Shown: positions 1-64,000 of the stretch, piece by piece | How the letters are laid out: each line of letters starts with the position of its first letter | Position numbering within the stretch: position 1 is the stretch's first letter | Assembly (NCBI GenBank): GCA_026004195.1 | Contig: BPIQ01000002.1 | Location: 930,585 to 994,584, forward strand | DNA length: 64,000 nt | Reading direction: 5' to 3' | Source: Candidatus Binatia bacterium | GTDB taxonomy: Bacteria; Desulfobacterota; Binatia; HRBIN30; BPIQ01 | Translations under genes and position numbers: made by a program | Notes under the pieces: model-generated | Told to the model about the DNA's origin: nothing | Databases searched by the model: none | The model's input: only the letters and a program-made list of their open reading frames with translations

Positions 1-229
1 CCCTCCCTCTCTCTTTGTGTTTCCGCCCGCCGCGCGCCGCCGCGCGGCGAGCAGGATGCAATTTCGGATCGACCGTGCTCGTCCTTTTCGCGGGCGAGGG
101 CGGTGGCTCCCGCGCACGGCCGGGTCTTTCCCGGCGCCGGCAGCGCCGACAAAAAACCCGGCGACGCTCGTTTGCGCCCCGGGTTCGGGAGGGAGAATTC
201 TTTTGCGGCATTCTCGTCCCCGCACCCCG
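1..229 (-). other. Leader between cobalamin riboswitch and off-window gene
   Basis: This stretch lies downstream (in minus-strand sense) of the cobalamin riboswitch and runs to the left edge. I see no convincing coding sequence on either strand; the plus-strand open frames here are arginine-rich readings of high-GC DNA. It is most simply the expression platform or leader of a gene starting to the left of the window. Confidence 0.5.
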
Positions 230-412
230 GAGGACTTCGAACTCCGCTGCTGGGCCAGGTCTCCTGACTCCCGGCGACCTACTCGCGGCGCCTTCCCATC
301 CCGGAGGACAGTGGCGTTCTGCCGCTTTCGTTCCGGTTACAGTGGCGGGGGCCGTGCCGGCTTCTCACCGGCTTCCCTTGACCCACCAGCTATGTTCTGG
401 TCGGCGGGCTAG
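230..412 (-). promoter_or_regulatory. Cobalamin (adenosylcobalamin) riboswitch
   Basis: Read on the minus strand, the segment contains the B12-box core AGTCAGGAGACCTGGC (around 253-268). Upstream of it are the conserved GAAGCCGGTGAGAAGCCGGC and CCCGCCACTGTAACCGG blocks of the class. The order and spacing match the cobalamin riboswitch family. The regulated gene must lie to the left of the window, because the element reads leftwards and no minus-strand gene follows inside the window. Known targets of this class are B12 or cobalt transporters and B12-independent isozymes; which one applies here cannot be seen. Confidence 0.93.
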
Positions 413-514
413 CTAGCCGAACGGGTTCGGGCCTGTCAAGAACCCTTGCGAAAACCTCGCGCCTCGAGCCGGAGAAAAACTCCCGACGTCGGATCCCGGT
501 GCCCCCCGCGAGAA

Positions 515-1333
515 CTAGGAGCCGAACCCTCGCTTTTCGACCTCGCGTGTCTGCCCGCCGGCCGCGAGAAACGCTTCCATCCGGCGCCGGGCTTCCGGAA
601 AGACGAGACACTCGTCGAAAAGCTGCGCCTCGAGCGCGAGGTGCGACGTCAGGTCGCCCTCGGCGGCGAGAACGGCGCGCTTTGCGCGTGCCACGGCCTC
701 CGGCGGGAAAGAAGCGATACGGGATGCGAGCCTCTCGACGAAGGGGCCGAGTTCTTCGGGCGGCAAGGCCCGATTCACGTAGCCGTACCGTTCGGCGAGC
801 TCGGCGGAGAAGTCTTCCGCCCCGAGCACGATTTCGAGTGCCCGGCTGCGGCCGACCAGGCGCGGAAGCCGCACCGTGCCGCTGCCGCCGGGGAGGATGC
901 CCACCGCCACCTCCGGCTGTCCCAGCACGGCGCGGCCGAGTGCCGCAAAGCGCATGTCGCAGGAGAGAACGAGCTCGCTGCCACCGCCCCGGCAAATCCC
1001 CTCGATCTTGGCGATCGTGACTTTCGGCATCGTGCGGAAGCGGTCCACCATCTTCTGGAAAAAGCTCGGCTCGCGGGCGGGTTCGTCTTCGGGTTTCCGG
1101 CCCGGAAGTTCGAGAATGAGCGAAACGTCGGCGTGGGCCACGAAAAAATCGGGGTCGGCGCTCTCGAGAACCACGACGCGCACCTCGGGGTCCTCGGCCA
1201 GAGATGCGCCGAGCCGGTCGAGCTCCAGGATGAACGGAAGGTCGAGAAGGTTGATCGGTGGATGGTCGAGGACGACCCGAGCGACGCCTCGGGCGACTTC
1301 GACTCGAAGACATCGAAAATCCTGGTACGCCAT
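515..1333 (-). CDS. Enoyl-CoA hydratase/isomerase family protein
   Basis: The 272-residue product is a crotonase-fold protein. The oxyanion-hole segments are visible: HADVS-type first loop and the glycine-rich EGICRGGGSEL helix start, followed by the conserved GILPGGSGT segment. The family hydrates or isomerises acyl-CoA thioesters in the cytoplasm; substrate is not readable. I chose the ATG at 1333 because GGAGGA lies 7-8 bases upstream; a longer open frame starting at 1408 has no such site. It is transcribed away from the PhoD-like gene, with about 100 bp between them for divergent promoters. Confidence 0.88.
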   Translation of the reverse strand: MAYQDFRCLRVEVARGVARVVLDHPPINLLDLPFILELDRLGASLAEDPEVRVVVLESADPDFFVAHADVSLILELPGRKPEDEPAREPSFFQKMVDRFRTMPKVTIAKIEGICRGGGSELVLSCDMRFAALGRAVLGQPEVAVGILPGGSGTVRLPRLVGRSRALEIVLGAEDFSAELAERYGYVNRALPPEELGPFVERLASRIASFPPEAVARAKRAVLAAEGDLTSHLALEAQLFDECLVFPEARRRMEAFLAAGGQTREVEKRGFGS

Positions 1334-1435
1334 CGATACGGTCCTCCTCGCCGGCGCTCTAGCACGATCGGAGGGTTCGGGAACAGGGTTTCGGGCGTTG
1401 CGAACCACGTGGCCCTCTGGTAACCGGCATCCGCC

Positions 1436-3028
1436 GTGCGACGGAGAGACTTTCTCAAGCTGGTAGGAGGCGCCGCTGCCGCCCTCGCTCTAGGAAGCTG
1501 CGGAGACGAGGAAGGCGAGCTCCCTCCCGAGCCCGAACTTCCGAGCGAAGAGAGCGTCGCGCACCTTCTGCCGACGGCGAGTCACGACCGGATTCTGGTG
1601 AAGGTCTCCTTCACGGAGGCACAGACGGAATCCCCCGACCTCTGGGTCGACGGCCGCCGAGTCGCGGGGGTTCGCACCGACAGCGCGGGACTCTTCTGGG
1701 CCTTCGACGCGCAGAAGCTCGAGCCTTCGCGGCGTTACACGCTCGAGCTCCGCCGCGGCCGCCGGCGGCTCACCGAGCCCTGGGAGCTTTCCACGCTTCC
1801 CCATCCCGAAAGCCGGCCGGAAAGGTTCCGGCTCCTCGCGTACACGTGCGCCGGAGGTCACGACCTTTTCCCGATCTACAATCCCGTCCCCGTGCGGCGC
1901 CGTCTCTTGCAGAGGGCGCTCTCGTTCGAGCCCGACGTCGTCCTCGCCAACGGCGACCACGTCTACTGGGATCTCCGCGCGGGCATTTCGGCCATCCTTC
2001 TCGGGAAGTCGCAGGCAGCCATCGAGTTCGCGGGTGTTTTCGACCGGGAAGCCCCGGTACTCGGGCACCCCAACGAGGAAGTCCTGAAGAAGGCGGTCTC
2101 TGGTCAGATCGTTTCCCTCTATGGAACGATGCTGCGCTCCGTGCCGGTATTTTTCCTGAGGGACGACCACGACTACTTCGAAGACGACCAGGTCACGCCC
2201 GAGCTCACCACCTTCCCGCCCGACGACTTCATGCGAAAGCTCGCGCGCGCCTCGCAGTGGCTTTACTACCCCGAGTTCCTTCCCGACCCGAACCGACCCC
2301 GTTCTCTCCCCGCCTCGGACTCTCCCGACCGCTTTCCGGGAACGAGCGAGGCCTTCGGAACTTTACGGTACGGAAGACTCTTCGAGGGCCTTCTCTACGA
2401 GTGCAAGGGATTCGTCGTCCTCGGGCCCGAGGGCGGACTCGTGCCTCGTTCGGTGGAAGACTGGCTGCACTCGCGGATGGGAGAATCGGACGCCGACTAC
2501 GTGGTCCACTTTCCGGGAAACCCGCCCGGCTGGACCGCGGGCAAGTACGCGGAATGGTACCCCGACGTGCTCGGAGAGGACGGCAAGCTCACCACGTCCG
2601 TGCCCAAGCCCGGCTGGCAGGCTTCGTGGCAGGACCAGCACGACCGGATTCTCGAGTCCGCTTCCCGGATGCGGCGGCTTCCCCTTTTCGTGAGCGGCGA
2701 CATCCACAGCATCGCCGAAGGGCGCATCCTGCGCGCGCGCGAGATCGACCTTTCCGCCAACCCCGTCGTTTCGCTGATCACGGGAACACCCGGGACGGGC
2801 CTCGGCTGGCCTTCCGCCGCCCGCGGAACGCTGGCGACGCCTCCGATCGACCTCGAAGTCGAAGAGGTCGTCCCGGTGCAGGAAATCAACGGATTTCATA
2901 TCCTCGACTTCGAACCCGACCGCGTCACGATCCGGCACTTCCGGTGGAATCGCTACACCGACTCGGTCGAGTCGATCGACACGCTCGAACCCTTCCACGT
3001 GAGCGAATACCGGAACCCGCGGGCCTGA
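1436..3028 (+). CDS. PhoD-like metallophosphatase, Tat-exported lipoprotein
   Basis: This 530-residue protein begins with a twin-arginine motif (RRRDFLK) and a lipobox (LGSC near residue 22), so it is probably Tat-exported and lipid-anchored. An Ig-like N-terminal segment precedes a calcineurin-type metallophosphoesterase core. Its metal-ligand motifs are NGDHVYWD near residue 171, DDHDYF near 243 and SGDIHS near 420. These match the PhoD alkaline phosphatase/phosphodiesterase family. The GTG start at 1436 is forced by the signal sequence, which begins immediately. The upstream gene is divergent. Confidence 0.87.
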   Translation: MRRRDFLKLVGGAAAALALGSCGDEEGELPPEPELPSEESVAHLLPTASHDRILVKVSFTEAQTESPDLWVDGRRVAGVRTDSAGLFWAFDAQKLEPSRRYTLELRRGRRRLTEPWELSTLPHPESRPERFRLLAYTCAGGHDLFPIYNPVPVRRRLLQRALSFEPDVVLANGDHVYWDLRAGISAILLGKSQAAIEFAGVFDREAPVLGHPNEEVLKKAVSGQIVSLYGTMLRSVPVFFLRDDHDYFEDDQVTPELTTFPPDDFMRKLARASQWLYYPEFLPDPNRPRSLPASDSPDRFPGTSEAFGTLRYGRLFEGLLYECKGFVVLGPEGGLVPRSVEDWLHSRMGESDADYVVHFPGNPPGWTAGKYAEWYPDVLGEDGKLTTSVPKPGWQASWQDQHDRILESASRMRRLPLFVSGDIHSIAEGRILRAREIDLSANPVVSLITGTPGTGLGWPSAARGTLATPPIDLEVEEVVPVQEINGFHILDFEPDRVTIRHFRWNRYTDSVESIDTLEPFHVSEYRNPRA

Positions 3029-3180
3029 GCGGCCGGGCGCAGGCCAACGCCGTCCGGCCGGAACGGAGCGACGCGGGGCTCTCGGGCAAGAAGGAAGCTC
3101 CGGCTTTTCCGCTCCTACCGGGGTGCTTCCCGTGGAAACGCGCATTTTCCCCCTGACGCCTTTTTGATAAGGGGAGTCGC

Positions 3181-4566
3181 GTGCGCAAGGGAAAGCTGCT
3201 TCTCCCACTCGCCGTCGCGTTGTTCGCAACCGTGCCTGCCTCCGCTCGCGAGCTCCCGGATATCGTGCTGGTCACGCTCGACACGACACGCGCGGACCGG
3301 CTGGGGTGCTACGGATACTTCCGCGAAACGTCGCCTGCCCTGGACCGACTGGCCGGAGAATCCCTCTTCTTCGAGAACGCGGTCACGCCGATCGCGACGA
3401 CGCTGCCGGCACACGTCTCCCTGTTGACCGGGACCAACCCGACGCGACACGGAATCCCGGGGAATTTCGCCCATTTTCGGGTGCCCTTCCGAGCGGGAGA
3501 GGGCATCCGCTCCGTCGCCCAAATGCTTTCGGAACTCGGATACCGAACGGCGGCCTTCGTAGGAGCGGCCCCCGTGAAAGCGGAAACCGGCATCGCGGCG
3601 GGGTTTCAGCTCTTCGACGAACCGGAACGAAAAACGCGCAGGGCGGAAGAAACGACGGATCGCGCCGTCGCCTGGCTCGAGAAGGTGGCAGCACCCGGCC
3701 TCCTCGGCCGTCTGGGCGTCGTCCGCCGGCCTCCGTTTTTTCTCTGGGTCCATTACATCGACCCACACAGCCCCTACAGGCCTCCGAAGCCCTTCGATTC
3801 GATGTTCCGCCTGGAGGAGGGGCTCCAGACGTTCTTCCGGACCCGTGCGATCTCTCCTTCGTTCCGACCCGAAGAGATCGTCGCTATCCACAACGGTTAC
3901 GACGGGGAGATTCGCTACGTCGACACGGAACTCGGGCGTCTCTTCGAGAAACTCCGAAAGACGGGGCTCTACGACCGTGCGGTGGTCGTCGTGACGTCCG
4001 ACCACGGAGAGGGCCTGGGCCAACACGACTGGACCTGGCACGGGGAAATCTACAACGAGCAGCTCTTCGTCCCGCTCTTCGTGAAATTCCCGCAAGGTAA
4101 CGGTCTCAACGGACAAAGGGTCCGGAACGTGGTCTCTTTGATCGACGTTTTTCCGACGCTTTTCGAAACGCTAGGGATCCCCGTCCCGGTCGCCGACCGC
4201 GTACAGTTCGAGGGCCGGAACGTTCTTTCGCGCGACGGGGAACGGTCCTACGCCCTCTCGGTCCGAGTCCCACCGCGCCGGCGTCGCCGCTGGGACTCCC
4301 GTGAAAAATACGCCCTTACGGGCGTCGACTGGAAGTACATTTACCGGCCTGGCGGATCCGACGAACTGTACGACATGGGAAAGGACCGAATCGAGACGAG
4401 AAACGTCGTCGACCTCTACCCCGAGGTCGCAAGAAATCTCCGCCAGAGGCTTCTCGAGGAGCTGGAGCGGTCCCGCGCCTACCGAGCTCCGCTCCAACGA
4501 CGGGACGCAGGGCAGGTTTCGGAAGAAATCCGAGAGCAGCTCCGATCGCTCGGCTACGAGCCCTGA
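3181..4566 (+). CDS. Sulfatase-like hydrolase/transferase, secreted
   Basis: The 461-residue protein has a Sec signal peptide (about residues 1-23) and an alkaline-phosphatase-superfamily sulfatase fold. Visible metal motifs are LDTTRADRLGCYG near residues 33-45 and DHGEGLG near 278. The position of the formylglycine motif C/S-x-P-x-R reads T74-L-P-A-H78, so it cannot be matured by the usual formylglycine system. It may use threonine as nucleophile, as phosphoethanolamine transferases and phosphodiesterases of the superfamily do. Substrate is unknown. It starts with GTG, 152 bp after the PhoD-like gene. Confidence 0.83.
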   Translation: MRKGKLLLPLAVALFATVPASARELPDIVLVTLDTTRADRLGCYGYFRETSPALDRLAGESLFFENAVTPIATTLPAHVSLLTGTNPTRHGIPGNFAHFRVPFRAGEGIRSVAQMLSELGYRTAAFVGAAPVKAETGIAAGFQLFDEPERKTRRAEETTDRAVAWLEKVAAPGLLGRLGVVRRPPFFLWVHYIDPHSPYRPPKPFDSMFRLEEGLQTFFRTRAISPSFRPEEIVAIHNGYDGEIRYVDTELGRLFEKLRKTGLYDRAVVVVTSDHGEGLGQHDWTWHGEIYNEQLFVPLFVKFPQGNGLNGQRVRNVVSLIDVFPTLFETLGIPVPVADRVQFEGRNVLSRDGERSYALSVRVPPRRRRRWDSREKYALTGVDWKYIYRPGGSDELYDMGKDRIETRNVVDLYPEVARNLRQRLLEELERSRAYRAPLQRRDAGQVSEEIREQLRSLGYEP

Positions 4567-4574
4567 GCGCGGAG

Positions 4575-4587
4575 GGTGGTGAACCAC
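4575..4587 (+). terminator. Hairpin after sulfatase-like gene, possible terminator
   Basis: A perfect 5-bp stem GGTGG/CCACC with a TGAA loop begins 9 bases after the stop of the sulfatase-like gene, between convergent genes. There is no T-tract, so the terminator assignment is tentative. Confidence 0.3.
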
Positions 4588-4685
4588 CGGCCGAGCTAGC
4601 GACCCGCGCGGAGTGACCGGCGCCGGCGAAAATCGCGGCGTCGCCCCGGTGCGCGGCATTGGAGCCAACCGTAGCGCGTAGTCCG

Positions 4686-5201
4686 TCAGCCGACGACGGC
4701 GGCCATCAGCACCGACACCATCGCTACGCCGAAAGCCAACTTGACGACGAAGCCGAGAAAGCGCCCCTTCGCCGCAGCGAGAGCTGCCCTCCGCGCCTCG
4801 GCTTCGGAGCCGCCCTCGCTCGCCACGGCCAGCGCCGCGCCGGCACCCGCCCCGAGCAGGGCGCCCAGAAGAGCTCCCACGCCGAAAAGAAAAGGCAAGC
4901 CGAGAACGCCTCCCACGAAGCCTCCCACGAGAACGCCGAACGTGACGCGCCACGATGGCCGCTCCCTCGTCGCCACCGCGGCGCCGAGCCAGAACTCCGC
5001 CACCTCGCCCGCCAGCGCGAGAGCCGCGAGCCACCCGAGTGTCGGCCAGCCGACCTCGGCGAACCCCGTCCACCACGCGTAGAGAAGCGCGGCCCCCAGC
5101 ACGATCCAGGTTCCGGGAAAGCCGAACACCAGGGAGACCAGGGCGAGAAGACAAACGAGGAACAGAAGAAGAAGCCCCAGGGCGGGAAGAATCGCCTCCA
5201 C
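4686..5201 (-). CDS. DUF456 family membrane protein
   Basis: The 171-residue product consists almost entirely of hydrophobic helices. It has the pattern of the DUF456 family: an N-terminal helix pair ending in FGFPGTWIVL, then glycine-rich helices (GVLVGGFVGGVLGLPFLFG) and an alanine-rich tail. Function of the family is unknown. The GTG at 5201 is preferred because the hydrophobic first helix starts directly after it; the open frame continues upstream but reads arginine-rich non-protein-like sequence. It is convergent with the sulfatase-like gene. Confidence 0.78.
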   Translation of the reverse strand: MEAILPALGLLLLFLVCLLALVSLVFGFPGTWIVLGAALLYAWWTGFAEVGWPTLGWLAALALAGEVAEFWLGAAVATRERPSWRVTFGVLVGGFVGGVLGLPFLFGVGALLGALLGAGAGAALAVASEGGSEAEARRAALAAAKGRFLGFVVKLAFGVAMVSVLMAAVVG

Positions 5202-5529
5202 GGGCGCGATTGTAGCCGTTTCCGGAGAGGAAGGTATGCGACGAAATTGCGAGCCCCCGCGGTCGCGAACCGCCAAATTCGAGTTCCACCGATCCCCCTC
5301 GTGTTCCGAGAAAGTGCCCTCTCCCGAGCCCGGGGGAGGCGTACACGGCATTCCACGAGAGGCCATGCACGGCGGTAGCACCACGCACGTCGATTGCCGC
5401 CGGAACGACAGTCCGGGTAGCCGCGGAGGTTCCCCCGGAAAAAGCTCCTCCCTGGAAACTACGGGTTGAACCTGCTGCGATAGAAGCGATAGAACCCGGT
5501 GCCCGCCGCCCGGCAGATCCTCCGTTTCC
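5202..5529. other. Intergenic, no gene seen
   Basis: This 328-bp stretch separates the divergent DUF456 and SGNH hydrolase genes and presumably holds both promoters. I see no protein-like open frame, RNA gene or clear repeat in it. Confidence 0.5.
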
Positions 5530-6783
5530 ATGCGGATCTCGAGAGCACTTTTGGCACTCTTGCCGACGATGCTTCTGCTAGCTGTGGCCGAGCTCCTCGT
5601 CCGCTGGACCGGGGCGTCGGAACGATGCCCCGGCTACGAAAACAACCTCCTCCTCGCCTGCGACCCGGTCTTTTTCTTCCGTGCCAATCCCTCGCAGGTG
5701 ATCCACGGAAAGCCACTCAACCGTCACGGCTTTCGGACGCACGAATTCACCCCGAAAAAACCGGGCACGCTGCGAGTTCTGGCACTCGGGGACTCTTCCA
5801 CGTTCGGGGTCATTTCTCCCGGGCCGGCCCGGTCGCTCGTGTGGCTCCGGGAACCGTATCCCGAAAAACTCGAACGGCTCGCGGCCGAGCGGAACGCATC
5901 ACCGGAGGTCGAGGTCCTGAACGCCGGGGTCCCCGGATACAACAGCTTTCAAGGGCTTCTTCTCCTCCGGACGAGACTGCGAGGACTCGCGCCGGACCTC
6001 GTCACGGTCCGCTTCGGGTGGAACGACCACCTCATGTCTCCGGCCGGCAGGCTTCCGGGAGCTTTCCGAGAACCGGAAGCCACCTGGCGACGAACGCTCC
6101 AGGACCTGCTCTACAGGACGGCGCTTTACGGATTCGCCCTGCGACTCGGAATGGAGGTCCGATACCTTTTTGCGGAACTCCCTGCGCCTTCCCTGCCTGC
6201 GAGGTGGGAGCCCGACGTACCCCTGCCTCTTTTCCGTCGCAACCTCCGTCGTATCGTCGAGGTCGGAAGAAAGGAAGGGGCACAGGTCTGGCTCCTCACA
6301 TCTCCCCATGCCTTTCTTACTTCCGAGCACCGAGACCGTCCGGAGCATTTCCCGCCTTCGTCGGCGGCGGGGTTTCTTCTCGAGGCGAACGCCCTTTCCT
6401 CGTACGAAGAGCTCGTCCGCATCCACGAAAGGTACAACGAAGCTATCCGCAAAGTGGCCCTCGAGACCGCTAGCCGTCTCGTCGACCTCGAAGAGGTCTA
6501 CCGCCGGCACGCGGAAGAACACCTTTTCGAAGAAGGAGATTGCGTCCACCCGAACGACGCAGGTCACGAACTCGAAGCACGCGTACTCTACGAAGAGCTT
6601 CTTCGCACCGGTCTCCTCCGGGAGAGCCCGACGCGGGTCGGCGCGGATTCCGCTCGGCGTGACGCAAAACCGCACCGCCCGCCCGGTAGAAGAGACGCCG
6701 AAGCCGCGAAGCTCGCGGAGAGCCACGGCGCCCCTTACGCTCGGGCACCGAACGGCTCGCAAGAGGAGGAAAAAGGATGGTGA
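5530..6783 (+). CDS. SGNH/GDSL-type hydrolase, membrane-anchored
   Basis: The 417-residue protein starts with one hydrophobic helix (about residues 4-22), suggesting membrane anchoring or export. An SGNH hydrolase domain follows. The catalytic serine block LGDSSTFG is near residue 86, the GWND block near 160, and the terminal Asp-His block CVHPND near 338. Such enzymes de-esterify acyl or acetyl groups, often on cell-surface glycans. The last 50 or so residues are charged and low-complexity. Its stop overlaps the start of the EthD gene (ATGGTGA), implying co-translation. Confidence 0.8.
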   Translation: MRISRALLALLPTMLLLAVAELLVRWTGASERCPGYENNLLLACDPVFFFRANPSQVIHGKPLNRHGFRTHEFTPKKPGTLRVLALGDSSTFGVISPGPARSLVWLREPYPEKLERLAAERNASPEVEVLNAGVPGYNSFQGLLLLRTRLRGLAPDLVTVRFGWNDHLMSPAGRLPGAFREPEATWRRTLQDLLYRTALYGFALRLGMEVRYLFAELPAPSLPARWEPDVPLPLFRRNLRRIVEVGRKEGAQVWLLTSPHAFLTSEHRDRPEHFPPSSAAGFLLEANALSSYEELVRIHERYNEAIRKVALETASRLVDLEEVYRRHAEEHLFEEGDCVHPNDAGHELEARVLYEELLRTGLLRESPTRVGADSARRDAKPHRPPGRRDAEAAKLAESHGAPYARAPNGSQEEEKGW

Positions 6784-7187
6784 AACTCGTTTTCTGCCTC
6801 AGGCGGAAAGGCGACCTTTCTCGGGAGGAGTTCCAGCGCTACTGGCTCGAGAAACACGGCCCCCTGGTACGGAGACACGCCGCGGCGCTGAAAATCCGCC
6901 GCTACGTGCAGTCTCACACGCTCGACACACCCTTCGATGCGCTCTTGCGAGAGAGTCGAGGAACGGCGGAAGGGTACGATGGCGTGGCCGAAGTCTGGTG
7001 GGAATCGCTCGGGGACCTCGAAGCCGCGCTCGGAAGCGCCGAGGGGCGGGCGGCCGGACTCGAGCTCCTGGAGGACGAAAAGCGCTTCATCGACCTCCCG
7101 AGGTCCGCGGTCTGGTTCGTCGAGGAGAAGTTCGAGTTCAGCTCACCCACACCCCGTGGAAACCGTACGGGACGCGGCGCGGCATGA
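6777..7187 (+). CDS. EthD domain protein
   Basis: The 136-residue product has the EthD (dimeric alpha/beta barrel) pattern: MVKLVFCLRRK at the N terminus, then SREEFQRYWLEKHGPLV, and a late AEVWWES strand. EthD-type proteins act in degradation pathways, for example ether catabolism, though their chemistry is often unproven. The start overlaps the SGNH hydrolase stop by 7 bases. The 3' end overlaps the convergent carotenoid oxygenase gene by 50 bp, so the last dozen or so residues (PTPRGNRTGRG) may be spurious tail. Confidence 0.82.
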   Translation: MVKLVFCLRRKGDLSREEFQRYWLEKHGPLVRRHAAALKIRRYVQSHTLDTPFDALLRESRGTAEGYDGVAEVWWESLGDLEAALGSAEGRAAGLELLEDEKRFIDLPRSAVWFVEEKFEFSSPTPRGNRTGRGAA

Positions 7188-8617
7188 CGATCTCGGCCAC
7201 GGGACCTCGGCTCGGATGCTCGGCGTCGAGAACCGCGAGCACGGTCTCGTTGCGCACGTGGTCGTGGACGAACGTGAGAAGCCAGCCTTCCCCTTCGCCC
7301 GTACCGCCCGGGACGAAAAAGGCCTCGCCCGCATGCCGGGACCTGCCCGGCTCCCAGAAGTCCAGCTCTCCCGTGCGATAGTCGATCCGGCCGATGCCGC
7401 CGAGCTCCACGGTCGAAGGATGATCGCGGGAGTCCACGAACCAGCCGTAGCGGTGGGCGCGGCCCGTGAGCCGCCGGTCGTGGCTCGGGAGCTCGAACTT
7501 GCGGTCGAGAACGACCTCCTCGCGGAACCGAAGTTCGGGATCCGAAGTGTCGATGCGCCACCGCCGGACGTCGAGCCCGCTTTCGCCGAGATCGCGACCG
7601 TCGAACATCGCGTCGTGCCGGCAGACGTCGATGACGACTTCGCCGCCCTCGCGGTAGGCGTTCACCTCGTGAAAGACGTAGCAAGGCTCGATTTCGACCC
7701 AGCGCATGTCTTCGGCGCGACCCGAAAGCGGCAGGATGCCGATCCGTGCCCCGTAATCGGGTTGCCAGGAAAAGGGGTTCTCGGCTCCGGCGAGAGCCGC
7801 TTCCAGGCTGAACACGACGGGCAGCTCCCAGAACACCACGTCCCGCTCCGTAATGGCGAAGGAGTGGATCATCGTAGGCTTGGCGACGGGAATTTCCTCG
7901 GTGTGGACGATCCGGCCCGTCTCGTCGGCCACGTGGTAGGTGAGGTACGGCGGAAGGAACCAGTAGCCGAAGAAATGGAGCCAGCCCGTTTCGGGGTCGA
8001 TTTTCGGATGCGCCGTGAACGAAGTCCGGAGCTTCCCATCGAAGTCGACGACTCCGAGGGTCGAAAGGGTTTCGGGGTCGATCTCGTAAGGAAACCCGAC
8101 CTCCCCCGAGGTCAGCAGTCGCCCGGCGTGGTAGACGCAGCTCACGTTGCTCTGGTTGTTGGGCCCGATCGGGGGGAGGCTCGGGTCCCCGAAAGAAATA
8201 CCCCGTTCGAAAAGCGGCGTTCGGACCCACCGGTTGCGGTACCAGCGGGCGCGACCCCCGCTCGATGCGCACCGCGTGGAGCATTCCGTCACCGAAAAAC
8301 CAGTGAGGCGAATCGCCCGATTTCGGGTTCGACCCGTTGCGGACATAGGTGCCCGAGAGCTCCGGAGGAAGCTTCCCACGCACCGGGAGATCGTACGCGT
8401 CGATCTCGTCGAGCACGGGAGCGAAATTGTTCTGGAGCCACCAGGGAACGTTCGGGTCGACGGCGAGTTCCATTCCTTCCTCTCCTTCCGAACCGGACTC
8501 GAGCCCTTCGCCGCATCCCGAGAGAAAGGCCGGAAGGGATACGGCGGCGCCCGCAGCGAGCGAGTATCGCAAAAAGTCCCGCCGCGAAAGCAGCGATTTC
8601 CGACCGAAAAACGCCAT
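7138..8617 (-). pseudogene. Carotenoid oxygenase, Tat lipoprotein, frameshifted
   Basis: The two halves of one carotenoid cleavage oxygenase lie in different frames. The N-terminal part has a Tat motif (SRRDFLRY), a lipobox (LSGC), then PELSGTYVRNGSNP and FFGDGMLHAVR. The C-terminal part (from about 8255 down to 7138) has SFTAHPKIDPETG, FHEVNAY and FHGVWVS, with the histidines that hold the iron. The frame changes at a run of five C (8255-8259); dropping one base restores a protein of about 490 residues. The family oxidatively cleaves carotenoid or stilbene double bonds. Export by Tat would place it outside the cytoplasm. It may be a sequencing indel rather than a dead gene. Confidence 0.85.
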
Positions 8618-8695
8618 CCTGTGACCCCCCGGAAACTCTCCTATATGTCAATCTCGACAGATCTACAAGGCCTTTGGGGCGTGCCCCCCGCCCCC

Positions 8696-8721
8696 GGACG
8701 CGACGGAGCGCGTCCCTCCGG
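8696..8721 (+). repeat. Hairpin repeat, type A, single copy
   Basis: The element reads GGACGCG, loop ACGGAG, CGCGTCC, then CTCCGG. It is identical to the copies in the arrays at 17.6, 18.8 and 27.4 kb. It sits 25 bp from the type C copy (reverse orientation) that the insertion sequence has split. Confidence 0.9.
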
Positions 8722-8745
8722 CTCCGACGCCTCGCCCCAACGAAT

Positions 8746-8757
8746 CGGAGGGCCACG
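8746..8757 (-). repeat. Hairpin repeat, type C, left fragment cut by IS
   Basis: CGGAGGGCCACG here is the first half of a type C hairpin. The rest resumes at 10402-10419 beyond the insertion sequence. The shared CCACG (8753-8757 and 10402-10406) is the target-site duplication. Confidence 0.82.
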
Positions 8758-8776
8758 GGGTTGTGAACAAATTCGG
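8758..8776 (+). repeat. Left terminal inverted repeat of the IS
   Basis: GGGTTGTGAACAAATTCGG; pairs with 10383-10401 with three mismatches (positions 1, 4 and 11). Confidence 0.85.
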
Positions 8777-8934
8777 GTCTTGGCGAAAGGCCAGCGAAGC
8801 AGGAGCTCGCCGGGGTCGGTCGGAGGAAAAAAGAGAAGGCTGGCGGCCTCCGGGGTTCCCACCGAGCCCCGGCTTGCCACCTCCTTCCGGTCTTTTCGTC
8901 TTCGGTTTCGGCCCTCTCTCTCGCCTACGACGCC

Positions 8935-10306
8935 TTAGCTTCCGCCCGCGGCCGCAAGAAGGGCGAACCACCGCAGCAGGTTGTAGGTGATCACGTTCAG
9001 CAACACGATGCACCGCACCTTCGTTCTCCCCCGTAAGACGATCTTCCCGAGCGTCCTCCAGCGCTTGAGGTCCGCGTGCACCCGCTCGCTCACCCGAGCC
9101 CGCACGCCGTAGATCGCCCGCCCCTCCGGTGTCCTCATCCTCTCTTTGAGCTGCCGCACCGCTTCGCTGTCCCGGGGCCGCACCTCGTAGGGATCGGGCT
9201 TCCCCTTCCTTTTCGGTAAAGCCCCGTAAAGCTCCACACCCCGCGCACTGAGCTCCTCCACGTTCTCCACGCTCGTGTAGCCCGTGTCCACCACATACTG
9301 CTCCGGAAGCCTCTCGAACCTCCGCTCAAGCTGCTCCAGCATCGGCACCGCCTCGGCAAAATCCGTCCTCCCCTGACTCACCTCCACCCCCACCACCACC
9401 TCGCTCTCCGCGTCCGTCGCCAGCTGGACATTGTAGCCCGGAAGATACGCCCCGCCCGTCTGCCGCATCACGCGCGCCTCGGGGTCCGTCGTCGAGCTGC
9501 GTGGCTCCCCCGAGGGCTCCTTCGCCCCCTTCTTGTAACCCTCGCGCTCCCTCTCCAAAGCCCCGAGCTCCTCGAGCGCCCTCGTAAGCCTCCTCTCCCT
9601 CTCCTCAAGCGCTCGCCTCTGCGCAGCCTGCTTCCTCCTCGAGAGGCTCCGCCGTGCCGGTGCCTCGAGCTCCCCACGCAGCGCCTCGATCTGTCTGCGT
9701 ACCTCCGCCCGCAGCTCCTCCACCTTCTTTCTCCTCCGAAACGACCGGTCCCCGGCCGAAGCTCGCACCCGCGTCCCGTCCTGCGCCACCCGCCGAAGCC
9801 GCACCAGCCCCTCGGCCATCATCACCGCCAACACCTGCGTGAAAAGCTCCTCGAGCGCCTCCGCGTTCTCGCTCCGAAACGTGCTCAGCGTGTGGTAATT
9901 CACCGGTACCCCCGCCCCGAAGCCACCGGTAGGCCACGTGCTGCTCCGTCAACCTCTCGAGCTCCCTCGCACTGCCTACCCCCTCCGCCGTCGCATAGAG
10001 CCACAGCGCCAAAAGCACCTGCGGATCCGTCGCATCCCGCCCCGCCCAGCTCCCCCGCGCCTTGATCCTCTCGTAAAAGGCCGAAAGGTTCAGCTTCTTC
10101 ACGACCGCCAACACACTGCGGGCCCGGTGCGTCTGAGGCAGCTCGCCGTCCAGATCCACCACCTCCCACCGAAGCTGGCTCCGCTCCGCTCTCACCACCC
10201 GCGGTGCCGCCTTCGCTGCCTCCGCCCGCCGCCGCTCCCGCGCCTCCGCGAGCCTCCGCTTCCTCTCCTCCGCACTCTCCCCGCCCAGAAGCTCCACCTG
10301 CTCCAT
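8935..10306 (-). pseudogene. IS1182-family transposase, frameshifted
   Basis: The N-terminal part (10306 down to about 9914) has the DUF772-type region, with LNLSAFYERIKA, TDPQVLLALWLYA and a block ending HVAYRWLRGG. The C-terminal part (9903 down to 8935) continues NYHTLSTFRSEN, then a charged coiled-coil insert, the DDE catalytic region (YNVQLATDAES, VVDTGYTSVEN) and a YNLLRW tail. The junction is a run of five C at 9909-9913 with one base too many. The ATG at 10306 has GGAGG seven bases upstream. Dropping one base gives a protein of about 455 residues. The element is probably immobile unless this is a sequencing error. Confidence 0.87.
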
Positions 10307-10382
10307 CCCTTCACCTCCCCACCGTAGCTTCCCCTCCCTACCACACTCCGCCCCCAGAGCCGAATCCCTCCAGGGTAAATTT

Positions 10383-10401
10383 CCGAATTTTTTCACATCC
10401 T
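10383..10401 (-). repeat. Right terminal inverted repeat of the IS
   Basis: Reads AGGATGTGAAAAAATTCGG on the minus strand, matching the left end at 16 of 19 positions. Confidence 0.85.
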
Positions 10402-10419
10402 CCACGCTCTGTCGTGGCC
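10402..10419 (-). repeat. Hairpin repeat, type C, right fragment cut by IS
   Basis: CCACGCTCTGTCGTGGCC completes the type C hairpin begun at 8746. The first five bases are the target-site duplication. Confidence 0.8.
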
Positions 10420-10492
10420 GTGGTCACGTTTGGTACCGCCCTGCGTGGCCGAACACGAACGACCGTATCCCCGCCACCCCCCGGACGCGACC

Positions 10493-10518
10493 GAGCGCGT
10501 CCCTCCGGACGAGGGTGT
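10493..10518 (+). repeat. Hairpin repeat, type A, single copy
   Basis: GGACGCG, loop ACCGAG (one loop change from the usual ACGGAG), CGCGTCC, CTCCGG. It lies 58 bp before the HIT gene and is the right-hand neighbour of the IS-split copy. Confidence 0.88.
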
Positions 10519-10575
10519 TCGTGGACTTTCCGGATGTCTCGTGTATTGGGTAGGAAGCGGACTTCGGAGGCAACG

Positions 10576-10998
10576 ATGGAACCGTGCATCTTCTGCGAGA
10601 TCGCCAGTGGCAAAAAAAGCGCCCACGTCGTCCACGAAACGGAAAGCGCTATCGCCTTTCTGGACATCCATCCTCTGGTGGACGGCCACACGATGGTCGT
10701 CCCTCGCCGGCACTACCGGCGGCTTGCCGACATGCCCGACGAAGACGTACGAGAGCTCTTCTCCGCCGTTCGCGCCGTGGCGCAGAAGGTCCTCCAGGGC
10801 ACGGGTTGCGAAGACCTCACCATCGGCATCAACGACGGTCCCAGCGCAGGCCAGGTCGTCCCGCACCTCCACGTCCACCTGATCCCGCGCTCGCGGGGGG
10901 ACGGCGGCGGGAACGTCCACTCGATCATCCGCCGGCCGACGCGTTTTTCCCTCGACGAGATGCGCGACCGTATCCGCGTGCAAGAAGCTCGAAGCTAG
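10576..10998 (+). CDS. HIT family nucleotide-binding hydrolase
   Basis: The 140-residue protein is a HINT-like HIT protein. The zinc-type N terminus CIFCEIASG is followed by HTMVVPRRHY, and the catalytic histidine triad is seen as HLHVHLIPR near residue 99. The family hydrolyses nucleotide phosphoramidates or related nucleotidyl conjugates in the cytoplasm. The ATG at 10576 is supported by GGAGG six bases upstream. The open frame extends further 5' through the hairpin repeat, but that extension reads as repeat-derived sequence. Confidence 0.93.
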   Translation: MEPCIFCEIASGKKSAHVVHETESAIAFLDIHPLVDGHTMVVPRRHYRRLADMPDEDVRELFSAVRAVAQKVLQGTGCEDLTIGINDGPSAGQVVPHLHVHLIPRSRGDGGGNVHSIIRRPTRFSLDEMRDRIRVQEARS

Positions 10999-10999
10999 A

Positions 11000-11030
11000 C
11001 GGGGGGCACCCGGGACGGGTCCCCGGGTCC
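11000..11030 (+). terminator. Strong hairpin after HIT gene, possible terminator
   Basis: ACCCGGG (11008-11014) and CCCGGGT (11022-11028) form a perfect 7-bp stem with a 7-base loop, extended by GACGG/CCGTC on the outside. It begins directly after the HIT stop codon. A T-tract is missing. Confidence 0.35.
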
Positions 11031-11269
11031 GTCGGCAGAGTCCCGCTCCGCCGAATTTCTTTACCAAAAGGCACAACGAAGGGACCGGCGCGAGGTCGTG
11101 TGGCGGACTCTTTGCCGGGCTTCCCGGATCGGCGGAGAAATCGCCCCGGCCGAGTTTCACGCGAAGAGATCGGACGCGATCGACGAGCGCGGGGCGCACG
11201 GGGGCGGCGAGCTCCCCGCAGTCCTCGGCCGAGGGGTGCGAGCCGGGGGCGAACCGGACGAACCTTTTC

Positions 11270-12556
11270 CTAGTCCGGCCGCGCAGCCACGGGCGCCATG
11301 GCTTCGAGAACGTTGGCCCGCGCCCCGAGGGTGTGGGCGATACCGCTCAGGAGTCCGAAGGCGCGGGCCACGAGCACGAAGTCGCTCGGTACCCGCACGA
11401 CGGGATTTTCCCGGATGGACGTGAAAAGCTCCTCGGTCATGTCTTCCGTGAACTCACCCTCGAAGCGCTTTCCCGAGACCTCGACCATCCTCTTGGCCAC
11501 CTCCACCAGCCACTCGGGCTCGCCGTTTTTGGTGCGGAATCCGAGTTCCTCGAAGGCACGCAACATCGAGGCTTCGTTCAGCGTCATCATGGAGAACATG
11601 AGCTCGAAAAGCCCGAGGCCGAAGCCGGGAGGCAGGTCCTTCGCGAGCCCGAAGTCGAGAAGAACGATCTCCCCTGTCGGCCGGACGAAGAGATTTCCGG
11701 GATGGGGATCGGCCTGGAAGAACCCGTAGGCCAGAATCATGCGGACGTAGATGCGCATGAGCGCCTGGACGACCGACGCAGGCCCGATCCCGGCACGTCG
11801 CAATCCCTCGACGTCCGTCACCTTGATCCCGTCCAGGAACTCCATCGTGAGCACGCGCGACGTCGAGAGGGGACGGTGGATTCGCGGCACCAGGACGGCG
11901 GGGTCGTCGCGGAAAAGAGCGCGAATGCGGTCCGCGCTCTCGGCTTCCCTCCGGAAGTCGAGTTCGAGAGCGAGGTGCTTGGTGAGCTCGTCGAGAAGCG
12001 GGAGAAGCTCGATCGGCTCGCGGTCGATCGCCTCGTAGATGCGGCACACGCGCCGCACGCTCGCGATGTCCACACGGACGATTTCCTCGATGTCCGGGTA
12101 CTGTACCTTGACGGCGACGCGCGAGCCGTCGCGAAGCCGGGCCCGGTGGACCTGAGCGAGAGACGCCGCGGCAATCGGGGTCGGCTCGAACTCGGAGAAG
12201 AAGTCTTCGAGCCGGCCTCCCAACTCCCTTTCGACACAACCCCGGATTTCGGGAAAGGGCCGCGGCGGAAGCCGATCGTGACACCGAGAAAGAACACGAA
12301 CGTACTCGCGCGGAAAGATGTCCGAGCGCGTGCCTATGACCTGGCACATCTTGATGAGAAGGCCGCGGAGCTCGAGAGCGGTCTCGAAGATGCGCCGAGC
12401 GTTTCGCTCGTGGATCCGAGACCGGTCGCGTCCGGCGGCTCCGCTTGCGCGGCCGGAAAAAACCTCCCGCCAGCGCGGCAACTTGTAACTCAGGTAGACT
12501 TCCGCCGCGACCCGGGCCACGCGAACGCTCCGCGCGAGGCGTTCGAGAGGGCTCAT
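11270..12556 (-). CDS. ABC1/UbiB-family atypical kinase
   Basis: The 428-residue protein has the ABC1 (AarF/UbiB/ADCK) kinase-like order. A KxGQ-like motif in altered form (LIKMCQVIGTRSD) comes near residue 68, then the alanine-rich loop AAASLAQVHRA near 131, the VAVKVQ lysine, HPGNLF near 290, and DFGLAKD as the metal-binding loop. Family members act as ATPases/kinases in quinone or lipid metabolism. The canonical KxGQ is KMCQ here, a substitution in the signature. The start codon overlaps the stop of the next gene upstream by 4 bp (ATGA), so the pair is one transcriptional unit. Confidence 0.88.
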   Translation of the reverse strand: MSPLERLARSVRVARVAAEVYLSYKLPRWREVFSGRASGAAGRDRSRIHERNARRIFETALELRGLLIKMCQVIGTRSDIFPREYVRVLSRCHDRLPPRPFPEIRGCVERELGGRLEDFFSEFEPTPIAAASLAQVHRARLRDGSRVAVKVQYPDIEEIVRVDIASVRRVCRIYEAIDREPIELLPLLDELTKHLALELDFRREAESADRIRALFRDDPAVLVPRIHRPLSTSRVLTMEFLDGIKVTDVEGLRRAGIGPASVVQALMRIYVRMILAYGFFQADPHPGNLFVRPTGEIVLLDFGLAKDLPPGFGLGLFELMFSMMTLNEASMLRAFEELGFRTKNGEPEWLVEVAKRMVEVSGKRFEGEFTEDMTEELFTSIRENPVVRVPSDFVLVARAFGLLSGIAHTLGARANVLEAMAPVAARPD

Positions 12557-13641
12557 GCACCGAAAAGCGAGCTCGTCCCCGATGCCTCCTCCGGCGAGAC
12601 GAGACGGACGACCTCGGCTCCCTCGGGCGGCGGACTCCAGTCCGTCTCGAGCTCGCGGAACTTCCGGACCAGGTCGGCACCCGTCCGATGCCGGCCCAGC
12701 GCTGCCTCGATGTCCTTCCGCGTCTCCTCGCGCTGCACGCGGGGCCGCTCGGTCGCGAGCACGCGCACCGTTCTCGCCAGAAGAGCGTCGACCACTTCGC
12801 TACCGGGAATTTCCTCGCCTCGCTCGCCCACGAGCGTGCAAGCTCGGAGCTCGCTCAGAGCCGTGCGCAAATACTCGACGTGGGGCCTCTCGTCGGTCCG
12901 GATGTAGCCCACCATCGCCGCGGCCTCCGCCGGGCGCGCGGACACCTCCGGGTCGCCCAGGACTTCCTCGGCCCAGCGGAACGTGTCGGCGGCGAACACT
13001 TCGATGACGAAAACACTCGCCATCGTCCCCACGAGCTCCTCGACGGCCGGGTCGAGGGCGGCGAAGAGCCGCCTCCGGTCGGTCCGGCGTGGAGCTGTCA
13101 TGAGCCGGAGGAGAACGTCGTGCGGGATTTTCGGTTTCTCGAGGGCGAGGTCGCGGGCGGCTTCCCACATCTGCTTGTGCCCTCCCTCGTGGCGGTAGCC
13201 GGCCTCGTCGCGGGCGTGGGCTTCGAACAGTCCCGTCCCCAGATGAGCGAAAGCCGTCCCTTCCACGGATTCGCGGACGCAGCGACGCCAGTCGGGCACC
13301 TTCTGGTCGCGGATCACGGCACCGAATCCCTCGAGGATGGCGATCGTCGTGAGCGTTCGGACGATCGGGTCCCGGACGCCCTCGCGCAAAAGCAGCTTCG
13401 CTTGCTCCGCATTGGGATAGTGAGGAGGAGCGAATTCCCTCGGGACGTCGACGAGCGGTAAATCCCGGCGGCGTAGCTCTTCCTGCCAGGCCGAAATCGC
13501 CTGCTCGCGATAAGCGGTCCGCGGGGAGACGTAGCGCCCGGAGACGAAGCCGCCGTGGCAGCGAACGCCACCGGCCACGAGCGGCTCGTCGTACGCGACG
13601 CTCGCGAGAAGCTCTTCCCGAGTGTAGACGGTCCGCGCCAT
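12553..13641 (-). CDS. Unknown protein, possible ferritin-like diiron protein
   Basis: I do not recognise this 362-residue protein by name. Its middle half shows four helical segments with carboxylate/histidine placement like a ferritin-like diiron protein. These are TIAILEGFG, then FEAHARDEAGYRHEGGHKQM, then VFVIEVFAADTF, then DERPHVEYLR. This pattern suggests an oxidase, oxygenase or iron protein, but the assignment is inference. It precedes the ABC1 kinase with a 4-bp overlap, so the two are likely co-translated. The start ATG at 13641 has no alternative nearby. Confidence 0.7.
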   Translation of the reverse strand: MARTVYTREELLASVAYDEPLVAGGVRCHGGFVSGRYVSPRTAYREQAISAWQEELRRRDLPLVDVPREFAPPHYPNAEQAKLLLREGVRDPIVRTLTTIAILEGFGAVIRDQKVPDWRRCVRESVEGTAFAHLGTGLFEAHARDEAGYRHEGGHKQMWEAARDLALEKPKIPHDVLLRLMTAPRRTDRRRLFAALDPAVEELVGTMASVFVIEVFAADTFRWAEEVLGDPEVSARPAEAAAMVGYIRTDERPHVEYLRTALSELRACTLVGERGEEIPGSEVVDALLARTVRVLATERPRVQREETRKDIEAALGRHRTGADLVRKFRELETDWSPPPEGAEVVRLVSPEEASGTSSLFGA

Positions 13642-14013
13642 CGGGGTCGGCCCCGGATGTTACACGAGCGGCAGCGCGCCTCCAACTCCGAAAAACCGAG
13701 TCGCCCGGGATCCGAATGCCGATCGGGGCGAACTCTCGTGCCTACGGCCGTGGCGGAAGTGCCAGGTGGCGATTTCGTGGAGGGAACGGGAGGGTGAGAC
13801 CGGGAGGGAGCGGGCAGATTCTCGAACGCCGGAAGCCGATTTGCGCGGGAAGCGGAGGAGGAGACGGCAAAACGACGCCGGAACCAGGAGTGGGAACTTT
13901 CGCGGCTGTTCCCGCTGTTCTTGGTTCGGAGGGCGGGGACCACACCACACGTGGGCGCACGAACCGTACGAACTCTCTTGTCATCGTACCTGCGCCTGCC
14001 TCATACTGTTCCC
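13642..14013. other. Intergenic, no gene seen
   Basis: This 372-bp stretch separates the diiron-like gene from the decayed protease gene. It contains no protein-like frame that I can support. The two genes diverge from it, so promoters for both are expected here. Confidence 0.5.
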
Positions 14014-17000
14014 GTGAGGGTGGGATCGACGGCTCGGGCACACGTCTTCGATCTTTTTCGCCGCGCTCGTTTTTGCCCTTTACACAGCTTCCGGCGTTTC
14101 CGGCGCGAGCGGCAGTACGGAATGGACGCCTCTGCCCGCCCATCCGCAGCGCCTCGTCGTGAAATACGGTCCCACGGTCCGGCGCTGCGCTCACTGTCTT
14201 TTCGAGCGCGGGCAATCGTTCGCGAGCGTGACGGGTAGCCCGACGCTCGACGAGCTACACCGGCGCTTCGGCGTGCGTTCCGCGCGCCCGCTCTTTTTCG
14301 AGCGTCACGATCACGAAGGTCTCGAGGCCACCCTCTCCTTCTACTCCCGGATCGCGAAAAGCGTTCGCCGTTTCCCGCGCCGCGCGCAACGAGCGCCGCG
14401 CGGGGTGCTCCTGCCCGACCTCTCCAATGTTTTCGTCCTCGAGCTCGATTCCCCGACGGATGTCCTCAGGGCGGCGCGGGAATACGCGAAGGACCCCGCC
14501 GTCGTCTACGCCGAGCCCGACTACCTCGTCGGGCTTGCCTTCCTGCCGGACGATCCTTTCTTCGCCTCGTCCGGAACCTGGGGGCAGGCCTACGAAGACC
14601 TCTGGGGACTCCACCGGACGCAAGCTTCCGATGCCTGGGACGTCTCTGCGGGTGCCGGCACGATCGTCGCCGTGATCGACACGGGTGTCGACTACAACCA
14701 CCCGGACATCTCGGCCAACATCTGGACGAATCCCGGCGAGATTCCCGGCAACGGCGTGGACGACGACGGCAACGGCTTCGTCGACGACGTCCGCGGCTGG
14801 GATTTCGACCAGGACGACAACAATCCGATGGACAACCACGGGCACGGCACGCACGTGGCCGGCATCGCCGCGGCGACGGGCAACAACGGTTTCGGTGTCC
14901 TCGGCATGGCCTGGCAAGCCCAGGTGATGCCGGTCAAGGGCATCGGAGCGAGCGGCTTCGGCTTCGACTCGGACCTCGCCGCGAGCATCGTCTACGCCGC
15001 GGAAAACGGTGCCGACGTGCTCAACAACAGTTGGGGCGGGTTCGGGTCGAGCTCCCTGATCGCGGACGCGGTCGAGACCGCGAGAGCGCTCGGGGCGGTC
15101 GTCGTGGCGGCGGCAGGGAACGAAGCGACCGACGTCGACAATGTCTTTCCGGCGGCGCTCGACGGCGTCATTGCCGTGGGCGCCACCGAGCCCGACGACA
15201 CGCACGCATCGTTCTCGAACAGGGGCGACGCTCTTTCCGTTTCCGCACCGGGGGTCGACATCCTCTCGCTCCGCGGCTCGAACTCGGCCCCGACCGGGGG
15301 GTGAACCGGTCGCAGAGGATTTCCTCCGGCTCACGGGCACGAGCATGGCTTCTCCTCACGTGGCGGGACTCGCTGCCCTCCTGCTTTCGGCCGAGCCCGA
15401 GCCTCGCCGCCGAGGAGGTCCGCTGGCATCTCGAGCTCAACGCCGACCAGCCGGGATACCCGGGCTTCGAAGGCGAGCCCTGGAACCCCTTTTTCGGTTG
15501 GGGACGCATCAACGCGGCGCGGGTCTTCGACCCCGTTCCCGTGACGACTCGCCTTCAGCCCGAAGAGCCTGGAGTTCCACGCCTACGGCAACTCCACGGC
15601 GCTGCCGCTCGGCCCTGCACAGCTCGTCTTCACGACGCTCGACCCCGTGAGCTGGACGGCCTCCGTACCCTCCTGGCTCACGGTGAGCCCCGCGAGCGGG
15701 ACGACGTCGGCGACCCTCGACCTCACCTTCGACGGAACGGGACTTCCCGTCGGCACGCAAATCGGAAGCCTTTCGGTGAGCGCGCCCGCGGCGGTGGACG
15801 GAGGCGGTGCGGCGGAAGTCCGCGCACACGTCCACGAGGACAAGGGGATCGGGGACGAATTCGTCCTCAAGGACGACACACCCGATTTCCGGGACGACCT
15901 GGAGGACCTCCCGGCCCTGGCCAGCAACGGGATCGAGATTCTGGTTGCCTGGGTGGAGCAGTCCGGCGCCTTTCGGGTGGCCATTGTCCACTCGGATGGA
16001 TCCGTCAGCGGTCCCACGACGTTGCCCTTCCCGTCGATCGGAGGGCTCGAAGCGACGAGCGACGGACGCGATTTTCTGCTGCTGTGGATGGACACGCCGA
16101 AGCCGAACAGACGCCAGCTTCTGGCTGCACGCATTCGGCCGGATCTCACGCTCGTCGACTCGGTTCCCGTAGAAATCGACGGGCGGCGGATCGGACGTTC
16201 GCGGTTTCTCTGCTGCCCCCGGGCAGCCTACGACGGAAAGCAATACGTCGTCGTCTGGGAGCTGGCCAACTCGCGCACGGACGTGAGCAAGGTCTACGTA
16301 CGGCTTCTCGGCGGAGACGGCACCATCGGCCGGCGGAGAAAGAAGGTCTACCCCAACCGCGAAACCACGAGGCAGCTCGTCGACCCGCAAATCGCCTGCA
16401 TAGGCGAGCGTTGTCTTCTGGCCTGGGCCGATGCTTCCGGCTTCCAGCGGAACGCGAAGGCTCTCGTCCTGGTCGACGGCGTACCCCTGGACAACGCCCC
16501 TCGCCTGGTGGGCCAAGACGTCGAGCGGCTCACGGGAATCGCGACTTCCGGCTCCGAGTTTCTCCTCTTCGGCCCGCGCTTCGTCGTCTGCCCGGGAATC
16601 GGTCCCTGCGACGTGGTGGCCGTGCGCGTGGACCCCTTCCGGCGTCCCGCTCGATCCCACTCCCCTCATCGTCAACCAGGGCCCCGATGCCTTTCGATCG
16701 GCAGGCTTTCGGATCGGGTTCGACGGAACGAACTACGTGGTCGCATACACTGCCCGCGCGGCGACCCCGAATCTCTCGATTTGGCAGGTCTTCGGGGCGC
16801 GGATCGGAACCGACGGGACGCTCGTCGACAGCGAGCCCGAGGGCCTGCTCTTCCACGCAGAAGGAACCGCCGGCAGCGTAGGGGTCGTTTCTTCCGCCAC
16901 ACAGTCGCTGGCCGTGTGGACCGACGTGCGCTTCGGGGGCCCGTTCGCCCATGCCCTCGTCGCGCGGCGCCTCCTCCAGAAGGAGCCCGGGCCGGAATTC

Positions 17001-17537
17001 TTGCCCGTGGAGATCGGGAGCATCGGCGACCGCGGTGTGGCCGAAGGCGGCCGGCTCGCCTTGCGTCTTCTTGCCTCGGGGCTCGACCCGGCGACGGTTT
17101 CCTTCTCGGCCTCGAACCTGCCACCCGGCGCGTCCTTCGACGCCGCCAACGGCCTTTTCGTCTGGCAACCGCGCAGCGACGAGGCAGGCGCGTACCCGGG
17201 TGTGCATTTCGAAGCGACCGACGGAACGGCAACCGTGAGCGAAGACCTGACGGTGACGGCGACGGAGGCGCGGCTTGCGATCGAGGGCAGCGTGCGCCTG
17301 GCCGACGGGACGCCCGTCCCCGGTGTGGCTCTCGCACTTTCCGGGACGCGCCCTCGGCGGAAGTTTTTCTCGGATGCGAACGGGTCGTTCCGTGTGGACG
17401 TCCCCGGACCGGGACGCTACCGGATCGGCGTCGTCCGGCCCAGTCGGGCACAATACCGAATGCCGAACGGTCGCCTGGTCGTCGAGGTGAACGCGACGGA
17501 CGTGCACAACGCGGACCTGCTCGTGGAGCCGAAATAG
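14014..17537 (+). pseudogene. Subtilisin-like S8 protease with C-terminal repeats, multiply frameshifted
   Basis: A secreted S8 serine protease is spread over several frames. The segments in order are: a signal-peptide-like stretch (IFFAALVFALYTASG, 14051-14095), a propeptide, and the catalytic Asp (AVIDTGVDYNHPD), His (NHGHGTHVAGI) and oxyanion Asn (NNSWGG) up to about 15300. The catalytic Ser (GTSMASPHVAG) lies in the next frame, then VRWHLELNADQPG in a third. A BACON-like domain, a long beta-rich region, a putative-Ig segment and a carboxypeptidase-regulatory-like C terminus follow. Frame changes fall near 14040, at G6 15296-15301, and near 15390, 15544 and 16635. All catalytic residues are preserved at sequence level. 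Confidence 0.85.
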
Positions 17538-17645
17538 CGCTCGCCAAGCCCGCGGGCGCCGGTCCGTGGCGTATCGTCTCGCCGACGAATCGGGAGGCTC
17601 GCCCCGTCGTGACCGTGTTCCCTCGTGACGAACGCGCATCCTCCC

Positions 17646-18066
17646 GGACGCGACGGAGCGCGTCCCTCCGGGGGATGCATCCGGGACGCGACGGCGCCAT
17701 GCGGCGTTTCGAACGTGCGAATCGGAGGGCCACGCTCTGTCGTGGCCGCGTTCGCGGAACACACCGCCGATCACTCGGATGCAACCGGAGGGACCCGCTC
17801 TGTCGGGTCCATGTTCGTGCGCGGTACCGACACCCCCCGCCCGGACGCGACGGAGCGCGTCCCTCCGGATGGGTGCATCCGGGACGCGACGGCGCCATGC
17901 GGCGTTTCGAACGTGCGAATCGGAGGGCCACGCTCTGTCGTGGCCCTGTTCCCGGAACACACCGCCGATCACTCGGATGCAACCGGAGGGACCCGCTCTG
18001 TCGGGTCCATGTTCGTGCGCGGTACCGACACCTCCCGCCCGGACGCGAAGGAGCGCGTCCCTCCGG
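17646..18066. repeat. Hairpin-repeat array 1 (two ~198-bp units plus one hairpin)
   Basis: Type A hairpins lie at 17646, 17843 and 18041 on the plus strand. Type C hairpins at 17723 and 17921 and type B at 17786 and 17984 are in the opposite orientation. The A-C-B unit repeats at 197-198 bp and its spacer is nearly identical between copies. Stems are GGACGCG/CGCGTCC (A), GGACCCG/CGGGTCC (B) and GGCCACG/CGTGGCC (C); loops are ACGGAG or ACAGAG, with AAGGAG in the third A copy. No gene lies in 17538-18105. Confidence 0.93.
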
Positions 18067-18105
18067 GGGATGCATCCGGAGTGGGAAGTCGACCCGGGCT
18101 GGCAC

Positions 18106-18576
18106 CTAACAGGGACCGCGGATTTCGTCCCGCTCTTCGGGGTCGACGTCGACGACGGGCCCGCCCGGACCCACGACAAAAACGGTCATTTGGACCTCGC
18201 CCCTCTCGATCCGTCGCTCGATCCACCGCCAGACGGCACGCTTTACGAGCCTGCGCGTGGGCGGCATCAGGCAGAGAAAACCCACGGCGTCCGTGATCAC
18301 CCCCGGGGTCACGAGAAGCGCGCCGGCAACGAGGATCAGAACGCCGTCGAAGATAGCGTCGCCCGGAAGTTTGCCGGCTTGTGTTTCCTCCTGGAACCTG
18401 CGCAAAACGCCCAGGCCTTGTCGGCGGGCCAGGGAAGCACCGAGGATTCCCGTGCCGACGACCAGAAAAACCGTCTCCCAGGTGCCGATGCGCCTCCCGA
18501 TCTCGATGAGGAGGGCAAGTTCGACCACCGGAAGAAACACGAAGAGGAGAAGAAGTCGGCCCACGGCTTCCACCAT
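18106..18576 (-). CDS. fxsA: FxsA family membrane protein
   Basis: The 156-residue product matches the FxsA family: an N-terminal membrane segment LLLLFVFLPVVELALLIEIG, then TWETVFLVVGTGILGASLARRQG, GDAIFDGVLILVAGALLVTPG and TDAVGFLCLMPPTR, then a charged tail. FxsA is an inner-membrane protein associated with altered phage exclusion in E. coli; its biochemical role is unknown. The ATG at 18576 begins the family homology; the open frame runs further upstream only because the flanking repeat array lacks stops. The gene sits between arrays 1 and 2. Confidence 0.85.
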   Translation of the reverse strand: MVEAVGRLLLLFVFLPVVELALLIEIGRRIGTWETVFLVVGTGILGASLARRQGLGVLRRFQEETQAGKLPGDAIFDGVLILVAGALLVTPGVITDAVGFLCLMPPTRRLVKRAVWRWIERRIERGEVQMTVFVVGPGGPVVDVDPEERDEIRGPC

Positions 18577-18694
18577 AGCAGCCCTGGGAGCCGCGTAAAC
18601 CCGCGGGTCCCTCGTGGCGGGTAACCCCGCAACCCCTCGCACGCCACCCACGGGATGCGGCGTACGCCCACGCCGCCCGTCCCCCGGACGCGAT

Positions 18695-19420
18695 CGGAGA
18701 GCCACGCTCTGTCGTGGCCGTTTCAAATGACACCAGCGGTCATCGAAGACGTCCGACCGTCGCGTCCCCCATCCCCGCCCCCCGGACGCGACGGAGCGCG
18801 TCCCTCCGGCATGTGCGCCCGGGACACGAGACGTCGCACGTCCTTGCAAACGCGACCCGACACGTTCATACCCCCGCCCGCTCACCGCCCGGACGCGATC
18901 GGAGGGCCACGCTCTGTCGTGGCCGTGTTCGCATGTGCCGGGGTCTGTCATTGCGGATGCCGCCGCGTCGATCCCCACCTCCCCCGGACGCGACGGAGCG
19001 CGTCCCTCCGGCACGTGCGCCCGGGACACGAGACGTCGCACGTCCTTGCAAACGCGACCCGACACGTTCATACCCCCGCCCGCTCACCGCCCGGACGCGA
19101 TCGGAGGGCCACGCTCTGTCGTGGCCGTTTCAAATGACACCAGCGGTCATCGAAGACGTCCGACCGCCACGTCCCCCATCCCCGCCCCCCGGACGCGACG
19201 GAGCGCGTCCCTCCGGCACGTGCGCCCGGGACACGAGACGTCGCACGTCCTTGCAAACGCGACCCGACACGTTCATACCCCCGCCGCTCACCGCCCGGAC
19301 GCGATCGGAGGGCCACGCTCTGTCGTGGCCGTTTCAAATGACACCAGCGGTCATCGAAGACGTCCGACCGTCGCGTCCCCCATCCCCACCCCCCGGACGC
19401 GACGGAGCGCGTCCCTCCGG
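18695..19420. repeat. Hairpin-repeat array 2 (tandem ~204-bp units)
   Basis: Type A hairpins at 18784, 18984, 19191 and 19395 (plus) alternate with type C hairpins at 18695 (variant), 18900, 19102 and 19306 (reverse). Unit lengths are 200, 207 and 204 bp. The spacers between hairpins are themselves nearly identical, for example a block containing ACGTCGCACGTCCTTGC and another with CAAATGACACCAGCGGTC. It is therefore a tandem duplication of a whole unit, not independent hairpin insertions. Open frames across it encode only repeat-derived peptides. No gene lies between 18577 and 19514. Confidence 0.93.
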
Positions 19421-19514
19421 GTGGTCCGTGTCGGCGGATGCCGCAAACGTCGATCGTCGGATGCAAACCGCCACGTCGATCACCCGCCGCCCCTGCACAC
19501 GACCGAGCGCCCAC

Positions 19515-19912
19515 CTACCCGGGGCGGTGAAGCACGGTGAAAAGAAGGCCCGCGGCGAAAAACGGCGCCCAGACGGTGGTGCCGAAACCCAAAAAGGCGA
19601 GGAGAAGACCGTAGATGGACACGGCTTCGTCGCACGCCCAGGCGACGATGTGTTCCGGGCGGAGCTCGGCTGACGGGCCGAGGCCGGAGGCTGTCCTTCC
19701 GTCGCAGCCCTGGCCCGGCGCCGGAACCAGTGAGCGAGAAAGACGTCGGCCAGCGCGAGCACGGCGAGGGCAGGCGCCAGCAGTGGGAACTCCGGATCGC
19801 CGGCCTTCGCAGGAACCAGCCACAGGGCAACCCCGAGAAAGAGAACCTGCGAGCCGAGAAAACCTGCCCAGACGAGTCTCGGAGCCCGATCCGACGATGG
19901 TTGCCGTTGCAC
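19515..19912 (-). pseudogene. Small membrane protein, frameshifted
   Basis: The N-terminal frame (start 19912) gives two hydrophobic helices: WAGFLGSQVLFLGVALWLV, and FPLLAPALAVLALADVFLAHW followed by arginines. A different frame (stop at 19515) gives the rest: PEHIVAWACDEAVSIYG, then LLLAFLGFGTTVWAPFFAAG and LLFTVLHRPG. Joined, they make a four-helix protein of about 130 residues that I do not recognise. The switch falls between about 19650 and 19710. It is convergent with nothing and lies directly downstream of array 2. Confidence 0.65.
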
Positions 19913-19940
19913 GCCCCTACCTCCTACCGGTTCCGCCGCG

Positions 19941-21077
19941 TCACGCGCCGCTGTCTTCGGCCCGACGGCGCGATCGGAGCGCGTCGAGGTCGATGCCGTA
20001 AAGCTCGGCCGCGTTCTTCGAAAGGATGTGCTCCCTCTGTTCTTCGGTCAGATCGGCCGCATGTTCCCGCAAAAGCTCTTGCGACCAGGGCCACGTCGAA
20101 TCGCTGTGGGGAAAATCGTTCGCCCAGAGAAGCCGCTTCCAGTTCATGAGGTTCGCCGTCCGGAAGGCCACCCAGTCGTCCTGGAAAGTCGTGTAGATGC
20201 ACTCGGCGAAGTACTCCGACGGCAGGCGGCGAAGCTCCTGGCCTGCCGGAAGCCAGTTGCGGTGTCTCTTGTAGGCGTGGTCCATGCGGTAGAGGAAGTG
20301 GGGAACCCAACCGGCATCGGCTTCGACGCAGACGACCCGGAGGCCCGGCACGCGCTCGAAGACGCCTCCGAGCACCATCATCCCCATGATGTCCTGGCAG
20401 CCGCGGATCACGGAAAGAAAGGCGTTCATCCGGGGACCCCGGGGCAACTTGTCCCGGGTGGTGAGAATGTGAAACGACAGCGGAAGGCCGAGATCCACGG
20501 CCGCGCGGTAGAAATCGTCGTAGGCGGGCGAGTCGTAATCCTCGACAGCGGGCTCTCCCGGCATCATCACACCGCGCAGGCCGAGTTCCCGGATGCGTTC
20601 CAGGTCGCGGATCCCTTCCTCCGGAGACCGCATGGCCGTCTGGCCAATCCCGACGAGCCGCTCGGGATCCGCGGAGCAGAACTCGGCGATCCAGCGGTTG
20701 TAGGCATCGAAGCAAGCTTTCTTGTAGTCGAAGTCGCGGTGGTTGCAGATCGCCATCCCGATGGTCGGGTAGAGAATCTCGGCCGCGACACCGTCGCGCT
20801 CCTGGTCGCGCAGCCTCGCTTCGGGGTCCCACCCGCCGCGGTGGAGTTCCTCGAACCGGACACCCGCGAGCCGAATTTCCTCGGGCGGTTTTCCGGCTGC
20901 CGCGACGATGCCCAGCGGCACGGGCTGCTTCATCCCCTCGATCACATAGAGGTCGCCCACGCCTTCGACGAACTCGACGTGAGGCGCTTTCTCGCGCCAC
21001 ACCGGCTCCATGTAGTCCCGGTAGAGGTTCGGAGGCTCCGTGACGTGGGAATCCGCGGAAACGACCGGAAAATTCAT
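19941..21077 (-). CDS. Amidohydrolase 2 family metal-dependent hydrolase
   Basis: The 378-residue protein is of the amidohydrolase_2 (TIM-barrel, 2-pyrone-dicarboxylate lactonase/ACMSD-like) type. An N-terminal DSHVTEP metal motif, GLPLSFHI in the barrel, VCVEADAGWVP, and LLWANDFPHSDSTWP at the end supply the metal ligands. Substrates of this subfamily in soil bacteria are ring-cleavage products or related carboxylates; none is readable here. The ATG at 21077 overlaps the stop of the upstream amidohydrolase gene by 4 bp, so both are one operon. Confidence 0.88.
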   Translation of the reverse strand: MNFPVVSADSHVTEPPNLYRDYMEPVWREKAPHVEFVEGVGDLYVIEGMKQPVPLGIVAAAGKPPEEIRLAGVRFEELHRGGWDPEARLRDQERDGVAAEILYPTIGMAICNHRDFDYKKACFDAYNRWIAEFCSADPERLVGIGQTAMRSPEEGIRDLERIRELGLRGVMMPGEPAVEDYDSPAYDDFYRAAVDLGLPLSFHILTTRDKLPRGPRMNAFLSVIRGCQDIMGMMVLGGVFERVPGLRVVCVEADAGWVPHFLYRMDHAYKRHRNWLPAGQELRRLPSEYFAECIYTTFQDDWVAFRTANLMNWKRLLWANDFPHSDSTWPWSQELLREHAADLTEEQREHILSKNAAELYGIDLDALRSRRRAEDSGA

Positions 21078-22750
21078 CCCCTTCCTCCTCGCAGAACCCT
21101 GCCGGGGAGCCGACCTCCGGGGTCGAGGACGTCCTTACCGTCTTCCCGTAGAACGACCCCGTTCACCAGGACCGCGCGGATGCCGGAAGCGTCCGAGACG
21201 AGCCGGTCGGCACCGCCCGGGAAGTCGTACACGCGCCGCAAGGGAGAACAACCGACGGTTTCCGGGTCGAAGACCGTGATGTCGGCCGCCTGCCCCACCG
21301 CGAGCCGACCCCGGTCGCGAATCCCGAAAATCTCCGCACACCTCGACGTGAGAAGCCGCACCGCCTGCTCCCACGTGAGCACGTTCTTTTCCCGAACCCA
21401 GTGGCCGAGGAGGTACGTCGGCGCGCAGGCGTCGCAGAGCTGGCTCGCGTGAGCCCCGGCATCGGAAAGGCCGAGCATCGTGGACGGATGGGTGAGCAGC
21501 TCCGCCACGGCCCTCTCGTCCGTGTTCAGGATCGGCATCCGGAACCGCGCCTCGAGGTTCGAGGCGAGTGCCAGGTCGAGCGCCAGGTCGACCGGGTGGA
21601 CGCCTCGCTCGGAAGCCACCTGGGCGAGATTCCGCTCGGCGAGCTCGGGCCGGGACGGACAATCGGCAATCACGGTTTCTTCCCAGCGCCCCGCGAAGAC
21701 CCCGCCGCCTTCGCGGAAGGCTCTCCGGAAGTCGGGATCGGCGTAGATGCGCTTTTTCCCCTCGAGGTCGGCCGCCGACACCGGCCGAAAGATCGACATG
21801 CTCTCGAACGGAAAAGGCGCCTTGAACTGGAACTCGAACATGAGAGGCCGACAGGACACCTGCGGGACGACCTGGATTCCCTCGGCCTGGAGCTTCGCGG
21901 ATTCCTCGAGGACGTGTCGGTGACCGTCCGGCCCGAGCATCCCCGCAAGAAGCGCCGTCCAGCTCACGGGACGAGACGTCCTCCGGTAGATCTCGGCGAA
22001 CTGTGGGAGGAAAAACCCGGCCCCGACAGTCGCCTGCATCGTGCCGAAGCCCGCCTCCCCGAGGCATCCGGCGAGCGTCCCGATCTCCTCGAGCGAAGCC
22101 GCGCGGCTCGGCACCGGACGGCCCGCGTACCCCACGTGGGTCGGCGACTTGGACGTCGCGAACCCGACCGCCCCGGCGCGGAGAGCCTCCGCCACGATTC
22201 GGCGCATGGTCTCGATTTCCTCGGGGGTCGCTTCCCTTTCCGTCGCCTCCTCACCCATCACGTAGAGCCGCACGGGCGTGTGCCCCACCATCGCGCCCAC
22301 GTTGATCGCCACGCCGCGCCGTTCGAGCGCGTCGAGGTACTCGGGGAAAGTCTCGAACGGCCAGTCTTCGCCGAGCCCCGCAAACAGGGCGTCGAGCGAC
22401 ATCCCCTCCACGTTCTCGAGAGTTCTGAGCACGAGCTCTCGATGCTCGGGACGCGTCGGCGCGATCCCGAACCCGCAGTTCCCCATGATCACGGTCGTGA
22501 CGCCGTGCCAGGGCGAGATCGTGAGCATCGGATCCCAGAGAATCTGCGCATCGTAGTGCGTGTGGACGTCGAGAAATCCCGGCGCGACCATGGCTCCGCT
22601 CGCGTCGATCGTCCGGCTCGCCCGGCCGCGCACCTCGCCCACGGCAGCGATCTTCCCGGCCCGAATTCCCACGTCGCCCCTCCGGGCCGGGGCGCCCGTC
22701 CCGTCCACCAGAACGCCGCCGCGGATCACGACATCGAACTCTTCGGTCAT
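21074..22750 (-). CDS. D-aminoacylase/N-acyl-D-amino-acid deacylase family amidohydrolase
   Basis: The 558-residue protein has the amidohydrolase_3 layout. An N-terminal beta-sandwich (GGVLVDGTGAPARRGDVGI) is followed by the HxH metal motif DVHTHYDAQILWDP near residue 61, and SPWHGVTTVIMGNCG. A late LSDAGAHASQLCD and the C-terminal sandwich ending LPGRVLRGG complete it. The family removes N-acyl groups from D-amino acids or acts on related amides in the cytoplasm. The homology starts at MTEEFDVVIRGG, supporting the ATG at 22750. It is translationally coupled to the following amidohydrolase_2 gene. Confidence 0.88.
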   Translation of the reverse strand: MTEEFDVVIRGGVLVDGTGAPARRGDVGIRAGKIAAVGEVRGRASRTIDASGAMVAPGFLDVHTHYDAQILWDPMLTISPWHGVTTVIMGNCGFGIAPTRPEHRELVLRTLENVEGMSLDALFAGLGEDWPFETFPEYLDALERRGVAINVGAMVGHTPVRLYVMGEEATEREATPEEIETMRRIVAEALRAGAVGFATSKSPTHVGYAGRPVPSRAASLEEIGTLAGCLGEAGFGTMQATVGAGFFLPQFAEIYRRTSRPVSWTALLAGMLGPDGHRHVLEESAKLQAEGIQVVPQVSCRPLMFEFQFKAPFPFESMSIFRPVSAADLEGKKRIYADPDFRRAFREGGGVFAGRWEETVIADCPSRPELAERNLAQVASERGVHPVDLALDLALASNLEARFRMPILNTDERAVAELLTHPSTMLGLSDAGAHASQLCDACAPTYLLGHWVREKNVLTWEQAVRLLTSRCAEIFGIRDRGRLAVGQAADITVFDPETVGCSPLRRVYDFPGGADRLVSDASGIRAVLVNGVVLREDGKDVLDPGGRLPGRVLRGGRG

Positions 22751-22889
22751 GGTTCGGAAACCTCGCGAATGTTTTCGCCGCCCCTCCGCAAGCTTTCACC
22801 ACCGCTGCCAGCTGAGCAAACCGGGCCCGGGGAGGTCAAGGACTTACGCCGGTCGGCGCGGGTCGCTTCTTCCCGTACCCTCGCCGCTT

Positions 22890-23813
22890 TCATCCCTTGA
22901 AGGTGCTCCTTCCGGCGTCGCCGAAAGGCTCGTCCCGCTCGCGTACCGCCTGCTTGAAGCCCACCTCCGCGGCCCGGCGCTGGAAGGCGTAGCCTTCGCG
23001 CGTGTGCCGGGCGATTCCGTCGAAAAAGGTGCCCAGGATCTGCGCCGTGGGGAGAGCGGCCAGGATCGCCTGGTTCAGGAGAAGCTTCATCATGACGAGC
23101 TGGTTCACGGGAAGTCGGGCCACCCGCTGGAGCAAAGTCTCGAACCGCTCGTCGAGCTTCTCCGGCGGCGCGCACTCGACCGCAAGGCCCCACTCCACGG
23201 CCTCGCGCCCGTCGAGACAGTCTCCGGTGAAGAGAAGGCGCTTCGCCTTCTCGAGCCCGATCCGAAAAGCCCAGAGCGCCGTCGTCGGCGAGCCCCAGAC
23301 GCGTGCCGGCGGATATCCGATCTTCGCATCTTCGGCGATCACGATCATGTCGCTGCAAAGTGCCATGTCGGTCCCTCCGCCGACGCAAAAGCCGTGGACC
23401 TTACACAAAACGGGCTTGTTCGCGTAAAAAAGGCTCATGAATCCGCGCACGTTGCGCGACATCATCTGGTAGTCGACCACGGGATCCCAGACCTCTTCGG
23501 GGTCGTGGTTCCGTGCAATCACGCCAGGATCGAGAGGCGAGCCGGAAAGTCCCTCGCGCTCGGGGCTCGACGGCTCCCGTGCCGCGTGCATCCTCTCCGC
23601 GCTCGCGACGAGATCGTAGCCCGCACAAAAGCCCGGGCCGTTTCCGGAGAGCGCGATCACGTGAACGCGCGGGTCGAGGTCGGCCCTCTCCACGCAGGCC
23701 TCGAGCTCGCGCGGCATCCCGAGCGTGATCGCGTTCCCCCGCTCGGGACGGTCGAGCGTGATCCGCGCGATCCGTCCCGTCACCTCGTAGGTCATCGTCT
23801 CGAGTTTTTCCAT
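22890..23813 (-). CDS. Enoyl-CoA hydratase/isomerase family protein
   Basis: This 307-residue crotonase-fold protein shows RPERGNAITLGM, the first oxyanion block GFCAGYDL, an insertion of about 40 residues, and the second block HGFCVGGGTDMALCSD. The latter is followed by IGYPPARVWGSPTT. The insertion and the C-terminal FFDGIARHTREG are typical of longer enoyl-CoA hydratases of steroid- or terpenoid-type degradation, but the substrate is not readable. The ATG at 23813 has GGGGAGG just upstream; the open frame extends to 24077 without homology. Confidence 0.88.
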   Translation of the reverse strand: MEKLETMTYEVTGRIARITLDRPERGNAITLGMPRELEACVERADLDPRVHVIALSGNGPGFCAGYDLVASAERMHAAREPSSPEREGLSGSPLDPGVIARNHDPEEVWDPVVDYQMMSRNVRGFMSLFYANKPVLCKVHGFCVGGGTDMALCSDMIVIAEDAKIGYPPARVWGSPTTALWAFRIGLEKAKRLLFTGDCLDGREAVEWGLAVECAPPEKLDERFETLLQRVARLPVNQLVMMKLLLNQAILAALPTAQILGTFFDGIARHTREGYAFQRRAAEVGFKQAVRERDEPFGDAGRSTFKG

Positions 23814-24086
23814 GACCTCCCCCTTTCGTGGTGTTCCGGCGCCGTCTCTTACGAAATCCGGCCTGCCCGGGGTGCCAACGTAGCGCTTTCCGGAGAGAAA
23901 AACGAAGACCCCGAGACATCGATCCGTCGCGGTGACCCGACGGGAGAGCAAGCGCTTCGGCGTCGGTCGCAGGGTGGAGGACACCGTGGTATCGAGCCGA
24001 GCCCCGCGCGATGCCACCTCTGCGCCGTGAGACGAAGGGCTCCGCGCGCCCTTGCAGCTCGGACGCCCTTGGGACACAAGGGATAC

Positions 24087-25166
24087 GTGGCCGCAGAAAC
24101 CGAGCTCGACGTCGAGAAGATTCGGGAATTCGCGCGGCGGGTTTTCACGTTTCTCGGGGACGCCGCCATTGCGGCGACGATCTACCTGGGAGACCGGCTC
24201 GACCTCTACCGAGCGCTCGACGGCGCGGGGAGCGTCACGAGCTCCGAGCTAGCCGAGAAAACCGGGCTTTCCGAGCGCTGGGTCCGCGAATGGCTGCGGG
24301 CGCAGGCGGCGGCGGGCCTCGTCCGGTACGACGGAAGCGAGCGCTTCTCTCTCGCGCCCGAAGCCGCCTGGGTGCTCGCGAAGGAAACGAGTCCGGCTTT
24401 TCTCGCCGGGGGCTTCGCCCAGCTCCCCGCTCTTCTCGGGGTTCTCGAAAAACTCCCGCAGTCGTTCCGCACGGGCCTGGGCTACCCCTACGATGCCCTC
24501 GGCGAAACGGGAGCCGAAGGCGTGGAGCGCCTCCTCGGTCCCTGGTTCCGGACCATGCTCGTGCCCACGGTGCTGCCGCTGCTCGACGGCGTGGTGGAAA
24601 AGCTTTCCCGGGGCGCACGGGTCGCGGACGTCGGGTGCGGAGCCGGGATCGCTCTCCTCGAGCTGGCCAAGGCGTTTCCCCGCTCCGAATTCCACGGCTA
24701 CGAAATTTCGGACCATGCCCTCGAGCGAGCCGAGCGCCATCGCGCCGAAGCCGGGGTCTCGAACGTATTTTTCCACAAGGCCCGAGCCGAAGATCTCCCC
24801 GCGGAGTCCCGGTTCGATCTGGTGACCGCCTTCGACTGCCTCCACGACATGACCGACCCCGCGGGGGCTTGCCGGGCCGTCCGTCGCGCGATCGCCGAGG
24901 ACGGGACCTTCCTCGTCGCCGACGTCAAGGCGAAACCGTCTTTCGAGGAAAACCTGGCCGAGAATCCCTACGCGGGCGCGCTCTACAGCTTTTCCATCCT
25001 GGCCTGCCTCTCTTCGGCCCTTTCGGAACCGGGCGGCGCCGGACTCGGGACCCTCGGCTTTCCCGAACCCGTCGCGCGGAAGATGATGCAAGAGGCGGGT
25101 TTCCGCCGCTTCCGGAGGCTGGACGTGGACAACCCCTTCCAGGCTTTCTACGAGGTACGGCCTTGA
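24087..25166 (+). CDS. SAM-dependent methyltransferase with winged-helix N-terminal domain
   Basis: The 359-residue protein has an N-terminal dimerisation/winged-helix region ([18 protein letters not shown] near residue 53) and a class I methyltransferase core. Motif I is [16 protein letters not shown] near residue 178, followed by [14 protein letters not shown] and [12 protein letters not shown]. This is the Rv2258c-like layout. The acceptor is unknown. The GTG at 24087 is preceded by AAGGG; the open frame reaches far upstream antisense to the enoyl-CoA hydratase. It heads a plus-strand run with GST, phosphotransferase and a small protein. Confidence 0.87.
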
Positions 25167-25197
25167 ACGGAAGCCCGAACAAGAAGGAGCGAGAGCC

Positions 25198-25869
25198 ATG
25201 ATCGAACTCTACACGGCACCGACACCCAACGGCTGGAAGGTTTCCATCGCGCTCGAAGAAATGGAACTTCCCTACACCGTCCGGCCGATCGACCTCCTCG
25301 AAGGCGAGCAGAAGCAGGAGTGGTACCTCGAGCTCAACCCGAACGGTCGTATCCCCACGATCGTCGACCACGACAACGACGACTTCGTCGTGTTCGAGTC
25401 CGGTGCGATTCTTCTCTATCTCGCCGAGAAAACGGGCAAGTTGATTCCCTCCGACCCGAAGGGACGTTCCCGCGTGGTGCAGTGGCTCATGTTCCAGATG
25501 GGCGGCATCGGCCCCATGATGGGGCAGGCGAACGTCTTCTACCGTTACGCTCCCGTCAAGCTCGACTACGCGATCCAGCGCTACCAGAGGGAGTGCCGCC
25601 GGCTCTTCGAAGTCCTCGACCGTCAGCTCGGAAAGCACGAGTACCTGGCGGGCGAGTACTCCATCGCCGACATCGCGAACTGGAGTTGGGTGCACACCTA
25701 CGAATGGTCCGGGGTTTCCGTCGAGGGGCTCACGAACCTCCAGCGCTGGCTCGACGCCATCGCAGCGCGACCCGCGGTGCAAAAGGGGCGCCGAGTGCCA
25801 CCGAGACCCGAACGCAAGGAGACGACCCCCGAAGAATTCGCGCGGCAGGCGCAAAAGCTGCTCGTCTGA
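25198..25869 (+). CDS. Glutathione S-transferase, YfcG/Ure2p-like
   Basis: The 223-residue protein has the thioredoxin-fold N-terminal domain. It starts [20 protein letters not shown], with [13 protein letters not shown] (cis-proline) and [15 protein letters not shown] (glutathione-binding). An all-helical C-terminal domain with [11 protein letters not shown] follows. This matches the Nu-class/Ure2p-like bacterial GSTs, which reduce disulfides or peroxides or conjugate glutathione. A glutathione reductase gene is also present at 39.8 kb. SD sequence AAGGAG lies ahead of the ATG. Confidence 0.92.
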
Positions 25870-25871
25870 CC

Positions 25872-26903
25872 GTGGAATTTCGGGAGCGAATCGCCCGCTA
25901 CCTCGAGACGAAGCTACCCGACTGCCGAAACGTCGAAGTCGAGAACCTCGTCCGCATCCCCGGAGGTGCTTCGCGAGAGACGTGGTCCGTGGACGTCCGC
26001 TGGACGGACGGAAGCGGCACCGTCCGCCGGCAGGGGCTCGTTTTCCGGTGCGACCCGCCGGCGAGCCTCGTTCGGTCCCGGCGCGAAGTGGAGTTCGCGT
26101 TCTATCGCTCGTTCTACGGTTCCCGCGTGCCCGTACCCCGCCCTCTCTGGCTCGAGACCGAGCCCGGGGGGCTCGAGAGGCCCTTTTTCGTCATGGAGCG
26201 CGTCGACGGCTGCGAGTCGGACTTCCAGAAGCTCCTCGAGCCCGACTTCGCCCCGCACCGCGAAGCTCTCGCCGAGCGGATGTACTCGATCCTCGGGGAA
26301 ATCGCGAAGACACCGATCGAAAACCTCCCCGCGGCAGAGGTGGTCGACATCCCCGACGCTTCCTCCTGCTGGAGGCTGGAGCTCGACTTCTGGGAAAGGA
26401 CGATCGACGAAAACGAGCTCGAGCCCCAACCCATCGCGCGCGCGGCCATCCGCTGGTTGCGACGGCATCCTCCTCCCGCGGCCCAGCGGGTAAGCGTGGT
26501 CCACGGCGATTACAGGACCGGGAATTTCCTCTATCGCGGTGCCGAAATCCACGCGATCCTCGACTGGGAAATGGCACACTTCGGCGACCCACTCGAGGAC
26601 CTGGCCTGGTCACTCATGCGGTCCTGGCAGTGGGCGCGTGACGGCAAAGCCGGGGGGATCGTCGAGCGGGAGAAGGCCATCGCCATCTGGGAGAGGGAGA
26701 GTGGACTTCGGGCTGACCCCGCAGCCTTGCACTGGTGGGAGGTCCTCGCCTGTGTGAAGGCACAGGGGATCTGGCTCACGGGAGCGCGGGTTTACCAGCT
26801 GGGCGAAGCCCGTGACGTGATCCTGGCCTTCACCTCCTACTGGCTCATGAACGCCCAGGATCGGTTTCTTCTCGAGGCACTCGGGAGGCTCGGCCCCGTA
26901 TGA
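25872..26903 (+). CDS. Phosphotransferase (APH-like) family protein
   Basis: The 343-residue product is an aminoglycoside-phosphotransferase-fold protein of the acyl-CoA-dehydrogenase-associated type (ACAD10/11-like). It has an IPGGASRETW nucleotide loop, MERVDG hinge, VVHGDYRTGNFL catalytic loop near residue 206 and AILDWEMAHFGDP metal loop. Neighbouring enoyl-CoA hydratases and acyl-CoA ligase fit a lipid- or hydroxyacyl-CoA role rather than antibiotic resistance; this is inference. The GTG at 25872 begins 2 bp after the GST stop, and its stop overlaps the next gene's start by 4 bp. Confidence 0.87.
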   Translation: MEFRERIARYLETKLPDCRNVEVENLVRIPGGASRETWSVDVRWTDGSGTVRRQGLVFRCDPPASLVRSRREVEFAFYRSFYGSRVPVPRPLWLETEPGGLERPFFVMERVDGCESDFQKLLEPDFAPHREALAERMYSILGEIAKTPIENLPAAEVVDIPDASSCWRLELDFWERTIDENELEPQPIARAAIRWLRRHPPPAAQRVSVVHGDYRTGNFLYRGAEIHAILDWEMAHFGDPLEDLAWSLMRSWQWARDGKAGGIVEREKAIAIWERESGLRADPAALHWWEVLACVKAQGIWLTGARVYQLGEARDVILAFTSYWLMNAQDRFLLEALGRLGPV

Positions 26904-27346
26904 CGCCGGACGTTCCCACCGTGCTGGCTGGACTTTCCCACACGTTTCTTTTCGAGCTCGCACCGGAGCTTCGCTCTCCTCATGCGCAGCAGAGCGCTCG
27001 CCTCGGGGCGATTCTTCTGCTCATGGTCGCACAGGAATTCGATCGCGCAGCCGAGCGCCTCACCGAAGAGAACCGGGCCGTCGAAGAGCTTCTCCGCGAA
27101 GGCCGTCGCTTGCCGCTCGAGCCCTCGTTGTGCGAGGAAATCGAGGCGACGCTTCGCGGCTTTGCTTCTTCGCTCCGAGTTTCCGACCTTCGCCGCCGAA
27201 ACCGAGAATTGCGGGGCGTGCTCCTCCGCCTTCACGAAGCGGTGGAGCTCCTCGAGGGGAGCGAGGCCCGGGAGGTCGAAGAAAAAATCTGGGAGGAACT
27301 CCGGCGGTCCGTGGAAAGACGACGGCTCGACCTCGAAGCCGCGTGA
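26900..27346 (+). CDS. Small helical protein, unknown function
   Basis: The 148-residue protein is not recognised. It is predicted helical, leucine- and glutamate-rich, with a short hydrophobic stretch LGAILLLMVAQEF near residue 36 and a coiled-coil-like C-terminal half. Its ATG overlaps the stop of the phosphotransferase gene (ATGA), so it is almost certainly translated. In several genomes ACAD-associated phosphotransferase genes are followed by a small helical gene of this size, so it may be a partner protein; that is inference. Confidence 0.75.
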   Translation: MTPDVPTVLAGLSHTFLFELAPELRSPHAQQSARLGAILLLMVAQEFDRAAERLTEENRAVEELLREGRRLPLEPSLCEEIEATLRGFASSLRVSDLRRRNRELRGVLLRLHEAVELLEGSEAREVEEKIWEELRRSVERRRLDLEAA

Positions 27347-27351
27347 CCCCC

Positions 27352-27767
27352 GGACGCGACGGAGCGCGTCCCTCCGGCCGGCCGTGTTCGCCGATGCCGT
27401 GGACGTCGATCCCCGGATGCGAAGGGTCACGTCGATTACTCCCGCCCCCCCGGACGCGACGGAGCGCGTCCCTCCGGCTGGCCGTGTTCGCCAATGGCGG
27501 GAACGTCGATCCCCGCATGCGAAGGGTCACGTCGATTACCCCGCCCCCCCGGACGCGACGGAGCGCGTCCCTCCGGCCGGCCGTGTTCGCCGATGCCGTG
27601 GACGCCGATCCCCGGATGCGAAGGGTCGTCGTTCTTCCGCCCCCCGGACGCGACGGAGCGCGTCCGTCCGGCCGGCCGTGTTCGCCGATGCCGTGGACGC
27701 CGATCCCCGGATGCGAAAAGTCGTCGTTCTTCCGCCCCCCCGGACGCGACGGAGCGCGTCCCTCCGG
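27352..27767 (+). repeat. Hairpin-repeat array 3 (five type A hairpins, ~97-bp units)
   Basis: Five type A hairpins, all plus strand, start at 27352, 27452, 27551, 27646 and 27742, spaced 100, 99, 95 and 96 bp. The spacer contains GCCGTGTTCGCCGATGCCG and a GGATGCGAAGGGTC-like block in each unit. The fourth copy has one change (CGTCCGTCCGG). There are no type B or C hairpins here. It fills the interval between the small helical gene and the CrtC-like gene (27347-27790), which holds no gene. Confidence 0.94.
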
Positions 27768-27790
27768 CACGAAGGCGATGCCGCGCCGGG

Positions 27791-28876
27791 TCACGAGGCG
27801 GGGTCGTAAAGCTCGCGGAAACCCGACGGCTCGTGGGGTCCGAAAAAGAGCTGTTCGAGGACGCCGACGCCCTGCCGATTCCCGCACCGAGCGCGGCACA
27901 GGGCCTGAACGTGCCAGTGGAGGGGAGCCGTGGGGTCCACTTCCGAAAGCTCCCATTCCTCGCCGTCGACGACATTGTCCCCGACGAACATCCCGTGACC
28001 CCACTCGGGATGAAGATAGCCGAGGGCCGACATCGAAAACTCGCAGACGGGTTCGAGCTCGATCTCGAGGCGGCCGCGGGACGGCGTGGCAAGCACGAGG
28101 GTAGCGCTCGAGACCCGGCGCGTCCCCTTCCGGAACCCGAGTCGGTAATCGACGGCCGCGCACGACTCCGGCTCCCCGCCCACACGAACGACAGCGCCGC
28201 CCTGGTGCCATCGCCCGCCGCGCTCGTCTTCGTTCACGGCGAAGTGCGTGCACAGGTCCTCGAAATGGACGGGCGCCCAGAGCCAGTAGAACTGGAGCGG
28301 CAGCTCCGGCGCCTCGGGATCTCCGCCGCCCAGCGGGCGGATCCCCCACGAACGATCCCTCGTGCCCCAGAACCTCCCCGGCTCGACCCGAATTTCCCGC
28401 CCACGCAAACCGAGAACGCCGCGTACCGTCGTGTGTTGGGTCATCCGGGAGTAATCGAGAAAGAGGTACCCCTTGTGCTCTCTCCGAAACCTCGGCTCCT
28501 CGATCACGCCGGCCCTGCCCTCGAAGACCAGATCCGCAGAAAGCTGCCACGGGTTCGGCTCCACGAGGACTCGGAGGCGGCGCAGAGGTTCGAGGATCTC
28601 CACCCGGATCGGTCCGACCTGGAGGTCCAGCCGCTCGCGGGTCGCCGCGCGAGACGCCCGGATCGTGCGTTGCCGGCCGTCGTGAAGAACGCTGAAGGCG
28701 GCATCGACGACACCCCGGTTCGGATAAGTCCCGAAGGCCACAGCGAAAAAAACCTCGCCGTCCCGGTCGAACCCGTTGAAAAAAAAGCGGTCGTAAAAAT
28801 TCGAGCTGCGGGTGGACACGAAACCGACCGGTTCCGGCGTCTGGTGAAGCGGGTACTCGTCTCCCTTTCCGATCAT
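27791..28876 (-). CDS. CrtC/tocopherol-cyclase-like lipocalin-type protein
   Basis: The 361-residue protein is beta-rich, with repeated tryptophan and glycine strands: NFYDRFFFNGFD, LSADLVFEGRAGVIEEP, WGTRDRSWGIRP, LPLQFYWLWAPVHFED and HPEWGHGMFVGDN. The RDRSWG block is typical of the DUF7064/7065 or hydroxyneurosporene-synthase-like fold often found beside lipid or terpenoid genes in soil bacteria. Its reaction is unknown. The ATG at 28876 begins the conserved part; the frame extends 123 codons further with non-protein-like content. It is transcribed toward array 3. Confidence 0.72.
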   Translation of the reverse strand: MIGKGDEYPLHQTPEPVGFVSTRSSNFYDRFFFNGFDRDGEVFFAVAFGTYPNRGVVDAAFSVLHDGRQRTIRASRAATRERLDLQVGPIRVEILEPLRRLRVLVEPNPWQLSADLVFEGRAGVIEEPRFRREHKGYLFLDYSRMTQHTTVRGVLGLRGREIRVEPGRFWGTRDRSWGIRPLGGGDPEAPELPLQFYWLWAPVHFEDLCTHFAVNEDERGGRWHQGGAVVRVGGEPESCAAVDYRLGFRKGTRRVSSATLVLATPSRGRLEIELEPVCEFSMSALGYLHPEWGHGMFVGDNVVDGEEWELSEVDPTAPLHWHVQALCRARCGNRQGVGVLEQLFFGPHEPSGFRELYDPAS

Positions 28877-28960
28877 GACGCCCCGTCTAACTCCGAGGAC
28901 GCCGCTTGTACAGCGTGAGGTCCGAATCTGCTCACGGATCCGAGCTTCCCGCTTCTTCCC

Positions 28961-29025
28961 GTCGCCGTTTCGCAAGGCAACCGCGGGGAGTGGAAGCGCG
29001 GTGCGCCGGCACCGAGCCGGCCTGG
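28961..29025 (+). repeat. Imperfect direct repeat, copy 1
   Basis: This stretch aligns to 29111-29175 with shared blocks TTCG, GGCAACCG, GGGAGT, AAGCGCG and CCGAGCCG in the same order and spacing. The copies are about 150 bp apart in an intergenic region. This family is unrelated to the hairpin repeats. Confidence 0.65.
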
Positions 29026-29110
29026 CGTCGTTACTCGCTTCGGCGAATACCTGGCGGCTCCGGGGATTGCTGCGGAAAACCTCCACGCAATCGATTTCTT
29101 TCCATCCGCG

Positions 29111-29175
29111 CCGCCGATTCGGCGGGCAACCGTGGGAGTAAAAGCGCGATACGCTGCCGCCGAGCCGAAAACTGG
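29111..29175 (+). repeat. Imperfect direct repeat, copy 2
   Basis: Second copy of the intergenic repeat at 28961-29025. The rest of 28877-29362 shows no gene; it separates the divergent CrtC-like and LLM oxidoreductase genes. Confidence 0.65.
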
Positions 29176-29362
29176 CCCCGCTCGCATGCGCGTGGGCCAG
29201 CCCGCGAGGCCTTCGAGCCCCCGCCGCCCCTCGGCCGAATCCCACGGCGTATTTGCCGCAGGCGGCCGGCGGCAGTTGCCGGCTCTTTCCCCTCCCCCGA
29301 ACGCGCTTCCTGCCACCCCCTGGAAAGGCAAGACGCTCCGGTGCTAGATAAGGACCCCTCCC

Positions 29363-30322
29363 ATGAAAACGGCCGTTTCACGACGCGAATTTCTCCGCCT
29401 CGCGGGGGTTGCCGCGGCCGGGACCCTGCTCCCCTGGCCCCGCTCGGCCCTAAGCGCGACGCGCCGGATCCGGTTCGGCATCCAGACGCCGCAACAGCAA
29501 GTGACCTACCGCGAAATCCTGGAAGTCTGGAAGGACGCCGACCGACTCGGCTACGATACGGCCTTCGTTTTCGACCACTTCATCCCCATCTTTTCCCAGG
29601 ACACCGGCGGGCCGTGCTTCGAGGGCTGGACGCTCCTCTCGGCGCTGGCGACCGAAACGGAAAAACTCCACCTGGGCGTGCTGGTGACGGGGAACACCTA
29701 CAGGTACCCACCGGTTCTGGCCAAGATGGCCGTGACTCTCGACCACATCAGCAAGGGGCGGCTCATCCTCGGCCTGGGTGCGGGGTGGTTCGAGCTGGAA
29801 CACGAAGCCTACGGCATCCCGTTCTACACGGCCGGCGAACGCGCGAAGCGCCTCGTCGAGGCCGTGGAGCTCATCAAACTCCTCTTCACGCAGAAACGAA
29901 GCAACTACCAGGGCAAGTACTACCGGCTCCAGGATGCGCCCTTCTCGCCCAAATCGGTCCAGAAACCGTATCCGCCGATCCTCATCGGTGGCATGGGCCC
30001 GAAGGTGATCCAGCCGCTCGCCGCGAAACACGCCGATATCTGGCACTTCTTCGCGGACGGGGGCCCCTCCGAGGCACGAGCCGTCAACGAGCGTTTCGAT
30101 GCCCTGTGTAGAAAGGTAGGCCGGAACCCCGCCGAGGTCGAACGGGCAATCTTCCTCCGTTCGGCGAAACTCGAAGGGGAAAGCTCCGCCGCGACGGTGG
30201 AAACCGTGAAGGCATACGTCGATGCCGGGGTGCAGCATTTCATCGTCTCCCTGCGGCCGCCCTACAACCGCGATCTCGTCCGGCGGTTCGCCGAGGAGGT
30301 CGTCCCGAGCTTCCGAAGCTGA
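29363..30322 (+). CDS. LLM-class (luciferase-like) oxidoreductase with Tat signal
   Basis: The 319-residue protein starts with a twin-arginine signal (SRREFLRLAG) and a hydrophobic stretch ending SALSA, then a bacterial-luciferase-like TIM barrel. It has IRFGIQTPQQQ, FVFDHFIP, GVLVTGNTYRYPPVLAKMA, ISKGRLILGLGAGW and PPILIGGMGPK. These features fit F420- or FMN-dependent LLM oxidoreductases. Export of a flavin-type LLM enzyme by Tat is uncommon and would fit folding with its cofactor in the cytoplasm. The start is fixed by the signal peptide. Confidence 0.87.
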   Translation: MKTAVSRREFLRLAGVAAAGTLLPWPRSALSATRRIRFGIQTPQQQVTYREILEVWKDADRLGYDTAFVFDHFIPIFSQDTGGPCFEGWTLLSALATETEKLHLGVLVTGNTYRYPPVLAKMAVTLDHISKGRLILGLGAGWFELEHEAYGIPFYTAGERAKRLVEAVELIKLLFTQKRSNYQGKYYRLQDAPFSPKSVQKPYPPILIGGMGPKVIQPLAAKHADIWHFFADGGPSEARAVNERFDALCRKVGRNPAEVERAIFLRSAKLEGESSAATVETVKAYVDAGVQHFIVSLRPPYNRDLVRRFAEEVVPSFRS

Positions 30323-30788
30323 AGAGTTCCGTCGGGTTCCACCGGGGATGTTTTTCGACTGCTTCGGAGGCCAGTTGCCACGATCTTCGTGGCCCGAGTC
30401 TCCAAGCAGCCTCAATTCCGTGCCCGGCGAGAAGACCCAAAGAGAGCGCGACCGAGTCGCCGGTAGCTCGGCAAGGACGAGCCGGAGGGCCAACGCTCTC
30501 GGCCGAAGGCGGCCTCGCGGGGCCCTGCGCCGCAGCTCGCCGGGGGCGCCATGGGGTCGCGGCGAACGAAGGCTGCTGCGCGGGTGCCCTGGGCCCGGAT
30601 TGCGGGGGCGGCACCCCCGGGTTGACGCCCTGCCTCGTCTTCCACTAGCGTGAAACCGTGCCCCTCTTGCGGAAAGGCGCCAAAGAAGGTCAAATCGGGG
30701 AGCGAATTTGGACTTCTAAGGTCGACGATCCGGGACGAGGCAGGTCGGCTCTTGCGCCGGCGCCGCCGAGCCCGGGAAGGTGAACGCC
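30323..30788. other. Intergenic, no supported gene
   Basis: This 466-bp stretch lies between the LLM oxidoreductase and the sulfite/nitrite reductase. One frame from 30650 begins with a CPSCG zinc-ribbon-like motif but continues into arginine-rich sequence across the reductase gene, so I do not call it. The promoter of the reductase gene should lie here. Confidence 0.5.
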
Positions 30789-33089
30789 ATGGCACTCACC
30801 TGGAAAGAGAAACTTGCCGACCGCATGGACCCCGATCTCGCGCGGGAGATCGACGTCTACGAGATGCAGCTCGAGCTCAAGCGACAGGGCAAGGTCGACG
30901 ACAAACTCTTCGCCGAAACGAGATTGCGCCGGGGCGTTTACGGACAGCGCTACGACAGCGGTCTCCGGCACGACGGGGTGGCGGAGCGGGAGCTTCGGTA
31001 TCCGTGCGGGAGCCTCACCAAGGGCCCTGACACGATCTGGGACGCTCCGGGCATGCAGCGGATCAAGATTCCTTTCGGCGGTCTCACGGCCGAGCAGCTC
31101 GAAGTTCTCGCCGACCTGGCCGAAGAGTACTCCGACGGCATCGCCCACGTGACGACCCGGCAGGACATCCAGCTCCATTACGTCCACATCGACGACACGC
31201 CCACGATCATGCGGCGGCTCGCCGCCGTCGGCATCACGACCCGCGAAGCGTGCGGCAACTCGGTCCGCAACGTCACGGCTTGTCCCATTGCCGGCGTTTG
31301 CCGTGAGGAGACCTTCGACGTGACGCCGTACGCGAAAGCGACGTCGCGCTTTCTCCTGGGGCACCCGGATACGCAGGATTTGGGACGTAAGTTCAAGATT
31401 GCCTTCTCGGGTTGCAAGCACAACGCGTGCGGTCTCGTCACGCTCCACGACCTGGGCTTCGTCGCGAGGGTCCGGCACGAGCAGGGGGTGGAAAAGCGAG
31501 GGTTCGAGGTCTACGTCGGCGGCGGTCTCGGAGCCGTGCCGTACCAGGCAAAGCTCTTCGACGAGTTCGTGACCGAGGACGAAATCCTGCCCCTCTCGCA
31601 GGCGATTTGCAGGGTTTTCGCCCGACTGGGCGAAAAGCGAAACCGGGCCCGGGCGAGGCTCAAGTTCCTCGTGGCGAAACTCGGGCTCGAGGAGTTCCGC
31701 CGCCTCGTTCTGGAAGAACGAAAGATTCTGCCTCCCGACGAAAGGTGGACAGCGTACCTGAAAGACCTTCCCCACTACCGCGAGACGCCCTCGAGACCGC
31801 CGCGGTCGCTCGACGGCGCAGCCCTACCCGAAGGGTTCGAGGATTGGTTCAGGACCAACGTCTACCGGCAGCGGCAGCCGGGCTACGCCGTCGCGACCGT
31901 CACGCTGCCTCTCGGGGACATCACGTCCTGGCAGCTCCGGCAGCTCGCCGACATCGCGCGTCGGTACTCGGGGGACAACATCCGCACCACGGTCGAGCAG
32001 AACATCGTCCTGCGTTGGGTTCCCGAGGCGGACCTGCCGAGCCTCTACGAAGACCTCCGCGCAATCGGCCTCGGCGAAGGTGGCGCGTCGACGATCGTGG
32101 ACGTCGTGGCTTGCCCCGGCACGGACACGTGCAAGCTCGGTATCGCTTCTTCCCGCGGCCTCGCGGCGGTTCTGCGCCGCCGGCTGCAGGAGCGCTCCCA
32201 CGAGCTCGACGAAGCCATCCGTGGGCTTCACATCAAGATCAGCGGCTGCTTCAACGCCTGCGGACAGCATCACATCTGCGACCTCGGATTCTACGGCGTG
32301 AGCCGGAACGTCCGGGGCACCACCGTACCCCATTTCCAGGTCGTCCTCGGTGGGCAGTGGGAGGAGAACGCGGCGACCTACGGGCTCGCGATCGGTGCGG
32401 TTCCCTCCAAGCGCATCCCCGAGGTCGTCGACCGCCTGTCCGAACGTTACCTCCGCGAGCGGCAACACGGCGAAACCTTCCAGTCTTTCATCCGCCGGAT
32501 CGGGAAAAAGGCCGTCAAGGACATGCTCGAAGACCTGACGCAGGTCCCGCCGTACGAGGAGGATCGCTCGTACTACTCCGACTGGGGCGACCCGCGGGAG
32601 TTCACGATCGGCGACATGGGAAAGGGCGAGTGTGCGGGCGAGGTCGTTTCGCTCTTCGAGTTCGAGATCCAGGCGGCGGAACGGCTCGTTTTCGAGGCTC
32701 AGCTGCATCTGGAGGCCGGGGACATCCAGAAAGCCGACGAGACGGCCTATCGGGCGATGCTCCAGGCGGCCAAGGCACTCGTCCGCACCCAGTACCTCGA
32801 CGTACGAGACGAACCCGACGCGATCGTCGAGGAATTCCGGACGCGCTTCTACGACACCCGGCTCTTCTGGGACAAGTATGCCGGGGGCAAGTTCGCCCAC
32901 TACCTGTTCCATCGCCACGAGGACCGGCCCCGCAGCTATACTCCCGAAAAAGCCCACCATCTGGTCGAAGAAGCCAACCTGTTCGTGGAGGCGGCGCACG
33001 CCTGCCGAGCGCGTATGCTCGAGCGGTCGGGCAGAGAAACTCCCGCGGCCTCGGGAGGCCACGAACAGGTGGTCGAACTCAAGCTCTGA
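30789..33089 (+). CDS. Ferredoxin-type nitrite/sulfite reductase with C-terminal HEPN-like domain
   Basis: The 766-residue protein contains two ferredoxin-like half domains (ITTREACGNSVRNVTACP; CNFSGC-type FSGCKHNACG) and the sirohaem/4Fe-4S ligand set. The latter is C-x5-C (CPGTDTC near residue 442) and C-x3-C (CFNAC near 487). It reduces nitrite or sulfite by six electrons in the cytoplasm. Beyond about residue 600 is an additional helical region with A..AMLQAAKALVR and FHRHED, resembling a HEPN domain. That region is absent from standard enzymes of about 550-600 residues. ATG 30789 has AAGG eight bases upstream; a GTG at 30780 is possible. Confidence 0.9.
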   Translation: MALTWKEKLADRMDPDLAREIDVYEMQLELKRQGKVDDKLFAETRLRRGVYGQRYDSGLRHDGVAERELRYPCGSLTKGPDTIWDAPGMQRIKIPFGGLTAEQLEVLADLAEEYSDGIAHVTTRQDIQLHYVHIDDTPTIMRRLAAVGITTREACGNSVRNVTACPIAGVCREETFDVTPYAKATSRFLLGHPDTQDLGRKFKIAFSGCKHNACGLVTLHDLGFVARVRHEQGVEKRGFEVYVGGGLGAVPYQAKLFDEFVTEDEILPLSQAICRVFARLGEKRNRARARLKFLVAKLGLEEFRRLVLEERKILPPDERWTAYLKDLPHYRETPSRPPRSLDGAALPEGFEDWFRTNVYRQRQPGYAVATVTLPLGDITSWQLRQLADIARRYSGDNIRTTVEQNIVLRWVPEADLPSLYEDLRAIGLGEGGASTIVDVVACPGTDTCKLGIASSRGLAAVLRRRLQERSHELDEAIRGLHIKISGCFNACGQHHICDLGFYGVSRNVRGTTVPHFQVVLGGQWEENAATYGLAIGAVPSKRIPEVVDRLSERYLRERQHGETFQSFIRRIGKKAVKDMLEDLTQVPPYEEDRSYYSDWGDPREFTIGDMGKGECAGEVVSLFEFEIQAAERLVFEAQLHLEAGDIQKADETAYRAMLQAAKALVRTQYLDVRDEPDAIVEEFRTRFYDTRLFWDKYAGGKFAHYLFHRHEDRPRSYTPEKAHHLVEEANLFVEAAHACRARMLERSGRETPAASGGHEQVVELKL

Positions 33090-33107
33090 GGACGGCCGCG
33101 GAGTGGC

Positions 33108-33698
33108 ATGGACCTTTACCGCATCGGGTTCAAGTTTCTGGCCCAAGTTTCCGGCGATCTCGACCTCGAAGAACTCATCCCCGTCTTTCACCGCTGGATC
33201 CAGACGAGTGCGGTGGACGGCCTCCTGATCGACGTCGCCAACTACGCGCACGTTCACCATGGTCCGGGCGTCATGCTGATCGCCCACGAAGGCCATTACG
33301 CGACCGACCTCCGGCGAGGGCGTTTCGGTCTGCAGTACGAGCGAAAGCGGCCGATGACCGGGAGTCTCGAGGAAAGGTTCCTGACCGTCTGCCGCACCAC
33401 GCTCCGTGCCTGCGCCCGTCTCGAAGGAGAGCCGGAGCTCGAGGGGAGGGTCCGCTTCCCCGGAAACGAACTGTGGGTCTGGGCGATCGACCGTCTCTGG
33501 GCTCCCAACACGGAAGAGACTTTCTCCCGTCTACGGCCGGTTCTCTCGGGTCTCCTCGAAAGGCTCTATCCGGGAGCCGATCTCGAGATCGAAAGGGAGC
33601 CCGACCCTCGAGAACCTTTTCTCCTCGGTGTGAAGGCGTCCGAGAGCGTCCCGGTGGCGGAACTTTTGCGACGCATCTCCCCGAACGGCGCCGCCTAG
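33108..33698 (+). CDS. Conserved protein of unknown function, linked to sulfite/nitrite reductase
   Basis: The 196-residue protein begins 18 bp after the reductase stop and is surely in its operon. It has no signal peptide or membrane segment. It shows IPVFHRWIQTSAVDGLLIDVANYAHVH at residues 24-50, then GPGVMLIAHEG, then an acidic helical C-terminal half. I do not recognise the family. The conserved HH and aspartate pattern could bind a cofactor or serve electron transfer or maturation of the sirohaem enzyme; this is inference from position only. Confidence 0.8.
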   Translation: MDLYRIGFKFLAQVSGDLDLEELIPVFHRWIQTSAVDGLLIDVANYAHVHHGPGVMLIAHEGHYATDLRRGRFGLQYERKRPMTGSLEERFLTVCRTTLRACARLEGEPELEGRVRFPGNELWVWAIDRLWAPNTEETFSRLRPVLSGLLERLYPGADLEIEREPDPREPFLLGVKASESVPVAELLRRISPNGAA

Positions 33699-33699
33699 G

Positions 33700-33716
33700 C
33701 CCGGGCTCCGCCCGGC
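33700..33716 (+). terminator. GC hairpin between convergent genes, possible bidirectional terminator
   Basis: CCGGGC-TCC-GCCCGG (33701-33715) forms a perfect 6-bp stem just after the stop of the reductase-linked gene and before the convergent CobW-type gene. There is no T-tract immediately after it. Confidence 0.3.
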
Positions 33717-33746
33717 ACACTCTCCGGGGCGTTTCGACCCGCCGCG

Positions 33747-34634
33747 TCAGGCTTTTTTCCGGAAAATCGCCACGAGTCGACCCACGAGTTCCGGGGGGGC
33801 CTCTACGTCCGCCGGGCGAGCCTCGACCCGCGGCCCCACGCCCTGTACCACGTACGTCGTACTACCGAAACGAGCGAACCCCTTGAGCCGGAGGGCTCCC
33901 AGGTTCGCCAGCTCCTGGCAGAGACCCTCGGGTCCGGTCGCCCGGGGCGCCGGAATCTCGAGAGCTTCGAAAACGTCGTGGCGATGATCGGAGAGCGCGG
34001 TCGGCACCGCACGGCGCCGCTCGCGAACACCGCCGGGGTCCGGAGGGAAGAGAAGAGCCGGATCGACCGCCGCGTGCACCGCACGCACGATCGGAGCCTC
34101 GGGTTCGAGAGTGCGAAGCTTTCGTTCGATTTCCGGGATCGTTTCGGCCGGGACGAGATCGAGCTTGTTGAGAAGCAGGAGGTCGGCCGAGGTCACCTGG
34201 TCCTCGAAGGTACCCTCGAGCTCGCGGCCGGCACGAACCTGTTCCGCGTCGACGACGACCACGGCGACGTCGTCACCGACCCACTGCCTTACGGGGTCGC
34301 GCCAGAGGTGGAGCTGGGTGTCGCCCGGAAGAGCGACGCCGGACGTTTCGATCACGATCCTGTCCGGGGCCACTTCCCGGCGGAGCATCTCGAGAGTGTC
34401 CACGAGCTCGCTCGAAAGCTGGCAGCACACGCAGCCTCCGGCGAGCTCCACGTAAGCCTGCGCCCCCTGTCCCAGGAGCGCCTGGTCGATGCCGAGCTCG
34501 CCGAACTCGTTCGAGATCACGGCGAGCTTCGCACCTTCCTCCTGTGCCGCGCGGAGCAGGTGCCGCACGAGCGTCGTTTTTCCCGAGCCGAGAAAACCCG
34601 AGACGACCAGGACGGGGATCTTTTTCGTGTCCAC
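33747..34634 (-). CDS. CobW/P47K-type GTP-binding metallochaperone (G3E family)
   Basis: The 295-residue GTPase has Walker A GFLGSGKTTLVRHLL near residue 14, a zinc/cobalt-type CxCC motif (GGCVCCQLSSE near residue 69), ETSGVALPG switch and NKLD base-recognition motif near residue 154. A short CobW C-terminal domain follows. The family inserts metals such as zinc, cobalt or nickel into target proteins. The GTG at 34634 begins the family homology; the frame runs on upstream without it. No metal-regulatory (Zur) site is obvious upstream. Confidence 0.86.
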   Translation of the reverse strand: MDTKKIPVLVVSGFLGSGKTTLVRHLLRAAQEEGAKLAVISNEFGELGIDQALLGQGAQAYVELAGGCVCCQLSSELVDTLEMLRREVAPDRIVIETSGVALPGDTQLHLWRDPVRQWVGDDVAVVVVDAEQVRAGRELEGTFEDQVTSADLLLLNKLDLVPAETIPEIERKLRTLEPEAPIVRAVHAAVDPALLFPPDPGGVRERRRAVPTALSDHRHDVFEALEIPAPRATGPEGLCQELANLGALRLKGFARFGSTTYVVQGVGPRVEARPADVEAPPELVGRLVAIFRKKA

Positions 34635-34974
34635 GACGGGAACTATAGGCCGGAACCGACGCGGGAGGAACCTGCGGCGCCGTGAACCGGGGCAGACCGC
34701 CGGACGGTGCCTTTTCGGTCGTCGCCGAGTGTGAGAACCCTGTGCCTCGTCGTGAACGAGCACGCTGTTCCACGAAATTCGCACGAAAGCTCGCGCCCTT
34801 GCGCCGCCCACCACCGGTTGGGCGCTGCACGTGGCGGCAGGCGCGCCGCACCGAACCGGGGCGTGCCTCGCTGCGGCTTGCGGCGTGCGAGTGATTCCGT
34901 GGCCTTGACAGACTATGGGTCGGAAGGGCCACACTCTTGCCGTCGCCGGCATCTTGCTTTCGAGAAGGGATGGT
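34635..34974. other. Divergent intergenic region
   Basis: This 340-bp region lies between the divergently transcribed CobW-type GTPase and msrP. A TTGACA hexamer occurs at 34905-34910, but I cannot place a convincing -10 box at the right distance. No gene is supported. Confidence 0.4.
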
Positions 34975-35950
34975 ATGCTTCTCAAATCCTCCAGATTTCC
35001 GGAACCCCCTGCCCGGGAAATCACCGACGAACGACTTTTCCTGGACCGTCGTGCTTTCCTGCGGCAGACGGCCGGTGCACTGGCTGCCGTGGCGTCGTTC
35101 GACCTGACGTCTTGCCGGAAGAAAGCGAACCATGCCGGCCCCCCCCGCGTCCTGCCCCGGCTCGAGGCGAGCAAGAACCCTCGATACTCGGTCTCCGACG
35201 AACCGACGAGTTTCGAGGACGCCACCACGTACAACAACTTCTACGAGTTCGGCGCCGACAAGACGAGCTCCCTCGAGGAAAGCGCACCTGCTGCGCACCG
35301 ATCCGTGGTCCGTGGTCGTGGACGGAGAAGTCTCCCGCCCCCGCACGTTCGGGGTGGAGGACCTGCTGCGGCGTTTCCCCCTCGAGGAGCGAATCTACCG
35401 TTTTCGCTGCGTGGAGGCGTGGTCCATGGTCGTACCCTGGGTCGGGTTTCCCTTCCGCGATCTCGCGAACCTGGTGGAGCCGACCTCCAGGGCTCGTTTC
35501 GTGGAGTTCCGGACGCTCTACGACCCGGAACAGATGCCGCGCCAGCGGTGGCCGGTTCTCGAATGGCCGTACCGAGAAGGGCTCCGCATCGACGAAGCGT
35601 TCCACCCGCTCACGCTCGTCGTCCTGGGAATGTACGGCCGCGTGCTTCCCAACCAGAACGGCGCGCCCGTCCGAATCGTCGTCCCGTGGAAGTACGGCTT
35701 CAAAAGCATCAAATCGATCGTCCGGATTCGATTCGTGCGCGAGCAACCACGCACGAGCTGGAACGTGGCAGCCCCGCACGAGTACGGTTTCTACGCGAAC
35801 GTGAACCCGGACGTGCCCCACCCGCGGTGGAGCCAGAAGTACGAACGCCGCCTGGGGGAGCTCGGAAGGCGTCCCACTCTTCCTTTCAACGGGTACGCGG
35901 AAGAGGTGGCTCACCTCTACCGGGGCATGGATCTCCGCCGCTACTTCTGA
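34975..35950 (+). pseudogene. msrP: MsrP-like molybdopterin sulfoxide reductase subunit, frameshifted
   Basis: The N-terminal frame gives a Tat signal (DRRAFLRQTAG), then [20 protein letters not shown] and [11 protein letters not shown]. The C-terminal frame begins [15 protein letters not shown] and continues with [19 protein letters not shown] (cysteine ligand to molybdenum), [13 protein letters not shown] and [13 protein letters not shown]. It ends [20 protein letters not shown]. This is the periplasmic methionine-sulfoxide reductase subunit MsrP/YedY. The frame changes at an AAA run near 35278-35281 with one base too many. The membrane partner MsrQ is not adjacent. The ATG at 34975 is preceded by AAGG. 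Confidence 0.88.
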
Positions 35951-36138
35951 GGGCGGCGCCTGAGCTGCGGGTCCGCCCGTAAACACGACTTCCCGAGAAC
36001 GGGTCTGACTGCTACGGGCAATCTATCTTCCCGGAGCCGCAAGGCGGGGTTTTGCCGAGAAGAGACCGCGCTCCGGGCCCCGCCGGAAAGGAGAACCCGA
36101 CTCGCTCCTCGAGAAAATCGCGATCCTGCGAGGCGACC

Positions 36139-37335
36139 TCAGGCGGCCTTGCGAGCTCCGACCAGCGCCGCGAGCGCTTCCGAAAGACCGTCCACGGTCA
36201 AGGGAAACATGGGAAAGAGCCGGCGGACGATGCGGCAAGTGTGGGAGCCGTCCCAGTAGGGAGGTGGGTCCGGGTTGAGCCAGACCACCCGGTCGAAGTG
36301 CTCGAGGATGCGCCTGAGCCAGACGATCCCGGGAGTCGGCGAGGTGCGTCTCGGGTCGATGTTCCCGTAAGGCTCGAGGAGTTCCGCGGGGTGCATGGAA
36401 GCATCGCCGACCACGACGACCTTCCACCGGGAGTCGAGCCGCCGGAGGATGTCGCCCGTCGGCACCTCGTCGAGCCTCGACATGCGGGCGCGGCGATACA
36501 CGGAGTCGTAGATGCAGTTGTGGAAGTAGTACGCTTCGAACGCCCGCAGGCTACGCTCGTTCGACAGCGCCGTGAGAAGGCGGCTCACGGCTTCGTGGTA
36601 GGGATCCATCGTGCCGCCCACGTCCATCAAAAGAAGTACGCGGACGTTGTTCCGCCGGGGAGGACGGAAGACGAGCTCGATTTCCCCGGCGTTCCGGCAG
36701 GTCTCGTCGATCGTCTCGTCGAGGTCGAGCTCCGTCGCTTCCCCGAAGCGGGTGAGCTGCCGGAGTCTGCGAAGCGAGACCCGGATCTGCCGGACGTCGA
36801 ACGCGACATCGGTCCGGTAGTCGCGGAACCGCCGCTCTTCCGCGACCTTCATGGCCGAACGGCCCCGGCTCCGCCCTCCCACGCGAATCCCGGTCGGATG
36901 TTCACCCCCGTGTCCGAACGGAGAAGTCCCGCCCGTGCCGACCCAGCGGTTTCCGCCGTCGTGTCGCTCCGACTGACGTTCCAGAGTCTCGAGAAAGCGC
37001 CGCAAGAGCTCGTCCTGCCCGAGCTCTTCGAGTCTCGCCCGCTCCTCGGGCGTGAGCTCGCGAAAGTTCTTCGGATCGCGCAGCCAGGCGAGCACTTCCT
37101 CGGTCACTTCCTCGCCGAACGCACCCTCCACCCCCCGGAAGACCCGGGCGAAGACCCGGTCGTACGCGTCGAAGTAGGCTTCGCTCTTCACGAGGCAGGC
37201 GCGCCCCAGGTGGTAGAAGCGCAGGAGGCTCGAGCCGTGGAGGCCTTTCTCGAGCGCCTCGAGGAAAGTCCGCCACTCCTGGATCCCGACCGGAACCCCT
37301 TCCCTCCTGAGCCCGTAGAACAGGTCGAGGAACAC
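36139..37335 (-). CDS. VWA domain protein (CoxE-like)
   Basis: The 398-residue protein has a CoxE-like N-terminal region (LFYGLRREGVPVGIQEW) and a C-terminal von Willebrand A domain. Its metal-ion site is LLLMDVGGTMDP near residue 239, a DxGxT form of the DxSxS MIDAS motif. Such proteins pair with MoxR-type AAA ATPases in metalloenzyme assembly or protein remodelling. The MoxR-type gene lies 15 bp upstream in the same direction, so both are one operon. The client protein is not evident nearby. Confidence 0.86.
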   Translation of the reverse strand: MFLDLFYGLRREGVPVGIQEWRTFLEALEKGLHGSSLLRFYHLGRACLVKSEAYFDAYDRVFARVFRGVEGAFGEEVTEEVLAWLRDPKNFRELTPEERARLEELGQDELLRRFLETLERQSERHDGGNRWVGTGGTSPFGHGGEHPTGIRVGGRSRGRSAMKVAEERRFRDYRTDVAFDVRQIRVSLRRLRQLTRFGEATELDLDETIDETCRNAGEIELVFRPPRRNNVRVLLLMDVGGTMDPYHEAVSRLLTALSNERSLRAFEAYYFHNCIYDSVYRRARMSRLDEVPTGDILRRLDSRWKVVVVGDASMHPAELLEPYGNIDPRRTSPTPGIVWLRRILEHFDRVVWLNPDPPPYWDGSHTCRIVRRLFPMFPLTVDGLSEALAALVGARKAA

Positions 37336-37350
37336 GAAGCTCCCCGCAGT

Positions 37351-38232
37351 TCACTGGTTGTAGCGCGGTCCCAGGTCCGCCCAGGACGTAGGATAACGGC
37401 CGCCCCTACGGTCGTACTCGGCGAGCGCGTCCACGTCCTGTTCGGTCTTGAGGAGCGCACCGACGAAAGGAATGTGCTGCTCGAGCGTCTCCGCCGAGAC
37501 CCCGGCCCGGAGAAGAGCGGTGATCCAATCGATGAGCTCGGAAGTCGACGGCTTTTTCCGCAACTCGCTCTGTTCCCGGAGCCAGTAGAACTTGAGCAGA
37601 ACCTGGTCGAGGAGCTTGGCCTCGAGGTGGGGATGGTGGACCGCCACGATCCTCCGCATGAGTTCGGGGTCCGGAAATTCGATGTAGTAGAAAATGCAAC
37701 GCCGCAGAAAGGCGTCGGGAAGCTCCTTTTCGTTGTTCGAGGTGATGATCACGATCGGGCGGTGCCTGGCGACGATCTCCTCTCCCGTCTCGACGATCGT
37801 GAACCGCATCTCGTCGAGCTCGCGCAAAAGGTCGTTCGGGAACTCGAGATCCGCCTTGTCGATCTCGTCGATGAGCAGAACGTGGCGCTCCTCGGCCGCG
37901 AACACGCGCCCGAGCGGGCCGAGCTTGATGTACCTGCGAATGTCCGAGACGTCGCCCGTCCCGAAGCGGCTGTCGTTCAGCCGCTGCACCGTATCGTAGA
38001 CGTAAAGACCGTCCGCTGCCTTCGAGGTCGACTTGATGTGCCAGGAAACGAGCGGAAGCCCGAGACCCTCCGCCACGTGCTGTGCGAGGACGGTCTTTCC
38101 CGTGCCCGGCTCTCCCTTGATCAGTAGCGGCCGCTCGAGAGCGATCGCACAGTTGACGGCGTCCACGAGCGCCGGCGAGGCGATGTACTTCGCCGTCCCG
38201 CGGAACCGGAAAAACGTGTTTTTCCCACTCAT
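37351..38232 (-). CDS. MoxR-family AAA+ ATPase
   Basis: The 293-residue ATPase shows Walker A LLIKGEPGTGKTVLAQ near residue 35, Walker B VLLIDEIDKADLEFPNDLL near 113, sensor IITSNNEKELPDAFLRR and a helical lid ending SWADLGPRYNQ. This is the MoxR subtype paired with VWA proteins. The ATG at 38232 begins the conserved MSGKNTFFRFRG. The upstream frame extends through array 4 only because the repeats lack stops in this frame. The VWA gene follows at 15 bp. Confidence 0.9.
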   Translation of the reverse strand: MSGKNTFFRFRGTAKYIASPALVDAVNCAIALERPLLIKGEPGTGKTVLAQHVAEGLGLPLVSWHIKSTSKAADGLYVYDTVQRLNDSRFGTGDVSDIRRYIKLGPLGRVFAAEERHVLLIDEIDKADLEFPNDLLRELDEMRFTIVETGEEIVARHRPIVIITSNNEKELPDAFLRRCIFYYIEFPDPELMRRIVAVHHPHLEAKLLDQVLLKFYWLREQSELRKKPSTSELIDWITALLRAGVSAETLEQHIPFVGALLKTEQDVDALAEYDRRGGRYPTSWADLGPRYNQ

Positions 38233-38370
38233 GAACGCAGCAACGTACCCGCGGCGCCGCCCTGGCGCAAGGATTGCCTCCTTGCAGTGCGTGGAGGGCA
38301 AGCCGCGCCTCGTGCACCAGGATCCCTCGGCCCCATCGGCAGCGAGAGACGTTGCCAAATACGACCCCGG

Positions 38371-38758
38371 CCGGAGGGACGCGCTCCGTCGCGTCCAGGG
38401 GCGGGGGAATCGCCATGGTCGTTTCGGGTCGAGGATCGGGGTTCGTGGCATCCGCGAACGCGGGCATCCGGAGGGACGCGCTCCGTCGCGTCCGGGGGGC
38501 GGCGGGCCACGCATGAACACGGACCCGACAGAGCGGGTCCCTCCGATCGAACGTGGCCATCCGGAGGGACGCGCTCCGTCGCGTCCGGGGGGGCGGCGGC
38601 CGTACCGATCGGACGTCGGCAACGACCGCCGGTACGTTTCCCGACAATGGCCACGACAGAGCGTGGCCCTCCGACGCGTGCGTCCGTCGCGGACCTCGGG
38701 TCACCGGGGGTTCACGGCAACCGCAAACCCGGCCGGAGGGACGCGCTCCGTCGCGTCC
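38371..38758. repeat. Hairpin-repeat array 4 (mixed types, mainly reverse)
   Basis: Type A hairpins on the minus strand start at 38371, 38468, 38561 and 38733. A type B copy at 38521-38545 and a type C copy at 38649-38673 are on the plus strand, opposite to the A copies. This keeps the same A-versus-B/C opposition as arrays 1 and 2. The first three A copies are 93-97 bp apart. No gene lies in 38233-38767. Confidence 0.92.
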
Positions 38759-38767
38759 AGGGGCGGG

Positions 38768-39487
38768 TCACGACGGGGGGCGAAAGCTCGAGAGATCCTC
38801 GGCGAGCGTCCGACGGAGAACCTCTGCCGTCTTGCCCCGGAACCGCCGCTTCGTCTCCGCGAACGCCTGGGAGGGTAGACCCGCGAGCCTTTTCGCTTCG
38901 CCGAAGGCCTCTTCGACGACCCCGTCTTCCGGCACCAGGCGATCGAGAAAGCCCGCGTCGACGGCCGTTCTCGGGTCGTAGACCTCCGCGAGAAGAGCAG
39001 CGCGCACGAAGTGCCGCCGAGAAAGCCTGTCCCGCGCCAGCTCGACCCCGAAAAGGGGGAGCGCGAGACCGATGGCGACCTCGTTGAGGCCGATCCTGTA
39101 GGCTCCGTCGGCGCCCACGCGAACGTCCGCGGCGAGAAGAAAGAGCGCTCCGAGGGCGAGAGCATGCCCCGTGCAAGCCACGACGACGGGTCTCGGGTGC
39201 AACCAGAGATCGAGAAGACCTTCGGCACCGAGCGTGACGAGCTCCTTTGCTTCTTCGACACCCGAGCCGAGAGACCGGAGGTCGAAGCCCGCCGAGAATC
39301 GGCCCGGACGGCCCGCGAGAAGAACGGCCCCGGCTTCCCCGGAAGCTCTGCGGAGCGCGTCCCGCAACCCCGAAAGCATCTCCCGGTCGAGTGCATTCAC
39401 CTTCCCGTCGTCCATCCGGAGGACGGCCACACCGTCTCGAACCTCGTACGTGAACTTACCCGGCGCTCGCGAACTCTCCTCGGACAT
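38768..39487 (-). CDS. Enoyl-CoA hydratase/isomerase family protein
   Basis: The 239-residue crotonase-fold protein shows MDDGKVNALDREML, GRFSAGFDLRSLG and ACTGHALALGALFLLAADVRVG. The second oxyanion block reads ALALGALFLL instead of the usual glycine triplet, and the catalytic glutamates of true hydratases are not evident. It may therefore be an isomerase, thioesterase-like or degenerate member. The start ATG at 39487 is immediately followed by a short polar N terminus, then the family start. It diverges from the glutathione reductase gene. Confidence 0.85.
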   Translation of the reverse strand: MSEESSRAPGKFTYEVRDGVAVLRMDDGKVNALDREMLSGLRDALRRASGEAGAVLLAGRPGRFSAGFDLRSLGSGVEEAKELVTLGAEGLLDLWLHPRPVVVACTGHALALGALFLLAADVRVGADGAYRIGLNEVAIGLALPLFGVELARDRLSRRHFVRAALLAEVYDPRTAVDAGFLDRLVPEDGVVEEAFGEAKRLAGLPSQAFAETKRRFRGKTAEVLRRTLAEDLSSFRPPS

Positions 39488-39827
39488 CGTCGCCTCCCTT
39501 TCGAGCTCCCTCCGCGGGGGCCGCTCCTCGTTCCGCGCGAATCCGCGCTTTGCGTTGGACTCTTTCTCCGTTTTCCGGCCTCTCCCCCCGGCCTGCGACC
39601 TTCGTCGGCCGGCGCGGCCGCGCTACCCGCCCACGTGCCCTGCCACGGGACGCTGCACCCACGCCGACAGGCCACCCGGCCGAGCCCTACCTTTCTGGCA
39701 AGGGAAACCGCCCGACACAAGGAGTTCCACCGTGGTCCGGATTCTGGTTCTCTATGACGCTGCGGCCCCACTCGGCTTTCGCGCCGGGCGGCGGCCGGAG
39801 TATCCGAGCCGCGTGGAGGACGACGAA
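39488..39827. other. Divergent intergenic region
   Basis: This 340-bp stretch lies between the divergent enoyl-CoA hydratase and glutathione reductase genes. I see no supported gene, repeat or RNA; promoters for both genes are expected. Confidence 0.45.
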
Positions 39828-41189
39828 ATGTCGAAGTTCGATTACGATCTGTTCGTCATCGGGGCTGGCTCGGGGGGAGTGCGCGCCGGTCGAGTGGCGG
39901 CGGAACTGGGCGCGAAGGTCGCCGTCGCGGAGGAGAAAAGGCCGGGCGGCACGTGCGTCAACCTCGGCTGCATCCCGAAGAAACTTCTCTTCTACGGCTC
40001 GAGCTTCCGGGATCACTTCGAGTACGCCCGGAGCTACGGCTGGCACGCCGGCTCCCCGAGCTTTCGCTGGGAGGAACTCGTCCGGAACAAAGACCGGGAA
40101 ATTCGCCGTCTCAACGAGGTCTACCGGGACCTTCTCCGAAGAGCCGGCGTGGACTACGTCGAAGGAAAGGCGGTCCTGGCCGGACCCCACGAGGTTCTCG
40201 TGGGTTCCCGGCGGATCCGAAGCCGCTTCGTCCTCGTCGCGACGGGCAGCCGCCCGTGGCGGCCTTCCGTCCCCGGAATCGAGCACACCGTCACCTCCGA
40301 CGACGTCTTCTCTCTTCCGGCCAGGCCGGACACGGTGCTCGTCGTGGGTGGGGGTTACATCGCGGTCGAGTTCGCGGGCATCTTCCACGGATGCGGGGCT
40401 CGCGTGATTCTCGTCCACCGGCGCCCTCTTTTTCTCCGAGGATTCGACATCGACGTGCGGCGAACGGTCGCGACGGCGATGGAAAGGAAGGGGATCGAGC
40501 TTCGCTTCGAGACCGAAGTGCGGCGATTCGACCGCGAAGGGGAAAAAGTGCGCGCAGAGCTTTCGGACGGCACGCAGGTTCTCGCGGACCTTGTTCTCTG
40601 CGCGACCGGAAGGGTCCCGGCGACGGCGGGGCTCGGCCTCGAGCGGGTCGGTGTCGAGCTCGACGGCGCCGGTGCCGTCGTCGTCGACGAGTACTCTCGC
40701 TCGTCGGTGCCGAGCATTTACGCCGTGGGAGACTGCACGAACCGCCTCAACTTGACCCCGGTGGCCATCGCAGAAGGGGACGCGGTGGCTCGCACCCTTT
40801 TCGGCCCCCGACCCGTGAGGCCCGACCATGCCAACGTCCCGACCGCCGTGTTCGGAAATCCGCCGCTCGCCTGCGTCGGTCTCACCGAGGAAGAAGCGAG
40901 AAAGAGAGTGGGGAAGGTCGACGTCTACCGGAGCACGTTCCGGCCGCTCAAGCACACGCTCACCGGAAAGGACGAGCTCGCGCTCGTCAAGCTCGTCGTC
41001 GACCCGGTCACGGACCGGGTCCTCGGCTGCCACATGGTGGGCGAAGAAGCCCCGGAAATCCTCCAGGGATTCGCCGTGGCGCTCCGGTGCGGCGCCACCA
41101 AAGCCGACTTCGACGAGACGATCGGCATCCACCCGACCGCAGCCGAAGAATTCGTCACGCTGCGAGCTCCGGTCGCGCCGGCTCAGTAA
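39828..41189 (+). CDS. gor: Glutathione-disulfide reductase
   Basis: The 453-residue flavoprotein has the FAD-binding GAGSGGVRAGR near residue 12, the redox disulfide GGTCVNLGCIPKK near residue 40, the NADPH-binding VVGGGYIAVEFAG near residue 172, AVGDCTNR for the second FAD contact, and the catalytic IHPTAAEE at the C terminus. All key residues of the family are present. It regenerates glutathione with NADPH, fitting the GST gene at 25.2 kb. The ATG at 39828 is supported by GAGGACGA upstream and the homology start; the frame extends further 5' without homology. Confidence 0.93.
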   Translation: MSKFDYDLFVIGAGSGGVRAGRVAAELGAKVAVAEEKRPGGTCVNLGCIPKKLLFYGSSFRDHFEYARSYGWHAGSPSFRWEELVRNKDREIRRLNEVYRDLLRRAGVDYVEGKAVLAGPHEVLVGSRRIRSRFVLVATGSRPWRPSVPGIEHTVTSDDVFSLPARPDTVLVVGGGYIAVEFAGIFHGCGARVILVHRRPLFLRGFDIDVRRTVATAMERKGIELRFETEVRRFDREGEKVRAELSDGTQVLADLVLCATGRVPATAGLGLERVGVELDGAGAVVVDEYSRSSVPSIYAVGDCTNRLNLTPVAIAEGDAVARTLFGPRPVRPDHANVPTAVFGNPPLACVGLTEEEARKRVGKVDVYRSTFRPLKHTLTGKDELALVKLVVDPVTDRVLGCHMVGEEAPEILQGFAVALRCGATKADFDETIGIHPTAAEEFVTLRAPVAPAQ

Positions 41190-41950
41190 CGGTCCGGGCG
41201 GAGTTGCGCGTCCATCCCGCCGTCGACGAAGTAGACGGCTCCGTGAATCCACGAGGCGTCGTCCCCGAGGAGGAAGTCGACGAGTGCGGCGACTTCTTCC
41301 GGGCGCCCATGCCGTGCGATGGGAGCCACGAACCCCCGGATCGCTTCCCCCGTCTCGGGATCGGCGAGCCCTGCCTCGAGCATCGGCGTGTCGGTGGGAC
41401 CCGGCGCCACGGCGTTGAGGCGCACGCCGGCCCTACCCCACTCGAGGGCCCGGCGACGGACGGCCTTCCCCACCGCGTTCTTCGACCCGACGTACGCGAG
41501 CACCGAGTCGCCCGCCTCGTCCACGAGAGCGAGTGCCCGCGGCTCGTCGTGCTCGAGGAGTGCGAGCACGTACGGATGATCGTCCACGGGGAGTACGTGC
41601 GCCGAGTTCGACCCGATCACGACTGCCGCGGGTTTCTCCCCGCGCCGTAGCAGCGGAAAGAGCCCGTCGAGGAGATCCACCGCACCGAAGTAGTTGACGG
41701 CGGCGATTCGGGACGGTGGCTTCACGTGCGGGCCGAGTCCCGCGCAGAGGACGAGCCGGTCGAGGCCGTCCGGAAAGAACTCTCGAACTCGCGCCACGGC
41801 CCGGACGCGCTCTCCGGGAACGGCCAGGTCGGCGAGAATCTCCGCATCCCGGAGATCCAGGCCCACGACACGGTTCCCGGCTCCTTCGAGTCGTTTTCGA
41901 ATCGCCGCGCCCATTCCCGAGGCCGAACCCGTGACGACGACGCGTGCCAT
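41183..41950 (-). CDS. Short-chain dehydrogenase/reductase, 3-alpha-HSD type
   Basis: The 255-residue SDR has the cofactor motif VTGSASGMGAAI near residue 6, GLDLRDAEI, LVLCAGLGP and the catalytic YVGSKNAVGKAVRR near residue 153 (Tyr-x3-Lys). The late serine is in VIGSNSAHVLP. The short N-terminal half and the TGSASGMG loop resemble 3-alpha-hydroxysteroid dehydrogenase/carbonyl reductases. The gene follows the transporter fusion by 10 bp and overlaps the convergent glutathione reductase by 7 bp, so it may be cotranscribed with the transporter. Confidence 0.88.
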   Translation of the reverse strand: MARVVVTGSASGMGAAIRKRLEGAGNRVVGLDLRDAEILADLAVPGERVRAVARVREFFPDGLDRLVLCAGLGPHVKPPSRIAAVNYFGAVDLLDGLFPLLRRGEKPAAVVIGSNSAHVLPVDDHPYVLALLEHDEPRALALVDEAGDSVLAYVGSKNAVGKAVRRRALEWGRAGVRLNAVAPGPTDTPMLEAGLADPETGEAIRGFVAPIARHGRPEEVAALVDFLLGDDASWIHGAVYFVDGGMDAQLRPDRY

Positions 41951-41960
41951 GGACCGGTCG

Positions 41961-44747
41961 TTAGCCGTGAAGGCCCCGCGAATTCAAGGACGGGCCACTT
42001 CCGGCCCCGAGTCCCTCGAGGAACGCGGCGGAAAGAAGGCTCCGGGTGTACTCGTGCCGAGGGCGCGAGAAAACCTCGGACGCGGGACCGTACTCGACGG
42101 CCCGCCCCTGCCAGAGGACGAGGAGCGAGTGGCTCACGGCGCGAACCACGCGGAGGTCGTGGCTGATGAAAAGATAGGAGACCCCCCTTTTCTCCTGCAG
42201 TTTCCTCAAGAGCTCGAGGATCTGGGCTTGCACCGAGACATCGAGGGCCGAGGTGGGCTCGTCGAGCACGACGAGGCGCGGCGAGAGAATCATGGCTCGG
42301 GCGATGGCGATGCGCTGCCGCTGTCCCCCCGAGAACTCGTGCGGGTAGCGATGACGCGTGTCCGGGTCGAGCCCCACCTCTTCGAGAGCGGCCACGACCA
42401 GGCTTTCCCGTTCTTCGGGACTCCGGCCGATTCCGTGGGCGAGAAGCCCTTCTTCGAGGATCTGGGCCACGGAAAGTCGCGGGCTCAACGACCCGTAAGG
42501 GTCCTGGAAGACGATCTGCATCTCCCGCCGCAAGGGCCGGATCGCCCTACCCCGCAGGGACTGGATGTCTCGACCGCAGAACTCGACGGCCCCCCGACTC
42601 GACACGAGCCGCAGAACCGCGAGCCCGAGCGTCGTCTTGCCGGAGCCGCTCTCGCCCACGACCCCGAGCGTCTCCCCCTCGCGGACCGTGAGAGAGATTC
42701 CGTCGACGGCCCGGACGTGGTCGACCACTCGTCTCAGGATGCCCTTCCGCACGGGATACCACACGCGAAGGTCCCGGCACGAAAGCACGGGACGGGAAGC
42801 GGGGAAGAGCGGCCCGGGCTCTCCCTTCGGCTCCGATGCGAGAAGCCGCCGGGTGTAGGGATGGCGAGGGTTGCGGAACACCTCCTCGACCTCGCCGCTC
42901 TCGACGACCACCCCCTTCTCGAGCACGAAAACCCGGCTTGCCATGTGGCGGACGATCGAAAGGTCGTGCGTGATGAAAAGAACGGCCATGCCGAAGCGCC
43001 GCTGCAGGTCCAGAAGCAGGCGCAAGAGCTGCGCTTGCGTCGTCACGTCGACGGCCGTGGTCGGCTCGTCGGCCACGAGCAAGTCGGGCTCGTTCGCGAG
43101 CGCCATCGCGATCATGACGCGCTGCCGCTGTCCTCCGGAAAGCTCGTGCGGGTAAGCACGAAGGCGCCGCTCCGCGTCTTCGATGCCCACGAGCTCCAGA
43201 AGCTCCTTCACCCGTTCCCTGGCCTCCGCACGAGAGAGGCCCTTGTGGACGCGCAACACCTCGCCGACCTGCTTCTCGATCGTGTGGAGCGGGTTGAGCG
43301 AGGTCATGGGTTCCTGGAAGACCATCGAAATGCGGTTGCCCCGAATGCGTCGGATCTCCTCCTCGTCGACGCGGAGGAGATCCTTCCCGCCGAACAGCAC
43401 GGAGCCGCTCGGATGCCGTGCGTAGGGGTACGGAAGAAGACGGAGGATCGAAAGCGCGGTGACCGACTTCCCGGACCCGCTCTCCCCGACGAGCGCCACG
43501 GTCTCGCCTTTTCCGACGGAAAACGACACGTCGCGAACCGCATCCACCGCGCCCGGACCTTCCCCGAAGCGAACTGCCAGGCGGTCGACGACGAGCAGCG
43601 TCCTTTCGTCCGCGGCCGCAGGGGCGGTACCTCCCCGGCCGTCCGTGGAGAAGAGGAGGGGCTCCGCGTCGTTCGCCACCGCGTCCGTTGCGACTACCGG
43701 GTTCTTCCTCGGGTCGAGGGCGTCCCGGACGGCCTCTCCGATGAAAACGAGGAGAGTGAGCGTGACGGCGATGGAAAAAAAGCCCGCGAGCCCGAGCCAG
43801 GGAGCGTGAAGGTTGTCCTTTCCCTGCTTGAGCAGCTCGCCGAGCGACGGCGAGCCGGGCGGCATACCGAAACCCAGAAAATCGAGAGCCGTGAGCTGCA
43901 CGATCGCACCGCTCGTGAGAAAGGGCAGGAACGTGAGAGTGGCCACGAGCGCGTTCGGCAGGACGTGCCTCCGGATGATCCTGCGGTCCGTGACACCGAG
44001 CGCTCGCGCGGCCCGCACGAAGTCGAAGTTTCTGGCTCGCAGGAACTCCGCACGCACCACCCCCACGAGCGCCATCCAGCTGAAGAGAAGAAGAAGGCCG
44101 AGCAGCCACCAGAAGCTCGGTGTCACGACGCTCGAGAGAATGATGAGCAGGTAGAGTCGCGGCATGCCGGACCAGATTTCGAGAAACCGCTGGAAGAGAA
44201 GGTCCACCCAGCCGCCGAAGTAGCCCTGGACGGCCCCGGCTGCGATGCCGACGACGGAGCTCGCCAGCGTGAGCAAGAGCGCGAACACGATCGAGAGGCG
44301 AAAGCCGTAGAGGAGACGGGCGAGAACGTCCCGTGCCTGGTCGTCGGTCCCGAGCCAGTTCTCGCGCGAAGGCGGCGACGGCGCGGGCACGGGCAGGTCG
44401 TAGAGCACGGTGTCGTAGCTGTAGGGGATGGGAGGCCAGAGTGCCCAGCCTTCCCGTTCGATCGCCTCGCGGACGAAAGGATCCCGGTAGTCCGCTTCCG
44501 TCTCGAGAAAGCCACCGAACTCCGTCTCCGGGTACTCGAACAGGACCGGGAAGTACCAGCGCCCCCGGTAGGACACGAAGAGCGGCTTGTCGTTCGCGAG
44601 AAACTCCGCGAAGCAAGACACGGAAAACAGAGCGAGAAAGACCCACGTCGAGACGTATCCCCGCCGGTTCGCGCGGAAGTTCGCCCAGCGGCGGGCCGCG
44701 ACCGGACTCGCGCGGATTCCGAACAGCCCCCTCCACCCGGAGCGCAC
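41961..44747 (-). CDS. Fused YejE-type permease and tandem YejF-type ATPase of oligopeptide ABC transporter
   Basis: The 928-residue protein fuses three parts usually encoded by two genes. Residues 1-350 are a YejE/OppC-type permease with an N-terminal helix, a periplasmic segment and the coupling motif [20 protein letters not shown]. Residues 385-640 and 660-915 are ATPase domains. The first has [16 protein letters not shown] and [12 protein letters not shown]; the second has [16 protein letters not shown] and [13 protein letters not shown] saw no stop or frame change at the junction (near residue 355-385). It imports peptides or related compounds with YejA/B, 3 bp and further upstream. Confidence 0.9.
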
Positions 44748-44750
44748 GTC

Positions 44751-45848
44751 TCAGAACTCTCGGCGCTCGAAGTCGATCCGAGGATCGACGAGCACGTAGG
44801 TCAAGTCCTCGACGATCTTCACGAGAAGGCCGAGCAACGTGAAAAAGTAGAGGGTCCCGAACATGACGGGGTAGTCCCGGTGAACGGCCGCTTCGAAACC
44901 CAGAAGGCCGAGCCCGTCGAGCGAGAAGATCACCTCCGTCAGCAGCGCCCCGGTGAACAGCACGTCGACGAAGGCCGCGGGGAAGCCCGAAATCACGATC
45001 AGCATGGCGTTCCGGAAGACGTGCCCGTAGAGCACCCGGCGCTCGGTGAGACCCTTGGCCCGAGCGGTGAGGACGTACTGCTGGTGGATCTGGTCGAGAA
45101 AGGAGTTCTTCGTGAGCATCGTGAGCCCGGCGAACCCCCCGATCACGAGCGAAAGCACCGGCAGCGTGATGTGCCAGAGGTAGTCGAGGATTTTCTCGAC
45201 CGTGCCGAGCTCGTGCCAGTTGTCCGAAACCAGTCCGCCGAGAGGAAACCAGGCGAAGTACCGGCCGCCGGCGAAGAGCACGACGAGGAGGATGGCGAAA
45301 AGGAAGCCCGGGATGGCGTTCCCCACGACGACGACCGCGGACGTCCAGGTGTCGAAGCGCGAGCCGTCGCGGACCGCCTTCGCGATCCCGAGCGGGATGG
45401 ACACGAGGTAGACGAGAAGGGTCGTCCAGAGGCCGAGCGAGACGGAAACGGGCATTTTTTCCAGCACGATGTCGACGACGGGGCGGTCGCGGAAATAGCT
45501 CCTTCCGAAGTCGAACCGGAGGAACCGGCCCATCATGAGCAAGAAGCGCTCGTGAGCCGGTTTGTCGAAGCCGAACTCCTTTTCGATCTTGCGGACGAAC
45601 TCCGGGTCGAGCCCCCGGGCTCCGGGATACCGGCTCTCGATCTTCGGCGAAGGCGGCGCCGCCGCTTCTCGCTGGGAGGGGCCTCCCGCGATCCTCGCCG
45701 TCGCCTCGACGGCCGTTCCCTGGAGCCGCGCGATCATCTGCTCGACGGGGCCCCCGGGGGCCGCGTTGATCACGACGAAGTTCAGCACCATGATCCCGAA
45801 AAGCGTCGGGAAAACCAGGAGGAGGCGGCGGAGCAGGTACGCGCCCAT
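44751..45848 (-). CDS. yejB: YejB-type ABC transporter permease
   Basis: The 365-residue inner-membrane permease begins with the typical [19 protein letters not shown] helix and [11 protein letters not shown]. The YejB-type loop [16 protein letters not shown] follows, then a five-helix core with the coupling [18 protein letters not shown] and TDVRVDPRIDF-like end. An extended loop of about 60 residues after the first helix is normal for YejB. It sits 6 bp after the binding-protein gene and 3 bp before the permease/ATPase fusion. Confidence 0.92.
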
Positions 45849-45854
45849 GGCTTC

Positions 45855-47690
45855 TCAACGGCGCAGGTGCGGAGCTACCTTTTTCTCCTTCTCGGGATCG
45901 ACCCACCAGGTGTCGATCTGAACGCCCTGGACGGGCACCACGGAGGGCCGTCCGAATTTGTCCCAGTAGGCGACCCGGTCGTAGGGGATGTGCCAGTGCG
46001 GGATCACCCAGTGGCCCCACTGAAGAACACGGTCGAGGGCCCGCACGCGCGTGACGAGGCTCCTCCGGTCGGGAGCGGCGATCAAAAGCTCGACGAGCTC
46101 GTCGACGACCGGATCCTCGAGACCGATCAGGTTCTGGCCACCCTTGCGCCGGGCGAACTCCGACGTCCAGTAGTTCCTCTGCTCGTTTCCGGGCGAAAGG
46201 GACTGCGGCCAGTTCCAGACGACCACGTCGAAGTCGAATCCGTCGATCCGCCTCCGGTACTGCGCGCTGTCCACGGTGCGCACGGTGGCTTCGATGCCGA
46301 GCCGGGAGAGGTTCCGGACGAACGGAAGAACCACGCGCTCGAAAAGAGGCTGGACGAGCAGAATCTCGAAGGCGAAAACGCGCCCCGACTCGGAGTGCAC
46401 GAGCTTCCTCGAACCCGAATCGAGCCGCCACCCCGCCGCCTCGAGAAGCTCCTTGGCGCGGCGTAGCTGCGGCCGGATGTTCCCGCTGCCGTCCGTGCGC
46501 GGCGGCTCGTACGCTTTCGTGAACACTTCGTCCGGAACCTTTCCCCGGTACCGTTCCAGGATCGCCAGTTCCTCGGGGCTCGGCAACCCGCGCGCCGCGA
46601 GCTCGGAGTTGTCGAAGTAGCTCCTCGTGCGCGTGTACTGGCCGTGGAAAAGCGTCCGGTTCGTCCACTCGAAGTCGAAAAGGAGCCCGAGCGCCTCGCG
46701 CACGCGCCGATCGCGAAAGAGAGCCCGGCGCGTGTTGAAAACGAACCCCTGCATCCCCGCCGGCCTTCCGTGGGGGATTTCTTCCTTCTTGACGAAACCC
46801 TCGCGGAGCGCCGGGAAGTCGTAGCCGGTCGCCCAGTCCTTCGCCGACGCTTCGAAGCGGATGTCGTAGGCGCCGCCTTTGAACGCCTCGAGCGCCACGG
46901 TGTCGTCCCGGTAGTAGTCGATGCGGATGCGGTCGAAGTTCCGCCGCCCCACGTTCACCGGTAGGTCCCGGCCCCAGTAGTCCTCGACGCGACGGTAGAC
47001 GATCCACCTCCCCGTTTCGAAGGATTCGATCCTGTAGGGACCGCTTCCGAGCGGGGGCTCGAGCGTGGGCTTCTCGAAATCCCGGTCCTTCCAGTAGTGC
47101 TTCGGGAGCACGACGAGCTGCCCGAGAATCAGAGGCAGCTCCCGGTTGGTCCCCGGACCGAACACGAACTTCACGCTGCGCGGCCCCAGCTTCTCGACTC
47201 GCTCCACGTCCCGGTAGTAGCCGGCGTAGAAGGGATTCCCCTTCTCCCGCAGTGTGTGGAAGGTCCAGATCACGTCCTCGGCCGTGACGGGTTTTCCGTC
47301 GTGCCACCGTGCCTCGGGTCGAAGCGTGAAGACGACCCACGAGCGATCCTCGGGTACTTCGATCTTCTCGGCGAGAAGCCCGTACTCGCTGAAGGGTTCG
47401 TCCGCGGAGGGTTCCGTGAGGGTGTCGTACAGGAGCCCCAGACCCGAGGCCGGATTTCCCTTGACGATGAAGGGATGGAAACTGTCGAAGGTCCCGACCT
47501 CCGCCTGTCGCAGTTCCCCGCCCTTGCGGGCCCCCGGATCGACGTACTCGAAGTGGCGGAAATCCGGACCGTATTTCAGGTCGCCGTGCATCGCGATCCC
47601 GTGGGTCGGTGCGCCGGACGCGCCCGCCGGGGACGCGAGAGCGAGTGCCAGGACGAAGCAGGGGATGGAGCGGCGGAAGTTGGTCTCCAT
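45855..47690 (-). CDS. yejA: YejA-type extracytoplasmic peptide-binding protein
   Basis: The 611-residue protein has a Sec signal peptide (CFVLALALASPAGASGA) and a family 5 solute-binding domain. It shows HGIAMHGDLKYGPDFRHF, DTLTEPSADEP, ARWHDGKPVTAEDVIWTF, GSGPYRIESFETGRWIVYRR and ASAKDWATGYD. This matches YejA, the receptor for oligopeptides or microcin C-like ligands. I chose ATG 47690 as the start of a clean signal peptide; an ATG at 47711 would add seven residues. It is the first gene of the transporter operon. Confidence 0.9.
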   Translation of the reverse strand: METNFRRSIPCFVLALALASPAGASGAPTHGIAMHGDLKYGPDFRHFEYVDPGARKGGELRQAEVGTFDSFHPFIVKGNPASGLGLLYDTLTEPSADEPFSEYGLLAEKIEVPEDRSWVVFTLRPEARWHDGKPVTAEDVIWTFHTLREKGNPFYAGYYRDVERVEKLGPRSVKFVFGPGTNRELPLILGQLVVLPKHYWKDRDFEKPTLEPPLGSGPYRIESFETGRWIVYRRVEDYWGRDLPVNVGRRNFDRIRIDYYRDDTVALEAFKGGAYDIRFEASAKDWATGYDFPALREGFVKKEEIPHGRPAGMQGFVFNTRRALFRDRRVREALGLLFDFEWTNRTLFHGQYTRTRSYFDNSELAARGLPSPEELAILERYRGKVPDEVFTKAYEPPRTDGSGNIRPQLRRAKELLEAAGWRLDSGSRKLVHSESGRVFAFEILLVQPLFERVVLPFVRNLSRLGIEATVRTVDSAQYRRRIDGFDFDVVVWNWPQSLSPGNEQRNYWTSEFARRKGGQNLIGLEDPVVDELVELLIAAPDRRSLVTRVRALDRVLQWGHWVIPHWHIPYDRVAYWDKFGRPSVVPVQGVQIDTWWVDPEKEKKVAPHLRR

Positions 47691-47771
47691 GAGAGAACCG
47701 GCGGGTCCCATCTTCCACGAAACTTGGACTTTCGCCAGGGGGCGGCTATCCTCTCGAGAGGAGGGACTTCC

Positions 47772-48854
47772 GTGCGAGCTTGCGTCATGCGAGAAGGCGG
47801 ACTCGTGGTCGACACCGTGCCGGACCCGGTGCCGGGGCCGGGAGAGGTGCTCGTGCGCACGCTCGCGTGCGGCATTTGCGGCTCGGACCTCCACTTCCTC
47901 CGCCACGCGAGCCACCTCGTGGACGTACAGAAAAGGTCCGGGTACCCGGGTGCCATGAGCCTCGAGCGCGACGTCGTCCTCGGTCACGAGTTCTGTGCCG
48001 AAATCGTCGATTACGGGCCCCGGACCGAACGGCGGTTGCCCGCCGGAACACGCGTTTGCTCGATGCCGATCGTCTTCGGAAAAAGAGGCGGGATCGAAGC
48101 CGTAGGCTACTCCAACGACTACCCCGGGGGGTACGGCGAACTCATGGTGCTCTCGGAGCCCCTTCTGCTGCGGGTCCCCGACGAGGTGCCCACCGAGCAA
48201 GCCGCCCTCACGGAACCCATGGCCGTCGGGATCCACGCGGTGGAAAAGGCGCGCCTGGAAAAGGGCGAGCAGCCACTCGTCCTGGGTTGCGGCCCCGTGG
48301 GTCTGGCCGTCGTCGCCGCGCTCCGGGCGAAGGGAGTCGGTCCGATCGTGGCCGCGGACTTTTCCCCTGCCAGGAGGGAACTCGCCGAGAAGCTCGGCGC
48401 CGACGTGGTCCTGGATCCCGGGGTCGACTCCCCTTACCGAGCGTGGGAAGAGCTGGCATCGGCGGCAACGCGAGCGGAGGATCCGGCGCCCGTGACGATC
48501 CACGCCGGCCCGTCCCGCCGGGCGGTGATTTTCGAGTGCGTGGGCATTCCGGGAATCCTCCAGGAAATCTTCGAACGGGCTCCCCGCTACGCGAAGATCG
48601 TGGTCGTCGGCGTCTGCATGGGTGAGGACAGGATCGAACCGCTGTTCGGAATCAACAAGGAGCTCGAGGTCCGGTTCGTCCTGGGCTACACGCCCGACGA
48701 GTTCCGGCAGAGCCTCGAGAACATCGCCCGGGGCCGGACCCCCGTGAGTGCGCTCGTCACCGGCAAAGTCGGGGTGGCCGAGACCCCCCGCGCCTTTCGC
48801 GAACTCGAAAAACCCCAAAAACACGCGAAAATTCTCGTCGAGCCCTGGCATTGA
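47772..48854 (+). CDS. Zinc-binding alcohol dehydrogenase family protein
   Basis: The 360-residue medium-chain dehydrogenase has GEVLVRTLACGICGSDLHFLR near residue 19 (Cys ligand), VVLGHEFCAEIVDYG, a cofactor-binding VLGCGPVGLAVVAALRAKG near residue 172, and FECVGIPGILQEI. The structural zinc loop of four cysteines is not evident, which fits the threonine/sorbitol-like branch lacking it. The substrate is unknown. The GTG at 47772 has GGAGGG six to seven bases upstream. It diverges from the yejA gene by about 80 bp. Confidence 0.88.
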   Translation: MRACVMREGGLVVDTVPDPVPGPGEVLVRTLACGICGSDLHFLRHASHLVDVQKRSGYPGAMSLERDVVLGHEFCAEIVDYGPRTERRLPAGTRVCSMPIVFGKRGGIEAVGYSNDYPGGYGELMVLSEPLLLRVPDEVPTEQAALTEPMAVGIHAVEKARLEKGEQPLVLGCGPVGLAVVAALRAKGVGPIVAADFSPARRELAEKLGADVVLDPGVDSPYRAWEELASAATRAEDPAPVTIHAGPSRRAVIFECVGIPGILQEIFERAPRYAKIVVVGVCMGEDRIEPLFGINKELEVRFVLGYTPDEFRQSLENIARGRTPVSALVTGKVGVAETPRAFRELEKPQKHAKILVEPWH

Positions 48855-48927
48855 GCCCTGCGCCCGCGTGGGCTAGAAGCTCGCCCACGGCCGGCCCCGG
48901 CCGAGACGAAAAGCGAGGAGGTCCACC

Positions 48928-50745
48928 GTGTCCGAACCGATCCGAATCGACGCCCCGCTCACCGTGAGCGCCCAGATCGAAGCCCGAGCGACCCACCCGG
49001 ACCTCGAACGGAAAGTTTTCCTGATGCACGGAGACCGACGCTGGACGTACAGGCAGTTCCGTGACGAATCCGTGCGCACCGCCCACTTTCTCCTTCGCCG
49101 CCTGGGCGCCATCGACGAGAGGCGACCGGGCCACGTGGCCATGATGCTCGAAAACCACCTGGAACTTCTCTCGCTTTACGGCGGCTGCGCCTACGCGGGC
49201 CTCGTGCTGTTCGGCATCAACACGGGTCTCCGGGGCGAGGTGCTCGCCGGCGTGCTCGAGCACTCGCGCTCGCGGATTCTCGTCGTCGACGAAAAGTTCC
49301 TGCCCGAGGTCGAGAAAATCCGCCCGCTTCTGCGGACGATCCCGCCGGAGAACATCCTCGTGCTCCGGACGCAAAAAGGGGAAGTTCCGCGCGAGGCCGA
49401 CTATCTCGCGTGCCTCGAATCGGAAGTAGGACCTGCGGGCCTCTCGCTCGAACCTCCGCCGGTGGAGGTGACCCCCGACCGCGTTCTCATGGTGATCTAT
49501 ACCTCGGGAACGACCGGCCTCCCCAAGGGCATCAACAACAACCACCTGAAGCTCTGCGCCGTCGGGATCGGTGTCTCGACCAATCTGGGGCTCGGCCGCG
49601 ACGACGTCGGCTACCTCTGCATGCCGCTTTTCCACTCCAATGCGATGTTCGTGGGCTTCATGCCGGCCTTCTGGGTGGGCGGCAGCGCGGCCCTGAGAGA
49701 GCGCTTCAGCGCGACGCAGTTCGTCCCGGACGTCTTCCGCTACGGCGTGACGTTCTGGAACTACGTCGGAGAGCCCGTGCACTACGTGCTCTCCGCGATC
49801 GAAAAACAGTACGGCGGAGACGAACGACGGATCGCGGAAGAGATCACCCACAACCCGCGCAACAAGCTCCGCTTCGCCGTGGGGAACGGCGCTTCCCCGC
49901 CCGACATCGATCGGTTCACGCGGTGGATGGGGCTCGAGGACATGTTCGAACTCTACGGTTCCACGGAGGCCGCCATCGCGACGTTTCGGAAGAAAGGGGA
50001 CCCCCGGGGAAGCGTCGGGGAAATCACGGATCCGGCGGTGAAAATTCTCGACCCGGAAGGCAGGGAGTGCCCCCCGGCACGGCTCGGACCGGACGGGAAA
50101 ATCCTCAACTACGAGGAGTGCGTGGGCGAAATCTGCCGGGTCGCCCCCGACACGGCGCTCTTCCAGGGGTATTTCGACAACCCCGAAGCCAACGCCACCA
50201 AATACCGCGACGGCGTCTACCACTCGGGAGACCTGGGACACGTTCTCGTCCGGGACGGAAAACGCTACCTCTTCTTCGACGGTCGCACGGAAGACTGGAT
50301 CCGCAAGGACGGGGAGAACTTCTCCGCGGGGCAGGTGGGCAGGCTCCTCACCGAGCATCCCGACGTCGCGCTCGCGGTCGCCTACGGGGTTCCGTGCTCC
50401 GTCTCCGACGAGCTCGTCATGGCTGCCGTCAAGATGGCTCCCGGAAAATCGTTCGATCCGAAGGCCTTTTTCGAGTGGTGCGAGGATCAGGCCACCAACG
50501 GCAGCATGGACAGGAAGTGGATCCCGGATTTCGTCCGGGTCGTCGAGGACTTCGTCTACACGGAAACGCAGAAGGTCCTGGTGCGCCACCTCAAGCGCGA
50601 GCATTTCGACCTCCGACGGGTCCGCGACCCGATCTACTGGAGGAGACGCGGCGACACCACGTTCCACCCTTTCACGCCGAGCGACTACGAAAAGCTCCGC
50701 GAGGAGTTCGCGGCGGCGGAAAAGCTCGACCTCCTCGACCGCTGA
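48928..50745 (+). CDS. Fatty-acyl/acyl-CoA synthetase, FadD17-like
   Basis: The 605-residue adenylate-forming enzyme carries the P-loop YTSGTTGLPKG near residue 191, ELYGSTEAAIA near 347, HSGDLGHV near 433 and DGRTEDWIRKDGENFS near 451. A long C-terminal domain with TQKVLVRHLKREHF follows, holding the catalytic lysine region. The sequence resembles FadD17-type ligases. It activates a carboxylate, probably a fatty or side-chain acid, for the enoyl-CoA hydratases of this window. AAGCGAGGAGG precedes the start, 73 bp from the dehydrogenase stop, so the two may be cotranscribed. Confidence 0.92.
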   Translation: MSEPIRIDAPLTVSAQIEARATHPDLERKVFLMHGDRRWTYRQFRDESVRTAHFLLRRLGAIDERRPGHVAMMLENHLELLSLYGGCAYAGLVLFGINTGLRGEVLAGVLEHSRSRILVVDEKFLPEVEKIRPLLRTIPPENILVLRTQKGEVPREADYLACLESEVGPAGLSLEPPPVEVTPDRVLMVIYTSGTTGLPKGINNNHLKLCAVGIGVSTNLGLGRDDVGYLCMPLFHSNAMFVGFMPAFWVGGSAALRERFSATQFVPDVFRYGVTFWNYVGEPVHYVLSAIEKQYGGDERRIAEEITHNPRNKLRFAVGNGASPPDIDRFTRWMGLEDMFELYGSTEAAIATFRKKGDPRGSVGEITDPAVKILDPEGRECPPARLGPDGKILNYEECVGEICRVAPDTALFQGYFDNPEANATKYRDGVYHSGDLGHVLVRDGKRYLFFDGRTEDWIRKDGENFSAGQVGRLLTEHPDVALAVAYGVPCSVSDELVMAAVKMAPGKSFDPKAFFEWCEDQATNGSMDRKWIPDFVRVVEDFVYTETQKVLVRHLKREHFDLRRVRDPIYWRRRGDTTFHPFTPSDYEKLREEFAAAEKLDLLDR

Positions 50746-50784
50746 GCGGCGTCACAAAATCGTAAAGGGGCGGCCATTCCCTGT

Positions 50785-50810
50785 CGCCTTCGCTGTCACA
50801 GCGAAAGGCG
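50785..50810. promoter_or_regulatory. Near-perfect inverted repeat upstream of XRE regulator
   Basis: CGCCTTCGCTGT and ACAGCGAAAGGCG are complementary with one extra A in the right arm and a central CAC. It lies 39 bp after the acyl-CoA synthetase stop and 90 bp before the XRE gene. It could be the operator of the XRE regulator or a terminator; no T-tract follows. Confidence 0.45.
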
Positions 50811-50899
50811 TTCGCCTTCGCGGCTCGCCAAATACGCGGCTTGCCGCCTGGCACGCGAGCTGCTTAGGGCCACGGGCAAACCCCACGGAGGCGAGGCGC

Positions 50900-51163
50900 A
50901 TGGAAAAGAACATGGGAGAATTCATCCGGAAGCTCCGGGCCCGGCTCGGCCTCACGCAAGAGGAGCTGGCCCACCAGCTCGGAATCACCGTGGGAACGGT
51001 GAACCGCTGGGAGAACGGCCGTTTCCGGCCGAGCAAGCTCGGGCGCTCGACGCTTCGCGAATTCGCGTTGCGGCACGGGATCCCTTTCGAGGACGAAGCC
51101 GAACTGCCGAGCGAACTTCCTTCCCCGGAACGACCGGAGGAGTGGAAAATCGGCTCCCAGTGA
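50900..51163 (+). CDS. XRE-family helix-turn-helix regulator
   Basis: The 87-residue protein is a single HTH_3 domain: MGEFIRKLRARLGLTQEELA, then ITVGTVNRWENGRFRPSKL near residues 29-48, ending in a short acidic tail (ELPSELPSPERPEEW). It binds DNA and may regulate its own promoter, given the palindrome upstream. ATG 50900 has GGAGG ten bases before it; an internal ATG five codons later is less well placed. Confidence 0.88.
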   Translation: MEKNMGEFIRKLRARLGLTQEELAHQLGITVGTVNRWENGRFRPSKLGRSTLREFALRHGIPFEDEAELPSELPSPERPEEWKIGSQ

Positions 51164-51214
51164 CCCGAGGGTTTCCCGGGGGCCGGAGCCTTCGGGATCC
51201 GCGCGCGAGCGAAT

Positions 51215-51612
51215 CCGCCGAATTTTGCTCTTCGTGATTCCGGCTGCCGTTTCCCTTTTTCGGGCGGGACCGCTTTTCCCGTTCGTCGTCGAAGAAGGAG
51301 TCGGGGGCCTACGCGCCGTTCGGCGGACGTTGCAGCTCATGAAAGGGAGGACACTCCGTTTTCGCCATCCTTCTCGTCTTCACGGCAGGAGAGTTCCTCC
51401 TCGAAGTCCTGGAAGCCGCACTCCGGTTCGGTAGTTACTCCGACTACGGCACGATCGACGTCTTGCAGCTCGCGGCCACGGGACCGGGTTCGGTATGGGC
51501 TTCGGTTTTTTACCTGGCCGCACGGGAAGAAACGGAAGGACGACCTCTCCCGGCTTCGAGCCGAGCGGGCCGGGTTTCCTCCCTCCGTGTTGACTCCGCC
51601 GCGCCGAGCTGA
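51215..51612 (+). pseudogene. Remnant of a multi-pass membrane protein
   Basis: Two frames carry the pieces. The first reads RILLFVIPAAVSLFRAGPLF, then PFVVEEGVGGLRAVRRTLQL, then MKGR. The second, after a TTTT run near 51357-51361, reads FAILLVFTAGEFLLEVLEAA, then GPGSVWASVFYLAAREE, ending at TGA 51612. The helix, then A-RR-x-LxLxKG, then helix arrangement is typical of the C-terminal repeats of bacterial multi-pass proteins such as those related to the glycerophosphodiester phosphodiesterase membrane domain. The N-terminal part and start codon are missing. Confidence 0.55.
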
Positions 51613-51626
51613 GCAAATCGCCCGGC

Positions 51627-54600
51627 GTGCCACGATCCATCCGGACCCGAACAACGCCGCCTTTTTTCTCTTTGCTCGTCGGCCTTGCCATCGCTGCCTT
51701 GGGGTGTGCGGGTGGCAGGGGGAACCCCGCGGAGCCCACGCGAACCCCGACCCTCCCGGGGACGAGTCGAACCCCCACGCCGACGCAGGCTTCGCCGACA
51801 CCGGCTCCCGAGTCGTCGTCCACACCCTCGGCAACGGTACGACCCACGGATACACCGCCACCCACGAGCACGCCCACGCCGACAGCCCCACCGACCGAGA
51901 CTCCCCGGCCTCCCACGCCGACGGCGACGCTACCGCGTGGGACTCCCCGTACTGCCCCCTACGAGGTCACGGCCCCGGATCCGCAGCACCTGGTCATCTA
52001 CAACACGGAGCCCGGAGGCGGTTCGGTCGGCATGCCGATCGGCTTCGGCGACATCGACGGCGACGGGTACGGGGATTTCGTCCTCTGCCCCATGCTGGCC
52101 GACGGCGGCCCCCGAAACGAGCGGCGGAACTCGGGCGAGGTCCACATCGTCTACGGCAACGGTGAGGTCCGTGGCGTCGTCGTCGACGACGGCACCGCGC
52201 CGGTCACGACGCTTTTCGGCGCCACCGCGGGCGATCTCCTCGGCACGCACGTTTTCGTCGCCGACTTCGACCGGGACGGCTTCGACGACGTCCTCGTCGG
52301 AGCCCAGAACGCGGACGCTCCCGGAGGAAACCGGAGAAACAGCGGAGCCGCGTATCTCTACTTCGGGCGGAAAGAACGGCCCCCCGTCGTGGACCTTGCC
52401 GAGGAGTTTCCCCGGGTCGTGCGCATCTTCGGGAGGGCCGCATCCGACCGCCTCGGCGTATGGGTCTCGGGCGGCGACCTCGACGGCGACGGGCACCTCG
52501 ACCTCTTGCTCGGCGCGGATCAGGCGGACGGACCCCACGACACGAGACCCGCGGCGGGTGCCGTCTACGTCCTCTACGGAGGCGCCGAGTGGCCTCCCGT
52601 CGTCGACCTCGCCGACCCGACCGGCTTGCCTCTCGCCGTGTTCCACGGGGTCGACCCTCACGACCACTTCGGATCGACGATTCTCGCCGCCGACTTCGAC
52701 GACGACGGAAAAGACGAGCTGGTCGTCTCTTCGGCCATCGCGCGCGCTTCGGCGCAGGTAAAAGGCGTCTTTCTCGCCGGCGGCGACGGTCCCGCGAACG
52801 ATCGGGCGGATGCGGGAGAAGTCGCAGTCCTCTTTTTCGGATCGTCCGAACCGCGCCCGCTGGGCGAGATCGACCTGGCTTCCGCGGACCCGCAGAACCG
52901 GACGATCGTCTACGGAGCCAACGCGCGCCACGCGACCGGAGAGGAGCTCGCGGCCGGGGATTTCGACGGCGACGGAAAGCTCGACCTCGCGATCGGAGCC
53001 TTGCAGGCGACGGGACCCGCCGGTGGAAGAGGAGCAGCGACGGGGCGCGCCTATGTCGTTTTCCATTTGGCGAGCCGACGCGGAGAAGTCGTCGACCTCG
53101 CTGCCCCGACCGAGGGCGTCACCGTCGTTTACGGTCGCCGCGGCGGCACGATCTCGGGCGACACGCTGCTTGCCATCGACCTCGACGGCGACGGCTTCGA
53201 CGACCTCCTCGACGCGGCTCCGGCCGAGGGAACGCGGGACCTCGAGGGAACGTTCCGCGCCACCTCCGGCGTGCTCGACGTCCTCTTCGGCCGCCCCAGG
53301 TGGCCCCCGGCCATCGACCTCGTGCTCGTACCCGACGACCAGCGGCACGTGCAGATACGGGGAGCGGACGCCGGCGACCAGTTCGCCTACAGTCTCGCCG
53401 CGGGCGACGTCGACCGGGACGGCCGCCCGGACATCCTGGCCAACGCGATGACGGGCGACGGCTTCGAGAACCGGGCACGTGATGCCGGGGAGCTCTACGT
53501 CTTTTCGAACTCGATCTTTTTCGATCCGTCACCCGGCACGCTCGCCCCTCTTTTTCTCAACGTCGACATCCAGCCGGTTTTCTCCGCAGCCTGCCTCCCA
53601 TGCCACGCGCCTCCGGAGCCCGCCGCGGGCTTGCGCCTCGACGAAGTTCTGGCAAGTGCCGACGGCCTTCTCGGACGTGACCGGGCGGGCCGGCCGAGCT
53701 CGCAGGTGCCCGATCTGCTGGTGGCTCCCGGTGCTCCCGAAGCGAGCTATCTCCTCGAAAAAATCGCCGAAGCCCCCCCGAGGGTAGGAGACCGCATGCC
53801 GCCGCCACCCTCTCCCCCGCTGCCTTCTCGCGCACGGGAAGCCTTGCGGCGGTGGGTCGCCGGGGGAGCCCCGGTCGCCAACGAGCCCGTCGTTTCCCCG
53901 CCTCCTCCGGAGCCGCCGCCGCGCGGCCTCGCAGCGCTCGTGCTCGCGACCGTGCGGCTCCGCGTGGTGGATACTTCGGGAGCGGAGACGGAATTTTCCG
54001 CGCAGCAAGTCGAGCTTCCCCTTCGTCTCGTGGGCCCGAAACTCCGAGTCTTCGAGGACGAGTGGAAACCCTGGGTTCTGGTTTCCGGCGAGCGGAGTCT
54101 CGAGCTCTCGCTTTCCGCGGACGGCGAAGGGAGCCTCGACCGCCGGAGCGGGGAGGCGAGCTTCGCGCTCGAGCTTTCCGGCTTTTCGGACGCGCCGCTT
54201 CGCGTCGCGTGGACCACGGGCACCGCGTCCGCGGGCCCGCTCGCAGCCACGGGCTCGCCCCTCGACTTCGACACGGGCGCCCTCGGGCTCGCGGGTGCGG
54301 CGACTTCCTCCGACGGGGATTCTCTGCTCTTCGAGCTCGAAGGCTTCGTGGTCGGGGAGGTCCCGAGGACGCCCGGCCTCGTGACGGAAATCCAGGCGAT
54401 CTTCTCGCGGAGCTGCGCGCTCGCGAACTGCCACATCGGCGACGGCGCCGCCGAACTGAGCCTCGAGCCCTTCGTCGCCTTCCGCGAGCTCGTACACCGG
54501 CCGAGCACGCAGGTGGACGCCATCCTCGTCCTCCCGGGCTCGCCGGACGAGAGTTACCTCCTCGAGAAGATCCGCGAGCCCGAACCCCGGGTGGGCGAGC

Positions 54601-54680
54601 GCATGCCGATCGGCGGCGAGCTCGACGAGCTCGAAATCGAAGCCATCCGGCTCTGGATCGCCGGAGGCGCGCCCCGCTAG
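51627..54680 (+). CDS. Large lipoprotein: seven-repeat FG-GAP propeller plus c-haem-type domains
   Basis: The 1017-residue protein has a lipobox (ALGC near residue 27) and a Pro/Thr linker to about residue 115. Seven FG-GAP/EF-hand-like repeats follow with DxDxDG calcium loops (DIDGDGYGD, DFDRDGFDD, DLDGDGHLD, DFDDDGKDE, DFDGDGKLD, DLDGDGFDD, DVDRDGRPD), a complete seven-bladed propeller. Two planctomycete-cytochrome-like domains follow: CLPCH near residue 657 (CXXCH) and CALANCH near 929 (CX4CH). Each is followed by SYLLEKI and GxRMP blocks. It is probably a cell-surface redox or adhesion protein. The frame is intact over 3 kb. Confidence 0.88.
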   Translation: MPRSIRTRTTPPFFSLLVGLAIAALGCAGGRGNPAEPTRTPTLPGTSRTPTPTQASPTPAPESSSTPSATVRPTDTPPPTSTPTPTAPPTETPRPPTPTATLPRGTPRTAPYEVTAPDPQHLVIYNTEPGGGSVGMPIGFGDIDGDGYGDFVLCPMLADGGPRNERRNSGEVHIVYGNGEVRGVVVDDGTAPVTTLFGATAGDLLGTHVFVADFDRDGFDDVLVGAQNADAPGGNRRNSGAAYLYFGRKERPPVVDLAEEFPRVVRIFGRAASDRLGVWVSGGDLDGDGHLDLLLGADQADGPHDTRPAAGAVYVLYGGAEWPPVVDLADPTGLPLAVFHGVDPHDHFGSTILAADFDDDGKDELVVSSAIARASAQVKGVFLAGGDGPANDRADAGEVAVLFFGSSEPRPLGEIDLASADPQNRTIVYGANARHATGEELAAGDFDGDGKLDLAIGALQATGPAGGRGAATGRAYVVFHLASRRGEVVDLAAPTEGVTVVYGRRGGTISGDTLLAIDLDGDGFDDLLDAAPAEGTRDLEGTFRATSGVLDVLFGRPRWPPAIDLVLVPDDQRHVQIRGADAGDQFAYSLAAGDVDRDGRPDILANAMTGDGFENRARDAGELYVFSNSIFFDPSPGTLAPLFLNVDIQPVFSAACLPCHAPPEPAAGLRLDEVLASADGLLGRDRAGRPSSQVPDLLVAPGAPEASYLLEKIAEAPPRVGDRMPPPPSPPLPSRAREALRRWVAGGAPVANEPVVSPPPPEPPPRGLAALVLATVRLRVVDTSGAETEFSAQQVELPLRLVGPKLRVFEDEWKPWVLVSGERSLELSLSADGEGSLDRRSGEASFALELSGFSDAPLRVAWTTGTASAGPLAATGSPLDFDTGALGLAGAATSSDGDSLLFELEGFVVGEVPRTPGLVTEIQAIFSRSCALANCHIGDGAAELSLEPFVAFRELVHRPSTQVDAILVLPGSPDESYLLEKIREPEPRVGERMPIGGELDELEIEAIRLWIAGGAPR

Positions 54681-54683
54681 GAG

Positions 54684-54887
54684 CTAGCCGGCCGTCTCCT
54701 CGGAACGGAAACCGACTTTCGAGTGCGTGCCGTCGCAAAAGGGCTTGTTCGACGACTGGCCGCACCGACAGAGATAGACGGTTTCTTCGTCGACTCGAAA
54801 CGCGTTTCCCCGATGGTCGAGGAGTTCCACGGGGCCCGACACTTCGTACGGCCCGTTCTTGAGAACTCGAATTTTCGTCTCCGCCAT
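54684..54887 (-). CDS. CDGSH iron-sulfur domain protein
   Basis: The 67-residue protein is a single CDGSH zinc-finger-like iron-sulfur domain. Its C-x-C-x2-S-x3-P-x-C-D-G-x2-H motif reads CRCGQSSNKPFCDGTH near residues 42-57. It binds a 2Fe-2S cluster through three Cys and one His. The ATG at 54887 has GGAGGG just upstream; the longer frame from 54995 lacks such a site. It is convergent with the FG-GAP lipoprotein gene, 3 bp apart. Confidence 0.9.
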   Translation of the reverse strand: MAETKIRVLKNGPYEVSGPVELLDHRGNAFRVDEETVYLCRCGQSSNKPFCDGTHSKVGFRSEETAG

Positions 54888-55079
54888 CTTTCCCTCCGAG
54901 AAGAACAGGGCGCGCCGGCCGGAACATCTGCGACGCGACCGCTCGAACCCAAATAGGACGGTTTCGCGCACCTCCGCAAGCCGAAAAGGCCGCACGCGCG
55001 CTCGTTCTGCGCTTTCCGCCGTTGCCCACGGGCAAGCGGGACGCTACGTTTTCGGGCCGGCGATCGGGTTGTCCTCGTC

Positions 55080-56386
55080 ATGTCACGGCGGTGTGTGTGG
55101 CTCTGCCTCTGTCTTTTTGTCGTGGCCTGCGGCTCCGAGAACGACGGCCGGCGCGCAGGCGCCGACCGCGAGCCCGACGCCCACTGCGACCTCGAGCCCC
55201 GTGTCGACTCCCGCTGGATCTCCCGCTTCCACGCCGATCGACCTCTTCACCCGGACTCCGACCGCGAGCCCGACGCCGGCGGTCCGACCCAAGTCGAGCG
55301 CCGAGTTCCTTTCCACGGGCCCGTACGGGGTCGGCGTCACCCACTTCGACCTCGTCGATTCGAGCCGCCCCACGAGACCCAACGGGTCTTTTCCCGGCGC
55401 ACCGGAGCGGACCCTCCCCACGGAAGTCTGGTACCCGGCCACGACGGACGGAACCGAACCCCGGGCCGGCGCGCGCGACGCGGAACTCGACCGGAGCGGG
55501 GCCCCCTACCCGCTCGTCGTCTACAGCCACGGGTTTTTCAGCGAGCGCTTCGAGGGCCTCTACCTCACGCGCCACCTCGCAAGCCACGGCTACGTCGTCC
55601 TGTCGGCCGATTTTCCTCTCTCGAACCGCAACGCCCCGGGTGGTGCCACTGTCGCGGACGCCGGAGAACAGCCCGCAGACGTGCGGTTTCTCGTCGACAC
55701 GATGCTCGGCTGGAACGCGGACGAAAGCTCGCCCTTTTTCGGTGCGGTCGACCCCGAGCGGATCGGATTCACGGGGCTTTCGCTCGGGGGGCTCACGACC
55801 TACCTCGCGGCCTTCCATCCCGAGAAGCGAGACCCTAGAGTCCGCGCGGCCGCACCGATCGCGGGGCCCGGCTGCTTTTTCTCCGAGGTGTTTTTCGAGC
55901 GAACGTTGCCTCTCCTCGTCCTTCACGGCGACATCGACGCTTTCGTCCCGTGGGAAGAGAACGCGCGGAGAGCCTTCGACCTGGCCTCTCCGCCGAAATA
56001 CCTGGTCACCGTCCGCGGCGGCTCGCACGCGGGGTTCGCCGATGCCGTGGCGCAGCTTTCCCGGGAATCTCCCGAACCCCGACAGCCTCGGATGCCAGGC
56101 CGTCGACCTGCCTTCGGAAGGCGAGGAGGAAGGTCTCGAGTTTCTCGAGAGTCTCGGGGGACCGGAAGACGGGATCGTCGCGAATCCCGACTGTCCCGCG
56201 GCATGCCAGTTCGACTCGCTCCCGCCGGCCATTCCCGCCTCTCGGCAGGTCGAGCTCGCGATCCTGAGCGTCTTTCCCTTTTTCGAAGCGTATCTCCGCG
56301 ACGACGACGCGGCGGAAGCTTTTCTGAAAGAACGCCTCGCCGCGGAAAACCCCGAGCTTTCGGTCGAGTGGGTGCTTTCCCCTTGA
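55080..56386 (+). pseudogene. Lipoprotein alpha/beta hydrolase, frameshifted
   Basis: The start at 55080 gives a lipoprotein signal (MSRRCVWLCLCLFVVACGSE) in one frame. The next frame carries a Pro/Thr/Ser linker and an alpha/beta hydrolase with VWYPATTDG, YPLVVYSHGFFSERFEG (oxyanion), GFTGLSLGGLTTY (nucleophile GLSLG), LPLLVLHGDIDAFVPWEEN (Asp) and GGSHAGFADAV (His). A third frame carries the C terminus NPDSLGCQAVDLPSEG to WVLSP. Frame changes fall near 55135-55160 and 56055-56075. The intact protein would be about 435 residues, similar to platelet-activating-factor acetylhydrolase-like or PET-hydrolase-like enzymes. Confidence 0.8.
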
Positions 56387-56396
56387 TTCGCCCGGC

Positions 56397-56933
56397 GTGC
56401 CCGAAGTAGCTTCGGCGCCGATGGGGGCTTACCGCCGGTACCTTCTCGGCGAACTGGGCCTGGGCGCCGGGCTTCTCAACGTCGCTTTGAACGGCGCCAT
56501 TGCTTACGTCATGTTTCGCGGAGCCGAAAGCGTTCCTTTCTCGGGCTCCCGGAGCATTTCCGCGGATCTCGCGGGAACGGCCTTTTTCCTTCCCTTCTTC
56601 ACGACGCTCGTCGTCACGCCGCTCACCCGGCGGCGAGCGAGCCGAGAGGGATGGAACCCGCCGAGCACCCCGCCTGCCGTTGCGGCCGCCCTTCGGCTCG
56701 TTCCGGACACCGTCGTCCGCCGCGCCCTGCTCCTCGGCTTCCTCACCCTCGCCTTCGTCGCCGTGCCTACGCTCTGGGCCCTCGCGTGGGCGGGCGTCTC
56801 GGAGCTGTCGACCGGCGGTTTCGTCCGGTTCAAATCCGTCTTCGCGGGAATCCTGGGAGCCGTGCTGACCCCGCTCGCCGGCTACCTCGCGCTTTTCGAC
56901 GGCACTCCGACGGGGCGGGCGCAGCCAGGGTGA
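56397..56933 (+). CDS. Small multi-pass membrane protein, unknown
   Basis: The 178-residue protein has about four hydrophobic segments (LGLGAGLLNVALNGAIAYVMF, AGTAFFLPFFTTLVVTPL, RRALLLGFLTLAFVAVPTLW, SVFAGILGAVLTPLAGYLAL). I do not recognise the family. The GTG at 56397 begins 10 bp after the hydrolase stop; the ATG at 56421 is an alternative start that loses only the short polar N terminus. The position suggests co-transcription with the lipoprotein hydrolase. Confidence 0.72.
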   Translation: MPEVASAPMGAYRRYLLGELGLGAGLLNVALNGAIAYVMFRGAESVPFSGSRSISADLAGTAFFLPFFTTLVVTPLTRRRASREGWNPPSTPPAVAAALRLVPDTVVRRALLLGFLTLAFVAVPTLWALAWAGVSELSTGGFVRFKSVFAGILGAVLTPLAGYLALFDGTPTGRAQPG

Positions 56934-57049
56934 GCCTACGGTCGCCGAGGGATTCCTCGAGCCCGCGGTGAGCGACCGTCTGCGCGCTTTGCGTCCGTAC
57001 CCGGGCCGGCCCGTGCCGGCTCGAGTCGACGCCTTGGCGCTATGACGCT

Positions 57050-57296
57050 ATGGTGCGCAGCGTGAAGGGAGAGGCCAGGCGAGCAACCGTCTATTTCGAT
57101 CCCGAGATCCACCGGGCACTTCGCATGAAGGCCGCCGAGAGCGAACGCTCCATATCGGAGCTCGTGAACGAGGCCGTGAGGCTGAGTCTGGCGGAGGACG
57201 CCGAGGACCTGGCTGCATTCGAGGAACGCGCGCGGGAGAAGAGCATTCCGATTCGAGGACGTCGTGAAGCAGCTCAGGCGGCGTGGGACGATCTAG
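57050..57296 (+). pseudogene. Ribbon-helix-helix antitoxin, frameshifted near 3' end
   Basis: The N-terminal RHH domain reads RATVYFDPEIHRALRMKAAE with SISELVNEAVRLSLAEDAED, the pattern of RelB/ParD-like antitoxins paired with RelE/ParE toxins. The usual tail (FEDVVKQLRRRGTI, stop TAG at 57294) is present but in the +1 frame; the base change falls near 57251-57257. Without repair the frame continues to 57424 as arginine-rich sequence. The toxin gene overlaps its end. The antitoxin's N-terminal DNA-binding part would still be made. Confidence 0.75.
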
Positions 57297-57546
57297 CGTT
57301 CGAATCAAGCCGTCCGCGATCGAGGAGATCGAGGCCATCTCGCCCAAAACCGCACGCCAGCGGATCGTTCGGCGCATCGCGACGCTCGGGGAGAACCCCC
57401 GACCACCGGGCTCCGAAAAGCTAGCGGGCGACCCGGAGCGGTACCGGAGACGCCAAGGACGCTACCGAATCGTCTACAGCATCGACGACGCGGGTCGGGT
57501 GGTCGAAGTATTCAAGGTGGGCCACCGTCGCGATGTGTATCGCCGA
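57283..57546 (+). CDS. RelE/ParE-type toxin, 3' end uncertain
   Basis: The GTG at 57283 overlaps the antitoxin stop by 14 bp. The protein reads SSVRIKPSAIEEIEAISPKT, then ENPRPPGSEKLAGDPERYRR, GRYRIVYSIDDAGRVVEVFK and VGHRRDVYR, a complete RelE-type toxin of about 88 residues. These proteins cleave mRNA at the ribosome or inhibit gyrase. No stop follows; the frame stays open to 58398 because the next 850 bp is antisense to a minus-strand gene. The native 3' end is therefore probably lost or shifted. Confidence 0.6.
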
Positions 57547-57665
57547 GCGGCGGGACGCCGTGTCGCTCGGCCGCTCCCGTGCCCTGCGCTGTCACCCGCG
57601 GGGTTCGCCCGGCTCTGGATCGGTCCCATCGGACGAAGGGCGGTGCATTCGCACGACGGTATGGG

Positions 57666-58496
57666 TCATTCGAGCGCCACGAGTCTCTTCAACGTCGGCG
57701 CTTCGTCCGCCTCTTCGATCTCCACGGCTGCGACGAAATCTCGTACCTTGCGCTGCTTCTTCGAGACGACGAGCGTGGCCCAGTGCGACACCAGCTTGCA
57801 GCACGCTAGAGTGCCGATGGGACCGATACCGGACAGCACCAGGACCCTCCGGTTGCCGGACCAGGGAGATCTGTACGCGAGAACGGCGCCGGCGTTGCCT
57901 CCCGTGAAGGTGCTGCCGTCGAGGGTAAAGCTCGCATATCCTTCACCCCAGGAGAACGATGGAGCCAGCACGCTATGGAGGCCATCGAAAATTTCCTCGG
58001 ACAGAAGGTTCGACGTGGGACTGCCGAAGCAGATCAGGTTCCAGTCTCGGGCATCATCTGGAGAAAGGTCGTTAACCACTACGAAGGAGCGGCGCCGGGC
58101 GCCCAGAGCTGAGGCTACCGTGAGCTGCCCGTACACGTCGTGGACTCCGGTAACGGGAAACCCGCTACTAACGGCCTTGACTTGGCCGTCAGGCAAGGCC
58201 TTCAGCAAGGGTGCCGCCGTGAGCGTGCCCGAGGGTGTTTGGATCACCGTGCCGGCTGCCAGGGCAAACAGGTTGCTGGTAACGAGGCCGAGGGGTTCGA
58301 CCATAGGTTTCAAGGGGTCGCGTTGCCACCACAGGCTGAGCCGCTGGGCCGCAGCCACAAACACGGGGAGGATAGGCACCTGTACCTCAAACTGGTGACC
58401 CCCATACTGGTAGTTGATTTTCATGGTTGGTTCCGCGCTGGCAAAGGTCCTCGCGTTGGCTCCCAGCAGAAAAAGACCCGCGAGGGGCACCGACAT
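57666..58496 (-). CDS. Protein of unknown function, possible secreted or nucleotide-binding type
   Basis: The 276-residue product is not recognised. It starts with a moderately hydrophobic stretch (SVPLAGLFLLGANARTFASA) that could be a signal peptide, then MKINYQYGGHQFEVQVP. The C-terminal half has a repeated GGP/GS-type pattern: WNLICFGSPTSNLLSEEIFD, then GNAGAVLAYRSPWSGNRRVL, then LSGIGPIGTLACC. This order recalls conserved hypothetical proteins found near NTPases and defence genes, but I cannot name a family. ATG 58496 has an AGG upstream. Base and codon use look less GC-biased than in genes to the left. Confidence 0.7.
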   Translation of the reverse strand: MSVPLAGLFLLGANARTFASAEPTMKINYQYGGHQFEVQVPILPVFVAAAQRLSLWWQRDPLKPMVEPLGLVTSNLFALAAGTVIQTPSGTLTAAPLLKALPDGQVKAVSSGFPVTGVHDVYGQLTVASALGARRRSFVVVNDLSPDDARDWNLICFGSPTSNLLSEEIFDGLHSVLAPSFSWGEGYASFTLDGSTFTGGNAGAVLAYRSPWSGNRRVLVLSGIGPIGTLACCKLVSHWATLVVSKKQRKVRDFVAAVEIEEADEAPTLKRLVALE

Positions 58497-58698
58497 TTCT
58501 GCCTGTTGTCTGCAGCGGCGGCTTCACCATCATTGCACCCGTGGCATTCCGAGATCCTTGCGTATTTTCCGAGCCAAGCGGCCATCCATCTCGTTTGCCG
58601 CGGTAATGTAGGGCGCTTCGTGAGGTAAACGCCGCTGGTAGCTCCGCGCAGAGCCGGGAGGGTTGGGAGCCCGCGCCACAGCGTTCCCATCCCCTTAA

Positions 58699-59643
58699 TC
58701 ATCCTATAGTGAATCGGTCCCGCAACGCGTGGTGCCCGCTCCTAGGATCGAACTCGCGTTGGATGTGATCTCGAGCGTCCCGCCCGAGCCGGGACCAGGT
58801 GGTCAAATTCCGTCCTTTGCTCGTGTCGAAGCCATCACTCATGTGGATGCCGATGAGGTTCGTGATCAGGTGGCGGTCGTGGAAGTCGTCCCAGACAAAG
58901 ACTTCCACGCGAAGGCCGACAGCACGGATCCGTGCTTCCAGGGGACGGCGAAACCGTTGTCGGAAGTACTGCGGGTCCCCGTCCATCGGGAACGTACGGT
59001 CTCGTGGTGGGCCTTCGAAACACACGCGGTGGATCTCGATCACAGGCGCAGGGTCTCGCCGTCCCGCAGCCTCGAGCAGGCGCACGAAGCCCCCGTACCT
59101 CGGCTTCTCCGGGTCCAAGTGCGGGTCGATGAACATAAGAGAGTTTGCGCGCCGCAGCACGGGAGCGAGCTGCTCGAGGTAATCCTCGATGTCGCGTCGG
59201 ACCCGGACGGACGACGATCGGCCCGCCCACCAGCGCGCACTCCCCAGGCGGTCGATTCGCTCCACCAGATCCTCGCCGGGAAAAGCCGTCTTCACCCGCT
59301 CGGTGACGACGATACCGCCGGTAAAGGGAAGAACCCCGTGTGTAGCTACGGCCTCCGAGCACCACGCGACATCGTCGGAGGGCCAGCTTGGACGCGAAGG
59401 CTCAATCGGGAAAACGCGTTTCTGCTGCACCAGTTTTTTCAGGAGTTCTTTGCCCCGGCGATGCCAAGGACGCGTATTGTCCACGAACAGACGGCTCCAC
59501 TCACCGTTTCGAAGATCCCGGACCAGTCCCTCGGACAGCAGGACGTCCTTGAGATTTCGGAGCTCCGCATCGCATGTTGTCGGGTGGGGATAGGACGTCT
59601 CGTCGAAGACGTCGGGCGTGATAGCGTAGTCACGAAGCAACAC
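58699..59643 (-). CDS. Unknown protein, PLD/MIT_C-like region, last gene of ATPase operon
   Basis: The 314-residue protein has no clear name. The N-terminal half is helical (PHPTTCDAELRNLKDVLLSE). The C-terminal half has ARWWAGRSSS, ANSLMFIDPHLDPEKPRYGG, and VEVFVWDDFHDRHLITNLIG with MSDGFDTSKG. The paired H/D motifs FIDPHL and FHDRHL are reminiscent of phospholipase-D-like or MIT_C folds, which could make it a nuclease effector; this is inference. The GTG at 59643 lies 2-3 bp after the stop of the DUF3696-type ATPase gene, so it is tightly coupled. Confidence 0.75.
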   Translation of the reverse strand: MLLRDYAITPDVFDETSYPHPTTCDAELRNLKDVLLSEGLVRDLRNGEWSRLFVDNTRPWHRRGKELLKKLVQQKRVFPIEPSRPSWPSDDVAWCSEAVATHGVLPFTGGIVVTERVKTAFPGEDLVERIDRLGSARWWAGRSSSVRVRRDIEDYLEQLAPVLRRANSLMFIDPHLDPEKPRYGGFVRLLEAAGRRDPAPVIEIHRVCFEGPPRDRTFPMDGDPQYFRQRFRRPLEARIRAVGLRVEVFVWDDFHDRHLITNLIGIHMSDGFDTSKGRNLTTWSRLGRDARDHIQREFDPRSGHHALRDRFTIG

Positions 59644-59645
59644 GG

Positions 59646-61438
59646 TCAGAAGATCTCTCGCAAGCCTTCCTCGAAGAATCCCCCTGGCCAGGCCTTGACC
59701 AGCTCGCCCCGCTCGTTGAGGGGCATCTCGCGCACGATACTTCGAGAGCCGTCGGGCTCGACGAAGAGCACCATCACGTGCTCCGGGCGCACTTCCGGAA
59801 CGCCTTCGGGAAGCTGCCCTTCGTATGTCTCGCGCATGCGGCGCATGATACGCAGGAGCAGGTGCTCGCTGTGGCTCTCGATGAGCAGCGTGTTGGCGCC
59901 CTCCCCCAGCGCGGCCTCGAGGAACACGTCCCCCAGCTCGGCCTGGAGCGCCGGGTGCAAGTGAATCTCGGGCTGCTCGATGGCGAGAAGCTTCTCCTTC
60001 GAAGCGTACGCGGCGACGAGAACCGGGAGCACCTGGCTGACGCCGATTCCGACGTCGCGGTGGCTCACCGGCGTGCCGGAGCGCTTGTCCACGAGGACAA
60101 GGTCCTGCAGGGTCTCGGCGCGTGATTGAACAATTCCTTCGACCCAACCCCGGACGAGGGCTTCTGCTTCGGGACAGCGCGCGTTTACGATTTCCTGCAC
60201 CTCCGGGATGACGTCCTCGAGGTCTTCGTAATCGATGTCGCGCAAACGCTCCGAGACTTCTTGGGCGATCGCTTGGAACTCCTGCGCTCCCCCGGTGAGG
60301 ATTTCATCGAGAAGCCCTGCCGTGTAATCGTGAAGCGCCTTCCCAAGCCTCTCCGGCAGATCGGCAGCGACGGTGGACGCGGGTAGCAAATCCCGCACGC
60401 GTAACTCGTATGGCGTTTGGAGCCGCCCCGGAGCACCGAGCCAGGCGTTCACGCGCCGTCGGACGTCCTCGCGTGTGCGGACGACGTCCCAGGCGTATCC
60501 CCCGCCGGCGAACCAGTTGGGGTCGTGATGCTGGGAGAACGCCAGATGCCTCGGCGGATACGAGCGCAGCGGCCCGAGGTACCGGAGCCTCCGAATCTCA
60601 CCCTCGAGGGCGGATGCAAGGCCACCCGCGAGATCGCGCAGCGCACGCGGGAGGAAGAGCCTAGCCGCCCGAGCAAGGTCCTCGGCCCGACGGCCGCGGC
60701 TCACAGGCACGAGCTCGTCCGCCTGCCAGGCGTCCGTTTCACCCGCGGCGGCTTCCTCCTCGATCCGGGGAAAGAGACCAAATGCCTTCGCGCAGATACT
60801 CGGCACAAGCCTGTCCAGGACCTCGCCGAGCGCGGCCAGATCCTCCTCGCGCACCCTTTCGGTCGTGGTCGCGAGCATCAAAAGCCCACGGAAGATGTCA
60901 CGAAAAACGCGGTGCCCGTGGTCGAGGCGGTCGAGCCGCAAGAGCCCCCCTGCGCGTACGCTCATCGAGAGGAGCAACTCCCCGTCCGCGTGCACCGAGA
61001 AGCGCTCGAGCCGCGCGCCACCGTGCGGATCCAGCTCGCGCAGGCGGTCGCCGAAGAGCGTCAACTGGTCGCTCGTGAAACCGGAGCCCACCACCACCTC
61101 GACAAGGACCTCGCGCGCCGCCCGCAGGAGCTCCGCCACGCGCCCGGAGAGCCGCCCGGGGTCAACCTCGAAGGCGAGCTCCACTTGCCGGTCGCGCTCC
61201 CGCCGGTGGACGTACTGGCGGAAGCCGCCGAGGTCGATCGACTCGCCGCCGATCTGCGTGCGCTGGACGTCGAGCTCCCCGGTCTCCACGGCGTGGTGCG
61301 CCAGTGCGAGCGCGTGGAGGATGCTCGACTTCCCGGCGCTGTTGGCGCCGTAGATCGAGTGTGATCGGCCGCAGCTGGCGCCCGCTGGGACGCGGCGAAG
61401 GCCTTGAAGTTGGCGATGCGGAGGGCGGTGAGGGTCAT
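59646..61438 (-). pseudogene. DUF3696/OLD-like AAA ATPase, frameshifted near the N terminus
   Basis: The start at 61438 (overlapping the upstream stop as ATGA) gives TLTALRIANFKAFAASQ. Within about 30 bp (61360-61400) the frame changes once or twice, then IYGANSAGKSSILHALALA (Walker A) continues to 59646. Later come LAIEQPEIHLHPALQAELGD (Walker B), LLIESHSEHLLLRIMRRM and a WPGGFFEEGL C terminus, typical of DUF3696 ATPases of the OLD-like group. These serve in phage-defence modules. The indel region precedes the Walker A, so it would abolish the protein unless it is a sequencing error. Confidence 0.82.
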
Positions 61439-63969
61439 TCCAGGTACTCCCGTCGGGCATCCTGCAGCTCCTGCCAGTCCGTTCGAAGCTCGTCGAGCGT
61501 CGGCCGCACGCCGAGTGTGTCCATGGGCTGCGAGTGCGAGGCAATCACGCCACAGCACTTCTCGAAAATCGGCATGATCCTGGCGATTGCTGCGGGAAGC
61601 CTATCAGCGCGGATCTGCTCCAGGACGGTCATCCGAACGTTTGGCCGGTAGCGTTCCGTGACGCCTCTTAGGAGGTCCTTCTCGACGACGACCTCACACG
61701 CGCCGCGGAGTTCCTCGTAAGCCTTTTCAATCAACGCATCCCGAGTCGCACCCGCCACCCTTTCGGCTGAGGCAATGAGCGTGTTGATGCGGCTCCGCCG
61801 ATCGTTGAAAGTGTCCGTACGCGGATGAGAACCTCTTGCGAGCAAGCCGATGGCGACGCCCTCCGTTCTGACATCGTAGAAAACGCATTCGCGTGGCTCC
61901 CGTTCGAATCGGCCTAGAATCTCGGCAGCGAACCAGATGTCATGCGTAAACACGATCACCTGGCGCTCTTTCGACAGCTCCACAATCCGATCGACCACGT
62001 GGCGGAGCCGCTTATGATCGAGACTCGTGACGGGGTCGTCGAATACGATAGGAGACTTGTCCGGCTTGAGTGACGCCTCTGCCAGGAAGTCCGCCAGGGC
62101 GATGACTTTCTGCTCACCTTCGGAAAGGATCTCGCTGAGCCCGTGTTCTGGCGTGAGCAGCTTGCGCCGCCGTGCTTCGCCCTCGCGGCCGGGGAAATCG
62201 AGGTTGACGGTCGGCGCGCGCAAGAACTCGCACTCCTGCTTGAAACGGCTCTCGAACTCGCGATTGATGACCTCCGTGCTCGCGCGCTTGGCCGTTTCCG
62301 TTAGACTACGCTTGATGCCCTGGAAACGGGCAAGGTGCGCTCGGGCGCGGTCCGCCCACTGAGCGGCGACCGCGAACTGGCGGATCTGAGGAAGGAGATC
62401 CCGGAGAGTCCTGCGAGCTTCCAGCTCGCGGAGGCGTTTCTGGGCCGCAGCCAGTGCCTGCTCCCGCTCTTCGCCCTGCTTGCGAAGATCAACCAGGCTC
62501 TTTTCGATCGACGCCACAGCGGCCTCGAGCGTCGCGGGTGCTTGCCGCAAGTGCTCAGGAAAGGGCGGACATTCCTGGTCCGCTGCGAAAGCCTCACGCA
62601 TGCGACGAGCGTGTGCCACGCAGTCGCGTGCCATGACCAGGGGATTCGGCGGATGTGCAGGGTCCTCCGCGGCCTGGATGAGCCGTTCGATACCGGTCGC
62701 CGCCTCATCCACGCCGAGCTCCACGATCGGGCGCTTCAGCGCCTCCAGGGATCGCCGTGCCTCGTCAACGGCCCTGCGCAGCTCTGCGTTGCAGTAATCC
62801 CTGTACTTCTGGAGCAGTGCGACGGCCGCGTTGCCGAGCGGCTGGCGGCAGTAGATGCAGGGCTCCCCTGCCTGGGGGTACGGCTCGATACCCAACTGGC
62901 GGATGTAGGCCTCCGCCGCTTCGACGAACTCCTTCCAGGCATCGCCGAGGATTCCGGGAACGGACTCGCCCGAGAGCGCCTCGCGGGTCGCGCGCTCGTG
63001 CCTCCGCGTGGCTTCACGGAGCGCGGAGAGAGCGCCGGCATACGCATCCCGATCGAACTCGGCGATCGCGTCCGCGATCACACGCGCTGCCTCGTAAACC
63101 CGTCGCTGCTCCTCGGCGCGCTGGATCGCCTGCCGCACGGCCCCTGAGCGCAGTGCTTCCACCTGGTCCCGCAGGCCGGATAGCTCCGCCTCTTCAGCCT
63201 CGGTCACCTCTGCGGCAGATTCCAGCTCTCTCAGGTCCGTCGAGGGACCGAGCGCCTCGATCTTGGGGTAAAGTGCGCTCTCGCGGCTGAACCTGCTGAC
63301 GAACGGGTTCCCTTGCGGTTGCCGTGACCGTCGGGCCTCCTCGAACTTGGCCTGAACCCTCTCGATCCCGTCCGTGACCAGGGGATACAGCGAGAGCTCG
63401 GCCGGCGTGTAGGTGTAGCTCAGATCCTCCGCGAGATGGACGACTGCGGCCCGAGCATCGAACACGTCGATTCGGGTGAGCGGTTCGACGCCTTGCTCCC
63501 CTTGCCATTCGATTGTCCGGTCCTCCTCGCCAACCCGGACCCGGACCTCTGCGCGCGGACCGTCCGCTTTAGTTGGGAGGTGGATGTTTGGCAGTACCGG
63601 CTCCGCCGTACGCACGGCAGCCGCGCGCTTCAGGATGCGGACATAACCGGTTTTCCCGCTTGCATTCTCTCCGAAACAGATCGTCAGCCGCGGGTGGAAC
63701 TCGATTTCCTGATTCGGAGCGAGAGCATTCACGTTTTCGAGGTGCTTCAGTCCGACGAGCCGGATCGGCAAACCGGCCGAAGCTGCGAGGCCGCTCGCCG
63801 TCAGGGAAGGCACGTCCTCCGGTTGCCCATCCGCGAGATCCTTCTCCCTGAGAAGCAGCTCGTAGAGCGCTGCAATCCGCTCATCGGAAAGCCGGCGCCG
63901 CGTCGCGATGACTTCCCCGACGAGTTTTCGGACCCACCGGTCCTGCCCATTCGCCCATTCCACGAGCAT
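61435..63969 (-). CDS. SMC/RecF-like AAA ATPase with zinc-hook, RloC-like
   Basis: The 844-residue ATPase has Walker A CFGENASGKTGYVRIL at residues 98-113 and a long coiled coil with a CIYC zinc-hook-type motif at residues 371-374. The signature LSEGEQKVIALADFLAE is near 613 and Walker B PIVFDDPVTSLDHKR near 640. This is the AAA_13/RloC layout; RloC and PrrC are tRNA anticodon nucleases activated on phage infection. A recognisable anticodon-nuclease C terminus is not evident, so the activity is open. The ATG at 63969 has only a weak Shine-Dalgarno sequence; an earlier start beyond the right edge cannot be excluded. It overlaps the next gene by 4 bp. Confidence 0.85.
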   Translation of the reverse strand: MLVEWANGQDRWVRKLVGEVIATRRRLSDERIAALYELLLREKDLADGQPEDVPSLTASGLAASAGLPIRLVGLKHLENVNALAPNQEIEFHPRLTICFGENASGKTGYVRILKRAAAVRTAEPVLPNIHLPTKADGPRAEVRVRVGEEDRTIEWQGEQGVEPLTRIDVFDARAAVVHLAEDLSYTYTPAELSLYPLVTDGIERVQAKFEEARRSRQPQGNPFVSRFSRESALYPKIEALGPSTDLRELESAAEVTEAEEAELSGLRDQVEALRSGAVRQAIQRAEEQRRVYEAARVIADAIAEFDRDAYAGALSALREATRRHERATREALSGESVPGILGDAWKEFVEAAEAYIRQLGIEPYPQAGEPCIYCRQPLGNAAVALLQKYRDYCNAELRRAVDEARRSLEALKRPIVELGVDEAATGIERLIQAAEDPAHPPNPLVMARDCVAHARRMREAFAADQECPPFPEHLRQAPATLEAAVASIEKSLVDLRKQGEEREQALAAAQKRLRELEARRTLRDLLPQIRQFAVAAQWADRARAHLARFQGIKRSLTETAKRASTEVINREFESRFKQECEFLRAPTVNLDFPGREGEARRRKLLTPEHGLSEILSEGEQKVIALADFLAEASLKPDKSPIVFDDPVTSLDHKRLRHVVDRIVELSKERQVIVFTHDIWFAAEILGRFEREPRECVFYDVRTEGVAIGLLARGSHPRTDTFNDRRSRINTLIASAERVAGATRDALIEKAYEELRGACEVVVEKDLLRGVTERYRPNVRMTVLEQIRADRLPAAIARIMPIFEKCCGVIASHSQPMDTLGVRPTLDELRTDWQELQDARREYLE

Positions 63970-64000
63970 GTCAAGGCCTGAGGGCGGACGCGGGACAGTT

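What the first reader, a model, noticed from the sequence alone, without database searches (positions are those of the whole stretch)
17646..19420. Family of short hairpins with compensatory stem changes and conserved loop
Three stem types share the same loop and 3' flank. A: GGACGCG/CGCGTCC. B: GGACCCG/CGGGTCC. C: GGCCACG/CGTGGCC. Loop ACGGAG or ACAGAG; all end CTCCG(G). I count about 28 copies in this window, in four arrays plus single sites (8696, 8746+10402, 10493). Paired changes on both arms with the loop held constant argue for selection on a folded RNA or on single-stranded DNA rather than on sequence. A and C/B copies face opposite ways. The function could be REP/RAYT-like mobility, transcript stabilisation or protein binding. 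Peptides read through these repeats (RDGARPSG-like) are common in annotated GC-rich genomes as far as I recall, but I cannot check that.
Basis: partly seen in the sequence, partly recalled or inferred. Interest (0 to 1): 0.75.

Follow-up and report, generated by a model that had tools for sequence, protein, structure and literature searches.

The report
GGAG-tagged REP repeats without a transposase
The hairpins belong to a family of short mobile-type bacterial repeats (REP elements) present about 680 times in this genome; a related genome carries the enzyme that normally spreads such repeats right between similar hairpins, but no such enzyme was detected in this genome.

Summary
In detail: 28 copies in the window, plus one split by an insertion sequence. 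The genome has about 679 (reversed-pattern control 0). Each reads CGGAG tag, 7-bp stem, CTCCGT/CTCTGT loop. In 1.12 Mb sampled, 373 copies in 74 clusters never break the rule that A faces opposite to B/C, as in BIMEs of repetitive extragenic palindromes (REPs). Pairing is conserved between families instead: 11 of 25 distinct matches on metagenomic contigs pair at all four unconstrained positions (shuffles: mean 0.6, maximum 5). In a genome of the same order a REP-associated tyrosine transposase (RAYT) gene lies between such GGAG hairpins; two related RAYT loci have imperfect ones. No RAYT was detected here, though gaps exist. An IS1182-like element sits at one hairpin position in 10 of 10 full copies. 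Best reading: a greatly expanded, GGAG-tagged REP/BIME family spread by a RAYT now lost or unassembled. New variant of a known kind.

The parts
17646..18065 (.). BIME-like array of 7 copies: A- 17646, C+ 17723, B+ 17786, A- 17843, C+ 17921, B+ 17984, A- 18041 (A tag on the - strand, B/C tag on the + strand); 197-198 bp period
18695..19419 (.). BIME-like array of 8 copies: C+ 18695, A- 18784, C+ 18900, A- 18986, C+ 19102, A- 19191, C+ 19306, A- 19395; 202-205 bp period
27352..27766 (-). Array of 5 A copies (27352, 27452, 27551, 27646, 27742); the four spacers keep GGCCGTGTTC, the 3' end and flank of a C copy, so the array looks like a deletion derivative of A-C units
   Evidence: derivation is inference
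38372..38758 (.). Array of 6 copies: A+ 38372, A+ 38469, B- 38521, A+ 38562, C- 38649, A+ 38734
8696..8720 (-). Single A copy
8746..8757 (+). 5' part (tag and 5' arm) of a C copy interrupted by the IS1182-like element
8758..10402 (-). IS1182-like insertion sequence (transposase frames on the - strand, 8935-9903 and the frame 9605-10405); one of 10 full-length copies in the genome, all 10 inserted at the end of the 5' arm of a REP hairpin in one orientation. Ends set by reading the junctions.
10403..10419 (+). 3' part (repeated 4-bp target CACG, loop, 3' arm) of the interrupted C copy
10483..10507 (-). Single A copy with one loop change

Best explanation
These are REP elements arranged in BIMEs. 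Each unit is a guide-like tag (C)GGAG directly followed by a 7-bp hairpin with a CTCYGT loop. Three subtypes occur, A in one orientation against B and C in the other, comparable to the y, z1 and z2 REPs of E. coli BIMEs (PMC8266576, passage; that y and z face opposite ways is recalled). Shown: anatomy, copy number, orientation rule, array structure, between-family covariation, and GGAG hairpins on both sides of a RAYT gene in the same order. Inferred: a RAYT of that clade recognised tag and hairpin as single-stranded DNA and copied A-C doublets to new intergenic sites; tandem amplification then lengthened arrays. After copying, single copies mutate without visible constraint. In this genome the RAYT has been lost or lies in an assembly gap. 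An IS1182-like element uses the hairpins as landing sites.
For: About 679 copies, control 0. 0 of 373 copies break the orientation rule (74 clusters, 63 of them with two or more copies); 33 of 56 clusters of three or more begin and end with A against 17.8 expected, maximum 28 in 2000 shuffles. 5 of 181 copies lie inside called genes. In G007, same order, a 171-aa RAYT (NF047646 90.4 bits, cut-off 80; PDB 4er8 TnpArep E 1.1e-6) has GGAG-GGCCGCG-CTCCCG hairpins on both sides, 3 of the genome's 18 copies within 110 bp of the gene, and four inverted pairs among the 18. Two further RAYT loci (G001, G002; 46-47% identity) have imperfect GGAG...[CT]TCC hairpins beside the gene. Stems covary across lineages. 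Insertion of IS elements into REPs is a known habit (PMC1525189, passages).
Against: No RAYT detected in this genome: PF01797 0 at E<=0.001, NF047646 0 at E<=10, the G007 RAYT 0 at E<=0.01 with 11 candidates scored, although most copies are intact (270 of 373 perfect). The tag is GGAG, not GT(A/G)G. In G324, G518, G277, G411 and G467, which carry similar hairpins or single matches, none of the 28 Y1 loci fetched (of 43 matches) had a GGAG hairpin within about 1.5 kb, nor had the second Y1 locus of G007. The imperfect hairpins of G001 and G002 rest on a loose scan with 3 hits in its reversed control against 14 hits in all. In the nine-sequence covariation test two of five measures were reached by 169 and 188 of 500 shuffles. 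No empty site or movement was observed.
Confidence: 0.85

Rival explanations
1. The hairpins are kept as RNA elements (terminators, mRNA stabilisers or processing sites), and their number reflects host function rather than mobility.
For: Nearly all are intergenic (5 of 181 inside called genes), and REPs in other bacteria have been proposed to act this way (PMC3733652, abstract and passages).
Against: No strand preference relative to codirectional genes (9 versus 8); gaps with copies are 17 codirectional, 8 divergent, 7 convergent against 155, 85, 35 of all gaps of 60 bp or more. Stem changes are mostly uncompensated and as frequent as loop changes. No Rfam match at the repeats at gathering threshold. 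Copies are very uneven along the genome.
Confidence: 0.06
2. The repeats were amplified chiefly by local tandem duplication and recombination, without transposition.
For: 81 of 130 spacers match a spacer of the same array region; arrays have regular periods.
Against: Copies occur on all six contigs; 85 of 130 spacers also match a spacer elsewhere; single and doublet clusters exist (18 of 74; some may be cut by stretch ends); the same design sits beside a RAYT gene in a relative.
Confidence: 0.05
3. The hairpins are pieces or products of the IS1182-like element, which spread them.
For: All 10 full copies of the element lie in hairpins.
Against: About 679 hairpins against 10 full elements; the element interrupts the hairpin and in 8 of 10 copies repeats 4 bp of it, so it behaves as an invader.
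Confidence: 0.02

Closest known systems
GTAG-tagged REPs / BIMEs with RAYT (TnpAREP), e.g. E. coli, Pseudomonas, Stenotrophomonas
   Same: Short tag directly 5' of a hairpin, hundreds of mostly intergenic copies, subtypes with complementary stem changes, clusters, RAYT flanked by this type of repeat in a relative, target of insertion sequences.
   Different: Tag GGAG instead of GT(A/G)G; 6-nt loop CTCYGT that is complementary to the tag; no RAYT detected in this genome. Caution: Pseudomonas REPs read GT(A/G)GGAG at the hairpin foot (PMC3686654, passages), so GGAG may be a reduced form of that foot.
CGTC-tagged REPs
   Same: Tagged palindromes at high copy that apparently lack a dedicated transposase (PMC3733652, abstract and passages).
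   Different: Tag, stem length and loop differ; here a RAYT-linked relative exists.
Class 3 TnpAY1-associated hairpins (foot CnGA, about 600 copies in Solibacter usitatus; PMC6006769, sections 13 and 27 read)
   Same: Non-GTAG foot, high copy number; CGGA fits CnGA if the tag is read one base earlier.
   Different: The linked RAYT here scores over the NF047646 cut-off; the class 3 sequences themselves were not compared.
REP-targeting insertion sequences (IS1397, IS621, ISPpu9, ISRm22)
   Same: All or many copies inserted in REPs.
   Different: This one is IS1182-like; the five families named in the passage read of PMC1525189 are IS3, IS110, IS4, IS256 and IS5.

Membership tests
REP element | Short palindrome of about 20-40 bp in high copy, extragenic | tested here: met
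   About 679 copies; 5 of 181 inside called genes
REP element | Conserved unpaired tag at the hairpin foot | tested here: met
   CGGAG in all three types; the tag changes more often than stem or loop (0.028 against 0.0165 per site)
GTAG superfamily of REPs | Tag fits GTAG (or GYAG, GYRG, GTRG, GTMG) | tested here: not met
   Tag is GGAG; variants as in the section read
BIME | REPs of different subtypes in opposite orientation with recurrent spacers | tested here: met
   0 of 373 violations; 85 of 130 spacers match a spacer elsewhere
RAYT-dependent REP (REPtron) | RAYT gene in the same genome flanked by two inverted copies | tested here: not met
   No RAYT or Y1 match in G000; assembly gaps possible
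RAYT-dependent REP (REPtron) | RAYT flanked by this type of REP in a relative | tested here: met
   G007, perfect hairpins on both sides; G001 both sides and G002 downstream with imperfect stems
RAYT-dependent REP (REPtron) | RAYT binds and cleaves the single-stranded hairpin | not testable with these tools
   needs biochemistry
REPIN | Inverted REP doublet as the moving unit | tested here: inconclusive
   Of 299 neighbour pairs AC is 80 and CA 78, but AA is 54; no empty sites available
IS1182 family | Transposase over the family cut-off | tested here: inconclusive
   NF033551 254.3 bits on one frame and 75.3 on the other, cut-off 270 for the whole protein

The most novel reading that the evidence does not exclude
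GGAG-tagged hairpins with a tag-complementary CTCC loop form a separate, widespread REP superfamily in which tag and loop, reverse complements of each other, act as guide and target while the stem turns over freely; and in this genome it multiplied to about 680 copies and remains fresh with no RAYT at all, moved by an unrecognised enzyme or kept uniform by gene conversion.
Probability: 0.15. Interest if true: 0.75.

Novelty: new variant of a known kind. Interest (0 to 1): 0.4.

Why it matters
It extends REP/RAYT biology to a tag outside the two named superfamilies and to an unnamed lineage, gives a case of a large REP population without a detectable RAYT, and separates two claims that are easily merged: structure is conserved between REP families but not maintained at each copy. 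The tag-loop complementarity gives a concrete test of how RAYTs choose cleavage sites. The same hairpins are a fixed target for an insertion sequence of a family not among the REP-targeting families named in the passages read.

Tried and rejected
Pseudoknot between tag and loop: the tag abuts the stem with no spacer, so both pairings cannot easily form together in one hairpin (inference); tag-loop pairing could be an alternative fold or act between copies. DNA folding gives the 7-bp hairpin for B and C (z -2.6 and -3.0) and an 8-bp reading for G007 (z -3.0); for A with its GG flank the predicted minimum is another fold that pairs CCGGA with TCCGG (z -1.3), which is against a simple hairpin for A.

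Own taxonomy: the one genome-contig scan used a transporter with many transferred relatives and named no close organism; its best hit (RBC016) has 0 copies. From recall it could be Binatota; untested.

Distribution: within the class 3 of 148 genomes match (own; G007 with 2; G004 with 1). In the phylum sample 13 of 395 match, own included; besides the own genome only G324, G518 and G277 have more than one or two hits. Metagenomic contigs with paired hairpins showed no credible RAYT; one signature match in L306 looks spurious.

RAYT remnants: tblastn of four RAYTs against the 1.12 Mb sample gave nothing below E 0.08, and an HUH...Y-NP signature gave 0 hits there, while 7 of 7 control loci were found. 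One search had used two queries in the wrong strand and is superseded.

Literature: searches listed no paper on a GGAG-tagged REP. As a word start GGAG occurs 0 times in PMC3733652, PMC8266576, PMC3116915, PMC6006769 and PMC12306157; inside words it occurs 18 times in PMC3686654, the sequences shown having it as part of GT(A/G)GGAG. That last result, found while checking, lowers the novelty of the tag; I cut interest from 0.42 to 0.40. Only the held open library was searched and figures are not held. Of the papers cited I saw passages, plus section 5 of PMC3733652 and sections 13 and 27 of PMC6006769.

Full report
What is there. The window holds 28 intact or nearly intact hairpins with three stems and one C copy split by an insertion sequence. 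Written on the strand that gives one common form, A is CGGAG-GGACGCG-CTCCGT-CGCGTCC, B is CGGAG-GGACCCG-CTCTGT-CGGGTCC and C is CGGAG-GGCCACG-CTCTGT-CGTGGCC. In the own genome (3.63 Mb, 6 contigs, 98.94% complete) the degenerate pattern matches 339 + 340 times at up to 2 mismatches and the reversed control 0 times. Among the 148 genomes returned for the class only the own one has the repeat in number; G007 has 2 and G004 1 match to a looser-stem pattern.

Organisation. I read 54 stretches plus the window, 1,117,898 bases, and found 373 copies within 4 mismatches, 270 of them perfect, in 74 clusters, 63 with two or more copies. None of the 373 breaks the rule that A faces one way and B/C the other within a cluster (the rule is empty for the 11 singles). 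Of 56 clusters with three or more copies, 33 begin and end with A; shuffling the types inside clusters gives 17.8 on average and at most 28 in 2000 trials. Singles carry more changes (mean 1.09, n = 11) than members of clusters of three or more (0.45, n = 348). In the first 36 stretches plus window, A is followed by a run of G and B/C mostly by GTGTTC, and 85 of 130 spacers match a spacer elsewhere, 81 one in the same array region, so the repeated unit is larger than the hairpin. Copies are very uneven along the genome: many 20-kb stretches have none, one has 39. Of 181 copies in that first set, 5 lie in called genes, and gaps with copies show no marked gene-orientation preference (genes were called by a simple codon model).

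Is the fold under selection? Within types, per-site change is 0.0165 in stems and 0.0165 in loops over 373 copies, and 0.028 in the tag; of 83 changed stem pairs 67 are changed on one side and broken, 13 are G-T, 2 are re-paired and 1 is changed on both sides but broken. Over 77 distinct sequences the rates are 0.067 in stem and 0.052 in loop. So resident copies decay without visible constraint. Between families the result is the opposite. Broader evidence comes from IMG/VR contigs: a pattern fixing tag, loop and three stem pairs but leaving four pairs free hit 30 contigs with 25 distinct sequences; 11 pair at all four free positions, none at three, 14 at two or fewer; shuffling the 3' arms gives 0.6 on average and at most 5 in 5000. 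A narrower scan gave 5 of 5 fully paired, all contained in the wider set. The fold is therefore a property needed for copying or recognition, not one kept at each site.

The enzyme. Y1 transposases (PF01797) were not found in this genome, whereas 37 of the 58 genomes of the relatives set, own included, have them; the RAYT model NF047646 gives nothing up to E 10. In G007, a genome of the same order, a 171-aa protein with PDHVH and YVRWNPV motifs (their roles are recalled) matches NF047646 at 90.4 bits against a cut-off of 80, PF01797 at 24.0 against 23, and the solved TnpArep 4er8 at E 1.1e-6. It has GGAG-GGCCGCG-CTCCCG-CGCGGCC hairpins on both sides, three within 110 bp of the gene, out of 18 in 6.2 Mb; four pairs among the 18 are inverted and 76-108 bp apart. 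A search of 148 genomes of the class with this RAYT finds matches in 46 and none in the own genome. Of the three next homologues (46-48%), G001 has GGAG...TTCC hairpins with two mismatches on both sides, and one of the two in G002 has such hairpins with one and two mismatches downstream; a further GGAG...CTCC sequence at its start codon, seen by eye, has three mismatches and did not pass the scan. The second G002 gene was not fetched. In all, 5 of 64 Y1 loci scanned had hits (two are one place; the fifth is L271), 14 hits against 3 in the reversed control. Some more distant Y1 genes of the class have GTAG or GTGG hairpins near them, for example L264, L265, L266, L275 and L283; that scan had no control. 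Thus a RAYT of this order goes with GGAG hairpins of the same design, and the present genome holds the hairpins without a detected enzyme. Against a general link, 28 Y1 loci of five more distant genomes with such hairpins or single matches had none nearby. A copy lies within about 1 kb of a contig end at 3 of 12 ends (C4 end 468 bp, C5 start 1026 bp, C6 end 32 bp), so a RAYT in an assembly gap is possible. PMC2817692 (passages) reports about ten times more REPs in strains with the cognate RAYT, and PMC8049555 (passages) at least 69 REPINs per E. coli genome, RAYT or not, so an orphaned population is plausible.

The insertion sequence. A 1.64-kb IS1182-like element (NF033551, 254 bits on one of two frames, cut-off 270 for the whole protein) has 10 full copies at 99-100% identity and one fragment. 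All 10 are in a REP hairpin, at the end of the 5' arm next to the loop, in the same orientation; 8 of 10 have the same 4 bp (CGCG, CACG or CCCG) on both sides, L194 joins a C half to an A half, as recombination between copies would give, and L195 differs by one base. REP-targeting insertion sequences are known for five other families (PMC1525189, passages).

Tag and loop. In all types and in the 11 paired metagenomic forms tag GGAG and loop CTC[CT] are reverse complements apart from a C-to-T change. This is direct from the sequence, but as both were fixed in the searches I cannot claim covariation, and chance is not excluded. IS200/IS605 enzymes use a tetranucleotide 5' of the hairpin as a guide for the cleavage site, and TnpAREP of E. 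coli cleaves at CT (PMC8266576, passages); a guide role of GGAG toward CTCC is my inference. In Pseudomonas the REP foot reads GT(A/G)GGAG (PMC3686654, passages), so GGAG may descend from such a foot.

Verdict. A GGAG-tagged REP/BIME family, strongly expanded, RAYT-type mobility inferred from relatives, RAYT not found here. It works like a REP and meets the REP and BIME tests; it fails the GTAG tag test and the same-genome RAYT test.

Noticed in passing
window 8758-10402 and loci L186-L195: IS1182-like element, 10 of 10 full copies inserted at one position and orientation in REP hairpins, 8 of 10 with identical 4-bp target repeats.
   Followed up: yes
window 236-401 (-): Cobalamin riboswitch, 97 bits, the only Rfam match in the window at gathering threshold.
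   Followed up: no
genome C1, C2, C3, C4, C5: REP copies are highly clumped: none in many sampled 20-kb stretches, 39 in one. Cause unknown.
   Followed up: partly
L303, L295, L297, L314, L293 (IMG/VR contigs; L295, L297 and L314 are one contig): Several GGAG hairpins, in L303 arrays of two stem types in one orientation (GGCAACG and GGATGAC): a similar repeat system in another source.
   Followed up: partly
G324, G518, G277: Distant families of the same phylum carry the same hairpin design (10, 6 and 4 hits); no fetched Y1 locus of theirs has one nearby.
   Followed up: partly
L271 1446, 2250, 2292: Another GGAG-tagged hairpin (TGCGGGCT stem) on both sides of a more distant Y1 gene of the class.
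   Followed up: no
L263 1414-1450: A GGAG...CTCC sequence overlaps the start of the G002 RAYT frame and is read as EGEAPAEP; a G007 copy reads as LEGRAPARP.
   Followed up: no
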